In this document: one piece after another, positions 1 through 64,000 of the stretch
Numbering within the stretch: the first letter of the stretch is position 1
Layout of the letters: every line of letters starts with the position of its first letter
The notes under the pieces: generated by a model
Seen by the model: the letters and a program-made list of their open reading frames with translations, nothing else
Databases searched by the model: none
Told to the model about the DNA's origin: nothing
Made by a program: the position numbers and the translations under genes
DNA from: Branchiostoma lanceolatum
Lineage: Eukaryota > Chordata > Leptocardii > Amphioxiformes > Branchiostomatidae
DNA length: 64,000 nt
Assembly: GCF_035083965.1 (NCBI RefSeq)
Contig: NC_089725.1
Location: forward strand, 29,149,925-29,213,924
Direction of reading: 5' to 3'

Positions 1-399
1 AGGAGCGTCTGGAGTATGGTTACTAGCATATCACTAGAATAAGCAGCTGTTAACAAATCCCTAACGTCAGACCCAAATGTTCACCAAATCATCGGGAGAA
101 ATACATGTATAATTGAGAGTTGAACCACAAAAAGGGCTCAACCTGGTCCTTATCTTCTTGGTCCCACCGCCATCGCCGGCCCCGGTGTTTATTTTGCGGG
201 TGAACTGTTAAAAAGTCAGAGGCTACCCTGGTTTCTCGTGCCCGCTACTCGTGCCAAGGGTGTTCGATCTTGTGCCGTTTTAGAAAAACCCGGAAGTAGA
301 ATCGAATATTCGATGCTTGGCCCTTCGACTAGGTATTCCCACTCAGTTCCGTCCGTTATAATTAGAGCAATCAAACCATAATTCGCTCCATTTCATCCA
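1..399. other. Left-edge non-coding stretch
   Basis: No exon, RNA gene or clear repeat is visible here. It probably belongs to the intron upstream of the first visible dehydrogenase exon. Confidence 0.3.
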
Positions 400-772
400 G
401 TACAACGTCTCATGTAAACCGTTTCACCACTTAACTTGATTTTTCTTACGTAACACGGGGTTTCTCGCTTGAATTGACGTTTCGTCTGCAACACGTCGAA
501 GTTTCTGACGTAACACACCGTTCCTCTCGTAATACGGCGTTTCCCACGTACCTGACGTTTCCCACGTAACAAGACGTCTCTCACGTAACAAGACGTTTCC
601 CACGTAACACGGCGTTTGTCACGTTTCTGACGCAGCACAATGTTTCTCCATACTAGTATATCTCATGGGGTACGCAAAACGACCTTTCTCGTGCGACATG
701 ACGTTTCTCACGTAACAGAAGGTTTCTCACGGACCTGACGTTATTCACGTACAACGACGATTCGCAAGTAAA
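400..772. repeat. Degenerate minisatellite, unit about 18-20 bp
   Basis: Many imperfect copies of GACGTTTCTCACGTAACA follow one another (variants with GTTTCCCACGTAAC and GTTTCTGACGTAAC). The array resumes at about 946-998 beyond an inserted MITE, and a last trace (AACGTTTCTCC) lies just before the acceptor at 1291. The long open frames here come from the repeat and are not genes. Confidence 0.6.
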
Positions 773-774
773 AC

Positions 775-944
775 TAGCCTCCATAGCAGGCTCTACCGGG
801 CCTGAGGGGGGGGGGGGCTTATAATACACTAGGGGCCAAATGGTTACGGGCTGGCTGCACAAACGACCCAGTACAAAAAGAAGTCATCAACAAAAGTGTA
901 TCATAAGCCAAAAAAAAGCTCCAAAGAGCCTGCTATGGAGGCTA
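775..944. mobile_element. MITE with TAGCCTCCATAGCAGGCTC ends, copy 1
   Basis: Terminal inverted repeats TAGCCTCCATAGCAGGCTC and GAGCCTGCTATGGAGGCTA bound about 170 bp. A second copy with the same interior (ACAAACGACCCAGTACAAAA) is at 4183-4359. It interrupts the minisatellite. Confidence 0.75.
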
Positions 945-998
945 AGTAATACGTTATACGGCGTCTCCGATGCAACACGCAGTTTCTACACGTCTCTC

Positions 999-1274
999 TA
1001 GCCTCCTTCGCAGACTTCCTAGAACGGCGGCGTATATACTTGGGGGAGGGGGGTGAAGCGATTTCACATGGGCCAAGGTTCTCTAATGCCGAGGGAGTTA
1101 TGTCGCCGAGAGACGACCGCCTTTCTAGGCGTTCATCCCTCGGCGACATAACTCCCTCGGCGGCGAAAGTCCCTTGCCGGCATTAGATATCCTTGGCGCG
1201 TGTAAGAAATCGCTTCACCCCCCCCCCCCACAAATATGTACGCCGCCGTTCTAGGAAGTCGGCGAAGGAGGCTA
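999..1274. mobile_element. Long palindromic MITE
   Basis: Arms starting TAGCCTCCTTCGC and ending GCGAAGGAGGCTA fold on each other through most of 276 bp, including a poly-G/poly-C pair and an inner arm GCCGAGGGAGTTATGTCGCC. It ends 17 bp before the splice acceptor of the first dehydrogenase exon. Confidence 0.7.
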
Positions 1275-1291
1275 ACGTTTCTCCTCCACAG

Positions 1292-4200
1292 GGATGAAGA
1301 TAACTGTGATGCAGGGGGACGTCCGCGACGAGGCCCGGATGCTGGAGGTCTGCACCGGGGCTGACGTCATCATCCACACCGCGGCGCTGCTGGACTTCAT
1401 GGGGAAGTTTCCCGACCAGGTCGTGTGGGACATCAACGTCAAGGGTGAGCGAGCAGGTCCTAACGTTAGCCTCCATCATAACCGCCATTCGGCGTAAACA
1501 TATAGAATAGAACTTTATTGCGCGACTATTGTAGCAGGTACAAAGTATGGCAACAACAGTAAACATAGAACAAGACATAAGTATGGAATAAAACTATTGA
1601 CTACAACAAAATAAGTATCTTATGTTTTACATTATTAAAGTTGGGCTAATTTTGAGTACCACTATTTTTTCTAATAACAAAACAATCTTTTACATATTTG
1701 CCTATTTTAACATTGTATGGGCTGTTGCATTTAAATATATAGTCAAATCTATCTGTGGCATTGAGCGTCTTAAAATCTGAAGTACTTGAATTGAGAGAGG
1801 TGAATAACTCATCGCGTAAAGCATCATATTTAGTGCATTCCATAATAAAGTGAAACTCATCCTCTATTCGATTTGGACAGAATGGGCAAAACCTTTGGTC
1901 GGGAGCTACATTAAAGTATCTACCTGTTTCTATATTCAATATATGGCTACTGATTCTTAACTGTGTTATCGCTTTACGGATTTCAACATTATTCACATCA
2001 TAAAGATATTTTTCTTGTACATAATGATTTTTGGATTTGTGAAGAAGGGACAATTTTGAATTATTGCTTACACAACTAAACCACTCTTGTATATGTGCAT
2101 CCTGTAGTCTGCATTTAAGTTGGTGTTCAATATAGTCTACTTTATAACATTTAGGATTCATCCATATATATCCGAGTCCGTGATGATTGAGAATATCCTT
2201 CACATGATTAATCCAGTCATGATCACTAGAAAATACAACATTGTATGCTTCGTGAAGCAGAGAGTCCTCAGGTAAGTTTACCAAACGGTGCCAATATTTT
2301 ATGAGCTGATTTTTTGCAGATAATATGATGGGGAAAGTTCCCAATTCTCCTCGTACTCCGTCGTTGGAGGATTTTGAATGTACTCCTAGCAGAAATTTTT
2401 GAAAACGTAGGTCAATGATGTCAAATTCAGGTATATCCAACGGACGGTGTATGTTGGCTACTGAAAAGCCACCATTTTCTAGAGTGAGCTTAGACGTTAA
2501 TTTTAGAAACATATCTTTGTCTGATCTTCTTTCAAAATTAATGATGTAAGAATTAGTTAAATCGGAACAAGTACTCTTTCGAATTACAGCTGGTAAGTTT
2601 TCATCCAATTGAAGTTTTCTAAGTAAAAAGGAAAGCATGTTTCTGGGTGTAGATATAGAAATGTTTTTCGATACAATAAGTTTCACTGTTTTGGAGGAAT
2701 GATCAAAACATGTTAGTTCGGATCCATACAAAAGGATAGGTTTAACAAATTTGTCAAAAAGACTTTTACCTAATTTTATTGGGATATTTTCCGATGATAA
2801 AAGTGTTTTCAATTTGAATATAGCTCTCATAGCCTTGGTTTGTAGAAATTTTCTGGCTGTTTTAAATTTACCTGAGGACGTGAGTGGGATACCAAGATAA
2901 GTGTAGCTGTCCGTAACTCTATTTCTTTACCATAGATAAAGAAATCTTTTGACATTTTCTTTGTAGCACCTTTAGAAAAAACAAGAACTTTTGTTTTGGA
3001 GACATTAACCGATAGTTTCCAGTTGTTACAGTATGTTTCTAGGGCATTGATGCAGTTTAACAGCTTCGCAGGCATTCGGCGCGACAAGCAGCTGGTTGTA
3101 TTACACTGTGAACTACATATCTGTCACATTTAAGCTTTGCACATCTAATGCTAGGGTCACATTTCTAAGCCGGGGCCCGACCGGGCTGTTAGAGAAACAA
3201 AGAATAAAAGATGCATGTCAAGAATATGTATAGCGAATGGTAAGGAATAATTTTTTCAAAGTTTTGTGTGTTTTGTTGTCTTTTATATATCATACTTTTC
3301 GTCCCTACAAGCTGCCCGGCCGGCCCCGGCTTGGAAATGTGACCCTAGCATAACTGCAAGCGTCCTTTAAAGCTATCTGGCAAAGATGCCCCTACTATGT
3401 TTGGTGATAACGAATTCCACTCTACGATAGTTGTGCACGGTGATTATGGTTGACTCTTCGCCAAGCAGATGTACGGACCAACTTGTTTGAACTTGTAGAC
3501 GCGGTGGAGACGAGAGAAGAAAAAGCGCTCACCATTAGAGGCACGTACAAAAACACGCGTATGACCCTACAAGCAGGGCCCTAAATCTGCTCGGAACACG
3601 TACAACAAGAGTGGCAATAAAAACATTATTGCCATGGCGAGGATTGACCCTTAGGCTCGCCCCTGGGGCGACGCCAAATACACTTGTAAAACACGTTGGA
3701 ATAGCACGTCGGCAGAACGTAAGCGTTTAAGGTCGTTTTCGCGTATTTAAGGTTAATATCTCGTGTATAGGTTCATTTAGTTGTGTCGAAAGACATGTCT
3801 TATGCAACGGCTGTTACACCTGTTCAACGTTGGCCAAAGAGAACAAAAGAGATTCGGCAGTTATGATAGGTTTAAATAGTAGGCTAATTACCGTGTACGC
3901 ATTACGTTCTGCCGACGTGCTGGCTGAAACCTGCATCTGCTCGAAGATTGATATCCCTCCCCTTGTCCAGGCACGGAGGTGATGCTGCGGAGCTGTCTGG
4001 CCGCGGATGTGCCTTTCTTCATCAACGTGAGCAGCGTGGAGGCGTTCGGGCCGAACCGGCGGGGGGACCCCGTGCCGGACGGGGACGAGGAGACGCCGTA
4101 CGACAGCTCCACACACTCCTTCTTCTACGCCACCACCAAGGCGGAGGCAAGTGGCTGATCTTCTTCTTCCGTCGAACTCAACTAGCCTCCATAGCAGGCT

Positions 4201-5435
4201 CTACCGGGGCTTTAGTAGGGCTTATGATGCACTTAGTGAAGCCAGCCCGTAACCATTACAGGATGGCGGCACAAACGACCCAGTACAAAAAGAAGTCATC
4301 AGCAGAAGTGTATTATAATAAGCCTCAAAAAGGCCCCAGGGAGCCTGCTATGGTGGCTAGAACGCTTGAGGCGAAGCTTTTTCCCAGTTGGCTGATATGA
4401 TACTAGTAGAGCAACGGGACTTCGCTACGACTTGCTTATTATATATAATATAGACAAGCGCGCTGCCGGTCAAAACGTGTTAGGTTCTTTTATGTACTAC
4501 TTGATAAAGTTTTGCAAGTTGTGTCATTCATGTGGTGGAAACATTTCTTTGACTTTACGACATCTAAAGAAATGGTGTACGTCGACGTACCTTGGAAAAA
4601 AACTGATTTGCTCCGTTTTATGACAGGCGGTTCATACCATCGCGACTTGCGACCTCACAGCAAAAGTTGGATGAGCCAGTTGTCAGAAAACGGTTCAAAT
4701 CAGAAAAAGGTCGCAATCTTTCCACCCAACCTCCGCTTGAAGAGTAGGTTACAGATCATAAAGTACGACCTTTCTAAAATCCTTCTGTATCAAAACCAAC
4801 AGGCCGAGGACAGGGTGCTGCGGCACGACGGCAGGAGGACGGCCGGGGGCAGGACCCTCCGCACCTGCTCCCTCCGACCCATGGGCATGTACGGGGAGGG
4901 GCTCATGAACCTCTTCGTGGACATCGAGAGGGCGATCGCGAACAAGCAGTCCAGCTACGCCATTGCGAACGACAAGACGCAGCGATGCACCTTCGTGTAC
5001 CTGGACAACTTCCTGCACGCCCTCCGACTAACCCTGGACAGACTCGTCGCCGCCCCCGACATCGTCGGAGGGCAGGTCTACTTCATCAGCGACGACACGC
5101 CCGTCAACAATTACGTAGACCACCGCAAGAACTTCCTGACGGCCATAGGTTTCACCCCGGAAGAGAAACCCTTCCTGCCGATCCGCGTGCTTTATGCGCT
5201 CGGGCTGGTGTTCGAGTTCATTCGGTGGGTCCTCTCCCCTGTGTATAACTTCCAGCCGCCCTGGACCTCGGGCCTCATCCTGGTGTCCAACACCACCATG
5301 TGTCTGAGGTACGACAAGGCCACGAGGCATCTCGGGTACAGGCCCGTGGTGCCGTGGGAGGAGGCCAAAAGGCGCACAGTGGATTGGATAGTGGCGTACT
5401 GGGCATCACGGCAGGGCGGGATGGCTGAAGGGTAG
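1292..5435 (+). CDS. HSD3B: 3-beta-hydroxysteroid dehydrogenase/isomerase-like, 3' exons
   Basis: The family oxidises 3-beta-hydroxysteroids with NAD and isomerises delta-5 to delta-4, as ER or mitochondrial membrane enzymes. Visible coding exons are 1292-1444, 3971-4146 and 4803-5435 (stop TAG); they join in frame to about 320 residues. Landmarks in order: VIIHTAALLD; INVKGTEVMLRSC across the first junction; INVSSVEAFGPN with the catalytic serine region; YATTK, the YxxxK motif; LRPMGMYGEG; YFISDDTP; then a hydrophobic segment at VLYALGLVFEFIRWVLSP that matches the membrane anchor of the family; and WEEAKRRTVDWI at the end. The N-terminal GxxGxxG exon is not in the window. The second intron starts with GC (GAG|GCAAGT) instead of GT. 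A LINE lies in the first intron and a MITE in the second. Family assignment is firm; the exact steroid substrate is unknown and a sterol-4-alpha-carboxylate dehydrogenase relative cannot be fully excluded. Confidence 0.88.
1495..3072 (-). mobile_element. 5'-truncated LINE (non-LTR retrotransposon)
   Basis: Minus-strand reading frames at 2827-3087 and 1646-2830 give the end of a reverse transcriptase: NVSKTKVLVFSKG, a thumb region with KPILLYGSEL, and a cysteine-rich end (FCPFCPNRIEDEFHFIMEC). The two frames belong to one protein and a frameshift separates them near 2830-2920. CATTCGGCG at 1486-1494 and 3073-3081 looks like a 9-bp target-site duplication, placing the insertion inside the dehydrogenase intron. 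The clade cannot be assigned with confidence. Confidence 0.8.
3149..3350. mobile_element. MITE with TGCTAGGGTCACATTTC ends, copy 1
   Basis: Left end TGCTAGGGTCACATTTC and right end GAAATGTGACCCTAGCA are inverted, followed inward by GCCGGGGCCCG/CGGCCCCGGC. A second copy lies at 62698-62902 with the same ends and similar interior (AAAGACAACAAAAACACAAAA in opposite sense). Confidence 0.75.
3351..3970. other. Intron sequence, nothing recognised
   Basis: Between the MITE and the second visible dehydrogenase exon I see no coding similarity, RNA gene or repeat with clear ends. Confidence 0.3.
4147..4148 (+). other. GC splice donor
   Basis: The exon ending KAE is followed by GCAAGT, and the next exon begins AEDRVL after CAACAG. 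The joined frame matches the family (human SKKLAEKAVL region). A GC donor within a perfect AG|GCAAGT context is the known minority splice class. Confidence 0.7.
4183..4359. mobile_element. MITE with TAGCCTCCATAGCAGGCTC ends, copy 2
   Basis: Same ends and interior as the copy at 775-944; here inside the second visible intron of the dehydrogenase. Confidence 0.75.
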
Positions 5436-5889
5436 TATTGAAAAGGGATAACTCAAAGGATTTGTTCCAAATCTGTGCTTGATAGATATTTGAATATTCT
5501 AATTTTTCTAATGAATCATGGCGAACATATGCAGGTATATTGGATTCATATTGCTGTGTCCTACAATTGGAAGTTTTCTTTGTTTCGACTGTGTCAACCT
5601 CTCTGCAAAGTAAAATGGACATCAAAGCTACGACAATGTTTTATGATCTTTTGCTGTTTATGCATTGATTATCATGTCCAACATTTAGTACAACGTGACA
5701 AAACTGTAGTATCAGACAACGTTACACGTTCGTTGCCTCATTATTTCATTGTAGCATCAGCGTCTGATGGTTTGGAGTCAGGAGTGTTCAGTGACAACAG
5801 GTTCCACGGCTGAACTGGAATCTGTAATTCTGTGAAATATGATAGAAACGTGTTACATGTATCTGTTACTGCGTTATTGTTGTTGATTT

Positions 5890-5895
5890 TTATTT
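5890..5895 (-). terminator. Poly(A) signal, deiodinase A
   Basis: TTTATT on the + strand is AATAAA on the minus strand, about 230 bp past the SECIS. The equivalent position in deiodinase B (10533-10538) has the same hexamer in a similar context. Confidence 0.55.
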
Positions 5896-6123
5896 ACCAG
5901 TGGAAAAGCATATCGCCAACTGGCGCTTTTGGGGGAAAGCCCTAACAAAAGTCACTTACATCAAACTCAGACAAAGTTACAACAGATAACAAAAATTGTA
6001 AAAGAAAGTATAACATCCCACAGTTGTCTTATTGCAGCATCAGCGTTTTGATATCTTTACCAGAAGTGTTAATTGACAGGTTCCGCAGCTGAACTGAAAT
6101 CCAGAGCAAAGCCAAGGTGAAGC

Positions 6124-6198
6124 CGTGGTGGTCTCGTTCTCAGGTCCTCACCAGCGCCCTAGGCGTTTCCGGCGAGACCTTCATATTCTCTCACCACG
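6124..6198 (-). promoter_or_regulatory. SECIS element (form 2), deiodinase A
   Basis: On the minus strand a lower helix CGTGGTG/CACCACG leads to the non-Watson-Crick quartet ATGA (6181-6184) opposite TGAGA (6138-6142). The upper helix pairs AGGTCTCGCC with GGTGAGGACCT, with one bulged G. The AA motif (6166-6168) is followed by a small apical stem CGCC-TAG-GGCG, which makes it form 2. It lies in the 3' UTR of a gene with an in-frame TGA, as required for Sec insertion through SECISBP2. The 7-bp lower helix, quartet, AA and mini-stem are all kept in the second gene. Confidence 0.9.
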
Positions 6199-6944
6199 TA
6201 CACACACATTGACTTCCCTTCTGCTTTCACCAGATAGAAAGGGAATATTTACAGGTTTGCGTAGCAAAACCTTTGTTGGATCCGTTGGCATGTGTGGTGG
6301 CCGCCATCTTGATTTTGTGACGTCGTAGGGTAGCCATACCATTTCATTCAAAGGGGTGTTTTTTGGGGTCGCTAACGTTCTCTCTATTTTTAACAAATCG
6401 GAACACAACTATCACACATTCAACTCAAATAAAAGGAAAAATTCAAAACCAATTCATATCTATAAAAAGACCCCGTTATCGCTAAACTAACATAGCAAAC
6501 CTGAAGTATATGTAGCACAAATACTTAACTCTAGTTAGAGTCTGAACTCGTCAGATTTTTTTTCTGACGAACAACAAGCGACATGGAACTGTTCAGATCA
6601 CAACATATTACAACGTTAACCTTTCAATGTGGAAAAAAGTCATCTCTGTGATAAACATTATGATCAATCATGAACTGCAGCATTGCAAAGAGAAATAAAT
6701 GATCAATTGAGATAAAATAACTTTGATTGAAGTCAAAAATCGTCTGATATCTTGATGTGTTACCCTGTACAATTGTTGCACCCATTCATTCATATAACTT
6801 TCCAAATCATCAGGACCGTCCTTCGAACTGTATTGTTCAATCAATCTTCGAAATATCGTCCTAATATGTATAACACTTAATCGGAGATGATCTAACAGAA
6901 CAGACGAAGGGATGTCTTCCCTTAAAACTTAAGATTCCTTTGCT

Positions 6945-8302
6945 TTATCCGGAGAATTTCTGCAGCCAGTCACTGACTTCCTCCGGCAGGTAGCCATCCG
7001 GACCCGGCCCGCCCTTGTAGACACACACTCCGTCCAGCAGGATGTACAACCTGCGAGCAGTTTTACAGAAATATGAATGAACCAGTTTGAAAACAGCAGT
7101 CGAGTGACTATCACACATATAGGAATGTACACACAAAGTTTGAAGACTATTGCGTCTGGGGATAAAAAGATTTTGGTACTTTTGTATTAAAGAAGCATTG
7201 AACTCTGCCATTGTTGGAAGGGTCCTCGGGGAATTCAAAAACTCGATCGCTATCATGCTCACCCTGCGTTCAGGCTTCAACGCTGGGCAAAAATCATGAC
7301 AGAAATAGTAGAGAGCAAATTGAAACCTATGCAAATGATGATCGTAGATAAAGTTATCTTGATTAACACCTCCCTTTTTGTATTTTTCTTTCTTTCCGTT
7401 TGCGTTAATGGCAACTTTCGTTTTCACTGTACCACTGCAAGGAGAAATTACGATCTTTAGTGTTGCAATATCTAAATATAAAAACAACATTGTCATCATT
7501 TTGGTAAGTAGTCAAAGCGCGAAACGGAACGATGCTATAGATAAATGTCGTTACCAGCTTTAGAGAACACGAAGGGATTATTTCTCCAGGTAGTTAGTGA
7601 AGCTAGAGCCAACAAGAAGTGTAATCACCTGTCGGGTATTGCAGCGTAGGCGCGTGCGGCGGCGTTGTCCATGGTGTCCACCAGGATGGGACAGGGGATG
7701 TCGTGCAGAGCCAGCATCTCCGCCGCCGCCAGTCTCTCCTCCAGACACCGGTGCTGTCGGATGTCCATGTTGTTGCTCATGGCCCAGCCGTCCGTGGGGT
7801 GCGCCTCGGCCACGTACACCACCACGAAGTCGGCCACGGCGGCGAAGTCCGACATGATCCGCTTGACCACGTCCAACTTCGCCCGGAACGGCTGTCAGGT
7901 GTTGCTGCCGAAGCTGATGACCAGAGGGCGGGCCGCCCGGGCGAACTGGAGCAGCCGGCAGGAGCTCCCGTCAAGCCTGACGAGGGAGGGGTCGGCGGCC
8001 TTGCCTCCCTCAAACACCTCAGCCTCCAGGTAGATCATCTCTATGGAGAGGATTCCTTTCCACGCAGTCAGACTTGTCATCTCGTACAACTCCTGATAGC
8101 ACTGCTCGGGTGTCGTCAGAACCCCTGGGGCCACCTTCTCTGCTTCTGTCAGATATAGAGACAGAATTGGTCGTCTGAGAGCCGGGAGGAGGCATGCCGT
8201 CCTAGCTAGAACAGAAACGACGACGAAAAGCGGCGTTCCCAAGACACAGAGCAGCAGAAACCGCACATGGATCCAAGCTCTTTTCATATGGATGGCAGCC
8301 AT
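6945..8302 (-). CDS. DIO: Iodothyronine deiodinase A, selenoprotein
   Basis: Removes iodine from thyroid hormones or related iodothyronines by a Sec-dependent reaction at a membrane. Coding exons on the minus strand: 8302-7629 and 7050-6945 (stop TAA), joined AG|G across a 578-bp intron with GTGATT donor and CAG acceptor; 259 residues. Order: ATG at 8302 starting MAAIHMKRAW; a single membrane helix at about residues 12-32 (FLLLCVLGTPLFVVVSVLA); PLVISFGSNT then TGA (7895-7897) as Sec136; QPF; the thioredoxin-fold segment VVYVAEAHPTDGW with the conserved Glu-His; CLEERLAAAEML; DTMDNAAARAYAAIPDR; LYILLDGVCVYKGGPGPDGY; and WLQKFSG at the end. Length and landmarks match vertebrate DIO1-3. The TGA is read as Sec because homology continues through it and a SECIS lies downstream. 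Which vertebrate type it resembles functionally cannot be told. Confidence 0.95.
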
Positions 8303-8458
8303 TGCACTGTATAGTGCGGAATGACTCAGCTCACCACAAGGCGCAAATCAAACAACTGAGAGCAAACAAAGGTGTTAAACATTGCACTTTAGACGTGCCA
8401 GTATGTACATTCACTTAGGCTATGTTAATTTGCCAGTGACTATATGGATGACAAATGA
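8303..8458 (-). promoter_or_regulatory. 5' flank of deiodinase A
   Basis: The stretch with GCGGAATGACTCAG, CGCAAATCAAACAA and GAGAGCAAACAAA recurs in shortened form at about 13540-13690 and 13870-13950 upstream of deiodinase B, so it is a duplicated 5' UTR/promoter. TGACTCA at 8322-8328 resembles an AP-1 site (weak evidence). Confidence 0.4.
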
Positions 8459-8550
8459 CCAGTGCAATGGCCTAGTGGGTAGAGTGTTCGCCCTGCATGC
8501 GGTTACGGGTAGGTCGTGAGTTCGAACCCCGGCCGGGTCATACCAAAGAC
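8459..8550 (+). mobile_element. tRNA-derived SINE head
   Basis: An A-box-like TGGCCTAGTGGGTAGAGTG and a B-box-like GAGTTCGAACCCC are spaced as in a tRNA, but no cloverleaf ends are present. It is a SINE head and not a tRNA gene. Confidence 0.55.
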
Positions 8551-8899
8551 TTTAAAAACAAGAGTTCCACGACCTCATATCTCCATGAACAATTCTATTC
8601 ATGCAAATAACTTACACATTTGCATAATATATGCTTGATCATTAACACCTTTATCTAACTTACACATGTTGCAATATTGACAGTTCTATAATTTTCCAAT
8701 TAGATGAATTATGGTGTTTTAGCATTAATTATGCAAATGAGGAATTTATTTGCATAATTGGTATCTGTTGATGATCCACTTTCCATAACTACATACGTTA
8801 CATGTATTTGAGTCTGATAATGGAAAACACTGCAAATATAGATTTTCCTCATTAGTTATGCAAATCAAGTCCTAATTTGCATAATTTGCACTTCATTGT

Positions 8900-9245
8900 G
8901 TACATCTCTGTCTAAGCTACCTGTATACTAGAGGGCCCAAACCCACACCAAGTCTTCATTACATCACAAGCTATCTGCCACCAAAAAATCAAGACTATAG
9001 CACGTCCAGGTCAAAAGATATAAAAATGGAATTTCTGCTGCAGTACCAAGGTCACATACCAGGGGACCAAAAATCGACCTTGAATTTCGGCTTCACAACA
9101 TCCGCCCACATACCAAATATCATGCATCGTAATCCATCTAGAGGTTCTTGAGTTATGCTGACTAGAGTGGTCCGGAAACACAAACAGACAAACAAACAGA
9201 CAAACAGACAGACAGACACACCCAAAACAATACCTCCATTTTTCA
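8900..9245. repeat. Dispersed repeat ending in CAGACAAACA tract
   Basis: The segment with ATCATGCATCGTAATCCATC, GTTATGCTGACTA and the CAAACAGACAAACA tract recurs inverted at about 33293-33530 (ACTCAAGAACCC, GTGTCTGTGTGTTTG), so it is an interspersed element. It covers part of the gap between the deiodinases. Confidence 0.6.
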
Positions 9246-9605
9246 TGGAGATAATCAGTGGACTAGCCCCCTGCTGTAGTGACTTGCACAAAGTTGTGTG
9301 GCCCAGGGCTGCCGAAACGGAGATGGGCACCGTCTTATGCACCGTAAAGAGCGGGGAGGACTTTAACTTAAATATGGATGACATCCTTTGGGGACCCCAA
9401 AACCAATGCGAGCGTGCGACTAAAATAAAAATTGCCTTCGTTATGAAACCTACGTGGTCAGGAAGGAGGATGATCAAAACTAACACACAGAGTATGGTAA
9501 ACTGAATAATAAACTCTTCACTAAAGTTTTGTTTTTTACAGCTTCCCTTTTGGCTTTGGAATTGACTTTGGCATTGTACGACATTAGTATCCGTTTTCTA
9601 ATCTC

Positions 9606-9772
9606 CATATTCGATTTTCGCGCCCCGTGTAGATCTGCTTGGATGCGTGTTATAACCTTGTTCTTTTGCGACATGGGGCAGATCCTACGGGGCTGGCTGG
9701 AGCTTATCTGGCTGACTGGACCCTCTCTGGCTAGCATATACGATTTTCGCGCCCCGTGTAGATCTGCTTGGA
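9606..9772. repeat. Direct repeat pair containing AGATCTGCTTGGA
   Basis: CGATTTTCGCGCCCCGTGTA followed by GATCTGCTTGGA occurs at about 9611-9642 and again at 9739-9770. AGATCTGCTTGGA is also the end of the hAT-like MITE family seen elsewhere in the window. Confidence 0.5.
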
Positions 9773-10015
9773 GATTATCCGTTTTCGACATATTTTTTTC
9801 TTTAATGTACAGCATATGTTTTCTCATGCAGCTGCTTTGTACGATTAACAGTATGGCCGAAAACGTTATTTCTAACCGGAAGAAAATCGATGCGAGCGCG
9901 TAGATGTCATGCATATGATCAAATCATCCTGGCCTAATCTAAAAACAAACAAAGAACCTGCGTATGAAATATATATATCATGGCCAATAGCGGAACTGCG
10001 GACACACACCCCTGT

Positions 10016-10056
10016 CACAAACAAACAAACAAACAAACAAACAAACAAGCAAACAT
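10016..10056. repeat. (CAAA)n microsatellite
   Basis: About nine CAAA units in a row, possibly the tail of a retroelement. Confidence 0.7.
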
Positions 10057-10301
10057 ACACACCAGCTGACTACAAAACCTCCCATGATCTCCTATGAGTA
10101 GTCCTTCTTTTATCGACAACGATCAAGGAATGCGGTAGTTGAACTCTACTATTTTGTCTTTCTCAGGCAGCGCAGTCCTTATAAAGATGGCACTGAGGTA
10201 GTCACGTGTGACTACCATCCACCAATCAGAGGACTTTCTCGACACAAATATTACGTTATACTAGATACGTTGATGAAGGTTAGACATCCAGGTAGTAAGA
10301 T

Positions 10302-10388
10302 ACGCCAAAAATAGTTACTCAAGCAACTGGTTAAATTTTCAAAATTTTCAAAATTTTATCCAGTTGCTTGAGTAACTATTTTTGGCGT
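10302..10388. repeat. Perfect 29-bp inverted repeat
   Basis: ACGCCAAAAATAGTTACTCA and nine further bases at 10302-10330 are exactly complementary to 10360-10388, with an AT-rich 29-bp spacer. It lies between the two deiodinase transcription units, beyond the poly(A) signal of B. It may be a short transposon fossil. Confidence 0.75.
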
Positions 10389-10532
10389 TAAACTAGATAA
10401 GCCGTTGTAACATATTTTATATCCTTCTGCATCAAGAGGGACAGACGCCTTGTGTTCACCACGCATGCTTAGACTTCTCAGTGAAAGTATGATAGAAACG
10501 TGTTATCCGTAACTGCATCATTATTGTTGTTG

Positions 10533-10538
10533 TTTATT
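10533..10538 (-). terminator. Poly(A) signal, deiodinase B
   Basis: AATAAA on the minus strand, about 230 bp past the SECIS, at the position equivalent to that in gene A. Confidence 0.5.
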
Positions 10539-10769
10539 CTTATTTACCAGGGGAAAAGTATATATCCAACTCTTGGGGAAACCCCTAACAAAAGTTACTT
10601 AAATAGACTCAGACAAAGTCGATCAAAATGACAACAGATAACAAAATTGTAAAAGAAAGTATGACATCCCACAGATGTCTTATTGCAGCATCAGCGTTTT
10701 GATATCTTTATTAGAAGTGTTTATTGACAGGTTCCACAGATGAAATCCAGAGCGAAGCCAAGGTGAACC

Positions 10770-10844
10770 CGTGGTGGCCTCGTTCTCAGGTTCTCACCAG
10801 CGCCCTAGGCGTTTCCTGCGAGACCATCATGCTCTCTCACCACG
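10770..10844 (-). promoter_or_regulatory. SECIS element (form 2), deiodinase B
   Basis: Minus-strand lower helix CGTGGTG/CACCACG, quartet ATGA (10827-10830) opposite TGAGA, upper helix with CTCG/TGAG and CAG/CTG pairs, AA motif, and apical mini-stem CGCC-TAG-GGCG. Differences from the copy in gene A fall mostly in positions that keep the fold. Confidence 0.9.
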
Positions 10845-11149
10845 AACCCACCTTGACTTCACTTTAACTGTCAACTGATAGAAAATGACTATTTCGTGTC
10901 TGATTTGCAATTATATTTTCCTGACGTACAACAACTAAGCGACACGAAACTTTTCAGATCATTTTCAGATAACGTGATACTATCACAAATATAACTTGTC
11001 AGGTCATTGTTAAAGAAATAATCTAACTGGTTAACTTCTCTATACTTCACTTAAACATTATGAGGATATAGCAAGACGAAATAGATTACCAAATAAGTAA
11101 GATTAGAGTCAAACACCATACTAATTATTACCTTCATAGCTGTAACAGT

Positions 11150-11470
11150 GGGGTTCAAGCCCACTGTCTGACCAGTCTGACGGGTCCGGGCCTTTTAACC
11201 TAGCGGTTATGGCATGCAGCCTTTGGACTTACGGGCCCGAGTTCGATCCCCGGGAGCCAGGAGTCTGTTTTTACTCGCCTCTTGTGTTTCACTGGTTCCC
11301 ACGCCGAAGTGTGGCAAAGTGTGAAACACAGGGATATCGAACTCGGAGATTCGAGGACGAATCTTAAAAAACTGAAAACGAGGAGTAGTGTAACAGTGGG
11401 GTTCGAGCGCCACTAACTGACCAATCTAACGGATACGGACCTTTTAGCCTATCGGCTATGGCTATTATGT
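11150..11470. mobile_element. tRNA-derived SINE in the deiodinase B 3' UTR
   Basis: TAGCGGTTATGGCA and GAGTTCGATCCCCGGG look like A and B boxes. GTAACAGTGGGGTTC flanks the unit at about 11146 and 11390. Related pieces occur at about 42440-42500, 46020-46180 (inverted) and 62385-62690. It sits between the stop codon and the SECIS of deiodinase B, lengthening that UTR. Confidence 0.55.
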
Positions 11471-11508
11471 TTCATAGCTATGGAAAGCACCCATCCCTCT
11501 GCTTTGAT

Positions 11509-13280
11509 TTATCCCGAGAATTTCTGCAGCCAGTCACGGACCGCCTCCGGCTGGTAGCCAGCCGGACCCGGCCAGCCCTTGTAGACACACACTCCGTCCA
11601 ACACGATGTACAACCTACGGGCAAGATTGCATAGATATGAATGAACCAGTTTGAAAACAGCAGTCGAGTGACTATCACACATATAGGAATGTACACAAAA
11701 AGTTTGAAGACTATTGCGTCTGGGGACACAGAGATTTTGGTACTTTTGTTTTAAAGAAGCACTGAACTCTGCCATTGTTGGAAAGATCCTGGGGGAATTC
11801 AAAAACTCGATCGCTATAATGCTCACCCTGCGTTCAGGCTTCAACGTTTGACAAAATAAACTGGATTCAGGCATAACAATTTAGTTCCTGATGAATGAAC
11901 TTGCAATAAACTTTATCAATATGATACCCACTTCTGGAGTGAAATGCTCCTTTAACTTTGATCAATTATTTCTTCGTTGTTATCTTATCAATTGCATAGC
12001 ATTATGTTTCACTTGAAAGCTTGTTATTTCTCAAACTTTGCACTGATACCGACTTGTTATGATCCTGCGTTCAAGGGTCGAACACCAGGGTTGACCATGC
12101 GAGCGGGTCACTGAAAACAAGACCGCCGAAATTCCGCTGCCAGCACAGTGTCTGGCGTTGAGTAAGGAATTTGGACACTTTTTTGGGCGCCTACCAACGA
12201 AATCAGTCATGTGTCTTGTTGCACAAAAGTGTAACATATTTACACGAGGTATCATTTTAAAGGAAAAAAGACAAGTTTTCAATGATATATTAAATCATTA
12301 AAAAAACAAGGGACATGTCATCAAGAGAAATTTCGGCCCTTTTTTCTCACGGCCTTCGATTTTTGTTGTTGACATAAGTAGCCCTGGTGCTCAACCCTAA
12401 AATGTGCAATCATAACAAACAGAATGTCTTTGTAAAAGACAATAAACAAACTTTCCAATAATGTATAATGCAGTGCAATTGATAAAGTATTCAAGGAGAT
12501 ATGGTCCCCCTAACTTTTTGTGTTGAGTTTATTCATATTGCTGATAGTGATACAGATGAAGACCGCATAACGGATCAACAGGTGTGTGACTCACCTGTCC
12601 GGCATCGCTGCGTAGGCGCGTGCGGCGGCGTTGTCCATGGTGTCCACCAGGACAGGGCAGGGGATGTCGTGCAGAGCCAGCATCTCCGCCGCGGCTAGTC
12701 TCTCCTCCAGACACCGGTGCTGCCGGATGTCCATCGACATCCCCCCGCTCATGGCCCAGCCGTCCGTGGGGTGCGCCTCGGCCACGTACACCACCACGAA
12801 GTCGGCCACGGTGGCGAAGTCCGACATGATCCGCTTGACCACGTCCAACTTCGCCCGGAACGGCTGTCAGGTGTTGCTGCCGAAGCTGATGACCAGAGGG
12901 CGGGCCGCCCGGGCGAACTGGAGCAGCCGACAGGAGCTCCCGTCGAGCCTGACGAGGGAGGGGTCGGTGGCCTTGCCTCCCGGGAACACCTCAGCCTCGA
13001 ACCAAGACGCCAGGATGGGAATGAATCCTTTCAACGTAGAAAAGCTCATCATTTCGCACAAGCGTTGTTCGCACTGCCCGGGCGTCGTCAGCATCCCCGG
13101 GGCCTCCTTGTCTGCTAGTTTCAGCATTAGAGACAAAATTTGTCGTTTGAGGGGCGGGAAGAGGCATGCTGTCTTTACCAAGGTGGACAAGAGCAAGAAA
13201 AGCGGCGTTACCAAGACATAGAGCAGCAGAAACCGCACAAACCCCTGGGCGTTCTTCAACTGGACAGCCGCGGAGGCCAT
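11509..13280 (-). CDS. DIO: Iodothyronine deiodinase B, selenoprotein
   Basis: Tandem paralogue of the gene at 6945-8302, same orientation and same two-exon structure. Coding exons 13280-12595 and 11614-11509 (stop TAA) join AG|G with a GTGAGT donor; 263 residues. ATG at 13280 (MASAAVQLKNAQ), membrane helix at FLLLYVLVTPLFLLLSTLV, PLVISFGSNT then TGA (12867-12869) as Sec138, QPF, VVYVAEAHPTDGW, DTMDNAAARAYAAMPDR, LYIVLDGVCVYKGWPGPAGY, WLQKFSG. The part around the active site is almost identical to A, while the N-terminal 100 residues have diverged clearly, which suggests either gene conversion of the catalytic exon or strong constraint on it. A SECIS follows at 10770-10844. Confidence 0.95.
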
Positions 13281-13375
13281 TTCTGCAGCCGACCGGACAA
13301 GTGACCCAAAATGACCTTTCGAACGTCCGACTGGTCAGCTTTTTGTTTTCTCCAAGCAGATGTAACTTCCATCAA

Positions 13376-13512
13376 TTAGCATTAATCCGCCGGGTTACAT
13401 AAATCCGCAACTTTGAAATATAGTGAGTTTGAGAGATCTCTAGCGCAGCATGCACACCCCAGGTATGCACAGTTTAGATATACAGGAGTACATTATACCG
13501 AGGGGACTCCAA
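13376..13512. repeat. Dispersed 140-bp repeat, copy 1
   Basis: TTAATCCGCCGGGTTACATA, GATCTCTAGCGCAGCA and GGTATGCACAGTTTAGATAT recur in the same order at about 61165-61293 inside the GPR143-like gene, so this is an interspersed element of unknown class. Confidence 0.65.
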
Positions 13513-13537
13513 GCACTTCCTAAAAAGTAGGGCAGGT

Positions 13538-13690
13538 CAGCCATCATGACACCATAGTGCCGCGGAATGAGATCAGCTTACCTTTGCATCGACAGCACTT
13601 TTATCACGTGACGCAAACCAAACAGTTGAGAGCAAGCAAACGTGTTTAAACGGTAGACTAGCCAGTATGTACTTCCACTCAGCCAGGGCG
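13538..13690 (-). pseudogene. Deiodinase 5' remnant 1
   Basis: Starting CAGCCATCATGACACCATAGTG this matches the region around the start codon and 5' flank of deiodinase A (GCAGCCATTGCACTGTATAGTG, CAAACAACTGAGAGCAAACAAA, CCAGTATGTACATTCACT). No coding body follows, so it is a duplicated promoter/5' UTR fragment that deiodinase B might use or a trace of a lost copy. Confidence 0.55.
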
Positions 13691-13807
13691 GAAAAGATGC
13701 ATATCATGATCAACAGAATTTGTACATTTCATCCTATAGATGGATTCAATTACATTCTAAAAGTAGAAGGAGATAACCTTTACTGTGTACAAATAGGTAA
13801 ATATATC

Positions 13808-13950
13808 AAAGAAAAGCGGCGTTCCTAAGATACACTAGCAGAAACCAGTGTTCCCGAGTGTGGAAGCCATGGCACTATCATGAGTGGCGGAATGAGGTCA
13901 ATTCACCTTTACATCAACTATGACCCTACTTAGATCACAAGATGCAAATC
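13808..13950 (-). pseudogene. Deiodinase 5' remnant 2
   Basis: GAAAAGCGGCGTTCCTAAGA, CAGAAACC and GGAAGCCATGGCACTATCATGAGTG match the beginning of exon 1 of deiodinase A with small gaps, followed by the same 5' flank words (GCGGAATGAGGTCA, ATGCAAATCAAACAA). It keeps only about 20 codons' worth of the N-terminus and is broken. Confidence 0.6.
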
Positions 13951-16100
13951 AAACAATATGTCTCCCAGTCAGCTAAAAACAAAAGGAACCAGCCAGACCC
14001 GCACACGCCTAGGAAGAGGAGACTGTACGGAACCAGCACAGATGCTGGGCATGGCCTAGTCTCTTCAAGACTCCATACAAAGGTCGCTGGGCAAATATCA
14101 GAAATTGGTCAAATAGACAAATACGTATGCCAGAGGAGTTAAGTTACCCGGTCCACTGGGAGTACAGTACACCAGGCCGGCTAACTCATTCTCTCATGTT
14201 AGAGTTTAGGTAGCATCCACTACCTTTCGTTGACTGAGCAAAATCTTGGATACTACATGACCCTACATGAAACGGCTGAAAGTGCTGGAAAGTTCGACGC
14301 GTAGGCCTCTTTTCCTGTTGAGGGTGGTTTTGTACATTCTCTCATGTATTGTCTCTCTGGATCCAACTCCACGTTTGAACCAGCGGGGTTCGCGGTCTAG
14401 GATATACATGTATGTGGGTTCGAGGATGAATGTGAAGTCTGAAGTTACTTAGCGGTCAGTCTCCGGTGGAAAGCGAGCGTCACTGAGACCACACCGCACG
14501 AGACGGATACAGTGAATCATCTTTTAATCAGCACCATCCCAATCATTTTCACATTGATGGCTTCACTTAGTTTCAATCCCTGCTTATCAAAAACTAAACT
14601 CTCTTTTACTTGATCAACAACTTCCAGGCCTACTACTACTAGTATACAGATTTCAATAGTCCTTCCCAAAGAATGTTTTTACACGGGATAAGATATGGCA
14701 CTTAATCTGACTTCACTACAGTCCTGGCTGACTACAGTCCTGGGAATGAGATTAGGTGATGTGTTCAGACAGGACACGCCCCTCCTCTCTTTCCCAGGGC
14801 CCTTAGCGGTGACCTTCTATTGTATATGTAGGACAGTCCACAGAAACTCAGACTGGTCCAGGTACCAGGACTATTTCTATGTCTCAACCTCCATCATCTG
14901 CTTGGAGATTATTTCTTCATCACCTGAAGGCACTTTATCTGGCCAATTGACAAAACTGTTGATGACAGAGGCTTTCCTGTACCGAGTCAAAGTAAAGTAG
15001 TATTTGCCCAGAAGTACATGTACCCAGATAAAAGAAGCACAATTCCAGTACACTCTTATTCGTTCTATAGACTGATTGATAGACTTACAAATGTACTTAT
15101 AATGTAATGTAAATTTTGTTTGTGATCAACTTATCAAATTGTATTTAGAAACAATTTTTACACATTGTTTGGAAATGATTCTATTGTAGAATAATGGTTC
15201 CTTCTTGTTGCACATATGTAGTTGTTCTTATAGTAATGTGAAGCACAAGTGCCACTATATCATAGTTAGTACTATATATAGTACTCGCTCACAGACGAGC
15301 CCACCGACGCTGAACTGATCGTCCGGTAAGATGAAAAGGAACTGATGATGACTATATATACTAATGATCATCTGGAGAAAAAGAATTCCATTGGTGCAAG
15401 ATGTATTACACTTATTTGTACTGGATAGAATATCAGGTCCATGAAGCATTCAATAAATTTTCTTTGAAATTCATATAAAAAGTAAATACTAGTACATAAA
15501 GTCAGTCATCCGTTAAATTCAATTCACAATGGTAGTGCTGTTCACTACATATATGTAAAGAAATATGATATAGAAATATTGCTTCACTGTAGGCAGAATG
15601 AGTTGGGTTCACAAACTCACCTTGTTTCAAAACAAAACCACTAGAGAGATGATAGGGACCCAAGTCTGGTTGTGAAATATGACTGAACAAATTTAGGCTG
15701 AATGTAAATGGTTTCGTTTTGAAAAGAAATTTTAAATGCAAACTTGTGAGGTCCCACCTTTCCTGTAGACACTACTTCTACAATACTTTGCATTGTATCA
15801 GCTCGAACATGCTCTACTTGAGAGGGAAATATCAAATAAGACTGGTCTACTTTGCACATGAAATGAAGCACTATTTGGTCCCTTTGACTGCACAATGCTA
15901 ACAGTACCAGCTACCACTGATGGTTGACACGATACCACAATTCCTTGATAATTTTGAATCAAAATGTTTGAAGTGACATGTTTGACTGCAGGTTCTATTA
16001 AACATTTTCCTTTGAAAAACATAGAGGTTGCTTACCACTTTCCAATATAATAATAAAAGTAGAACTATCCCTACTGATTAAACATGAAATTAAGGTGCAT
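13951..16100. other. Intergenic stretch, nothing recognised
   Basis: I see no exon, tRNA or structured element here. Short open frames (for example 14695-15000) lack homology and splice context. It lies upstream of deiodinase B and downstream of MESD. Confidence 0.35.
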
Positions 16101-16108
16101 AGAAAAGG

Positions 16109-16778
16109 GACAGGCTTTTTAGCGAATGCCCACAAACGCCCACTCTGGCGAAGTCCGCGCTGCACGAATCTAATTTTTTTTGCTTGGAATATGTTCAGGT
16201 TGTGCTCCCATTAATTAATCCTGAGTTTCAAGTCAATCTATCGATCCGAAGTTAAATAAAGTGAACTTGAAGATTCTTACCTGGCCTTTTAGCGAATGCC
16301 CAGCAAAAAAAGGCTTTTTAGTGAATGCCCACTATATCAGCCAAAATATCGGCCATCGTGACACGGGCGCTAAATCTAACACCATAAACATGTTCAACAA
16401 GTTGTCCCCTGAATGTGTACTCAGTTTCCGTACTGTACACGCCTGTAAAGTCACTTTATTTTACGAAATACACGGCGCGGCCCGCGGCACGTATTCGGGG
16501 TAGAGGCCGCTAGTAACCTGTCCCAAATATGCAAATGAGCCGCCATATTGGATTCTTACGTCCGGGGCAGTGGGTTCCCTCGCCGTGTATTTCGTAAAAT
16601 AAAGTGACAGGTAAGAATCTTCAAGTTCGCTTTATTTAACTTCGGATCGATGGATTGACTTAAAACTCAGGATTAATTAATGGGAGCACAACCTGAACAT
16701 ATTCCAAGCAAAAAAAATTAGATTCGTGCAGCGCGGACTTCGCCAGAGTGGGCGTTTGTGGGCATTCGCTAAAAAGTC
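16109..16778. mobile_element. Foldback DNA element with 170-bp inverted arms
   Basis: The left arm (GGCTTTTTAGCGAATGCCCA ... GAAGATTCTTACCT, 16109-16283) is the inverse of the right arm (AGGTAAGAATCTTC ... GGGCATTCGCTAAAAAG, 16608-16776) with only scattered mismatches. A second inner pair, TCACTTTATTTTACGAAATA near 16451 and its complement near 16587, is nested inside. The left arm also carries a short duplication of AGCGAATGCCCA. No transposase is present. Confidence 0.8.
16631..16636 (-). terminator. Possible poly(A) signal of MESD
   Basis: AATAAA on the minus strand, 244 bp past the stop codon and inside the right arm of the foldback element. If used, the transposon supplies the gene's 3' end. 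Position is the only evidence. Confidence 0.3.
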
Positions 16779-16879
16779 GATGCGCATAGAAAACAGTCCA
16801 ACCCACCCAGCTTCCTCTACAGAATGGCAGGCAGGTTTGCTTTGATACAAGCTTATGCTTTGACTTCGTCAGCTCCCTG

Positions 16880-18591
16880 TCATAGTTCTGTCTTGTCCTT
16901 CTCCTTCTTCTTCTTCTTCTTTGTCTTGTTTTCGTCACCACTCTTTTTACTGCTACCAGAAGACTTCTTGCTCTTGTCCTGAGCGCTGTTGTTGTCTCCC
17001 CCTCCTCCCTGTGTAGCCCCCTTCCCGGGGAACTGCTGGTTCTCGAAGCTGACCTCCGCGCAGCGGTCCTGCTGCACCAGGAAGTCTCTGACCTCGAACG
17101 CCTTGCTGCCGTCCTTCAGCAGGAAGATGGTGCGGTCGTCCGACACGACGTACCGCGTCACCTCGTAGTTCGCGTTGAACAGGCTCGTCTGCCACAGCTG
17201 CGTAATCTCTTCAGTTTCCTTCTGTGTGGGGCTGCCCGACACGGACACGAACATCATCAGGGTCCGGCCCTTGAACGAATGAATGAATGGTTTATTACTT
17301 TTTATATATACAGTATGATACTTAAAATCTGTTGTCATTAGGCAATTTACCATAACATTATCGTTCCTATTTAACAATATAACCATACAAGTTACATATT
17401 CTAAAATCACAAGTAGAAGCTTCCTTTAAACAGGTAGGTTATAAGACAGATATGTGGGGGTCTGTAGTACATAGATCATGTCTATCTACTCGGTCACAAG
17501 GTACAATCTACCTTCTTGCTCATCTTTATGAGGTCCTCTGGCTTGTCGGGGTTGAGGTTGGACAGGTCGATCTTTGGGGCGGGACGGAGGTGTTCGGGGA
17601 GCTCATCTTCCTCCAGCGGTTCCTCGTCCTTTTTGAAAATTTATATGCAAAACAAAGATGAAATGACAATATAAAAAACAATAAAAACATGTGCAGGCAG
17701 AGGGAAGAAGTCTCTATCGTATGGCTTATATTATGAGATGGAAAGATGCGATGAGACAGAGCGTGCTGCAATTCCCTAACTGCCTCATGCGTCACACGAC
17801 GTGGGTCCAGGGAGCCTCTAAATTACATTATGCCCCCTTTCCCTTATACTATTGGTAATTAAAACTGATCATAATATTATTGAACAATATTTGATAAATA
17901 AGAATAAAGTAATACATGTAGAAAATGATACGGATACAATAAGGATATCAGCTTATGAGATAGATTTCTGAATGGTTTTAACATCAGAAAAGGGGAGCTC
18001 ATATATTTGTTTGAAGACTTTTCCATACTGTGACACATTTGTTTACAAATGATGTGCGGAAGATGGGGTTGACTCCCTTATCAAGTGCAATATGTACTTT
18101 CCTACAAATAAATTTTGGTTTTAAAGATTATTGAATATATTGGTGATATTTTCAAATTCCTTAATATATAAATTGGGTCAGATAGCTGAAGTAGACTCTG
18201 GTGAGTCGAATTCCTTCAGTTGGAGTATGGTTTAATTTTTCATTATGTAATTGTAATAGTCTTTGTTGCATATTCCTGCCCAGAAGGGCTAAATGCACAG
18301 AAGACCACATGTGGCCTGTAGGAAACATAATGCAAAACATAAGTTGATAAAATGCTACACTAACATTAAAAACTCAAAAACATGTAAAATACCAACTCAG
18401 ATGAACTTTCAAGCTAACATTGGTGAGATTGTTTCTACCTCCTCCCACTGCTCGAACAGGCGCTCCATGTCCGCGTCCGTGTAGTCGCGCAGGTCCTTCT
18501 TTATCTTCTTGTCCTCCGGGATGTCCTTCTTGGTCCAGACCGACGGGAGGATCAGGGCGCAGCCGAGAAGGATCCAGACGTACCTCGCCAT
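16880..18591 (-). CDS. MESD: LRP chaperone MESD
   Basis: ER-resident chaperone that helps the beta-propeller/EGF modules of LDL-receptor family proteins (LRP5/6) fold, and so acts upstream of Wnt reception. Minus-strand coding exons 18591-18439, 17628-17512 and 17269-16880 (stop TGA) join in frame to 219 residues. Order: signal peptide MARYVWILLGCALILPSVWT; KDLRDYTDADMERLFEQWEE; DELPEHLRPAPKIDLSNLNP and KPEDLIKMSKK; then the core GRTLMMFVSVSGSPTQKETE, LWQTSLFNANYEV, DDRTIFLLKDGSKAFEVRDF and DRCAEVSFENQQFPGKG. The C-terminus is a low-complexity Lys/Ser tail ending KTEL, an ER-retrieval-like signal (mammals end REDL). ATG at 18591 is chosen because the signal peptide follows it directly. The last intron begins with an ATGAATGAATG run at its acceptor side. 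Gene lies head to head with the checkpoint kinase. Confidence 0.95.
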
Positions 18592-19473
18592 CACTGCCTT
18601 CTGTAAATATTGACGAAACACCTGTGTTTATAGTACTTTACTCTGACGTTACTCTGACGTTGCTGACGTTGTGCAGAATTCTTCAGAACTTGAAGGTATT
18701 CAACCAAGATATGTCTAGCCAATACGTATAACTACAATGCATTAGAAATAGGCAAGATCGGCTTTGTCAAAGACATAAATTATACATACACGTTGCTGAC
18801 GTGTCCTTCTCCTATATGTAGGCATGACACGCCTGCGTGTAAACAACGCAAGCGAACAGACATTTACAGAGTTACATACTTTTACACTTATTTACACAAT
18901 TACAACATTTCCTCATACATATCATACTCACTAAGCTCTCTGGAATACTCTTTGAGCAAGATGTAAGCTGGAGAGTGAAATAACGTCGAGTTAGACAGTC
19001 CTGGCGCTTTTCAGAAACAGGCGGAAGTCACTCCCACTAAAAATTAGTCTCCTCCGCCGCCATGTTGGGTCAAGTTAGGTCACGATCTTCCACTGGGCTG
19101 CTTCCAAAAATGAACGTAGAGGGGACAATGACAATAAGGGTCAAGTTTTTCTACACAAAAAAATAATAAAGGGACTAATATTGATAAACCAAAAAGGTCT
19201 AATTATTCGAATTGTATATTAGTCGTCCAAACTACCATTATTAGACAAAAGATGTGTAATAGTACTCTACTTAACTACCATATACCCCCACATTTATTGA
19301 AACAGGCCATTTCGGGAAACGTTATCACGCATGCGCACGGTGGAAGCCCGGTCAGTTCGAATTTAAATTTGTATCAAAATTTTGTACCCTCTTCCTCCTC
19401 GTACTTAGCTGGTGTTTCTAAGCTTGTGTGGCCTCTAATACCTTACTGAAGGTGCTTAGCCGGTAGTACAGGT
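18592..19473. promoter_or_regulatory. Divergent promoter region, MESD / checkpoint kinase
   Basis: Only 882 bp separate the two start codons. It contains GCGGAAGT (19021-19028, ETS-like) and GCCGCCATGTTG (19056-19067, a good YY1-type site), both typical of housekeeping bidirectional promoters. The sites are seen; shared regulation is inferred. Confidence 0.45.
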
Positions 19474-22400
19474 ATGGATCCAACGGAGAACAGCTGGGAA
19501 CTGAGCAAAGAGAACGTCCAGCCGCTGCGACAAGGACGCAAGATCGCGAACCTAACGGCGGCGCTGCAGCCTGTCAACGGGCACGATGGCGGACTCACCC
19601 GCGTGCAGCACGAAAAACAGTACGGACTAAACTCTTCTCCTCGATTGTGCTTCTTGTTACATACCCCATATGATTACATTTCCATGTCTTGGTACCACAG
19701 TGACTACTAACGTTAGAGGTCCAAGAGGCAGGTCAAGCTGAATGATGAAGATTTATTGTTCGGCTCGGCCGGTAGGAAGTTTTTAATGCTAAACTTTCTG
19801 TTGTTTTCTTTTGCATGCAGAGCCTTCGAGGCTGAACTACGGATGTACTCAGGGGACGATCCGTTTAGTGTCTGGGATCGGTAAGAGCTCTACCTTGATT
19901 TCATGAACACTGAAGAGTGCATGATTTTTTTTGCTAGGAAGCTGATTGTTATGCAAATTTATGGTAATTCAGATATTTGGGGGAACAACATACATATTAA
20001 CTGTAAATTCAGTTACTTTCGCACTTAACCGGTTTTACTTGCGGTTGAAACAATGCTATATTTAAGTGAACATGCATATTTGCAGTGTCCTGAATTCGCC
20101 AAAAAAAATTCAGGATTAACACCTGTAGTAGGGCACAGTATATCTATGACGTTATGTTAGACTGGTCTTACAAAGTAGCTGGTGCCTTAATTTTTAGCCT
20201 GACTAAATCATACTTCCAGCTGCCCTCCCACTGTTCAGGTGGGTACTAGTAGGGGCTCCCTAGAGCTCTGGACAATTGAGAGTATTTAACAGGCTACCAT
20301 ACTTTCCAATTTTACTCCAAACCTTAGGTACATCAAGTGGACGGAGCAGAACTACCCAAAAGGCGGGAAGGACGGAAGCCTGTCGACCCTGCTGGAGCGC
20401 TGCCTGCTCTTCTTTAAGGACGACAAGAGATACTCCAACGACCACAGATATCTGCAGGCCTGGATCAAGTTTGTATGTACTAGTAGTAGCCGTCCTCTTG
20501 CTTATCATACATGCAGAAGACATGTAACACAGTCTGAGTGTACATACAGATCTATTACCAACAAGAGGGCTGGGGTCTAACGTGATGCCACTGATGAGGA
20601 ATACATCATGTTGTATTATTCTTTTATGTTCATTGAGAAAATTCAACCAAAATATTGGAAAAGAAATCACATCAAATTCGTCAATTCGAATGTCCGAATC
20701 TGGTATTCAAATTTTCAACAGTGGCAAACGCAGCATATGTGCATTCAGATTGTTCTATGGAAGCCTGTCAGTGTGGGATACAAATAAAAGTCTGTGAGAT
20801 ACCGTAAAATACAGACCGGTCTTCTATGGGGGTCTGAATGGAGATAAGACACTTCAGCTAATCAGCTATTATGCAAAGTTCTCTGCACTCACAACACATA
20901 ATGGAAAATTTAAAAAAACTAGGCCACATGCAGGTCCATATCATTGGTTGAGAAACTAGCTATTCAATCATATTAACCTCTCTTCTGTCCTGACCAGGCC
21001 GGCATGACCAACCAGCCCGTGGACATATACAGTTTCCTGCACGACCAGGCCATCGGGGCACAGGTAGCACTGTTCTGGGAGGCGTGGGCCTGGGAACTGG
21101 AGCAGGAGGGGGACACCAAGAAGGCCGACGCCGTGTACATGGAGGGGATCCAGAAACAGGCTCAGCCAGTGGATCTACTCATCAGGAAACAAAAGTAGGG
21201 ACTACTATAAATCTTGAAACGTTTGTCACCAGAATCATGCTCCTAGCAGCCCACCCGACTGGCCCCCTAGGAGAGGGAGGCTCAGGGGGCCAACTAGCCC
21301 ATGGCAGCAAGAAATTGTTTAAATAACACACTGACATTGTGCTACAGAAATGAATATTCGCAACTCGTTCACAACAGAAAAATACTAAAACTAAGGATAG
21401 ATTGAACCAGGAAAATGATATCAACTAATAGTTATTTTGTTTAATTTATTGTGTTATCAATATCAATGACAGCAGATAACATTTTCCCAGAGAGTTCCAG
21501 GCAAGAGTGACCCGTGCCACCCTGGAAGGTGGCGTAGTTGCCCAGCCAGCTGACATGTCCGGTACCGAGGCTCAGAGGGTGACCCTGGGAGGACTGAGGG
21601 GCCACGGGAAGAAACACCAGGCTCCTGTCAACAGGACTGGGGCAGCAACTAAAGGTACCGGCTTAGTTTAACCTTCTCCCTCCTGCTTAATGGCCTGGTA
21701 TTAAAATCTATGATAGCTGTATATCTAGTCTCTTCGCCCTCTTACGAAAATATTTGCCTGAGAGGACGAAGACACTCTAGTCCACAAAAGTGTAGACTCT
21801 TCTATTTTTATGCTGTGATGCTCGATATACTAGTTTTTCTTTTGTCTGATCCAAACCAAAACGCTACAAATGCAAAGGCAATGCCATATCCTGTAGTATA
21901 AAAGTCTGTGGTACTAAAGCTAACTTTCCTGCCCTCTGGTCCAGTCTATTCCTCAGGACTTGGGGTGAAACCCTGCGCGCCACCACAAGTAGGGCAGGCC
22001 TTCTCTGTCTTCAGCGAGGACAATCCACAGGACCAGGTCATCCCCACCCCCACGGGAGAGTGGACTAACCCTCCCCTGCCCCGCATCACCAGCAGAGAAA
22101 ACACACACAAGCCGGGGAAGTGGACGGAAGCTAAGGTGGGACCAAACTTTGGGGTTATGTTTGTTTTGAAATTCATCATGCTCAAACAAACAATGGTGCA
22201 CTTGTTTAGAAATGTGTTCATTCTAGTCTGACATTTGGTCTCGTCTGACAAAAATTTTATTAGTGTCACTTGAGTGTCACCAAACCGAAAAATGGTCACA
22301 TTAGCCAGGTGGTCCTTATCGCCTTATGTGGAGGTGGTCAATTGCACACTGTATCACATGATTGTACTTCACCAATGTGAGAATGAATGTTTTTTAACTT

Positions 22401-25400
22401 TTAGTGTGTAATGTATATTACGTTGATAGACTTACAAAGTTAGTGACTGTCACTTCCTGGAGAAAGTATACTTTTTGCACATTAGTAAGACGAAGAGACT
22501 AGTTTCCATTGTTTTTGTCCTGCAGGTATCCCAGAAGGCAGTGCCTGCCATTCCGTTCAAGGCCGTCTCCATGAACGCCAGCTCTGAGTTCAGCATACAC
22601 GTGGAGGAGGGAGCGGCTCAGCCACAACCGTGAGTAGGGAAAGGCTTTGATTAAAATCAATACTAGTAAGTCATAGAGCCAAACCTGTCTACAGGAACAG
22701 TCATTGACTTGAAGAAAATGGTCAAAGTAGAGTAAGTAGACACATGGCCACAATAGTCAGCATTCATAATGCTTGGGTCAATGGCAAAAATCAATGTGAT
22801 TGTAAGAGACCATCAAAGTTGCCGCACTGGCCAGGTGGTCCTTATGTAGAGATGGTCACTGGTACAGGTTCGAATGTATTAAGTGGGCTGCATACCAGTG
22901 CGATACTGCAAATATCTTTTTAGGTGTAGGCCCAACAAACTGCATGTCAGTGTACCTATACTGTGCCTGATATCACTTATTTTGTAACTAAAACATGCAG
23001 CATACCGGTAAAACATTTTTTTCTTTACTTTGCAGAACTCCACAGAAGCCCATAGAAATGGGAACCCAAGTACTGAGGTACGATGTGTTGTTTGTACTTA
23101 CTTGGGTATCTCTTGTGATGTAATACAATGACATTTTCATGTGTCATTTCAGCATGTACCTTGCCTTTGTCTCACTGTCATTTGTTTCTTGTCTTATTAC
23201 AGTGCAAGGAAACCTGAAAAGTCGTTGAATCCACTGAGAAACATGTACATGGTATGTCCTTTTTCTTGAGTATGGTTTTGTGACTCATGAACTGCTGCTG
23301 CTAAGGACAGTTTTACCAGACACTAAGTGGCAAATGTTTCGAACTATGTTATGGAAGAATATAACATATAGTTTTGAATATCTGGTGCATGTAGGAAAAT
23401 GCCCCAACTCTGCCATATTACTATTAGACTAGATCAATTGAAAGTTTAAGTTTTATGTTGACTAGTTTATGTATCAGTGATTTTTTACTCTAAATTGTCT
23501 CAAATGCTTACATCTTTTCCAGCCCCCCTTTGAGGATGAGCCCAACAAAATCCCCAAGTACTGCAAGAAGTTTGTGTACACGGGTCTGGAGGAGTTTCAG
23601 TTTGAAGAGCTCAGGGCGGCACGCCACGTAGAGATGGAGAAGAAGAGGAAGATGGAAGAAGAAATGAGGAGGCAGGAAGGTTTGTGGTTTCTTGATTAAG
23701 ATTTTTTTTTTTTAGATTAAGAATTTATTTGGATTAAGACTTTTTTAGAACTGCGGAACTGACTACCTTGTAAAAGCTACAATTGTAGGAAGACTATTTT
23801 GAGCTCTGACACTACTTTATCATGTCGACTGAAGTCAGGACTAAGTTAGTACAGATTTCATGCCACATTAATCTATCCTCCATCACCCAATTCAATCTCT
23901 ATCCATCCCAGTGTCTCTGATTCAAATGAAAGTCAGTTCTTTGCAGCAAACCCAGCCTCTAAGCTTCTATAGATAGGAGTACTGATTTTCCTTGGCCTCA
24001 AATTGTATACAGAGCAATGACCAGAGATGTAGGCACAACACCAACTGCTGCTGGCCCAGCAAAGGCAGGAGATACAGAAGATACAGCACCAGTACTACAT
24101 GTATATCTCTAACCCTGCTTATACACGTGCCTGTCCCCCACAGAGCAGTAAAGCGAGATGGAAGAGCAGCACCAGTATCATGTGTATAACCCTGCTCACA
24201 CATGTGCCTATCCCCATAGAGCAGCGACCAGAGATGGAGAAATAACACCAGCTGCTGCTGGCCCAGTAGAGGCAGCAGATACAGCACCAGTATTATGTGT
24301 ATACCTATAACGCTGCTCACACAGATGCATATAACCCTGCTCACACACTAGCTTGTCTCCACAGAGCAGTGCCGTGAGGTAGAGGAGCAGCACCAGCTGA
24401 TGCTGGTGCAGCAGAGGTAGCAGATACAGCAAATAGATAATGTTCATAACGCTGCTCACACACGTGCCTATAACCCTATTTACACCCATGCCTATGCCTT
24501 CACAGAACAGCGACGAGAGATGGAAGAACAACACAAGTTGCTGCTGGCCCAGCAGAGGCAGCAGCTTGCAGGGTTAGGGTTAGGATAAGAGATAGTCTCT
24601 AGTACAAGTTTGACCATCTCTACTCACACAAATGCCTACCCCCACAGAGCAACGCCGTGAGATGGAAGAACAGTACCAGCTGTTGCTGGCCCAGCAGAGG
24701 TAGCAGCTTCAGCACCAGTATCATATCTATAGCCCTGCTTACCTACTTGCCAGTATGATATCTCTAACTCTGTTCACACACATTTGATCTCCACAGAGCA
24801 GCGACTAGAGATGGAAGAGCAGCACCAGCTGCTGCTGGCGCAGCAGAGGCAGAAGCTTGCAGGGTTAGGGTTAGGGTTAGGGTTAGGGTTAGGGTTAGGG
24901 TTAGGGTTAGGGTTAGAGAGGTAATCTCTAGTACAAGTTTGACCATCTCTACTCACACACATTTGATCTCCACAGAGCAGCGACGAGAGATGGAAGAGCA
25001 GCACCAGCTGCTGCTAGCCCAGCAGAGGCAGCAGCTGCAGGAGATGCAGCAGACGTTCCAGCAGGAGCAGCTGGCCCTGCAGCAGGAGCGCAAGCAGATG
25101 ATGGAGCAGTGCAGGCAGCAGATGCTCAGGGAGAGGTGTGTATCTGTGTGCGTTGTGTGTACATGTGCATGTGTGCATTGTGTTGTGTGTGTGTATGATG
25201 TGTGTATGTGTATTTTGTGTGTGTGTGTGTGTGTGTTTGTGCATGCAGAGAGATGATGGAACAATACAGGCAGCAGATGCTCAGGGAGAGGTGTGTATCT
25301 GTGTGTGTGTGTGTGTGTTGTGTGTGTGTGTGTTTGCTCATGCAGTCAGATGATGGAGCAGTGCAGGCAGCAGATGATCAGGGAGGGGTACAAACAACTG

Positions 25401-28400
25401 CAGAAAACATAGATATATTCATTACTTTGTACAGGCCCTTGTAATGCCTAGTGACATTGGGAGCAAAGGTAGATGATACTCAGAAGATATAGAGGTACAA
25501 AAGTTATGTATATTAGTAGTATAGTTAAATTTCCTCTGCATGTTAATATATGTAGGTGTGTGTGTACGTGTGTGTGTTTGTAGACGCATGTGTATGTTTG
25601 TTTGGGTGTGTGGATTATGTCAAGTTTTGTTCTGTGTGTTTTGCTAGAGCTGAGATGGAGAGATTGCTGGTGGAGAGGATGAAGGACACCACCCTGGAGT
25701 CAGCACAGCTTCCTGGAGCTGCTCCTGATGCTGAGGCACAGGACACCATGCGGGACAGTCATGCTGCTCCAGACAGTTATGTTCCACAGGACAGTCATGC
25801 TGCTCCAGACATCATGCAAGACAGTCACACCATGCAGGACAGTCATGCTGCACAGAACAGTCACACTTTGCAGGGCAGTCATGTTGTACAGGACAGTCAC
25901 GTCATGTTGGACAGTCGTCACACCATGCAGGACAGTCACATCATGCTGGACAGTCATTCTGCACAGGAGAATGACCCTGCAGCTGGGCTAACAGAAAGGT
26001 TGGTTTGGGTGGCAAGATCGTGGCCTGGAATCCAAACCTATTATAGCTCCCGAGTCTCGTGCAGAGAGGAGACTCGGGAGCTATAATACGGTAGGTTTGG
26101 ATTCCAGACTAGCAAGATTGTTAGCTTAAACAATAGCCTGGTTTCCATGCATCTCCTTTAGAGTGTTAGCTTCCATTCGTTCTAACAGTTGCTCCTTAAA
26201 AAAAAAACGTATATGTACTTGTATTCAATGGCATCTTCCCATAAATGATACAGAAACCAAAAAGAGAATGGATTAACAGCTTTTTATGTCACACAGACTT
26301 GATTGTGTGGATACTTTGGAAGACTACGGTATTATCCAGTTTTGTAATGATACATACCTCTGTAATAGAACTTTCACAAGATATGTGCTCGTCTTAGATG
26401 TCTAAGACATATTCTCTCATTTTGCAGCCTTTAAGGCTTAATCATGTACATTCTTGACTCTTTGTGTTTCTTTCTTTCCAGCCACAGAGAACACACAGTC
26501 ACCAAACATCTGAATTTCGAGGAAAGTCTGGCTTCAGGTAAGCTAATTTTCTGTTTTCATGCTCATCTATGTACCAGAAAATGTAGGACAGCTTACAATA
26601 AGTAAAATGATTCACAAAGGTGTCTCTACAGATATTCCAATTTTCTGAACAGCACTTTGTCAGCATGGACCAAGAACTGACACTGAAAGGTAGCAAAAGG
26701 ATCAAATCATGTGTTGACAAAAATTGCACTGTTACTTAAATAGACAATGCTGCCCTGGAAGGCCACTGAGGTGACCAGTAAAATTTGATGGTCACTTCAG
26801 ACAGCATTCGTAAAGCTTCGGTCAATGGAAAAGTCATATACCGGTAAGGGACCACCAAAAATTGGTCATTTTTACAGGTTTGACATTTTTTTTTAAATTT
26901 TGTAATCTTACCATTGGGAAAATGGCTGTCACATGAAGAAATGCATCCAGTCCGTTCCTTTCAATTCCCAGGTCTCCAGCCATCTGTAGTGAGTGCCATG
27001 GCTGAAATTGAGGACTACAACACTGATGTGGAGATGGTCGAACCCACCCCAGTCAAGACTGCACCTCAGGCAGAGACAGGTTCACAATACTTTTACTCTA
27101 CCATGTACTGTAGTTCTTGTTCCTTAGGTCTCGGAAAAGAAATTTGTGTTTCCTGTCTGTCCTCTACCAGGCTCCGTGGATCGCTGGGAAAATAGTAGAA
27201 ATCGGCCAAATAGAGTGAATAGTATAATGCCAAGGGTACTCCGCTTTACAGGGAAGCTCAATAGGCGAACCATGTCCCAGCGATCCACGGAGCCTGGTAG
27301 AGGCTATTTCCTGTCATGGTCCTGAAAAAATCGGGTTCAGTAGATAGGGATTTTCTCTTAAATAGTTTTCGGCCGAATTGATGCAGTGTAAAACTGAAAT
27401 ACATCAGGCACTGGTACTTTCAATATCATATTATAATCGTACAAATATACACGGTACAAGCACAAGTATATGATAGACTTTAGTTGCTAAAGTTAACTAC
27501 ACATTCTTACATCAACTGTTCAAAGCCTCCATCTATTAATCAACATTAACAGAGCCTGTTTTGAATCTTTTCACTCAGATGTCAGATAAAAATTTATGTC
27601 CCCTGCCAGCAGTCAATAAGTCAAAGTCAACCCCAAAAGGCTAGAGTAGGCAGGGTTTGGCTAGGGTCTGTTCTATTTAACTATCGAAAACTTGCTATTA
27701 CTTCTTGTAGGTGACCTAAGATCTGGACAGTTTCTCCTTTCTTCCGCCACGCCGGCATCTACCGGGAAGATGGTGACATCCCGCGAGCAGAGCTTGGTGA
27801 AAACGCCGAACACCTCAACCTGCAGCGGCCCCACCCCTTCCACCACGCCGGGGCGTCGCCCGATCACGGACCCGTCCCCGACCATCAACACCAAGGCGGC
27901 CATGATGGAGCTGGGGGAGTTCTTCCGCGACGACATCGGCTTCGGGGCGGTGGGGGGATCAGACGGATTTGAAGACATGTTTGCAGCAGGTATGTAATGC
28001 TGAATGCCATTGTTGCAGTACAAATGCACCCAATAGAGAGAGCTAGTGTAAGCTATGGCTGCCCAGGCTGCAACTGGCAGCCGTGCTGTATACATGGGGT
28101 CCAGGCTTGGTTAAGATTAACTAGTATACCAAGTAACCACTCCACGATATACTTTAGCACGAGTAACATTGTATCAGTCCCAAGTTGTATCAGTTCCTCC
28201 AGAGCTTTTGGTTTTCAATTCAAGTGTTTGGTTTTGAGGCTTTTGAAAGTTTTTGAGTAGCAGCTACATACATGTACATATAGCATATACGTAATGCTTG
28301 ACCCATTTTTTACACACAAGTGACACTACCAACTATTTTCACCTGCCGGTGTTTTGGTGACCATCTGCCACCTTCAGGGCAATACTGACTTGTACTTCTT

Positions 28401-31400
28401 CACACTGCAGCTAGGTGTCGCTGCTGCAGTGGAAGAATGCAGTGCCAAACATGACTGAGTTTTTATCCCACCCTTCCTCACCGTTCATGACTGGAAACGG
28501 TTGTGGATGGTGAAGAACATAGGTTGTGTGCAAAGAACTTTGCTAACCAGTGACATGTGCAATTGCAACCTGATTTGTGTTGTGTTATCTCCTGCACAGG
28601 CCCAAGTGGTGGCACAGCTAGCAGTGGTCTCAGCTTCTCAGCCCCACAAGTACAGGCCAACGACTTCAAGGGCTTCACCATATTTGATGAGAGCAAGGAT
28701 ACTGGACTGGAGGGCAGGATGGATATGAAGGATAACATCGTCTTAGAAGATCAAGAAAACAAGTGGGTTTTAGGCATCTCCAGTTGAATTACTTGTTTCT
28801 GGGCCATTTGATTGGTCCATGCACTGGGTTTATAGGTTTATGTTCAATTTTTCTTTGCTGTATAGGCTGTTACCACCTATGAGATCTACAAGAATACATG
28901 TAAACTGGTGGTTTGTGAACAGTTTTCAGTTAGCAGTTCTTGCTAGAGTTGAGTGGGGCAGGTAAGATTTGTCAGGTGCAATTGATTTTGTTGTCATCTG
29001 CATGAATGCAGGTATGCAGAAAAAATACATTGAACCTTCTTTGATTATGACTCAGTAATTATGAGAAAGAGTATGGGAGTTGGACACTTTCCACTTCCAG
29101 TGGTTTAGTCCCCTTACTGTCCTGGCCTATGTAGCACTAGGGCTATAGAAAAGGAGATAGATGTGTGAAGGATTACAACTAACTTTCATAGAATAAGAGA
29201 CCTGACTGATCCTTTATGTTGTCCAGTCCACCCGGTGGGTACCAGACAGGAGCCAAGCGGCGTGGTCTAGGAGTCCTGCAGCCATCTCAGGGCATTCCTG
29301 TGGAAGAAACCAAGGAGGTACGTGTGGTTAAAGTTAAACTACTCATCACAAATTGGAGCATGTTTTGAATGTTAAATGTAACTTGATGTAAGTCATCTCA
29401 ATCAAGTTTTAGCTCACTGAAGAGCTAATCTTCCACTGGTCGTGACAGAGAAGACAGACACTGTACAATATTTACAGGTTCATTGTATCAGGGAACTAGT
29501 TTCTTTTCCACAAGCACAATGAAAAATGCACCACAGCTTACATTAATGTCCTGTCAAAAGAACTGCAACCCTTTCCAGTACATGCATATTAACAGCTGAG
29601 TGAGCAACAACAACTGAAGCTAGGTCACAAACCACTGGACTATGCATGACACACACTTGAGGGTAAACTGTTATTCACATTCCCTTCCATACCCAGGTCG
29701 ACGACCTCGACGGCATTGAGCCGTTTGCAGACGACAGCCCCGACATGACGTTTGCCTCCACTGGGAACCAGTCGAGCTTCTGCACGATGGCCCGCATGGC
29801 GTCCACGCCGTTCAACCGGACGGGCCCCGAGCTTCCCGAGCTGCCGGCCAGCAGCATCCGGCCGGTCCACAACTCCACCAGGAAGGCTCTCGGCATGCTG
29901 GAGGTGAGTAGCCCGGTATCCATCCATCACCAGCTATTTTTTCCTGCTTCTCCACAGAATAGTCTAGCAGACTAGCACCCATTGATAGAGAACTGATTGA
30001 CATTTGAATATTCATTTAAGGCTAAGATATAGGTGCAAGCTCTTCTTGGCTCTGAGTCACATAGTCACACGTAACGACATGGTAATGGGATTTGAACAGG
30101 CATTTGGAAGTTTGATCCATCGATATATATATTCATGTGTGTATATGCGTATCAAGTTTATGTTTCATTGTAAATATCAACGCCATCCAGGCTAACATTT
30201 CTATGTCTGCAAGGTTGGTATTTGAATAAAGAATTGAATTGAATTGATACTGGAAATAATGTAGGACATAAGGACCGAACAGTACTAGTCAGATGTCCGC
30301 GAGCACAAGTAGGTAGAGAAGCGATTAGAGGATCAAGCCTCATCTGAGAAACAATAAATCAAATTGATTCTAACTCTAAGACTGCCTTTCTGGTAACATG
30401 AAAAGACCCATGCATGACTATCCTAAGAATGCCATCAGTTTGCAATTGTACGACGATTATGATATTTGTATGATGAATGTGACCACGCCCTAACAAACAC
30501 ACACCTTGTTAGATCTCCACTACAGAGGATCTGGCTGAGGCAGGAGGCAGCGGCGCCGGGAGGGTGTCGGCCGAGTCTACTGAGGAGACGTTTGACATGA
30601 CAGTGGGGAACCGCCCAGCAGCTGCTCTCAGGTGGGGATCTCATATTCATAAAGACAAACTTCTAATTCAAACTCATGAGATCTACATGTGTACAACTAA
30701 GAAAATATAAGATATAGCTCTTTCATAAGCAAATGAGATCCCTTTTTGATAGTCCTTTAGATAAATTTTGCCATTGACACAAGTAAATCCTTTCTATAAT
30801 GACCACCTGAGAAAATATAACATATAGCTCTTTCATAAGCAAATGAGATCCCTTTTTGATAGTCCTTTAGGTAACTTTTGCCATTGGCACAAGCAAATCC
30901 TCTCTAAAGTGACCACCTGTCCACATGGACCAGATTTTATCGGTCCACTGGTTGGTCCTCTTTGGCAGTTTTGACTGTATTATTTGTTCCTGCTAGCCCC
31001 ATCATGGAGAACAGTTCTGAGGAGAAGAGCCAGGTGTCCACCGACCACGGCTCCACTGACTCCGCCCCCTCTCTCTCTGTAGCCATGCAGTCCACAAGTT
31101 GTACAGGTAAGGTGTCACTAGTCTCTCACTAGTCACTGTACTGTAGTCTCTCACAGGCTACTGTAGAACTACATGGACTAATGTGCAACATGGCCCCCTT
31201 CCAGGACCATATCATGTGTCGCCTGGGGTGGTTATACTCTTAGCATCATACTCTAAACTTCTGGGAGCTCCCTGGGAAAATTTGTTTTGCATAATTGCTG
31301 AACAGTGAGAAATTGAGAGCACAACACTGGGGCTTGATAGGGATTCAAGGTGCATACTGTTAGGCTTGCATCTGCCTAGGAATGTTTGGGTACAAATTGT

Positions 31401-34400
31401 TCTGTCAATGTGTAACAGTTACTGGTACATGTGTACTGTAAAACTCAACAAGTGGAAATCATCATGCAGGGTGCGAAATACCTGGTTGCACGTTGCACAG
31501 TGCAACAAGATTTCGGTTGGTGCAAGTTAATTCCAAACCCAGGTAGCGCAGTGTGCAACCTTATATTTTGAGCCAAAGATTTCAATCGGAGCCCTGGAAG
31601 CTCACAAAAACACAGTGTCACTCTCATAAAATTCGGTAAATCTTCAATTGAAATAAAGAAATCAACACTTCTTCATTTTAAACCATCCAAAACCCTTCAT
31701 AGATCGTGGAATTTGAGCTGAAAAAGACAAAAACACACTGCCCTCAGCTAAACAAGATGTTGTTAGGTCAATGGGAACACAATACTATCTAATATATATT
31801 TTGAAATGTTAGTAGTATTATACGCTACATACGAGCTTGATTTGAAGAAATCGGTGAATGTTGCTGGAGCAACCTGAAATTTGGATGTGCAACCTAGCAT
31901 TTGCCCTTGGTTGCAACATGGGCAACCTGGCTCAAAAAAGTATTTCGCACCCTGTCATGCAAAATTTGTAAGTACATGTACTTTCCCTAGCACTATATGC
32001 CTTCACTTTTGATGACTACAAATTTGCAATTCCCTCATTCATTACTACAGTAACAATACCCTCTGCACATCCAAAGGTTTACAACTGCATTTGCTTCTCT
32101 GCCTCAGAACCAACCGCAGAGAGTGAAGCAGTGGCCACGTCGGATCCCTCACCCCCGGCAGAGGACGAGGTCTTTGTCACCGACGTGAACCCGTTTGACC
32201 CGGAGGTGGTCTCCTCCCTCCTCGCCAAGGTGCGAGGTTCCCTCACCAGCCACCAGGAGTACCAGGAGGAGGACGGGCACATGCCGCAGATCAAGCCCGG
32301 CGTCGCCATCAATCTGGGTAAGCCACTAAAGCCCCTGTCACACTGTCAGGACTTTCCCACAGCTTTGCTCCTCACCACTCCCCAACCAAGGTGGGTGTTG
32401 ATCAGTGATCATGATAGATGTTGTGGGTGTTGATCAGTGATCAATACCCACCTTGATTTGGGAGTGGTGAGGAACAAAGCTGATTCACTTCCATACCGAA
32501 AACGTCCATACCGAGGAGGAACACTGACTCTGTTGTTTCTGTTTTATTTAGCCAGGGTGGCCCAACTCAGTGCACTACACTGCTTTGCAGTGGGGCCCTG
32601 GATAACACAATACAATCAGTACAAAAGCATAAGTCTAAAATACATATACACAGATACATACAAAATTTACAGAGCCATAATCCATACTCGTAGTCCATAT
32701 TCCGTTCCTGTCGTAAGGTGAGGTCAGAGGTCAGTTCATTTGTTTCAAGATCCTCTTAAACGTTACACTGTTTGGAGCATTTTTCATTGAAAGTGGTAGC
32801 CTTGTTCCATTCACCAACACCTCTGTTGGTGAATGGAACAAGCAGTTGACTCTAATTTTCCTAATGGGTTGGATACCAGGCTGGATTTCAGCACTTCCCA
32901 GTTTAATCCAGATTTCTCCCCCCAGGTACTGAGCTGTATCACATTGACAAGCTGGTCGGGTCTGGGGCATTTGCCAAGATCTACCAGGCTTCCATGTTGG
33001 ATGCTGACGACTTAACCGATCTGGAAGGAGAAAGAAAAGTGACTCTCAAGGTCTGTGGTATCATTATATAATGTGCAGTCACTGCAGTGCGTTGCACACT
33101 TTTCTGTGGATTTGCAAATAAGTTGAACTTAAACTTACACATGAAAAGTCTTGAATGGTTTGCATTGTTCTTTTACCAGTGCTCTGAGTCTGACAGGATT
33201 TCTATCCCATCTGTTGTCACCTCAAATTTGGACGCTTGGAAGGATATTTGATTGTGATTGCGCCAACAATAACACTGTATTCTTTTTATCTCCATAAAAA
33301 ATGGAGATATGAAAAAACGGAGATATAAAAAAACGGAGATATAGAAAAATGGAGATATAGTTTTGGGTGTGTCTGTGTGTTTGTGTGTCTGTCTGTGTGT
33401 TAACTTGCGTTTCCGGATATTGTAGTCAGCATAACTCAAGAACCCTTTGGATGGATTACAATGATATTTGATATGTGGGTAGGTCTTGGGAAGACAAAGG
33501 TCAAGGTCGATTCTTTAGAACTGTTCTACAACATATGATTTAAATTGGTGCAGTGGTACTCAAAATGAAGGTTCCTTGTGTTATTTCTGTGCAGGTGCAA
33601 CAGCCGGGGTGTCCGTGGGAGTTCTACATCAACAGCCAGGTGCACGAAAGGGTCAGCAGGCTACAGGATCCAATGGACATTGTGAGTAAACCCCATACAT
33701 AGCCTCTCATAAGATACTATTGTCATATTGCAATGTCATTCAAAAGCTGTATTTTGACATAGTCATGCCTCGGAGTTGTTTGATATGTTGTATGTTTTGC
33801 AAATGATAGTTGTTGTTACTTCACCCCAAGTCACACAATGTTTTTTTGGCTTGTTTTGTGTAGTGTGTGTTCCTGTGTGTGTGTGTGTGCACTAGTGCAG
33901 GTGTATCATTACTAGTACATGTATACAAATGCCAGCATTGCCATCTTTGATGCTGCTATTTTTGTCTGTGAGACTGGAACGGTCACGAAGCAGTATGGGT
34001 AAGGAGGTTAAGTCTGCCATGTCCTTGTTCCAGCAATCTTCTTATAACTAACTTGTAAATGAAGATGTCTATCTTGTACCTGTTTCTCCTCCCAGAAGCC
34101 ATCGTTGATGAGTATCGATGCGATGCACGTCTTCAGCGACGGCAGCGTGTTGGTCAACGAGCAGCACAGCTGTGGATCATTACTGGTACAGCTCATGCTT
34201 TATTTATGCTCTACTGTAAATCTTGAAATGTTTGCAGTTGTTTTATTTTTGCTGTCACCTTTTCCCACAAGATTATGACGCTGCAAATGTGTGTTTTGTT
34301 TTACTGCACAATCATGCTGTTTCAACCATGTATTGTTTCAACCACAAACTTAAATCACAGCAGAAATATTCTTTCCCCCAACATGAAATAAGTCCCCACA

Positions 34401-36528
34401 AAAGTTTAATGAATTTACAGTATCAATGCATGGCACAGAATTACCTGTACTGAACAAACTCTGCTGATAAAGTAGTTTTTAGGAAGTATGGATCAAACTT
34501 GACAATGATTTTGATTCTTTATTTAGCATCACATAGGTGGCATTGTTTAGTATAGTTCTACAAAAATGTCACACCTTTTTATATATACCTATTGCATGGA
34601 CCATGGTGCAGGTAGTATTTCTTTACCTTTACCTTTACCTAGTCCCATCCTCATGCCTGAGGGTCGGGGACCATGGTAGCCTCCAGTATCAGCCTCCTCC
34701 ACTTTCTCCTGTCTCTGGCTCTGTGGGTGCACTCCGCTAGTGAGAGTCCTGTCTATTCACGGATGTCGTCCCCCCACCTCCTTCTTGGTCTCCCACGGCT
34801 CCTCCTACCATTGATCGTTCCTTGCAGTATGTGGGTGGTGATGTTGCCCGCTCTTGTGACATGCCCAAAGTATTGAAGTTTCCGCCTTTTTATGATGTTA
34901 AGCAGTGTTCTTCCCACTCCCAGCTCTTCTAACACAGAGTCGTTTGTGCGGTGTTCAGTCCAGCTGATACGCAGTATCTTCCTGTAGCATTTCATCTCCA
35001 GGGCTTGTATCTTGCGGATGTCTCTGGCATGTAACGTCCATGCCTCACAGCCGTAGGTTACCACAGGCCAGACAAGAGTCCTCAGCACTTTCAGTTTAGT
35101 GGCTGTCTTGAGGGCCCTGTCTTTCCAGATTACATCTAGGCTTCGGAGGGCTGAACGGGCTGCTCCTAGGCGTATGTTGATCTCATGGCTACAGCTGGCT
35201 GTTTGTTCCAATGTGGAACCCAAGTACTTGAATCTTGGGACCTGTTGAAGCTGTTCTCCCCGGCAAGTGGCTGTTACTTGAGTAGGTTCCTTGGCTACGG
35301 CCATCACTTTGGTCTTCTTGGTGCTAATTTCCAGTTGGTACTCACTGGAGGTGCTGTCTGTGGAGTCCAGCAGTTCCTGGAGTCCTTCCAGTGAGGTAGC
35401 TATCAACGCTATGTCATCGGCGAAGCGGAGGTTGTTGATGTTCCTGCCACTTACGTTGACTCCAATCGTGGGCTGCTCCTCCACAGACTCCCTCATTACC
35501 GCCTCTGAGTAGAAGTTGAAACACATCGGCGACAGCAAGCAGCCTTGTCTTACCCCCTTCCTGACCTCGAACCACTCTGTAAGGTCCTCTTCTACTCTCA
35601 CTGCTGCTTGCTGATCCCTGTACAGGTTGCGTAACAACTGAACCAAGTGCCTTGAGACTCCCATAGTTTCCATCACCTTCCATAGTGTCTGATGTCTAAC
35701 TGAGTCGAAGGCTTTCTTATAGTCGATAAAAGCCATGAAGAGCTGCACATTGTTTTCCCTTGCCTTTTCCATCAGTACCCTTAGGTTGAAGATCTGGTCC
35801 CTTGTCCCCACTCTCTTCCTAAAACCCATCTGCTCCTCTGCAAACTCCTGCTCTGCCACTCGCTCCATACGCCGTAGGAGGATTCGGAGAAGGACCTTGC
35901 TGACATGGGATATCAGGGCTATAGTGCGGTGCTCCAAACAGTCAATGGTACCGGGTACCTTGGGGATGGTGATGAAGACAGACTTTACCCAGTCGGATGG
36001 CCATTGTCCAGTGCTGACGATCTTGTTGCAGAGTTTACACAATTGTAGTATTTCTAGCCCTGCATTATTTATACAGAATACATAAATAAACAGGTCTCTT
36101 CTCCTGCTGTGTCCAGGACATCATCAACTTGTACAGAACTGCCGGGAAGAAGATGAGTGAGGTGATGGTGGTTTTCTACACTCTGGAGATCCTGTACATT
36201 GTGGAGCAGCTTCACCGCTGTCACATCATCCACGCGGACCTGAAGCCTGACAACTTCCTCATCAGGTATGAACGCGCACATGCACACACTAATGTACACA
36301 CACACACACACAGATACACACACGCACGGCAGTGGCAACGCTGTCACATCATCCACGCAGACACGGAAACCGATAATTTATACAGTACTTGTAAACACAC
36401 ATCCACACACACACACATACATTCACATGGAGAAGCTCCACTGCTGTCACATTCAAACTGATCTGAAACCTGACAACTTCCTCATCAGGTATGCATATGC
36501 ATATGCATGCACATACACGTACACAACT

Positions 36529-36576
<48 letters not shown>

Positions 36577-39094
36577 CAGTGGCATCATCCACGCAGACCT
36601 GAAACCTGACAACTTCCTCATCAGGTATGAAGACGCACACTGCACATACACATGCACATGCACATACACATGCACATGCACATGAACAAACACACATACA
36701 CACTGTGACACACACATACATGGAAAAGCTGCACCATTGTCATGTCATTCTTGCTGAATTATTATCAGGGCTGTTAAAGTAAACATTCTGAGAAAAGTTA
36801 AAATCTAACCAATGTGGACTAGATACAGCAATGAGAGTGTAGAAAACCAACATTCAAATCATCATGTTGTAAGGTGAAGAAGTTTTATTTATTTTCCTCT
36901 ATCCTCCCACAGGGATGGTTTTGAGGACAAGACGGAGTGTCTGTTCAGCGGAGAGCTGCGGGGTCTGAAGCTGATAGACTTCGGCATCAGTCTGGACATG
37001 GAGCTGTTCCCTCCCAACACCACCTTCCGAGCCAGGAGCAACACCTCGGCCTTCCAGTGCATCGAGATGCAGACCGGCAAGCCATGGTCCTACCAGGTAC
37101 TTATGCAGTAGCCAATACTGTATCTGTATAGCCTGTATAACCGGCCTTTAGTATAACACACCAGCTTCTGTACATGTATCTGTATAGCATATATAACTGG
37201 CCTTCGCATAACACACCACCTTCTGTATCTGTATAGCCCATATGACTGGCCTTCGGCATAACATACCAGCTTCTGTATTTGTATAGCATGTATAACTGGC
37301 CTTCAGCGTAACACACAAGCTTCTGTATCTGTATAGCTGGTATAATTTGCCTTTGGCGTAACACACCAGTGTAACTACCCTTCAGCGTAACACACCAGCT
37401 TCACAGGCACTCAGAGCGGAATCAGTTGGTTATATTACACTGAACAATCTGTCATGCCTAACCTTTGCATATCTAGCAGCAAGTGTTAATACTAGATAAC
37501 AAAATTCTTTGTACACAACCAGGCAGTTAGCCGGTGGGCAATACTGACTGGTTTTACTTCACACTGCCGCTAGGTGTCACTGCTGCAGTGTGAAGAATGT
37601 GGTCCCAAACGTGTCACCTAGCTGCATTGCAAAGTAGTGCAAGTCTGAACTATTATAGTCTCAATAGTTTTTCTTCACAGTTTTTGCCATAACTGGAAGT
37701 GTATCAGGGGGATTCTTAATTGAACTGCCCTCGTAAAACTGGTTTGAGATCCTTTAAGAAGGAATTCTGTGTAACTGCTATTTGTCCTCCCCCCAGGCGG
37801 ACCTGTATGCCATCGTCAGCACCGTCCACTGCATGCTGTTCGGGGAGTACATGAAGGCCTACTACGAGGGAGGCAGGTGGAAAATCACCCAGACACCCAG
37901 AAGGTTGGTACATAGAAAAACTCAAGAAATCTTGACAAAATATAACACAACCATGTCCATTTCAGACATTACATGCTCGACTCTTGGGCAAATACCATCC
38001 TCGGGTTGCTGACGTTTTTTGGCCACATGTCAACGTTGACTTCCTGCCACCCTGCCGAAGGAATTTGGACTTTGGTTGGGAAAGGAGAGGGGTGGCCTCT
38101 GCCTTCCAACACTGTGCCCTGGACACAGTGTATAACAGCCCACTGCCCCGAAGGCCTTAAAAAGGCTATGGGACTACCATTGCACGAACTCTAGTGATTT
38201 CGATATGATGATTATGGTCATGGGACTTCATGGCTTTTCAACCACTCGTCCCGGGAAGGACCCTTCTCTTTTCGATAAGTGTGGCGGGTTCTTTAACATG
38301 TGAATGTCATCCTAGTTAGTTTCCTGGGGCCCCCAAACTCTCTCCTTGCGAATATGAGCACCGGTAAACTGACTAGGCTGACAATCACGCTAACTCTAGA
38401 CCTCCATTGATTGCTTTATAGGCTTACGCTTTACCTGTTCTTACAGAAATCACGACCCCTTCTGGAGGAGGTTTTTCGACAAGTTCCTCTGTCAAACAGA
38501 GGCAGCACGACAAACTGGAAGTGGATCAGGGGGATTCTTGATTGAAGTGCCCTCAGTTTCCTGGGGTCCCAACACTGCCCTCACAAATATAAGCCCTGGT
38601 AAACTAACAGGGATGACACTCACGTTAACTCTAGACCTCCATTGATTGCTTTATAGCCTTACACTTTACCTGTTCTTACAGAAATCAGGACCCCGTCTGG
38701 AGGAGGTTTTTCGACAAGTTCCTCTGTCAAACAGAGGCAGCACTACAAACTGGAAGTGGATCAGGGGGATTCTTGATTGAACTGCCCTCAGTTTCCTGGG
38801 GTCCCAACACTTCCCTCACAAATATAAGCCCTGGTAAACTAACAGGGATGACACTCACGTTAACTCTAGACCTCCATTGGTTGCTTTATAGACTTACACT
38901 TTACCTGTTCTTGCAGAACTCACGACCCCGTCTGGAGGAGGTTTTTCGACACGTTCCTGAATATCCCGAGCTGCGACGAGCTGCCCAGCCTGTCCTACTG
39001 GATCTCCGAGTTCCACCAGTGCTGGGAGGAGAAGAAGAAAACGTTCGACAAGGAAAAATGGGCGCAGTACACCATGTACTTTGAGAAACACTAG
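19474..39094 (+). CDS. BUB1B: MAD3/BUB1-family spindle checkpoint kinase (BUB1/BUBR1-like)
   Basis: Inhibits APC/C-CDC20 until chromosomes attach, at kinetochores and in the checkpoint complex. 28 coding exons, in frame, 1342 aa: 19474-19619, 19821-19880, 20328-20472, 20998-21194, 21491-21654, 21945-22135, 22526-22629, 23036-23077, 23203-23251, 23523-23679, 24976-25135, 25648-25998, 26482-26537, 26972-27079, 27711-27989, 28600-28762, 29227-29317, 29697-29903, 30513-30631, 30997-31106, 32108-32317, 32926-33050, 33595-33681, 34096-34185, 36117-36265, 36913-37096, 37797-37903, 38917-39094. Motifs: KEN box 12-14 (WELSKENVQPLRQGR); TPR domain about 50-200; ABBA FSVFSE 257-262, REN 288-290 where KEN2 is expected, ABBA FSIHVE 323-328; GLEBS EEFQFEELRA about 389-398 for BUB3; coiled coil; QDSH repeats; SPTINTKAAM like the BUB1 CD1; ABBA FTIFDE 762-767; GIEPF; LSPIMENS, the KARD/B56 site; kinase from about 1037 with GSGAFA, Lys1078, HADLKPDN and DFG, so likely active. 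Confidence 0.93.
24024..24975 (+). repeat. Array of decayed copies of the coiled-coil exon
   Basis: Upstream of the real exon 11 (24976-25135) the words CACAGAGCAGCGA-AGAGATGGAAGAGCAG and GCTGCTGGCCCAGCAGAGGC recur at about 24024, 24143, 24218, 24363, 24505, 24646 and 24795, spacing about 75-180 bp. Most keep the AG acceptor. Several contain stops or lose the frame (for example TAA after ATGGAGAAA in the copy at 24218), so I read them as pseudo-exons; the copy at 24796 stays open through the TTAGGG tract but ends in the wrong phase. Confidence 0.8.
24862..24915 (+). repeat. Interstitial telomere-type repeat (TTAGGG)n
   Basis: About eight to nine TTAGGG units in an intron of the checkpoint gene. 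A shorter version (two units) is in the equivalent place of the repeat copy at about 24570, so it spread as part of the exon-copy array and did not arise from a telomere fusion. Confidence 0.85.
25139..25340. repeat. (GT)n-rich tracts between exon copies
   Basis: GTGTGT runs separate exon 11 and the two 42-nt copies, and may have helped misaligned recombination. Confidence 0.7.
25249..25290 (+). CDS. BUB1B: Candidate 42-nt cassette exon, coiled-coil copy 1
   Basis: Bounded by GCATGCAG and GTGTGT, this 42-nt copy of the end of exon 11 reads REMMEQYRQQMLRER in frame, enters and leaves in phase 2, and so could be spliced between exons 11 and 12 without changing the frame. Flanked by (GT)n tracts. 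Use is inferred. Confidence 0.5.
25346..25387 (+). CDS. BUB1B: Candidate 42-nt cassette exon, coiled-coil copy 2
   Basis: Bounded by CATGCAG and GTACAA, again 42 nt and phase 2 to phase 2, reading SQMMEQCRQQMIREG. It is a second tandem copy of the exon 11 tail. Use is inferred. Confidence 0.5.
25742..25970 (+). repeat. BUB1B: Coding repeat: QDSH peptide array
   Basis: Inside exon 12 an 18-21 bp unit around CAGGACAGTCATGC recurs, giving about a dozen D-S-H or near-D-S-H steps (MQDSHTMQDSHAAQNSHTLQ and further). The frame stays open throughout. No comparable array is known to me in vertebrate BUB1 or BUBR1. Confidence 0.85.
26021..26111. mobile_element. Palindromic TGGCCTGG MITE, 9-bp TSD
   Basis: Arms TGGCCTGGAATCCAAACCTA and complement fold around a short loop. 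Flanks GCAAGATCG (26012-26020) and GCAAGATTG (26112-26120) differ at one base. Confidence 0.75.
27161..27304. mobile_element. MITE with CCTCTACCAGGCTCCGTGGA ends
   Basis: The left end CCTCTACCAGGCTCCGTGGA and right end TCCACGGAGCCTGGTAGAGG are exact inverses. Related members at 41852-42048, about 45326-45490 and 50565-50830 share the inner words AAATAGTAGAAAT-GGCCAAATAGA. Confidence 0.75.
27305..27710. other. Checkpoint-gene intron remainder
   Basis: Nothing recognised apart from the acceptor of exon 15 at 27710. Confidence 0.3.
30702..30920. repeat. Two-copy tandem repeat, period about 110 bp
   Basis: GCTCTTTCATAAGCAAATGA starts near 30717 and again near 30827, followed both times by GATCCCTTTTTGATAGTCCT. 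Confidence 0.75.
31467..31954. mobile_element. hAT-like non-autonomous element
   Basis: Ends CAGGGTGCGAAATAC and GTATTTCGCACCCTG are perfect inverses of a typical hAT form; inside, GGTTGCACGTTGCACAGTGC and GCAACATGGGCAACC extend the symmetry. No transposase frame; target duplication unclear (TCATG shared). Confidence 0.65.
32802..32841. repeat. 18-bp perfect inverted repeat
   Basis: TTGTTCCATTCACCAACA and its exact complement separated by 4 bp, 85 bp before exon 22. Another inverted pair (CAAGGTGGGTGTTGATCAGT and its complement) lies at about 32387-32455. Confidence 0.7.
33293..33530. repeat. Dispersed repeat, inverted copy
   Basis: Inverse of 9060-9245: TGTCTGTGTG tract, then ACTCAAGAACCC and AAGGTCAAGGTCGA. 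Four short tandem copies of AAACGGAGATAT precede it. Confidence 0.6.
34623..36044 (-). mobile_element. Young 5'-truncated LINE
   Basis: One uninterrupted minus-strand frame (36042-34753, 429 residues) holds most of a reverse transcriptase: HRTIALISHVSKVLLRIL, MAFIDYKKAFDSV, GVRQGCLLSPMCFNFY, LRFADDIALIA (the FADD catalytic box), FKYLGSTLEQ, YGCEAWTLHARD. The 3' tail is (GGTAAA)n in element sense at about 34622-34640. Target duplication GTAGTATTTCT at 34612-34622 and 36045-36055. The open frame and 11-bp duplication imply recent insertion into the intron before the catalytic-loop exon. Clade not assigned. Confidence 0.9.
36337..36766 (+). repeat. Partial copies of the kinase catalytic-loop exon
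   Basis: Exon 25 (36117-36265) ends HIIHADLKPDNFLIR then GTATGA. Copies of its end follow at about 36337-36375, 36431-36489, 36580-36624 and 36722-36768, separated by (CA)n tracts. The copy at 36580-36624 has CAACAG before it and GTATGA after it, is 45 nt, phase 2 to phase 2, and reads SGIIHADLKPDNFLIR. The copy ending 36488 reads LHCCHIQTDLKPDNFLIR with the HxD motif altered. Confidence 0.8.
37115..37405. repeat. Minisatellite, unit about 55-60 bp
   Basis: Five to six units of the type CTGTATCTGTATAGC-TATAACTGGCCTTC-GTAACACACCAGCTT. A single related unit is at about 60843-60895 in the GPR143-like gene. Confidence 0.75.
37406..37796. other. Intron with a low-copy repeat
   Basis: CACACTGCCGCTAGGTGTCACTGC near 37561 resembles CACACTGCAGCTAGGTGTCG near 28403, so both are pieces of one interspersed repeat. 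GAAGTGTATCAGGGGGATTC near 37697 belongs to the 235-bp repeat further on. Confidence 0.4.
38447..39094 (+). repeat. 235-bp tandem array carrying copies of the last exon start
   Basis: The acceptor and first codons of the last exon occur at 38447, 38682 and 38917, exactly 235 bp apart. All read HDP/QDP-WRRFFD after AG. The first two continue KFLCQTEAARQTG in an open frame to a possible donor CCTG|GTAAAC; only the third continues as the conserved FLNIPSCDELPSL end. Near-identity of the units implies a recent expansion. Confidence 0.85.
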
Positions 39095-40250
39095 TTATTG
39101 TCTTTTTTCTAGTCTGGAATGTGGGTAGTTGTTAGCATAGCATTTGATACAAGTCATCTCCCCAATGATTATGTATATATAATGTTAAGGACAGAATTAT
39201 ATCTACATTTCTTATTTTGTGTCTATTCTGTGTTGCCTCAAAGTTTGCAACTTAGGGCTCATATGTATGACTCAATGGTGTGACTGTATTTTTTTTCCTT
39301 CAATTTTTTGGGTTATTACCAGTATTTTCGTACAATACATGAATGTAATCCCTAAATGTACAATCTCAATTTGGGCAGATCTTATAAATAGAGCCTTTTA
39401 CTATTACGGTGAGAAGCTAGTGTAAAAGATGAAGAGCATTATTGTGATCTTTCCTCACGCAGATCAGGAAATCTACACATTTTTGTAACTTGCTTATTAT
39501 ATTCCTTCTTATATTTAGTAGTCGTAGAGTTTGTTTAGATAGAACTTACCTCAATGTGTAGTTTGTTTGTTTGTTTCTTCCTTTGTATTTTTGTCAAACA
39601 CCCTAACCAATCAATATGCAGTTGAATGTGCTCAGGAAAGCTGAGGATATAAAGCAATACAGATCTTCACTGTACAGCACAGTTTGATTCTTGCAATACT
39701 GACTATGTGTCCAGTAACCTCATGCATGTCTTATGTATGTGTATAGTCTTAGTTACCATTGTTCGAAATCCTGTGAAAGAGTTGTATTGTCCCTCATCAA
39801 TCAACCAGGCAAAACAATTTACAGAAAAATGATACTTTAATTACCGATAGATGCTTGCTCTATTCTGAGAACTTTCAAGGGACAAATGATGAGAATTGTG
39901 GTGACAACTTTTCCTTTAAGTCTACTGAGCTCACTGCTGGTGTTCCTTTTTTGTCTGTCTCCTTTGCCTTTCTGTCAAATTGCTTACTGTGTAACTAACC
40001 TTTTTTCACCGTCCTCCGGAAGTAAATTGTCCTTCCTCCTTATTTGTCCATCTCTTTGTATTGTACTTCACACTGATATTTCAAGTATTATTGTAATGCT
40101 GAATATGACATGACTTAGATAGACATCTAGCTGTCACACTGCAGTTCAGACACACATGATAAGTATGTTTTAAGTTGTATGTTTTCTATCTTAATGATGT
40201 ACTGTATAAAGTGTCCCAGTAGTGCTTCAACTCTACCTAGATACAATAAA
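39095..40250 (+). other. 3' UTR of the checkpoint kinase
   Basis: No other exon is seen from the TAG stop to AATAAA at 40245-40250. The length (about 1.1 kb) is inferred from that signal. Confidence 0.55.
40245..40250 (+). terminator. Poly(A) signal, checkpoint kinase
   Basis: AATAAA followed by a GT/T-rich stretch (GTGTATTTTATATC). Confidence 0.5.
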
Positions 40251-40352
40251 GTGTATTTTATATCTAGCTTCTTCAGTGGTATTTTTTACGATCATTTAGA
40301 ACCACAAGGTCCACTTATGCAACGAGCTCTGCTGTGCATAAACATGGTGTTT

Positions 40353-41391
40353 TTTTTTTGTTTCTTTAACATAATCTTTATTCATTTTTGAAAAAAAAGA
40401 CACAACAATACAATGTGGATATACAAAAAGCAACCTAAGCCAGGAAAGACAATTTGCATTTTCCCAACTAAATTAATTTTAACAGTGCATAACCAATGTG
40501 TCCCCACTTTAACAAGTGTTTCTCAATCTTCTGTAAGTTTTGGGCAATGATGTACTCAACTTTGTAATAATAGTGTACATAGGCTAAAAAGCCATCTATT
40601 GTAGGAATTTTTAAATGTCTACATTTAAAGATATACACCTTGGCAATTAGTAACAATGTGTTCAGAATGATAGGATAGCCTAATGAACCAAATAAAATAA
40701 TTTTACTTGTAAATCTAAATTCCACGTTCATATGCTTTCTGATCCAGCTTTCTACATCCCCCCAAAATTTTACAAGATAAGAACATTGACAAAAGATGTG
40801 GACGGGAGTTTCCTCCTCAGTCTTACAATAAGAACAAAGTGTATTTTCTGATAATTTCCATTTATAAAGCTTATTCTTAAGAGCAAGAAAATTATGCAAC
40901 AACTTAAATTGAAAGGATCTTAAATAGGAGTCAATAGTTGTTTTATAGGTCAGACTGTAAACTACATCCCATTGTATCTGGTCATTAAACAATTCTATCC
41001 AATATTCCTGGGCTTTACAATGGAAGTCAACACATTTCCTTTCAACTAAGTAAAAACGGTACAATTCCTTGTTTATCTTAAGTCCTTTTACCCACTTGGA
41101 ATATTTTGTAACAGGCATAATAGCTGTTTCACATAGAGAAATACCTTGAATACTTTGTTTCCATTTAAAGGGAATACTGGATAACAATTGTATGAATTTA
41201 AGCTCATCACAAATTCTTCCATATTTACCAATAAATGATCTGTATGTCATAAAGTATCCATCCATGTTCAATAAATCATTAACAAACAAAATTCCTCTTT
41301 GGCTAAAGGTTTCCCAGAAAAAAGGTAGTCCATCAATAAGTATATTGGAATTGAACCAGAGAAATTGTCTCAAGTATTCAGACATATCCTG
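40353..41391 (-). mobile_element. Young 5'-truncated L1-type LINE
   Basis: A minus-strand frame 41385-40468 (305 residues) is open to the truncated edge and has the C-terminal pattern of L1/Tx1-like ORF2: FLWFNSN, RGILFVNDLLNMDG, FQFKLLHNFLALKNKLYKW, LCSYCKTEEETPVHIFCQC (zinc-knuckle-like). AATAAA and a poly-A end are at the 3' side (40351-40385 as poly-T on +). ATAAACATGGTGTTT at 40338-40352 and 41392-41406 is a 15-bp target duplication. Confidence 0.9.
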
Positions 41392-41462
41392 ATAAACATG
41401 GTGTTTACTATAGTCCTGAAAAAATAAATAAGCTCTGCAGCATTAGAAACTTACAAGCATGC

Positions 41463-41606
41463 AGCCTGGGTGCCAGACTGTTTCCAGGGCCTTCACAGGC
41501 TAGTTCCTCTGCTCTCTGGCCAACATGCCCCCAGGGAAATTTAGACTCAACCACCTGTTGCTCAGGGTCTAGCTTGTGTAGGCCCTGGAAACAGTCTGGT
41601 ATCAAG
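41463..41606. mobile_element. Palindromic AGCCTGGGTGCCAGAC element
   Basis: AGACTGTTTCCAGGGCCT and AGGCCCTGGAAACAGTCT are inverted with CCAACATGCCCCCAGGGAAA between. Flanking ACAAGCATG and ACAAGCACT are an uncertain target duplication. The same inner words occur at 51500-51850. Confidence 0.55.
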
Positions 41607-41851
41607 ACTAGACAAGCACTTTGTATATTGGTGTAAAGTTAGGAAAAAGCTTGACAGAGTCTGCAATGGAGGCTATGCAACTCTGGGGGTTAACTGTTTA
41701 TCCAGGGCGTTTATCTTAAAATCTCGAATGGGAAAGACATGCCTTCCTACGTGTGGGGTACAAGCAGGTTACGTACATACTGTTCCTGCTATCAAACATG
41801 ATATGGGCTGACCAGGCTTGATCTGTAGCATGTGCCTGAGGGGTGGCATGC

Positions 41852-42048
41852 TGGTAGCCTCTACCAGAGAGGCTGGAAAGAGTAGAGATTGGCCAAGTAG
41901 ACGGATAACATGCCAGATGAGTTCTAGTCCGCTATAGGAGTACAGTTTGCCGCTCCCTAGGTCGTAAACTGTACTCCCTGGCCTGCTTTCTGTCTATTTG
42001 GCCGATTTCTACTCTTTCTAGTGACCTGTGGAGCCTGGTAGAGGCTAG
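41852..42048. mobile_element. MITE with CCTCTACCAG ends
   Basis: Ends GCCTCTACCAGAGAGGCTGG and GGAGCCTGGTAGAGGC with inner inverted words TAGAGATTGGCCAAGTAGA / TCTATTTGGCCGATTTCTAC and GGAGTACAGTTT / AAACTGTACTCC. Confidence 0.65.
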
Positions 42049-42815
42049 TATGCCGTGACCACTTCTCCCACATGGTCATTGATTGAAACCAGCCGTAAAG
42101 AGGGAGTTGTAAAACCTTACAGTTACACAAGTCAACGGAAGGTTAACGTTACTAGTCTGGGTACCATCCTCCGTTCTTTACAAAGGGTCAATTGTTGTGC
42201 CTACTTAATTTGGCCGAAGTTGTTATTTTGCCGTTTGGTCAACGTTTCTATCTGGTTTAAATGGAAATGCTGATGGCTTGAAAACGCGATTTTGACATTT
42301 CCAGGATTGCCTATGATATACAGTACTTAGAATTTGGTCTGTGAACAACGTTGGGAAGATAGACTAGCTAAGATAATGGAAAAGGATAGGCCATCTCACC
42401 TGTTGCTCTATCTTAGAATAGGGTACATTTGTTGTAACTGTGGTTCAATGGCTGGGTTCGATTCCCTGGAGCCAGGAGACTACTACTCGCACTTATGCCC
42501 AAAGTGGAGAAAAGTCGTGTATCCCAAGATATCAAAGAATGAGGAGTGTCATATGTAACCACCCCCGACCATTCGGGTTTCTACGCTACGGTACGGAGTT
42601 CGAGAATCTTCCTTTCATTCATCCAGACTTGCGTTTTGAAAAACGGTAAATCGTGTTAGATTTGGTTATGATCACCAGTGCATTCCGAAGTATCGTGGGA
42701 ATGGTAGCTGAAAATCATTCGATATCCTAGAATAAACTCCGGTTGAGGCAAGAGTCGGCCTCGCATTAAAAACAACGTAAGACGTGTTTGATCCCACGGC
42801 GCCATCACTAGTGTA

Positions 42816-43346
42816 CGAGGGGTGATCAATAAGTTCTCGGCCTCACCCAGAAATAAGGTGCACAACTCACAGTTCGGCGTGGCATAATTATGTAGTATAA
42901 CGTCTTTTGGCAATATCCACCAAATTCCAAATTATTGTGGTCATCACTTTCCAGTCGACGTCCATTCAAAAATCAGTAGGTAAGTGGCGAGAAAAACAGG
43001 TTGAACTGTGATCAGAGCTGAGTGAGTCGACCTCCTGATGTCATGAATCGGCATAAAATCTTCAACATTGTCAAAATATTTCCTGAACATTCCCCTCTTA
43101 CTTCAACTAAAAAGAAGCGGGTCATACAATCTGACTTTCATGAAAGCAAGTTGGCCCGCACACCTCATGTCACAGCTCAATTGACCGTGTCTTAATCCTA
43201 CTGGGTGTCGCCTGCAAAGTAATGATCACAATGATTTGAATTTTGGTAGACATTCATAAAAGCCTTTATAGTTTAAGATTATTCCCAGATATCTAAGTTG
43301 TGCACCTTATTTCTGGGTGAGGCCGAGGACTTATTGACCACCAGTG
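42816..43346. mobile_element. Mariner/Tc1-like non-autonomous element
   Basis: After a TA dinucleotide the left end CGAGGGGTGATCAATAAGTT runs into CTCGGCCTCACCCAGAAATA; the right side carries the inverse TATTTCTGGGTGAGGCCGAG and GACTTATTGACCACC before TA. Length about 531 bp and no transposase frame. It has split one unit of the GATCACCAGTGTATTCTCAAG repeat (compare 44755 and 45118). Confidence 0.75.
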
Positions 43347-44579
43347 TATTCTGAAGTATCGTGTGAACAGTTGGATTCAGCACGCTTGTTTCTTGATCTC
43401 AGGGCGGGGGTGGACGGTGGTTTTAGCTGCCATTTTTTTTCTGTAGTTACAAAGCATACGTGAAGATTTCTTTGAGTGCTTTGTCAATTCGATCGGCCGC
43501 AGGGACGCCGGTGAGAGGGGGACTTTCTACAGAGCAATTATCTCGATGTTTGACAAGTACGTGCAAATATCTAACGGATAGCTATGGACTTGTTAAAGAT
43601 TTCCTTGAACAAGTAGACATCGGCTTAAAAGCTTAAAATTGATACATGTATTTTCTGTTAAAAAAGTGCATTCTTAAGCGCCATAGTAACGCCTAACCAC
43701 CCCTATATCGAAATGGCCCGCTCCTGAGAGGTGTCCGCCCACAAAGGCATCTACAATTACTCCTCATGCGCACGTCACACGGTCTCTTTTGACCTCCGTG
43801 TTTCGAGGAACAAAGACACGACAACTGACTCCCAGGTAAGGACTTAGCTTAGCATTATCAATATCATTGGGTAGGCCGACTACTCTCTCTTCGCACCGGC
43901 GCTAACTCATGTGACCTCAATACGATAATTGCCCCATGTGCGGCCATAGGACTGTAGGTTTTGAACCACTCACGCCGGGAACGACTCCTACTCTTTTCGA
44001 TAAGCGCGGTGGGTTCTTTAACGTGCTCGAGGTGTGGCTCTCCTCAAACACCGGACCTCCATTTCAAACGTCCCATCCGCGGGACGCGTACCGAAGCTCA
44101 TTTACACCTGAGTGAAGCGAGGCCGAAGTCGTGTAAAGTGCCTTTCCCAAGGGCACAGCATCGGGGCGTATCGGTGGTTACGAACCCGGGCCTCTCGGTT
44201 GTGGGCGAAACACCCCACCGATTGCGCCACACGATGCCACATCGTTCAATCTTTATATTGTTGCTAAAATTTCGTATATAAGGTTCTGAATTTGTAGTGC
44301 TTACTTGACGTTGCCGGCATACCATTGTCGTTTTGGAATTTGGTACACCTTTCTATTTCAAGGATTTTGCTGCACTTGGAACACCAAGCACTGATGGCTT
44401 AAACTCAAAGAAGGCAAATTTGAAACGTCCTGGATTGACTATGAGATAGTTGGTATTTTTTTTCTGTCGGCAATTTGGGCAGGTAGTTTGCTGAAGTTAA
44501 GAAATTTCACGGTGCAAAGGTTCGATCAGTTCACCTGTTGCGCTACTGAGTAAAGGCCTCAGGCTCATCGTTTCTGAAT

Positions 44580-45245
44580 AGAAATCAAGCGGATTTTCGA
44601 ACTCTGTAGGATCTGTACCCTAATAGCCGGGGATGGTTGCAAGTGACACTCCTTATTTCATTCTTCAATATCTTGGGTTAAAATTATTTTTTTCGTTTTT
44701 TTTCAAGAGTCAGGCCTCGCATTGAAAGAAAAGAAAACGTAAAACGTGTTAGATCCCATGACGATCACCAGTGTATTCTCAAGTATCGTGGGAATAGTTG
44801 GATTCAGTACGCCGATTTTGTTTCTTGGGGCGGGGCCTGTGCCGGACGGTGTTTTTCGTTGAAAGCGTGTCGAGTTCTTACTGGGGGAGGCCACATACGC
44901 GGTACAGAGTTTAGCCTGGATCTATCTTTGATTAGTATAGGGCGCGAGCTCTGTCCTGTAGGGTTGGAACTTGAAACCCAAATAGTCGGGAATGGTTAAA
45001 AGTGACACCCCCTATTCTTTTGTATCTTCAATGGAATAAAATGATTTTCTCCGGTTTTGGCAAGAGTCGGCCTCGCATTAAAAAAAAAAAACACATGTAA
45101 AACATGTTGTATCTCATGACGATTACGAGTGTATTCTCAAGTATCGTGGGAATAGTTGGATTCAGTACGCCGATTTTGTTTCTTGGGGCGGGGCCTGTGT
45201 CGAACGGTGTTTTCTTACCGGGGGAGGCCGCATACGTATATACGT
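44580..45245. repeat. Two-copy tandem repeat, period about 360 bp
   Basis: CATGACGATCACCAGTGTAT, CAAGTATCGTGGGAATAGTT and TTCTTGGGGCGGGGCCTGTG appear at about 44756-44830 and 45115-45200. More diverged units lie at about 42650-42815 and 43341-43440, the first pair split by the mariner-like element. Confidence 0.75.
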
Positions 45246-45284
45246 TAGAGTTGGCACCATGTCTCTCTTACTAGTCTTAGCCTG

Positions 45285-45676
45285 GATACCAGACCACCGC
45301 GCTACAGTCGCTAATCCTTCTAGCCTTTACCAGGCCCCGTGGATCGCTGAGAAAATAGTAGAAATTGGCCAAATAGAGTGAATTGTATGAAGGGAGTCGG
45401 CTACGGAGAGAGGATATGCAATCTTCAAGTGAAACTCTGGCAAATATGATTCTCCCTATCGCCGGCGTAGCTTGTCTGGTAGAGACTAAATCCTTCGTCC
45501 AGGGAAGCAACTTGCTCGCCACCACAGTAACACAGGGCCCCTATCATCTCTAGCGCGATAGATATCAGAGATCGGGTGCCAAGAGAGACCGGTTGCAAAC
45601 TCTGTATCACGTATGATGTTCTCCCCCAGTCAAAAAGGGGTTATCGCCTAGCGCGAAAGGTCTGGTATCCAGGCTA
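45285..45676. mobile_element. Composite inverted element with TAGCCTGG ends
   Basis: TAGCCTGGATACCAGACC at the left and GGTCTGGTATCCAGGCTA at the right are inverses. A CCTCTACCAG-family MITE piece is nested at about 45326-45490. A further TAGCCTGGGTACCAGACC, inverted, is at about 45962. Confidence 0.6.
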
Positions 45677-46019
45677 GGTCTCTCTTGGCACCTACATTTA
45701 TGCAAGCAACAAGAAGCGAAAGGAAGCCGAAAGTACTAGAGTATACTTTAGTTTATATGTACATTTGTATGTACATTTATATGTATATGATTGTTAACAT
45801 GTGACCTGTTCTTAGCCCATTGGGGAAAAATGTACAGTAAAGGTATTTATTCATTCAATATCTATCACCCCGCGCGAGAGATAATTAAGGGGCCATGTCC
45901 TAACTCCAGTGGCGGGGAAACTTGCTTCCCCAACCGAAGAGAGTAGCGACTGTAGCGCGGTGGTCTGGTACCCAGGCTAGTATCAATTTCGCCGGCGCAG
46001 ATTTAAACCTCCTTGGTCG

Positions 46020-46180
46020 TGAAACGCACGAGGCGAATAGTACAGTTTCCTGACTCCCGTGGCCGAACCCGGACCAACCATAGCACAAACCCAACGCACT
46101 AACCACAAGGCTAAAAGACCCGGACCTGCTAGACTGGTTAGTAAGTGGCGCTAGAACCGCACTGTTACAGTCGGAGCGAG
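46020..46180 (-). mobile_element. tRNA-derived SINE, inverted
   Basis: The minus strand shows TAGCCTTGTGGTTAGTGCGT (A box) and GGTTCGGCCACGGGAGTC (B box), and CTGTAACAGTGCGGTTCTAG at its start matches GTAACAGTGGGGTTC of the other copies. Confidence 0.5.
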
Positions 46181-46678
46181 CGAATTACTGAAAAATGTCA
46201 TATTCAAGCCGACATAAGGAGGAAGAACCCTCTTTATTAGAAGTGATCTTATGGGGAGTTACGTTACGACCCCCCCCCCCCCATATCTGCGTTGGAATTT
46301 ATCAGTATATTTAGCAATTTTACGGGTATTCTTTATACAAAGGAGTTTTGTGTCCTATAGGCCTAGTAAAGCTGTGAATACTGTACTCGTAAAATTGCTA
46401 AGTATACAGATAAAATTGCATTGTATTCGGAAGAATTGTTGCACTGTAGTATTAAGAGGCAAAACAATATTTGCCAACATTGTGCACAGCTGGATTCGAA
46501 CCCCCAACCCTCTGATCCAGAAACTTCTCGACGGGAGTATGCAAATGCGGCATGAAGTCATGAAGTATGCAAGACCACCCGCTACAAACAACCAAACGCT
46601 GGCTGATCCCGCGGTTCAAGAATTGCGCATGTGTAAATCTTCCCTGTCTTCACACTCACAGATAGATCTTCGCTGCAG

Positions 46679-46685
46679 TGACTCA
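46679..46685. promoter_or_regulatory. TGACTCA site upstream of GPx
   Basis: TGACTCA (AP-1/CNC-Maf type) 28 bp before the start codon, inside the likely 5' UTR or core promoter. Such sites often control antioxidant genes; the link here is inferred. Confidence 0.3.
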
Positions 46686-46713
46686 GAGCCGAGCAGACGA
46701 GCGAGCGGGAAGG

Positions 46714-49700
46714 ATGGGGCTCTCCTCGGGCCTGCTGGCCTCCCTGCTATGCCTGGGGTTCCTGGGCCCCGGCTGGGCCGACAAGCGGACAGAGCAGTGT
46801 AGCTGCGCGCCGGAGCAAGGATCCCTCCACGACCACCACGCGGTGCTCCTGGACGGGTCCCGTAACGTCAGCCTAGCCGAGTATCGCGGCACGACTCTCC
46901 TGGTGGTCACCGTGGCCACCTTCTGAGGGTTCACCCCGCAGTACGTCGGTCTGAATGCACTGAGGAACAAGATGGTCGACGAGAACGGTCACCGTTTTGA
47001 AATCCTGGGTTTCCCCACCAACCAGTTCGGGTTAGAAGAGCCAGCCAACAACGACGAGATTCTAAATGGGATCAGGTGAGCACAAAAACTGTTCGTTTTT
47101 TTACATGTTTGTTTGACGGTAAGATTTTTGACCTAAATTTGTTTGTTATTTTCGAATGGTCCTGCCTGTACGAGGTGAAGTCACAGTTTATATACAAATG
47201 TATTTACAGTGTGTATGTAACGTTATTGTATTACACCCTTAAGTACACACATGTTTACGGGGCTGTGCCGTGTTGTATAACACATGCCTGATGTTGCTGC
47301 GCTAGTTTTCAAGCACAGCTGTATTAGATTTGCTGCGTTTCAAAGCTACATTTGTACAACAACATCCATGACTTTCGAGGTTGTAGTTTGTCTGAAGACG
47401 CCTTGTCGTACAATTTAGCTTTTGACGATACTATACATTAAAGTAGCTGCCGTACAGATCAGTTTGAGAGGCTTCGCGCTTCGTGCTATGGAAACGCTGT
47501 CTCTCTGCAAAGGATCTTGAAGACTGGGCCTCCCCAGTAGGCGCTACGGGCGGTGTGATCAGTGATCAGCAGATAAACGGCGATATCCAACTGTAGTCCC
47601 TTGCCAGTTACGGAGAGGTCAACAGCCTCGGTGACTCGACGTGACTCACAATCGCTCGGCTTTCTACTGTAAATCTGAAAAACTTTCGCGGTGGTTTTCA
47701 TTTTGCGATGACCTCTCCACCGCGAATTCGTGACGCCCCGAATATGTATTTCCACCAGTATGACAACTTTACTGCAGAATGTTTTCAACCGCGAATTTAA
47801 AACACCGCGAAAACCTATTGCAAATTAAAACCACCGAGAAAATGAGTTAGTTTACAGTAATTTCCAAGAAGACGTAGTTCAGTCAGTGTTTTGTCCCTTT
47901 TGCGCATGTTTTTGCTCGTCTGTCTAGTCGTCCGCGCTCTAGGGGAAAGCAAGGCTTGGGGAAAGCGAAGAGCTAATAAAAACGCTGCAGCTGACGTAGA
48001 AATGCGGAGAGAAGAAAACGCGTAAGGCACCGATCAGGACTCAACATCTGCGTGGAGACAAGTTCTAAGACCCCTTTCCGGTTTCTACTTGCCCCCTTCT
48101 CTCAGTACTTCGCAATTCGAGAAGTTGTTTTCATAGTGTCAGAGTGACTAAAAGTAAACCACACAACCACTGCAAGTCTGTGGCCATCTGTGAGGGAACG
48201 AATACTGTAAATCATGGCTGAAATGTTCGCGGTGTTTTTATGTTCGCAGTTTTCGCGGTGAACTCTTTACCGCGAAATTAAAACCACCGCGAAAATCCGT
48301 TCCATTCTGTGACAGTAGCGCTACTATTGTTTCAACGCGAACTCAAAACCAGCGCGAACACTCCATTTTCTAGCTCCCTACCGCGAAATTAGATCCCCGC
48401 AAACATTTTTACATATCCATTTACAGCTACTCTCCAAGCAGACGTTGGTGGAGAAGATCGTGACCTTTTTATCATATGCCCCGTTTGTTGTCAGCTGGTG
48501 GAGAGTGCCGTCAGAAAACCCTAATCTCCAAGCAGATCTATAGGTTGCATAAAGACCGTATCAAACCTGCAGAGGAAGTACGTTTTAGTCTCCAACCAGA
48601 CCCAATGGATTGCAAAGACCGTATCCAACTGGAAGAAGTAGCTTGTACTTCCTCTCTGTCAGTTTGATACGGTCTTAGCAACCTATAGATCTGCTTGGAG
48701 ATTGCATTACAAGCTCCTTCTTCCAGTTGGATACGGTCTTTGCAATCTATTAGGTCTGGTTGGAGACTAAGAAAACCCGGCATATGATAAAAAAAGGCAC
48801 AATCTTCTCCACCAACCTCTGCTTGGAGAGCAGGTAAAGCCCGGTATCCAAGCACACCAGTACTACAGCTGCCAAGGCTCTTTCGTTATTTGCGGAGAGG
48901 ACGAAATAGCATTTAATGGTCTATAGCGTCTAATAGCGTCTAGCGGATACCAAGCTATGAAACTTTTAAAGAACTGTCTTGCCTTGGCCTTCAGTTTCAT
49001 TCGAATAATTTCCATGTTGCTGAATCTGTGCTCTGCTTGCTATGCCGTGTCAAAGGAGAACCCATGGCAGTGACGTATGAATAAAAAGATTATTTTTTAC
49101 ACAACCAAGAGATTTATTCCACCGACGTTTCGGTGACCATCTGTCACCTTCTTCAAGGCAATTCTGACTGGTTCACATAGCAATGCAGCACAGGTATAAG
49201 CAGCGACACCTGTGCTGCATTGCTATGTGAACCAGTCAGAATTGCATTGAAGAAGGAAACAGCTGGTGAAACTATTCACGGAGGGCAGTAACGTATGTGT
49301 TGAAAGAAAGAAGTGGGCGGCCTGGAAAGGGACAACTGTCTGCAACTTTTGTTCGCCTTCCAGCTGCTTTCTTTTCCTTTGTAAAGCATCCTGAGACTCC
49401 GCGCTACGTGAAAGGGGTCGCCAGACTTGAGGTTAGACGCATTTTTAACCTCGTTTCGTCAGAGAAAGGGGCGGTACCTCGACTTAACAAACTTAAACAA
49501 GGGCCGAAGAACTTCTTAGAACCCGGCCGTCTTTCCTCAGCCAATCAGGAGCGTGCATTTCTTGTGACTAAATCCACATAGTGTGGCCTCCCAAGGGGTA
49601 GGGGTGTTCTAAGTAACGAATAAATTGACTAAGTTGGAGACGCCCACCAGTAGGTGAAGTTCCATCAACCTGATTGGATAAAATTGTGGGCGTCTCCAAC

Positions 49701-52700
49701 TTAGTCAATTTATTCGTTACTTAGTACACCCCTACCCCTTGGGAGACCACCAGGGCCTGACCCAGAAAGGTGCCAGTTTTTGTTTTCTTATAATTACCAG
49801 TAACACACAAGGCTGGTCCCACCACCACAGAGGTGCCAGATAATTTGTCACGGTCTGGTCAAGAAGGCTCTACATTTCAATTTCTTCCTCTTGTATTTCA
49901 CCTCAAACACCTTAAGGTCAACAAAAATGCATGTCCTTTTTAATATATGTATTTATATTATTTGCTTCGGAAAGACAATCGGGTTCTAAAATAGTTAGAT
50001 CCCGAGATCTGGGTGTCTTAGTGGATTTGGTACTGCTCCGCCCACCCTCGGGAGTTTGTTGGCATCCCTCGGGCTTCGCCCTCGGGGAACCAACAACTCC
50101 TCGGGTGGGCGGAGCAGTACCAAATCCACTAAGAAACCCATATCTCGGGATCTAACTATTACTTAGATGGACCCATTCACAGGCCTGCGGTAGTCATGGA
50201 TGCCAGACCCCCAATCTCACACGATAGATATTTTAGAGATTGGGGGTCTGGCATGCAGGCTATGCATACGGAGGGCGCTGGATGTAAAGTTATAAACTGA
50301 GTAAAAGCCCGCTAAAGTAAATTCACGGCTTGATTGGGGGTCTGGCATCCAGGCTACAAGGTACTTAGACCTACGCCCTCGGGACGCCAACAAACTCCAC
50401 GGGTGTCCTGCAGTACTTCCTGTCATGTGTATAAATGCATCCCGACATCTCTGCCCAGATGTCGCCTGCCAGATATCTGCAGTCCAGACATCTAGAAAAA
50501 CCTGTGTATAAATTGGGCCTTACTCAGACCTTTAATACGAAAGACGCAGGAGGCATGGACTTTTAACCTCTACCAGGCTGCATGGCCATGGGTTACTGGA
50601 AAAATAATAGATATTGGTCAAATAGAGTACTGAAGAGGACTTATATTAGCCGGAATGCTGGAGGGGCTCGCCGACCATAGCATTACAGATCATTACAATT
50701 TGTGGGTTTCAAATTGTTATTCTATGACCGTCTAACCCCTCTAGCGTATCATTCAGTCTATTTGGGTCAATTTCTACCCTGATTCCTACCATATTTCCAC
50801 AAACCCATGAAGACCAGCTTGAACTCCGGCTAGCCTCTTTACGTCAGAATGAAATACGACCCCCCACTTTCCTCTGTGTCCGAACAGAATGCGAAAAGTG
50901 GGTCAGGGGTAAATAGCGTAATGTGACGAAGGACAGATCTGGCAAAGGGGTCACCCTTTTTTTTTCTTCTACACTGTATGCTGCTGCTACTGTTCTCCAT
51001 CCGTCTCAAAGCTGATTGACTACACGCCGCAATTTCAAAACTGCAAGTTGACGTGATCTTCCGTGACTCATGTGGTGCCGCGTTGTGCTTGTCGCCGTTG
51101 CCATGACGCCCATGACGAAACTGGCGGAGTTCCCGCTAGGCTCAGGCACGGCTGGGATTGATGATCATTGATAATCTCGGAGCAGATGTTTTGCTCCAGC
51201 TTGTTGTTATTCCGTGTTTCGTTACCTGATGTGGCAGTCGGATTTTTTTGGGAGCATATTTAGCGATGTTTCGTACGTTTGCTTTCTGGAGAGTACGCGC
51301 TTTCTCCATCAGGAGGGTATCTGTAAAAAAACACACAAAAAAAACACTCGTAATCTCCAGAAAAACGTACCAAACTCAAAACAAGCCCGACTTGGAGATC
51401 AAGCTGGCTTTACGTGCGTCTCTTTGGTTGTGTGTGTCTTTCTGGTGCTCGAGAGGACCAAGCTTAAATGCGCACCACTACATACAAAACGCGCCAAAAG
51501 TCTAGTGTGGATGCCAGCTAGGTTGTTCCCATCGTCTGCAGAGGCTGGCTCCACGGCTCTAGGCCCGACATGCCCCCAAGAAAATTTTACCATTCAGCCC
51601 GTTCCGGGTTTACTTAACCGGGTTACCCAACTCAGGGATGGGGCGCTGTGGTAAGATTTCATTGGGGCATGTTGGCCCTAAAGCCGAGGAGCTGCCCTGT
51701 AGCTGTGTAGGCCCTGGAAGTGGAAACAGTTTCCCATGATGGTCTAATGTAACCCAGGGGAGCAGTGGTAAAATTTCCTCGGGAGCATGTTGGTCCTAGA
51801 CCCGATGAGCCGTCCTGTGTAGGTCCCGGGAAACAGTCTGACATCCAATGACCAATCCACCAAAAGGCGTGCAAAACATCTATCTCCAAGTAGATCTATA
51901 AAACGATGGAAAAGACCGTATCCAATTCATAGTGGCAAAATGAGTTTTATCGGTGGCTGTAAGAACTCCTTTGCCAGTTGGATACGGTCTTTGCCACCGT
52001 TAGATCTGCTTGGGGATTCGCAAAACATGCCATCGCCCGCATCTGGCGACAGAGTTGTTGTTGGCAGCGCAGCTCGCTTCCGCTGGGCCGGCGGTGGGTC
52101 ACCACTTCCCGACGACAGACCCGCGAAACCTGGCAGTTTGACAGCTACATTCTTGCACTGGAAGGTTCTGGAAGTGCGCGGCACCTTGGGCATGCTGTTG
52201 GCAACAGTTAACGTCCTTGAAATACAAGGGGCAGTTCAATTAGCCTGGTATCCGAACGTATTATCTACCGAGTCTCTTTCGTCCTTGGCAAATAGCGGAG
52301 AGGAAGAGAGATCGAGACCAGGCAGTTTTAGTAGTGTAGTAGAGACATTTACTGTGCAAGATGTTACTGTAATTACAACAGGAAGACGAGCAGTCTATCC
52401 CTGGTGGTCAAGAGACACCAGACATCTGTTACTGATTACTTGGTAATAAAGGGGATGGACATCTGTCCATCTACATCACTTCTCACAGGCAAGCACTGAG
52501 TCAAGACCTCATTCCTTGCTCTCCTAGCTAGTGCCTTTATCTACTCAACACTGGTGGCATAGCGGTGGTTGCCGTTTTCGAACGGCCGAACCCGCCTCGA
52601 CGCAAGCCTTGGCCAGCTACCATGCCGCCCGAGTCGCCCGGTAGCGATCGAGACCAGCGGCTACCCAAGCACTCTTCGTCCGTGCTGCGATGATATGCCT

Positions 52701-55700
52701 GCCATCGTGCCACGTCGACAGCCAGCAGCCCCGACTCACCACACGTACGCTACCACGCCGTCCGTTTAGCCAGCCTGCCGCCGTACTACACAGACCCAGC
52801 TCGCCCGACGTGTCTCCATGCCGCCATCTAACCAAGCCAGCCTGCCAGCCGACCCTGTCTGCCAGGTGCCCGGGGCCAGGCGTCCGGACTCCCTGCTTGC
52901 CGTCGCTGAGGCCAGAGCACGCCGCTGTCCTGATGCCACCCGCCGCCGACCACGTGCGCAAGACCCCGTGAGCGCTGTCCTGTCGATCACGCTGCCGTCT
53001 CCCTGACCCACCATGCCGACTTGATCGCGACCCAGCCCGACTACCCCTACGACGGAACCCGTCGCTGTCCATCCGTGATAACCAGCGTGACCTTCTACCG
53101 GGAAAACTAGCCGAACTGTGAAAAAGTACTTCTCTGCGTATCCTGCCCGACCACTGAACTTTGTGCAACATCTCGAACTTTTGTGGTTTAATTGTAGCTA
53201 GGTACCATTATTGCACGATGTCTTGTATTATTGTATGTTCGTGAGCCTACGGGTGACGGACCCGCCAGGTGGACTATTCGTAAGCCTAAGGGAAACGGAT
53301 CCACCCGGTGGACGCTATATTGTATTGTTTTGTATTGAGACTGCATGATGCCTTCCCTAGATAGAACTGATTTGCCTACGGGACAGTCTATGCTAGATGT
53401 GACATGATTGTGAGTTGATATTTGCCGACCACGTAATGTCGGATACTGCGTTGACCATGCTGCGGTAACGTAGAACTTGCTCGTACTTGACTGCTATGTC
53501 AGTAGCGAAGCCTGTTTTTGCTTGTTTGTGTTTGTTGTTTTATGTTCGTGCTTTGAAGTAAGTACCCTGACGCCTCTGTCTCTATCATCGCAGCAGCAGT
53601 CCGTCTGTGAGGCTTTGTTACTTTTGTAATCATCCGGAAGAAGTCAATTGCTTGTCACACCCGTGCCCGTTTATGGCCTTGCAATGTTTATCTAACCATC
53701 TCTGTTTATATTATTGTATTCTGACCTCTCCATTTTAAACTGTCATACTTAGATCGTGCCTTCTGCCGATTACGAGTAATTTTAAAGAAGTGGGGACCAC
53801 TTCTAAGTGTACGGGGGAGTAGTGTAGTAGAGACATTTACTGTGCAAGATGTTACTGTAATTACAACAGGAAGACGAGCAGTCTATCCCTGGTGGTCAAG
53901 AGACACCAGACATCTGTTACTGATTACTTGGTAATAAAGGGGATGGACATCTGTCCATCTACATCACTTCTCACAGGCAAGCACTGAGTACAGACGTCAA
54001 TCCTTGCTCTCCTAGCTAGTGCCTTTATCTACTCAACAGTAGGATAATAGCTAGGTCTGGATACCGGACTGCCTTCGTATTTTAAGAATATTAACTGTTC
54101 AATACAGATTTCCCCTGACCCATGCCACTTTTCATTACTGTAGGAAGTTTACATTGCACATGGTGTATATAAATGTATATATACACATATCTATAGGCCA
54201 CACGATTGGCTTCATCGTTTAACAGTTTCCAAACAATTTCTTTTTTTACTAGTGCTATCAACCAGTGCGATGGCTGTGGCTGTAGATGTGGACTGTCCAT
54301 TGAAAGATGTTCTCGGATTCATTCCCCGTTGACATGGTTGACTGACGGGGAGAAAAGGAAACTTAGCACAGCTATCTAATTAGTGAACCAGTATGTTACT
54401 GATAATACAAGTGCAAAGTTTGGGAGCATTTCGTATACTTTAACCTCACTGTGTTTTCCTTCCCGACAGGTACGTCCGTCCAGGGAACGACTACATCCCC
54501 AACTTCACCATGTTCCAGAAGGGAGACTGTAACGGGGAGGACGAGCAGCCGCTCTTCACTTACCTAAAGGTGAGGTCCCCACGGGAGGCTCTCCAAGCAG
54601 AGGAGTGGGTCCGGCTGTTTTTTGATAGCCTGGAGTCCAGCCTTCTTAGCTTTAGTCCGCTATCCAAGCTCCGCTCCTCGCCAAAAACAAAGCTTGGGTA
54701 GCGGACTAAAGCTAAGAAGGCTGGACTCCAGGCTAGGTTTTTGACGTGTTTCAAGGCGTTTTTGTCGGGCTTTCTACTTTCCACTGTGTGGGTTATAGAG
54801 ACAAAATAAAGGACAAAGCCCGACAAAGACGACTAAAATACGTCAAAAACAGCCGGACCCTCTCCTCTGCTTGGAGAATACCCACAGCCGCTCTTCACTT
54901 ATCTAAAGGTGAGGTCTCCACAGACGCCATTAGGGTAGGACTGGCGCCTGGACGTTAACCGATGTTGTGGCTCCTTTCTCTCTGCGTTTTAAAGCTGTTT
55001 TGGTTTCCTCAGAGTTCCACGGGGAACTGCTGTTTATCTCTGGAATGTCTGTAGTCTGGAAGTGCAGCCTCCAAGTTAGGTTGAAGTGGTGGGAAGCGGC
55101 AACTTCCCTCAGCCCACCCTAGGATGATCGTTGAAGAGGACATATTTTCTTTTGTTGAACGGCATGAACCTCTCCGCATACATGTGTCCCAGAGGTCCAT
55201 TATACTATTGACTTTTTTAATTCTAAGAAACATCAAATAACAAATCAATGGACGAAGACAAAGTGACGGCGGACTCAAGTTGTACACAACTTATGTTCTT
55301 GCCGCCACTTGTACATTGTAGAAAAAAGAATATTTGACGAGACGCTAAAAAAACCTGGTGAATGGTAAATGAACAAATACCTAGTTGAAACGTAAGTCCC
55401 ACCCTTCCTCCCAGAAGAGAAAAAGCAGAAAGGACATGTCACATGTATAACTAAAAACGTTTTGTTGCTGTGATGTAGTCTTGTGTGGCTAACATGATTT
55501 TACAGTTGATGTCAGAAGAACATCTAGCAAACTACCTCGTAGGATTACTATTGAATACTATCCCATCCTCAGTATCTACGCGTAATTCGTTTCCTTCGTG
55601 AATTGTGGAGCCACTTTTTTTTTGTTTAAAAGATTTTGTCTGTATTTTGTTTGGTTTGTTTGTTCATTGTAATGGCAACGTTATGATACGGTTATTGTGT

Positions 55701-57353
55701 ACCATTGTCTTCCTTGCCCGTAGATAAGTTTGAGTTGTGCCAACTTGTGTGTCTTTCAATTTATTGATTGTATTTAAGTAGTCCGTCCTTCTGAATGCTA
55801 TGGGGATCATACAAGGATAGAATTCTAATTCAATGCTTATCTTTCGGATAGAATCCTATTCCTTCAAAAAACTTTGCATTGTTGTCATCAATGTCGAATC
55901 TATTACGTCACCAGAGCTGCTGCCCTCCGATCTCTGACGTCATGGGCATTAGCGGTAACAAAGAGACCCTCTACTGGAAACCGCTCATGGTCAACGACGT
56001 CCGCTGGAACTTCGAGAAGTTTCTGGTGGATCCGGAAGGGAAGGGGGTCAAGAGGTAAGTGTACTGGGTCCTCGGTAATCTACTTAAGACCACCCTGACT
56101 TGATTATATGGATGACTTCCGTGCGCGCATCAATTTTCGTCCGTTTTGTTTTTAAAGTTCGCAATTCGTACAAAGAACCTGCAAAATGAGCAAGTATATG
56201 CCGTAAATTGAAGAAAAAAATTCGAAAAACGGATACTAATGTCATACAATATCGTACAGTTTACAGATTTTTCGTAAGATTACTCCTCGCACAAAATGTA
56301 TTTCGAGCCATGAAAGAGCTAGTTGGTCAGCCCTGGCCGTTTGTCCAGAACAGCCAAGCTAATAAACAAACAAATTACCGGGTTAAACTGCGAGAGTAAA
56401 GAGAGTGTGTTTTTCTTTAAAAGATCGAAGATCAACATTAATCTCATTGCTTGTTTACGCAATAAGACAAGGATCAAAGAAAAGAGGTGAAAGTCTAAGA
56501 AAACCCATATGCCCTGAGGCAAACCTGTCAGTACTTCTCCGAGGAAAAGCAAATTCTAGTCTTTGATCCTCAACGCGACGACCTTTATTAGTTTCTTCCT
56601 AACAGGATTGCTGGAAATAGTATAAATTGGGTAAATGGACTGAATAATAGAGTTTGCTCGGACAGAGTGTCAGATCTGCTGACTCCTCTGGTGTATTATT
56701 CAGTCTATTTGCCCAGGCCCCAGTGTCTAGCCTGGGTGCCATCCTATTTCTACCGGGGCTCCTACACTCGCGAGTGTTGGAGCCCCGGTAGAAATAGGAT
56801 GGCACCCAGGCTACCCAGTGTCTACTATTTCCAGCAACTTTGGAAGTCTAGTAGAGACTAAGAAAGGTCGTCGCGTTGAGGATGAAAGACTAGAATTTGT
56901 TTCTCCTCGGAGAAGTACTGACAGGTTTGCCATATCATGTAGACCGGTGAGCCGCATATTATTCGCAACCAGGAGAAAAGGTACGAGATGAAGTGTAATC
57001 ATAGACCGATCCTGTCGAACACCCTATCGAACATATCGAACCCCCTGTTCTATTTTTGACGAAGGTGTTCGAAATAGAACAGGGGGCGTGGCTTCGGGAT
57101 CGGTCTATTACCTCATGAGCTCACCGCGAAGAAAGAATTTCTCCGGATGTATGATGATGATCATGATGATGTTGGAAGTCTTGTAGAGTCTAGAACTTTC
57201 TCTCTCTGTTGCAGGTTTTCGTCTTACGTGACGCCGGAGGATCTCGAGTCCGTCATCGGCGATTTCATCCAGAGCTGGAACGACTCGCACGGGGACGACA
57301 CGTCGGGCGCCCGGAGCTCGCGGAACACGGGCTTCATGTCCTGGCTCAACTAA
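46714..57353 (+). CDS. GPX3: Secreted glutathione peroxidase, selenoprotein (GPX3-like)
   Basis: Reduces hydrogen peroxide and organic hydroperoxides using glutathione or thioredoxin, outside the cell. Coding exons 46714-47075, 54470-54569, 55915-56054 and 57215-57353 (stop TAA) join to 741 nt, 246 residues. ATG at 46714 is used because it starts a signal peptide (MGLSSGLLASLLCLGFLGPG). VVTVATF is followed by TGA at 46924-46926 as Sec71, then GFTPQYVGLNALR. FPTNQFGLEEPA gives the catalytic Gln; RYVRPGNDYIPNF and LYWKPLMVNDVRWNFEKFLV give the Trp and Asn of the tetrad. The long YVRPGNDYIPNF loop is that of tetrameric GPX1/3-type enzymes. FPTNQFG has Thr where many have Cys. A SECIS and poly(A) signal follow. 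Intron 1 is 7.4 kb and full of mobile elements. Confidence 0.95.
47690..47860. repeat. Repeat with TTTCGCGGTGGTTTT words, copy 1
   Basis: TTTCGCGGTGGTTTTCATTT and inverse words (ACCGCGAATTTAAAACACCG) form an AT/CG patterned element. Related copies are at about 48212-48420 and 61480-61760, suggesting one MITE family with CGCGGTGGTTTT arms. Confidence 0.55.
48212..48425. repeat. Repeat with TTTCGCGGTG words, copy 2
   Basis: TGTTCGCGGTGTTTTTATGT and several inverted CCGCGAAATTAAAACCACCG words. Confidence 0.55.
48430..48835. mobile_element. hAT-like MITE complex with CTCCAAGCAGA ends
   Basis: CTCCAAGCAGATCTATAGGT and its inverse at about 48679-48698, and CTCCAACCAGACC with its inverse near 48750, fold the region; the outer CTCCAAGCAGACGTTGGTGGA pairs with CCACCAACCTCTGCTTGGAG. 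GACCGTATCCAACTGG is a marker word of this family, shared with 51880-52019 and 62416-62569. Confidence 0.65.
49105..49265. mobile_element. Inverted-repeat element
   Basis: CTTCTTCAAGGCAATTCTGACTGG... and CCAGTCAGAATTGCATTGAAGAAG are inverses around CAGCACAGGTATAAGCAGCGACACCTGTGCTG. GACGTTTCGGTGACCATCTG at its left resembles 28345-28375. Confidence 0.6.
49588..49748. mobile_element. Palindromic MITE, 60-bp arms
   Basis: CTCCCAAGGGGTAGGGGTGT and ACACCCCTACCCCTTGGGAG bound arms that include GTAACGAATAAATTGACTAA and GTTGGAGACGCCCAC; nearly perfect. Confidence 0.75.
49992..50163. mobile_element. Palindromic MITE, about 75-bp arms
   Basis: ATAGTTAGATCCCGAGATCT and ATCTCGGGATCTAACTAT bound arms with GGTACTGCTCCGCCCACC; a GC-rich loop of CCCTCGGG words lies in the centre. 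Confidence 0.75.
50565..50830. mobile_element. CCTCTACCAG-family MITE, diverged
   Basis: CCTCTACCAGGCTGCATGG, then ATAGATATTGGTCAAATAGAG and later TCTATTTGGGTCAATTTCTA in inverse order. Confidence 0.5.
51500..51860. repeat. Repeat sharing CAACATGCCCCCA / GGGGCATGTTGG words
   Basis: Several alternating copies of GGCCC-ACATGCCCC-A-GAAAATTT and GGAAACAGTCTGACATCCA-type ends, akin to 41463-41606. Likely a broken nest of one family. Confidence 0.45.
51880..52019. mobile_element. hAT-like MITE, 8-9 bp TSD
   Basis: Inner ends ATCTCCAAGTAGATCTA and TAGATCTGCTTGGGGAT; GCAAAACAT flanks it at 51871-51879 and 52020-52028. Carries GACCGTATCCAA and GTTGGATACGGTC. Confidence 0.7.
52335..54038 (+). mobile_element. 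Short non-autonomous LTR element (TRIM/LARD-like)
   Basis: Two direct repeats of 216 bp, 52335-52550 and 53823-54038, begin TG and end CA and are about 98% alike, so the insertion is young. GTAG on each side (52331-52334, 54039-54042) is a 4-bp target duplication. A TGGTGGCATAGCGG stretch directly after the left repeat may be the primer-binding site, and GTACGGGGGAG before the right repeat is a polypurine tract. The 1.27-kb interior shows no recognisable gag or pol. It sits inside an older inverted element (arms near 52239 and 54050-54085), itself within GPx intron 1. Structurally it looks whole for a non-coding element. Confidence 0.85.
54470..54569 (+). CDS. GPX3: GPx coding exon 2 and its partial copy
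   Basis: Exon 2 reads YVRPGNDYIPNFTMFQKGDC and ends FTYLK. Its last 25 bp plus donor (CAGCCGCTCTTCACTTACCT, AAAGGTGAGGTC) reappear at 54887-54925 beyond the nested MITEs. The second copy has a usable donor sequence but no acceptor of its own; it is probably inert. Confidence 0.85.
54587..54882. mobile_element. hAT-like MITE with a second MITE nested in it
   Basis: Outer arms CTCCAAGCAGAGGAGTGGGT and CCTCTCCTCTGCTTGGAG. The palindrome 54626-54735 (TAGCCTGGAGTCCAGCC ... GGCTGGACTCCAGGCTA) is nested, flanked by GTTTTTTGA (54617-54625) and GGTTTTTGA (54736-54744). Confidence 0.75.
55055..55860. other. GPx intron 2, nothing recognised
   Basis: No exon or element with clear ends is visible. Confidence 0.3.
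56515..56935. mobile_element. Nested palindromic MITEs
   Basis: Outer arms: GGCAAACCTGTCAGTACTTC, TCCTCAACGCGACGACCTTT near 56518-56583 and the inverse at 56866-56933. Inside, a CCTAACAGG...TTGCTGGAAATAGTA segment is split by a near-perfect palindrome 56728-56814 (TAGCCTGGGTGCCATCCTAT and inverse) flanked by CCCAGTGTC on both sides (56719-56727, 56815-56823). Order of insertion is therefore outer first, palindrome last. Confidence 0.8.
57002..57110. mobile_element. Palindromic element with AGACCGATCC ends
   Basis: TAGACCGATCCTGTCGAACA and GGATCGGTCTA, with CCCCCTGTTCTATTT / AAATAGAACAGGGGG inside. It ends about 105 bp before the last GPx exon. Confidence 0.65.
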
Positions 57354-57531
57354 AACATTCCTTCTGCTTGGGTGGGGATTCCGTAGTCTCTATCAGACTC
57401 CATAGGTTACTGAAAAGGTTATTAGCAGTATTAGTATGCCCAATCCGCGATTCTATTGCGATGGCTGAAATCTTCTCTGGACAAAAATAGATGTCATCAC
57501 GTTGATATTTCTTTACGTTATTCAATGCTTC

Positions 57532-57641
57532 TAGCCTGGGTGCCATCCTAGTTAGTTAACCGGGGCTCCCATACTCTCGGCTAACCAACTAGGGGAGAGT
57601 ATGGGAGCCCCTGTAAACTAACAAGGATGGCACCCAAGCTA
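57532..57641. mobile_element. Palindromic TAGCCTGG MITE in the GPx 3' UTR
   Basis: TAGCCTGGGTGCCATCCTAG and inverse, flanked by CAATGCTTC (57523-57531) and CAGTGCTTC (57642-57650). It separates the stop codon from the SECIS. Confidence 0.75.
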
Positions 57642-57724
57642 CAGTGCTTCGACATTTTAATGTTATATAATATATATATAGAGAGAGTGTGTGTATACTT
57701 TGGTAAGCTGTTTAGTGCTTGGGC

Positions 57725-57790
57725 CCGACAACTCTATGACGAGGGAGACCACAAACCGCATCGCGGGGGGTCCCCTCAGATGTGGATGGA
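57725..57790 (+). promoter_or_regulatory. SECIS element (form 2), GPx
   Basis: Quartet ATGA at 57736-57739 opposite GA at 57779-57780; upper helix GAGGGAGACC with GGTCCCCTC (nine pairs, one bulged A); AA at 57753-57754; apical mini-stem CCGC-ATC-GCGG; short lower helix CC-ACA/TGTGG. It lies 383 nt past the stop and before the poly(A) signal. Confidence 0.9.
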
Positions 57791-57863
57791 ACCTTCCTCG
57801 GCCTTCGTGCATTCGGCTGAGGGGGGCAACATCCGGCGTTGTTTTAGGGGTTCAACAACGTAG

Positions 57864-57869
57864 AATAAA
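57864..57869 (+). terminator. Poly(A) signal, GPx
   Basis: AATAAA 84 nt past the SECIS, followed by a T-rich stretch. Confidence 0.6.
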
Positions 57870-58200
57870 TGTTTGCCAACACTTTCATGGACAGGCTGTC
57901 ATTTTTTTCCCGACTCCCGAGTGTTGGTCCGAGTGTGAAGGTTTGTTTTGCGTGTGTACGTGTGTGGATTGAATCCCCTGGGCCCCGCACTCGACAAGGC
58001 TGGTTACGGATTGCATTCGTCCTTTTGGTTTGCCAACACTTAAATGGAGAACATGTCATCGTTTTTTTCTTCTTTCTTTTGTCGTGTTGGTCCGAGTGTG
58101 AGATTTGGTTTGCGTGTGTGTGGATGAAATTCCCTGAATTCGCTTCCCGCGCATGGCACGTTTAAGGCTGGTAACGGGTTGCATTCTTCCTTTCGGATGG
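57865..58200. repeat. Two-copy tandem repeat, period about 160 bp
   Basis: TTTGCCAACACTT, GTGTTGGTCCGAGTGTGA and TTGCGTGTGTG occur from about 57872 and again from about 58031. Confidence 0.65.
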
Positions 58201-58393
58201 GGACGTCAAGCTAGTGTTTGGGGGAGCTTTGGCATAGGCCTCAGCCGTCAAACCCCCACACGGTAAAGAGCCCAACACACTTATTGAGAAGAGTATTGGT
58301 GACCCGGTGTATTTTGCCTAAAAACACGAGCCGTACCGAATCCGCATTGCTCAACTACTAGCCTGTACTTGAGAAATCACCATGCTTCACTTA

Positions 58394-58627
58394 GGGCCCT
58401 TTCACACTTGTGTGTATATGCAAGTAAGCATGAGTTGCGTATTAACAAGTTTTTGTTTTAGGTTAAGTTTGCAGCCGAAAAAGTCATTTCTTTGGTTCGA
58501 TAACCAAGCTGCACAACGGTGGGTCAAAGTAGAAAACAACTTCTTCCCTGCAAACCTTACATAAACCAAAAAATGTTCATGCGCAACTCATACGCACTCA
58601 AATATACGCACAAGTGTGACAGGGCCT
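58394..58627. mobile_element. PIF/Harbinger-like MITE, TTA target site
   Basis: Ends GGGCCCTTTCACACTTGTG and CACAAGTGTGACAGGGCCT flanked by TTA on both sides; GCATGAGTTGCGTATT and ATGCGCAACTCATACGC continue the inverted arms. Confidence 0.7.
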
Positions 58628-60080
58628 TTAGGTTGAGGAAGACTGCATTACCTTAGCTAACCCTTGTCTTAAACTACCTTTACCATAAAATGTGGAACTT
58701 CCGAAGACCAGATGTGCCCTAAATGAGGTCGCGTAATGTTGACCAAACCAGTGAACGGTAATGAACCAACAAACAGCCAAGACTGATTAGAACAAGGCTT
58801 GATAACCGGACCTTGACATTGGGAGGTCTAAAGCTGTTTATCAGTGTTAGGGACATGCCATGGATTACTCTACCATGTCTACAACTCCTACTGTAACTCC
58901 CCCGCAGGCCCCACCACTAATCCGGACCAGGCCTGGAGTGAGCCGTTTCCAGGAGATAAATCAAACAAAAAAAGGTTGTGTAAGGAGAGGTGAATAATAG
59001 CCTATTACCCAGGCTTGTTCGGTATTGGTCTTGCTTCCCCTGGCTCTGTAGGAAGAGAAACAAAGGCTACAGCGCTTAACATGACCGAATACCAGGTTAG
59101 TTGAATAAGTCAAGATCTGCAGAACCTCAATCTACAAGCTTCAATTCGCAAGGAAAACAGTTTGCTTCGCTTTTATATTTCGTCATGCGGTTATGGTACC
59201 GTATTTGTTCTGTAAAAGAACCCAACAAAGTTATCGAGATGAGTTGGGGTGACCCGGTGTGCTTGGCCGGAAACGCGAGCCGTAGCGAAGACGCATTGCA
59301 CTACCAATAGCTACTTGAAAAAAAGCATCAGGCTTCACCTCAATTAAGGATGACTGCTTTACCCTTTATTTGGTCTGGCCGTCTGTTCTGGATGAAATAT
59401 ACTCATCTGAGTCAGTTGCCTGAGCATGGAAATAAGTGTCATTTATTTCACCCACTTGAGTCGCCGTGTAGAAGACAACAACATAACTGAAACCACAGAT
59501 GTAACATTACCATGTGTCAACATATTTCTTTAAAGAATGCCAAATCTACCCACGCAAAACCCAGAGACTTCAATTCAAGGCAGCATGTTTTCCCTACAGC
59601 TTTACCCCGACCAGGCATCTTTGCAGAATGCTGCTAAGAGGTTCGACCATGTTGAAAGATTATTTTCACTGGCTTATTTTCGTATGCCTACAGTTCCTAC
59701 CACCAGCAATCCAAAGACGTCCGTTTATATCTTTTTGAGTTATCCTGTTCACAGGCTTCATAACTAGATCAACAAACGAACGAACAAACAAACATACACA
59801 AAAATATCCCCTTTTGGCAAGGGTAAACGTTACTGTGTGTGACCTACTACATGCAGTCACGAATCGTATCCTAATGTATAATGTGCGCGTTATGTTTTCG
59901 TTTCTGCTATGTTTTTTTCTTCAATAACTCTCTTCTTTCTCGTGTGAAAGAAACAAACGAACAAACACTGTTGACATATTGGTAAAAAGTTGGAGGACTT
60001 AGCATAAGGCACACATGAGTCATGTACTCTTTACGCGTATGCAGAACCACAACAGATTTCCCAGTGGAAGACTTCCCTCG
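58628..60080. other. Intergenic, one low-copy repeat
   Basis: GGTGACCCGGTGTGCTTGGC at about 59249 matches GGTGACCCGGTGTATTTTGC at about 58290, a dispersed repeat pair. Otherwise nothing is recognised. Confidence 0.35.
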
Positions 60081-60084
60081 GAAA

Positions 60085-60285
60085 CCAGACTTGGGATCAG
60101 GCCGTTAGCCAGTTCCTTCGGCGGCCAAAAGGCAGTAAGCCCTACTAAGTAAGCCCGCCGATCTAAATTAGCGCTACGGCCGGGTTAGGACCCCCCGTAC
60201 CGCTAATTTAGTCCGACGGGCTTACTGCCTTGGGCCACCGAAAGAAACTGGCTAATGGCCCGATCCCAAGTCTGGTTTCCCAGGT
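60085..60285. mobile_element. Long palindromic element
   Basis: GGAAACCAGACTTGGGATCA and GATCCCAAGTCTGGTTTCC bound arms with GGCAGTAAGCCC and CTAAATTAGCG pairs, about 90 bp each, directly past the end of the receptor gene. Confidence 0.75.
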
Positions 60286-60307
60286 ATTAAAAGTGAAGAC
60301 AGAAGTA

Positions 60308-63300
60308 TCATCTCAGCAGCGGATCTGCCTCCCTGGAGTCGAAGTTGACAGGTTGCCTAGTCCGCAGTAGCCAGCCTGTCCTGCCCATCAGCCACTGCTG
60401 GAAGGTGGCGGGACCGTACGCAAGGCAGTTCAGCAGGCCTTGCAGCGGGTTCAGGGCGGCCTGGAACAGACAAGAACGACCTGTCATGATCAGTGAATTC
60501 GTCTACAAAACGAATGAAAAGTGAATAAAGTGATCTCACATAGTAGTTTAGCTCACTGAAGAGCGTATGGATAGTATTTACAGGCTCATTGCATATTCCC
60601 CTATCTCTTTTCGACACTGCATGCGTCAAGAACGGTGGACCACGGATTACCCCAGCCATGTCCGTTCCCGGTAGGGTAATTAACTACTGGACTATGACTG
60701 TGCGCTCCTATTACCGGCCTCTATAAAGTACTCTGATATCGATAGGATATTCTCCAATTTCGTTACTATTTATAAGTCCACCCACGGAGAGACTAGGACC
60801 GATGGATACAGTCGAAAATTTGGTGAGCGATTCCTAGTTTCTGTATCTGTGTCTATATAGCTGGTATAACCGCCTATCGGCGAAACGCACTAGCTTTGTG
60901 TTGCATAAAAGAAAAAGGAATGAAAAATAACTCTATGATTTTTAAAATGAATATGAACCTAGAACTTCTTGACCCATATCTTGTAAGAAAATTCAATACC
61001 TCGATGACCCACAGGGCGAAGAATCTGTCCGCCGTGCGATCGCCTTGCACCAGGTTGGAGATTTGAATCACACCGTCTATGACGTTGGGCAGCCAGCTGG
61101 AAAGGAAACAATAATGATAATAATCTTTATTTGCAATTCCGTGCCGAGGGTTAACCTCCATTAACATTATTCCGCCAGGTCACATAAATTCGCCACTTTG
61201 AAAACAGTAGGTTTGAGCGATCTCTAGTGCAGCACCCCCAGGTATGCACAGTCTAGATATACAGGAGTGCATTATACCTGGGGGCATTGGGTTGGAGATC
61301 TGTTTGGACGTATCTTTACAGGGTGGCAGAATTATGTACCCTAACGGAATTATGTTTGTAGATATCAATTGCAAGGGAACAAGTTGGGTAACTGAAAAAC
61401 ATTCACTAGATAGACATGCATGATATGTCAAAGGAATCAGCCGGCCTGGGAGTAGAGTATGCGTCCTATGGAGTTTGGTATGTTCGCGGTGGTTTTATGT
61501 TCGCGGTTTTCGCGGCGACCGTTTCACCGCGAACATAAAACCACCGCGAACATTTTTGTCCAATAAATTCGCGCTATAAAAGGTGAAAATGGAGTGCCAT
61601 TGTTGCCAATAATATAGCAGTAGGTGACTATAGCGCGCTGCCGCGAACATAATACCACCACCCGATACAAGTACCGTTTACAGTTGGTGATACCACCGCG
61701 AACTCTCCATTTTCACCTTTAATAGCGCGAAATAAAAACCACGGGAACTTAAATCCATTTACAGTATTAGAAAGATAGATGCCCTAACCGGATGACCTCG
61801 GCAGCAAACACAAGAGTCCACAAGGTCAGGAAAAGTTCACAAGGTCCACACATCTGCTTCCGTTTTACGCATGCAGGACGTGCTACTGGGAAATCGCCAG
61901 GAGGTAAAAGTGTGTCAAGGTCGCAGAACACAGTTTTTATCCATGACGCGGCCCAGAAAATAGTGCGGCCCAAACTCTTGAAGACTGGGTAGAAAGCTGC
62001 ATGTGAGAGGCATCCATGTGTAAACTGTGCTGTGTGGTGTAGAAATATGTCGGCTTGGAGACTGTAGGAGTTGGATAGTGGGCCTTTTCCGCTTTGTGTA
62101 TAAATGCGCCATCTTGTGCAACCGCCTCACGGGGTCAGTCGGTGCAGTTCAGTGACCTCTCGCAGAGCGCTGTTTCAAAGTGGGCGTGAGGAGCCGATAC
62201 GTCGACAGGATTTTTCGGTTTTTTATTTATTTGTAGGTTATACCCTAAACTCAAACATATTCGTTTTTCGTATTTCTCAAGTGCACCGCGCTATATTTTT
62301 TACCGCGTCGAAGCTAGTCACCTTGGGGCCCTTAACTATATAAATCCCCATAGGCCGGAAACCGTGTTCTGCTACCTCAAGGCCAGTGTAACAGTGGGGT
62401 TCAAGCGCCTCTGGTTTAATCTCCAAGCAGATCTTCACGGTGCTCAAATCGTACAAGCTAGCCAGAGAAGCTCCTGTAAGCCAGGGAAGTTGTCAGGCAC
62501 CGTCGCAAAAAAAAAAAATTCTGCCAGTTGGATACGGTCTTTACAACAGTTGGCTCTGCTTGGAGACTACCTCTGGTCTAGACCTTTTAGCCTAGTCGTT
62601 AAGGCGTAAGGCCTGTGATCTGGCTGCCCGATGTCGGCGCGGGTTCGAATCCTGGGGGCCAGGAGACTGTACTACTCGCTCTTTGTTTCACCGTTTATGC
62701 TAGGGTCACTATATATTTCCGATCCGGGGCCCGGCCGGGCAGACTTTCGGAACGTAAAGTATGATATAAAAGACAACAAAAACACAAAACTTACCCAAAT
62801 TTTTTTAAGAGCATAGCTAGTGCAAATTTATTGATATACATTTTGATTTTCCTTTTCCGCAACCAGCCCGGCCGGGCCCCGGTAAGGAATGTGACCCTAG
62901 CAATAGAGAGGACATCTGTGCAACTCCGTATCTGGTCCCACAGTAGTCTGACAGGCTCCCTGGGTTGCCTACGTGTCGTCTGACTCCTGGCAGCTTATTA
63001 AGATTATTCGGCCAATTTCTGAGGTTCTTTTCCAGCAAGTAGAGACTCCAATGTTTGAAGGCAGCTACACAATCGATCACGTTAAAGAACCCACCACACT
63101 TATCGAAAATAGTAGGGGTACCCTGGGTCCCGTTTTTAATTGGGGTATAACATAATCAAAGAAGGAAGACTAGACAAGACAAAACAAGACACACAAGTAC
63201 TTATTTAACTATTTTGATTTTTCCCCCAACTTTTCAACATTACTTACACTGAGACAAAGGAAGGACGATACGTCGATAGAAAAAGGATGTGTCAAGCTAC

Positions 63301-63608
63301 CCACGAAAGGTGATAGGTCCTTCCCGGTGTGAGTGGTTCAAACCCTTGCAAAGTCCTTCCGTTTGGCCGCACATGGTGCTATTCTATTGAGGTCACTAGA
63401 GCGCTGAAAGCTTCTATGACATACACCTGCGATTCAGCCCCACCAATTGTATTAGAAAAGCTCCCAACAAAAAAACTGCTGGAACGCTGCAGGACTTACC
63501 ACAGGGTGAAGACCACTACAATGAGAAGGAACTTGATTTTGACGGCGGAGATCACCTGCCGCTCTCTCTGTGTGTACCTGCCGAGCATGGGCCGCACTGT
63601 GATCTCGA
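60308..63608 (-). CDS. GPR143: GPR143 (OA1)-like seven-helix receptor, 3' exons
   Basis: In vertebrates GPR143 is a pigment-cell receptor of melanosome/endolysosome membranes, mutated in ocular albinism. Three minus-strand coding exons are visible: 63608-63500, 61096-61000 and 60460-60308 (stop TGA); phases match (TG|C, then 0). The joined piece reads VEITVRPMLGRYTQRERQVI, SAVKIKFLLIVVVFTLCWLP (loop and helix 6, compare [20 protein letters not shown] and IICWLSNIINES in human), NVIDGVIQISNLVQGDRTAD, RFFALWVIE, then AALNPLQGLLNCLAYG (helix 7, compare MGILNPAQGFLLSLAFYG). The tail ends EADPLLR, a short acidic/leucine end that may act as a sorting signal (inference). Upstream exons lie past 64000. 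Confidence 0.85.
61165..61293. repeat. Dispersed 140-bp repeat, copy 2
   Basis: Same words in the same order as 13376-13512 (GGTCACATAAATTCGC, GATCTCTAGTGCAGCA, GGTATGCACAGTCTAGATAT). Confidence 0.65.
61480..61765. repeat. Repeat with TTCGCGGTGGTTTT words, copy 3
   Basis: TGTTCGCGGTGGTTTTATGT, ACCGCGAACATAAAACCACC and later CTCCATTTTCACCTTTAATA (inverse of AAAGGTGAAAATGGAG) form inverted arms. Confidence 0.6.
62385..62697 (+). mobile_element. tRNA-derived SINE interrupted by a MITE
   Basis: GTGTAACAGTGGGGTTCAAG starts the SINE; TAGTCGTTAAGGCGTAAGGC and GGGTTCGAATCC are its A and B boxes. A MITE (62416-62569) interrupts it. Confidence 0.6.
62416..62569. mobile_element. hAT-like MITE, 8-bp TSD
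   Basis: Ends with TCTCCAAGCAGA and its inverse; CCTCTGGT is duplicated at 62408-62415 and 62570-62577. Carries GTTGGATACGGTC. Confidence 0.75.
62698..62902. mobile_element. MITE with TGCTAGGGTCAC ends, copy 2
   Basis: Ends TGCTAGGGTCAC and GTGACCCTAGCA; CCGGGGCCCGGCCGGGC and GCCCGGCCGGGCCCCGG inside. Matches 3149-3350. Confidence 0.75.
62903..63499. other. GPR143-like intron remainder
   Basis: GTTAAAGAACCCACCACACT near 63082 is the inverse of a word at about 38277 and 44000, part of one interspersed repeat. No exon is seen up to the donor at 63499. Confidence 0.35.
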
Positions 63609-63686
63609 CTGGGAAGGGGCGGAACAACACAGGAGTCACAGATTTAATTTTATGTACAATGAACGAACATGTTATGATTACATGTG

Positions 63687-64000
63687 AGAGAGAGTGAGTG
63701 GGTGGGTGGGTGATTTAGTGAGTGATTTAGTGATTTAGCGATTTAGCGATTTAGCGAGTGAGTGAGTGAGTGAGTGAGTGAGTGAGTGAGTGAGTGAGTG
63801 AGTGAATGTGTCAGTGAGTGAGTGAGTGAGTGAGTGAGTGAGTGAGTGGGTGGGTGAGTGAGAGTGTGTGTGAGTGAGTGAGTATGATTTTAGTGAGTGA
63901 GTGAGAGTGAGTGAGTGAGTGAGTGAGTGAGTGAGTGAGTGAGTGAGTGAGTGAGTGAGTGAATGAGCGTGAGTGAGTGAACTGACTGACTGACTCATTC
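63687..64000. repeat. (GTGA)n satellite
   Basis: GTGAGTGAGTGA runs with TGATTTAG interruptions fill the right end, within the receptor intron. The Ser/Leu/Thr/His frame on the other strand is an artefact of the repeat. Confidence 0.9.

Follow-up and report, generated by a model that had tools for sequence, protein, structure and literature searches.

Two adjacent genes of amphioxus (Branchiostoma lanceolatum) each carry an in-frame TGA within a deiodinase-like reading frame, which raises the question whether this codon is read as selenocysteine (Sec) in both genes, in one of them or in neither. We have analysed the whole 64-kb stretch of DNA around the pair, referred to here as the window. 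Our analysis suggests that these are very probably two working selenoprotein genes that belong to the iodothyronine deiodinase family and arose via tandem duplication.

Gene models and family membership

Both genes lie on the minus strand, and each has two exons, an ATG start, a TAA stop and a GT-AG intron. Gene A (8302-6945) encodes 259 amino acids. Its exon 1 (7629..8302) encodes a hydrophobic segment at the N-terminus and the larger part of the catalytic domain, its 578-nt intron (7051..7628) interrupts a codon after the second base, and its exon 2 (6945..7050) terminates with the TAA. Gene B (13280-11509) encodes 263 amino acids and consists of exon 1 (12595..13280, gene model with a PF00837 match), a 980-nt intron (11615..12594) and exon 2 (11509..11614), which again terminates with the TAA. 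The single in-frame TGA is found at 7895..7897 in gene A (residue 136) and at 12867..12869 in gene B (residue 138), in both cases in the context SNT-U-QPF. Since there is no other in-frame stop and the same residue is encoded at 112 of the 123 aligned codons after the TGA (0.911), the interrupted frame is not a product of chance.

The Pfam domain T4_deiodinase (PF00837) spans the TGA in both proteins. In A the match extends over residues 56-257 (201.3 bits, E 1.9e-59) and in B over residues 48-261 (192.8 bits, E 7.4e-57); the curated cut-off is 27 bits, and the alignment runs to profile position 236/237. The two proteins also match type 3 deiodinase (E 6.1e-42 and 7.2e-40) and type 2 deiodinase (E 2.1e-34 and 2.2e-36) in the PDB; the TGA aligns with the catalytic position of these solved structures, where the PDB chains have Cys. 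A sequence-only reading of this DNA had proposed two adjacent two-exon genes with TGA at the active site and homology continuing through it, and the PF00837 and PDB alignments agree with this. At the aligned positions, both proteins have the Ser, Thr, Tyr, Glu, His and His that are described as the proton relay of Dio2/Dio3. The hydrophobic N-terminal segment reaches Kyte-Doolittle maxima of 2.64 in A (residues 15-33) and 2.49 in B (residues 17-35) over a span of 19 residues. Less expected are Asn in place of the proximal Cys, Gln at Sec+1 and Pro at both the gate Phe and the clamp Arg/Lys positions, again in both proteins.

Using tblastn with the A and B proteins, we found no further catalytic domain with E < 1 in the 64-kb window. 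A relic similar to the opening codons of another copy is located at 13790..13873 on the minus strand, with an ATG and 11 codons followed by a stop and then by CILGTPLF. A tRNA search found none.

SECIS-like elements past the stop codons

A SECIS-like element is located 760 nt past the stop of gene A and 678 nt past that of gene B, with an AATAAA beyond each. The element of A is of form 2 and spans 6131..6194 on the minus strand, with helix I within about 6124-6198. All the core motifs are present, i.e. ATGA, AAA, GA and the apical minihelix, and 16/16 pairs of helix II and the minihelix are standard. The element of B (10774..10840, minus strand) is identical to that of A at 68 of the 74 aligned bases, with the ATGA, AAA and GA motifs and the minihelix unchanged; when it is scored on the structure of A, 13/16 pairs are standard and three are not. 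The free minimum-energy fold of the B element differs, and when the AA is kept unpaired the element can still adopt a fold that has 10 pairs in helix II. The candidate poly(A) signals, identified as sequence motifs on the minus strand, are at 5889..5894 for A and at 10533..10538 for B, and two more candidates for B, which likewise lie beyond the element, start at 10725 and 10712.

The scores against the Rfam SECIS family RF00031 are 24.4 bits for A and 18.9 bits for B, both below the gathering score of 35 bits, and a search at gathering thresholds gives no match. For 161-nt stretches, which were selected after the elements had been seen, the E values are 0.0065 (A) and 0.2 (B) across 4227 families, or about 1.5e-6 and 5e-5 for RF00031 alone. 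Without such picking, the whole-window search gives the A element E 2.6 over all families, or about 6e-4 for RF00031 alone, and no other RF00031 line appears among the 33 whole-window matches with E up to 10. Even with matches up to E 10 admitted, neither the 10.5-kb nor the whole-window search lists the B element. Among 60 Markov-random windows, none contains a site with helix II at or below -15 and helix I at or below -13, as both elements have, under a null that preserves dinucleotide frequencies only and with both energy limits derived from the values of A and B themselves. Judged by helix II energy only, B is surpassed by two unrelated sites in the window. MicroRNA-like Rfam matches at 10293-10395, which come from a long inverted repeat, were set aside. 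The sequence-only reading gave no strand for the genes and did not include the two SECIS elements, that of A lying beyond its low end and that of B between the genes.

Selection, divergence and alternative readings

In the comparison of A with B, purifying selection is seen on the codons that follow the TGA, with dN/dS of 0.33 and 14 non-synonymous changes among 26 against 76% expected (p 0.0096, i.e. about 0.01). Before the TGA, selection is indistinguishable from neutral (p 0.13), and exon 2 alone gives dN/dS of 0.59 on just 9 changes. The divergence between the copies is uneven. The catalytic exon, the 3' part of the intron and the distal 3'UTR are 89-96% identical (91% for the 3' 242 nt of the A intron), whereas the N-terminal coding parts share only 71% identity. 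Neither the proximal 3'UTR nor the 5' part of the intron, with 45% identity in 334 aligned columns and 406 gap positions, can be aligned in a meaningful way. Synonymous changes among same-residue codons number 7/20 vs 20/184 at the best free split, codon 35, which is reached by 6 of 1,000 shuffles; the split at codon 97 in a Fisher test was picked after viewing the alignment. The catalytic part looks homogenised between the copies, with the N-terminus diverged.

Could the TGA be a plain stop, either read through in the ordinary way or ending translation to leave a truncated membrane protein? The sub-threshold Rfam scores would fit such a reading. Against it are the elements with SECIS core motifs past both stops and the selection on the codons after the TGA, and a product ending there would be deprived of the active-site residue and the remaining catalytic domain, so that we consider this very improbable. 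A milder version, that A alone is a working selenoprotein and B is decaying, with a SECIS element lacking helix II pairing and a UGA that mostly terminates, is somewhat less remote and still unlikely. It draws on the lower score of the B element, its three non-standard pairs and its different unconstrained fold. But gene B has its reading frame, splice sites and start all intact and a catalytic domain nearly the same as that of A, and its element keeps the motifs, the minihelix and, with the AA held unpaired, 10 helix II pairs. The B element is probably functional.

It could also be that A and B are allelic haplotypes set side by side through an assembly error. Amphioxus is highly polymorphic, and the near-identity of the catalytic exon, the 3' part of the intron and the distal 3'UTR is what alleles might show. 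The low N-terminal identity, the unalignable 5' part of the intron and proximal 3'UTR, and the intron lengths of 578 vs 980 nt argue against it, and we regard the allelic reading as improbable. Paralogues with later homogenisation fit this uneven divergence better than alleles do. As regards the reading of two Sec-decoding paralogues, we consider the case for Sec insertion to be strong for A and fairly good for B. The proposal of the sequence-only reading that true Sec forms stand here in tandem is backed by the SECIS elements past both stops and by the selection after the TGA.

Proposed mechanism and comparison with known deiodinases

After the tandem duplication, both genes would be expressed, each mRNA being spliced from two exons. 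Some 0.7 kb beyond the stop, the form-2 SECIS hairpin would recruit the Sec-insertion machinery, and the TGA at codon 136/138 would be decoded as Sec; for Branchiostoma floridae, an SBP2-like protein and tRNASec genes have been published. The N-terminal hydrophobic segment is predicted to anchor the protein in the membrane. In the thioredoxin-fold catalytic domain, the selenolate would take iodine off an iodothyronine-type substrate, assisted by the conserved Ser/Thr/Tyr/Glu/His/His proton relay. The proximal Cys, two residues before Sec, has a role in re-reduction of the Dio1/Dio3 type (PMC9141512), and Asn occupies its place in both proteins. Because of this replacement the glutathione route of Dio1 is not expected, and re-reduction may resemble that of Dio2.

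The two proteins have the same catalytic domain as vertebrate Dio1, Dio2 and Dio3 with Sec at the same place, and share with them Ser(-3), Thr(-1), Tyr, Glu, His, Pro, Trp, His and the distal Cys (positions as given in PMC11592359 and PMC9141512). They differ at the proximal position (Asn vs Cys in Dio1/Dio3 and Ala in Dio2), at Sec+1 (Gln vs Pro) and in having Pro at the positions of Dio3 Phe258 and of Dio3 Arg275 / Dio2 Lys241, the latter being a residue reported there for some Dio1. We speculate, with considerable reserve, that in this Sec deiodinase pair the resolving Cys, the gate Phe and the charged substrate clamp were lost or never present and that the pair may use another reductant and substrate, e.g. 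Triac or some other iodinated tyrosine product, while gene conversion keeps the catalytic domains alike and the anchor diverges, giving the same chemistry at two places in the cell.

The pair is not new in kind, as Sec deiodinases in amphioxus, including clusters, have already been reported. Jiang et al. (2012, PMC3473315) list nine selenoprotein deiodinases for B. floridae, some of them clustered, in a table that includes several incomplete genes. The Bf.DI genes resemble A and B in the Sec-TGA, the described SECIS elements and, for some, the tandem arrangement. The Bf.DI cluster, compared here by its description in that paper, has three genes on both strands and two SECIS elements after Bf.DI_b, whereas the present pair has two genes on one strand with one element each. 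The mussel genes McDx and McDy (PMC8481496) are likewise two invertebrate Sec deiodinases with SECIS in the 3'UTR; they differ in being from a mollusc and known as cloned cDNAs. The strings TUQPF, SNTUQP and SNTCQP had no match in the running text of the papers searched.

An amphioxus non-selenoprotein deiodinase acting on Triac has been described (Klootwijk et al. 2011, cited in PMC8699336), which belongs to the same family and presumably the same lineage as A and B. It is a non-selenoprotein according to the title of that paper, whereas A and B carry a TGA and SECIS-like elements. No Cys form was found in the 64-kb window by tblastn (E < 1). Sec and Cys forms can be said to coexist in amphioxus because both the nine selenoprotein genes (PMC3473315) and the enzyme of Klootwijk et al. 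are already in print. The tandem Sec forms of the earlier interpretation are supported, but their bearing on the origin of thyroid hormone signalling is weak, since PMC3473315 lists selenoprotein deiodinases in a placozoan, a mollusc and an annelid as well. The amphioxus receptor is said to bind Triac and not T3 or T4 (PMC4692385), and A and B offer two defined starting points for finding out whether labour is divided between Sec and Cys deiodinases in such an animal.

According to PMC8699336 (2021), non-vertebrate chordates have a single deiodinase homologue, with none in Asymmetron, and these homologues apparently have no membrane segment and, in two of three cephalochordates, no G domain. 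Both genes in the window have a putative membrane segment and a G domain, so these statements may stem from annotation and not from biology. Gene finders that take TGA as a stop split such genes in two.

Gene models and active sites

Gene A (ATG 8302 to TAA 6945, 259 aa) and gene B (ATG 13280 to TAA 11509, 263 aa) lie in tandem on the minus strand, each with one GT-AG intron at a position common to both, between bases 2 and 3 of the Arg codon of PDR-LY; the two adjacent two-exon genes of the sequence-only reading are thus borne out. Their proteins are 78.7% identical over 258 aligned codons (TGA column excluded), and each gene has exactly one in-frame TGA (7897-7895 in A, 12869-12867 in B). 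A tblastn search of the window with both proteins gave E < 1 for genes A and B only, the other lines having E >= 1.7.

After splicing, A and B give proteins that match PF00837 at E 1.9e-59 and 7.4e-57, respectively; both also align with the catalytic-domain structures of type 3 and type 2 deiodinase. The alignment runs across the TGA, with SNT-U-QPF opposite SCT-C-PPF (type 3) and SAT-C-PPF (type 2), which confirms the proposal that the codon stands at the deiodinase active site with homology on both sides. In the part encoded by exon 1, gene A and the type 3 chain have the same residue at 54 of 131 aligned positions. The mouse constructs described in PMC11592359 have Sec replaced by Cys, and the type 2 chain 9h48 is consistent with the residue numbering excerpted from that paper, including two Ala introduced for crystallisation.

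The proton-relay residues named in PMC11592359, including the substrate-contacting His, are all present in A and B, as is the distal Cys; the proximal Cys position is Asn. The proximal Cys is reported in PMC9141512 as needed for glutathione reduction of Dio1. According to PMC11592359, glutathione was still ineffective when Cys was put at this place in Sec-to-Cys Dio2, and therefore other residues also matter and no simple rule holds. Both proteins differ from Dio3 in having Pro at the Phe258 position and Asp for the neighbouring Glu, and both have Pro at the Arg/Lys clamp position, as described for some Dio1. We would expect enzymes that are Dio2-like in reduction and Dio1-like in a loose substrate clamp.

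Predicted SECIS elements and the reading of the TGA codons

The earlier reading named no SECIS elements, and we add one past the stop codon of gene A, at 6131-6194 (-), and a probable one past that of gene B, at 10774-10840 (-). The hairpin past gene A, on the same strand, is built of ATGA, a helix of 12 pairs with a single bulge, AAA, a minihelix of four pairs and GA, and is a form-2 SECIS. The form-2 term is also in use in PMC2874816. The Rfam SECIS_1 scores are 24.4 bits for the A element and 18.9 bits for the B block, which keeps the ATGA/AAA/GA motifs and the minihelix; neither reaches the gathering score of 35. The whole-window Rfam search listed SECIS_1 once, at A (E 2.6), and the B element is absent from the SECIS_1 listings of both this and a 10.5-kb search. 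A pattern-plus-energy scan of both strands of the window gave 10 sites, with A ranked 1st and B 4th by helix II energy and 57736 (+) and 51736 (+) between them. Of the 10, A and B are the only sites with both helix II <= -15 and helix I <= -13; 60 Markov-random windows contained 12 sites with helix II <= -15 and 0 within both limits. Placed on A's structure, the B element retains 13 of the 16 pairs; of the three that are lost, one is a U.U adjoining the core and the other two weaken helix II. We therefore regard Sec insertion as very likely in gene A and likely in gene B.

The region past the TGA is most likely coding and constrained, since its non-synonymous share lies below the neutral expectation: of the 26 differences between A and B, 14 are non-synonymous, where neutral evolution would give 76% (one-sided p 0.0096), and in the exon 1 part the figure is 8 of 17 (p 0.0085). 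The changes in exon 2, 6 non-synonymous and 3 synonymous (dN/dS 0.59), are too few for a judgement on that exon by itself. Ahead of the TGA, 62 of 90 differences are non-synonymous (p 0.13). We consider it highly probable that these are two functional Sec deiodinase genes, with expression and Sec insertion inferred, and hold this slightly lower than we otherwise would, given the modest SECIS score in the whole-window search, for which no stretch had been selected.

Duplication history

Coding identity between A and B is 71% in the N-terminal part, 94-96% in the remaining exon 1 and 92% in exon 2. The 3' part of the intron is 91% identical and the 5' part has no meaningful alignment; the SECIS block is 92% and the 3'UTR beyond it 89% identical, and the 3'UTR stretch ahead of the SECIS does not align between the genes. 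Codons 1-97 have 26 synonymous differences at ~72 sites, the remainder 14 at ~118 (Fisher p 1e-4 for this post hoc split; when the split was left free, the observed contrast was reached in 6 of 1000 shuffles). Protein constraint cannot explain the intron stretch; the simplest reading would be that the catalytic part was homogenised by gene conversion or unequal exchange. Upstream of gene B, repeated fragments at 13612-13956 resemble gene A's 5' flank and first codons and mark the relic of a further copy, with another 5' coding end at ~13790-13873 that stops after 11 codons. The relic and the repeated flank fragments point to further exchange.

Published deiodinases and the neighbourhood

Clustered Sec deiodinases in amphioxus are already in print, since Jiang et al. 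2012 (PMC3473315) describe deiodinase gene clusters and tabulate selenoprotein deiodinases for B. floridae (9), Trichoplax (11), Capitella (12) and Lottia (4), counts from a table that includes several incomplete genes. The A/B pair may be among these B. floridae genes. An amphioxus non-selenoprotein deiodinase is cited in PMC8699336, and two Sec deiodinases are reported for the mussel in PMC8481496. B. floridae also has an SBP2-like protein (PMC2746813), and 4 tRNASec candidates and 25 selenoproteins are listed for it (PMC5330540), fewer than the 40 of Jiang et al.; PMC3316567 places Dio2 and Dio3 among vertebrate-only selenoproteins.

Between B's poly(A) end and the upstream side of A lies a long, almost perfect inverted repeat (10303-10387), whose loop is A/T-rich and which has microRNA-like Rfam matches under the gathering score. 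A 3-beta-hydroxysteroid dehydrogenase-like gene probably has its last exon in the open frame adjoining gene A at 4449-5435 (+) (PF01073, E 7e-20), and a MESD-like chaperone gene probably has an exon in that at 16880-17425 (-) (PF10185, E 7e-38). Open frames for reverse transcriptase (PF00078) and zinc-binding RT (PF13966) at 34753-36120 (-) and 40468-41442 (-) are retroelement pieces.
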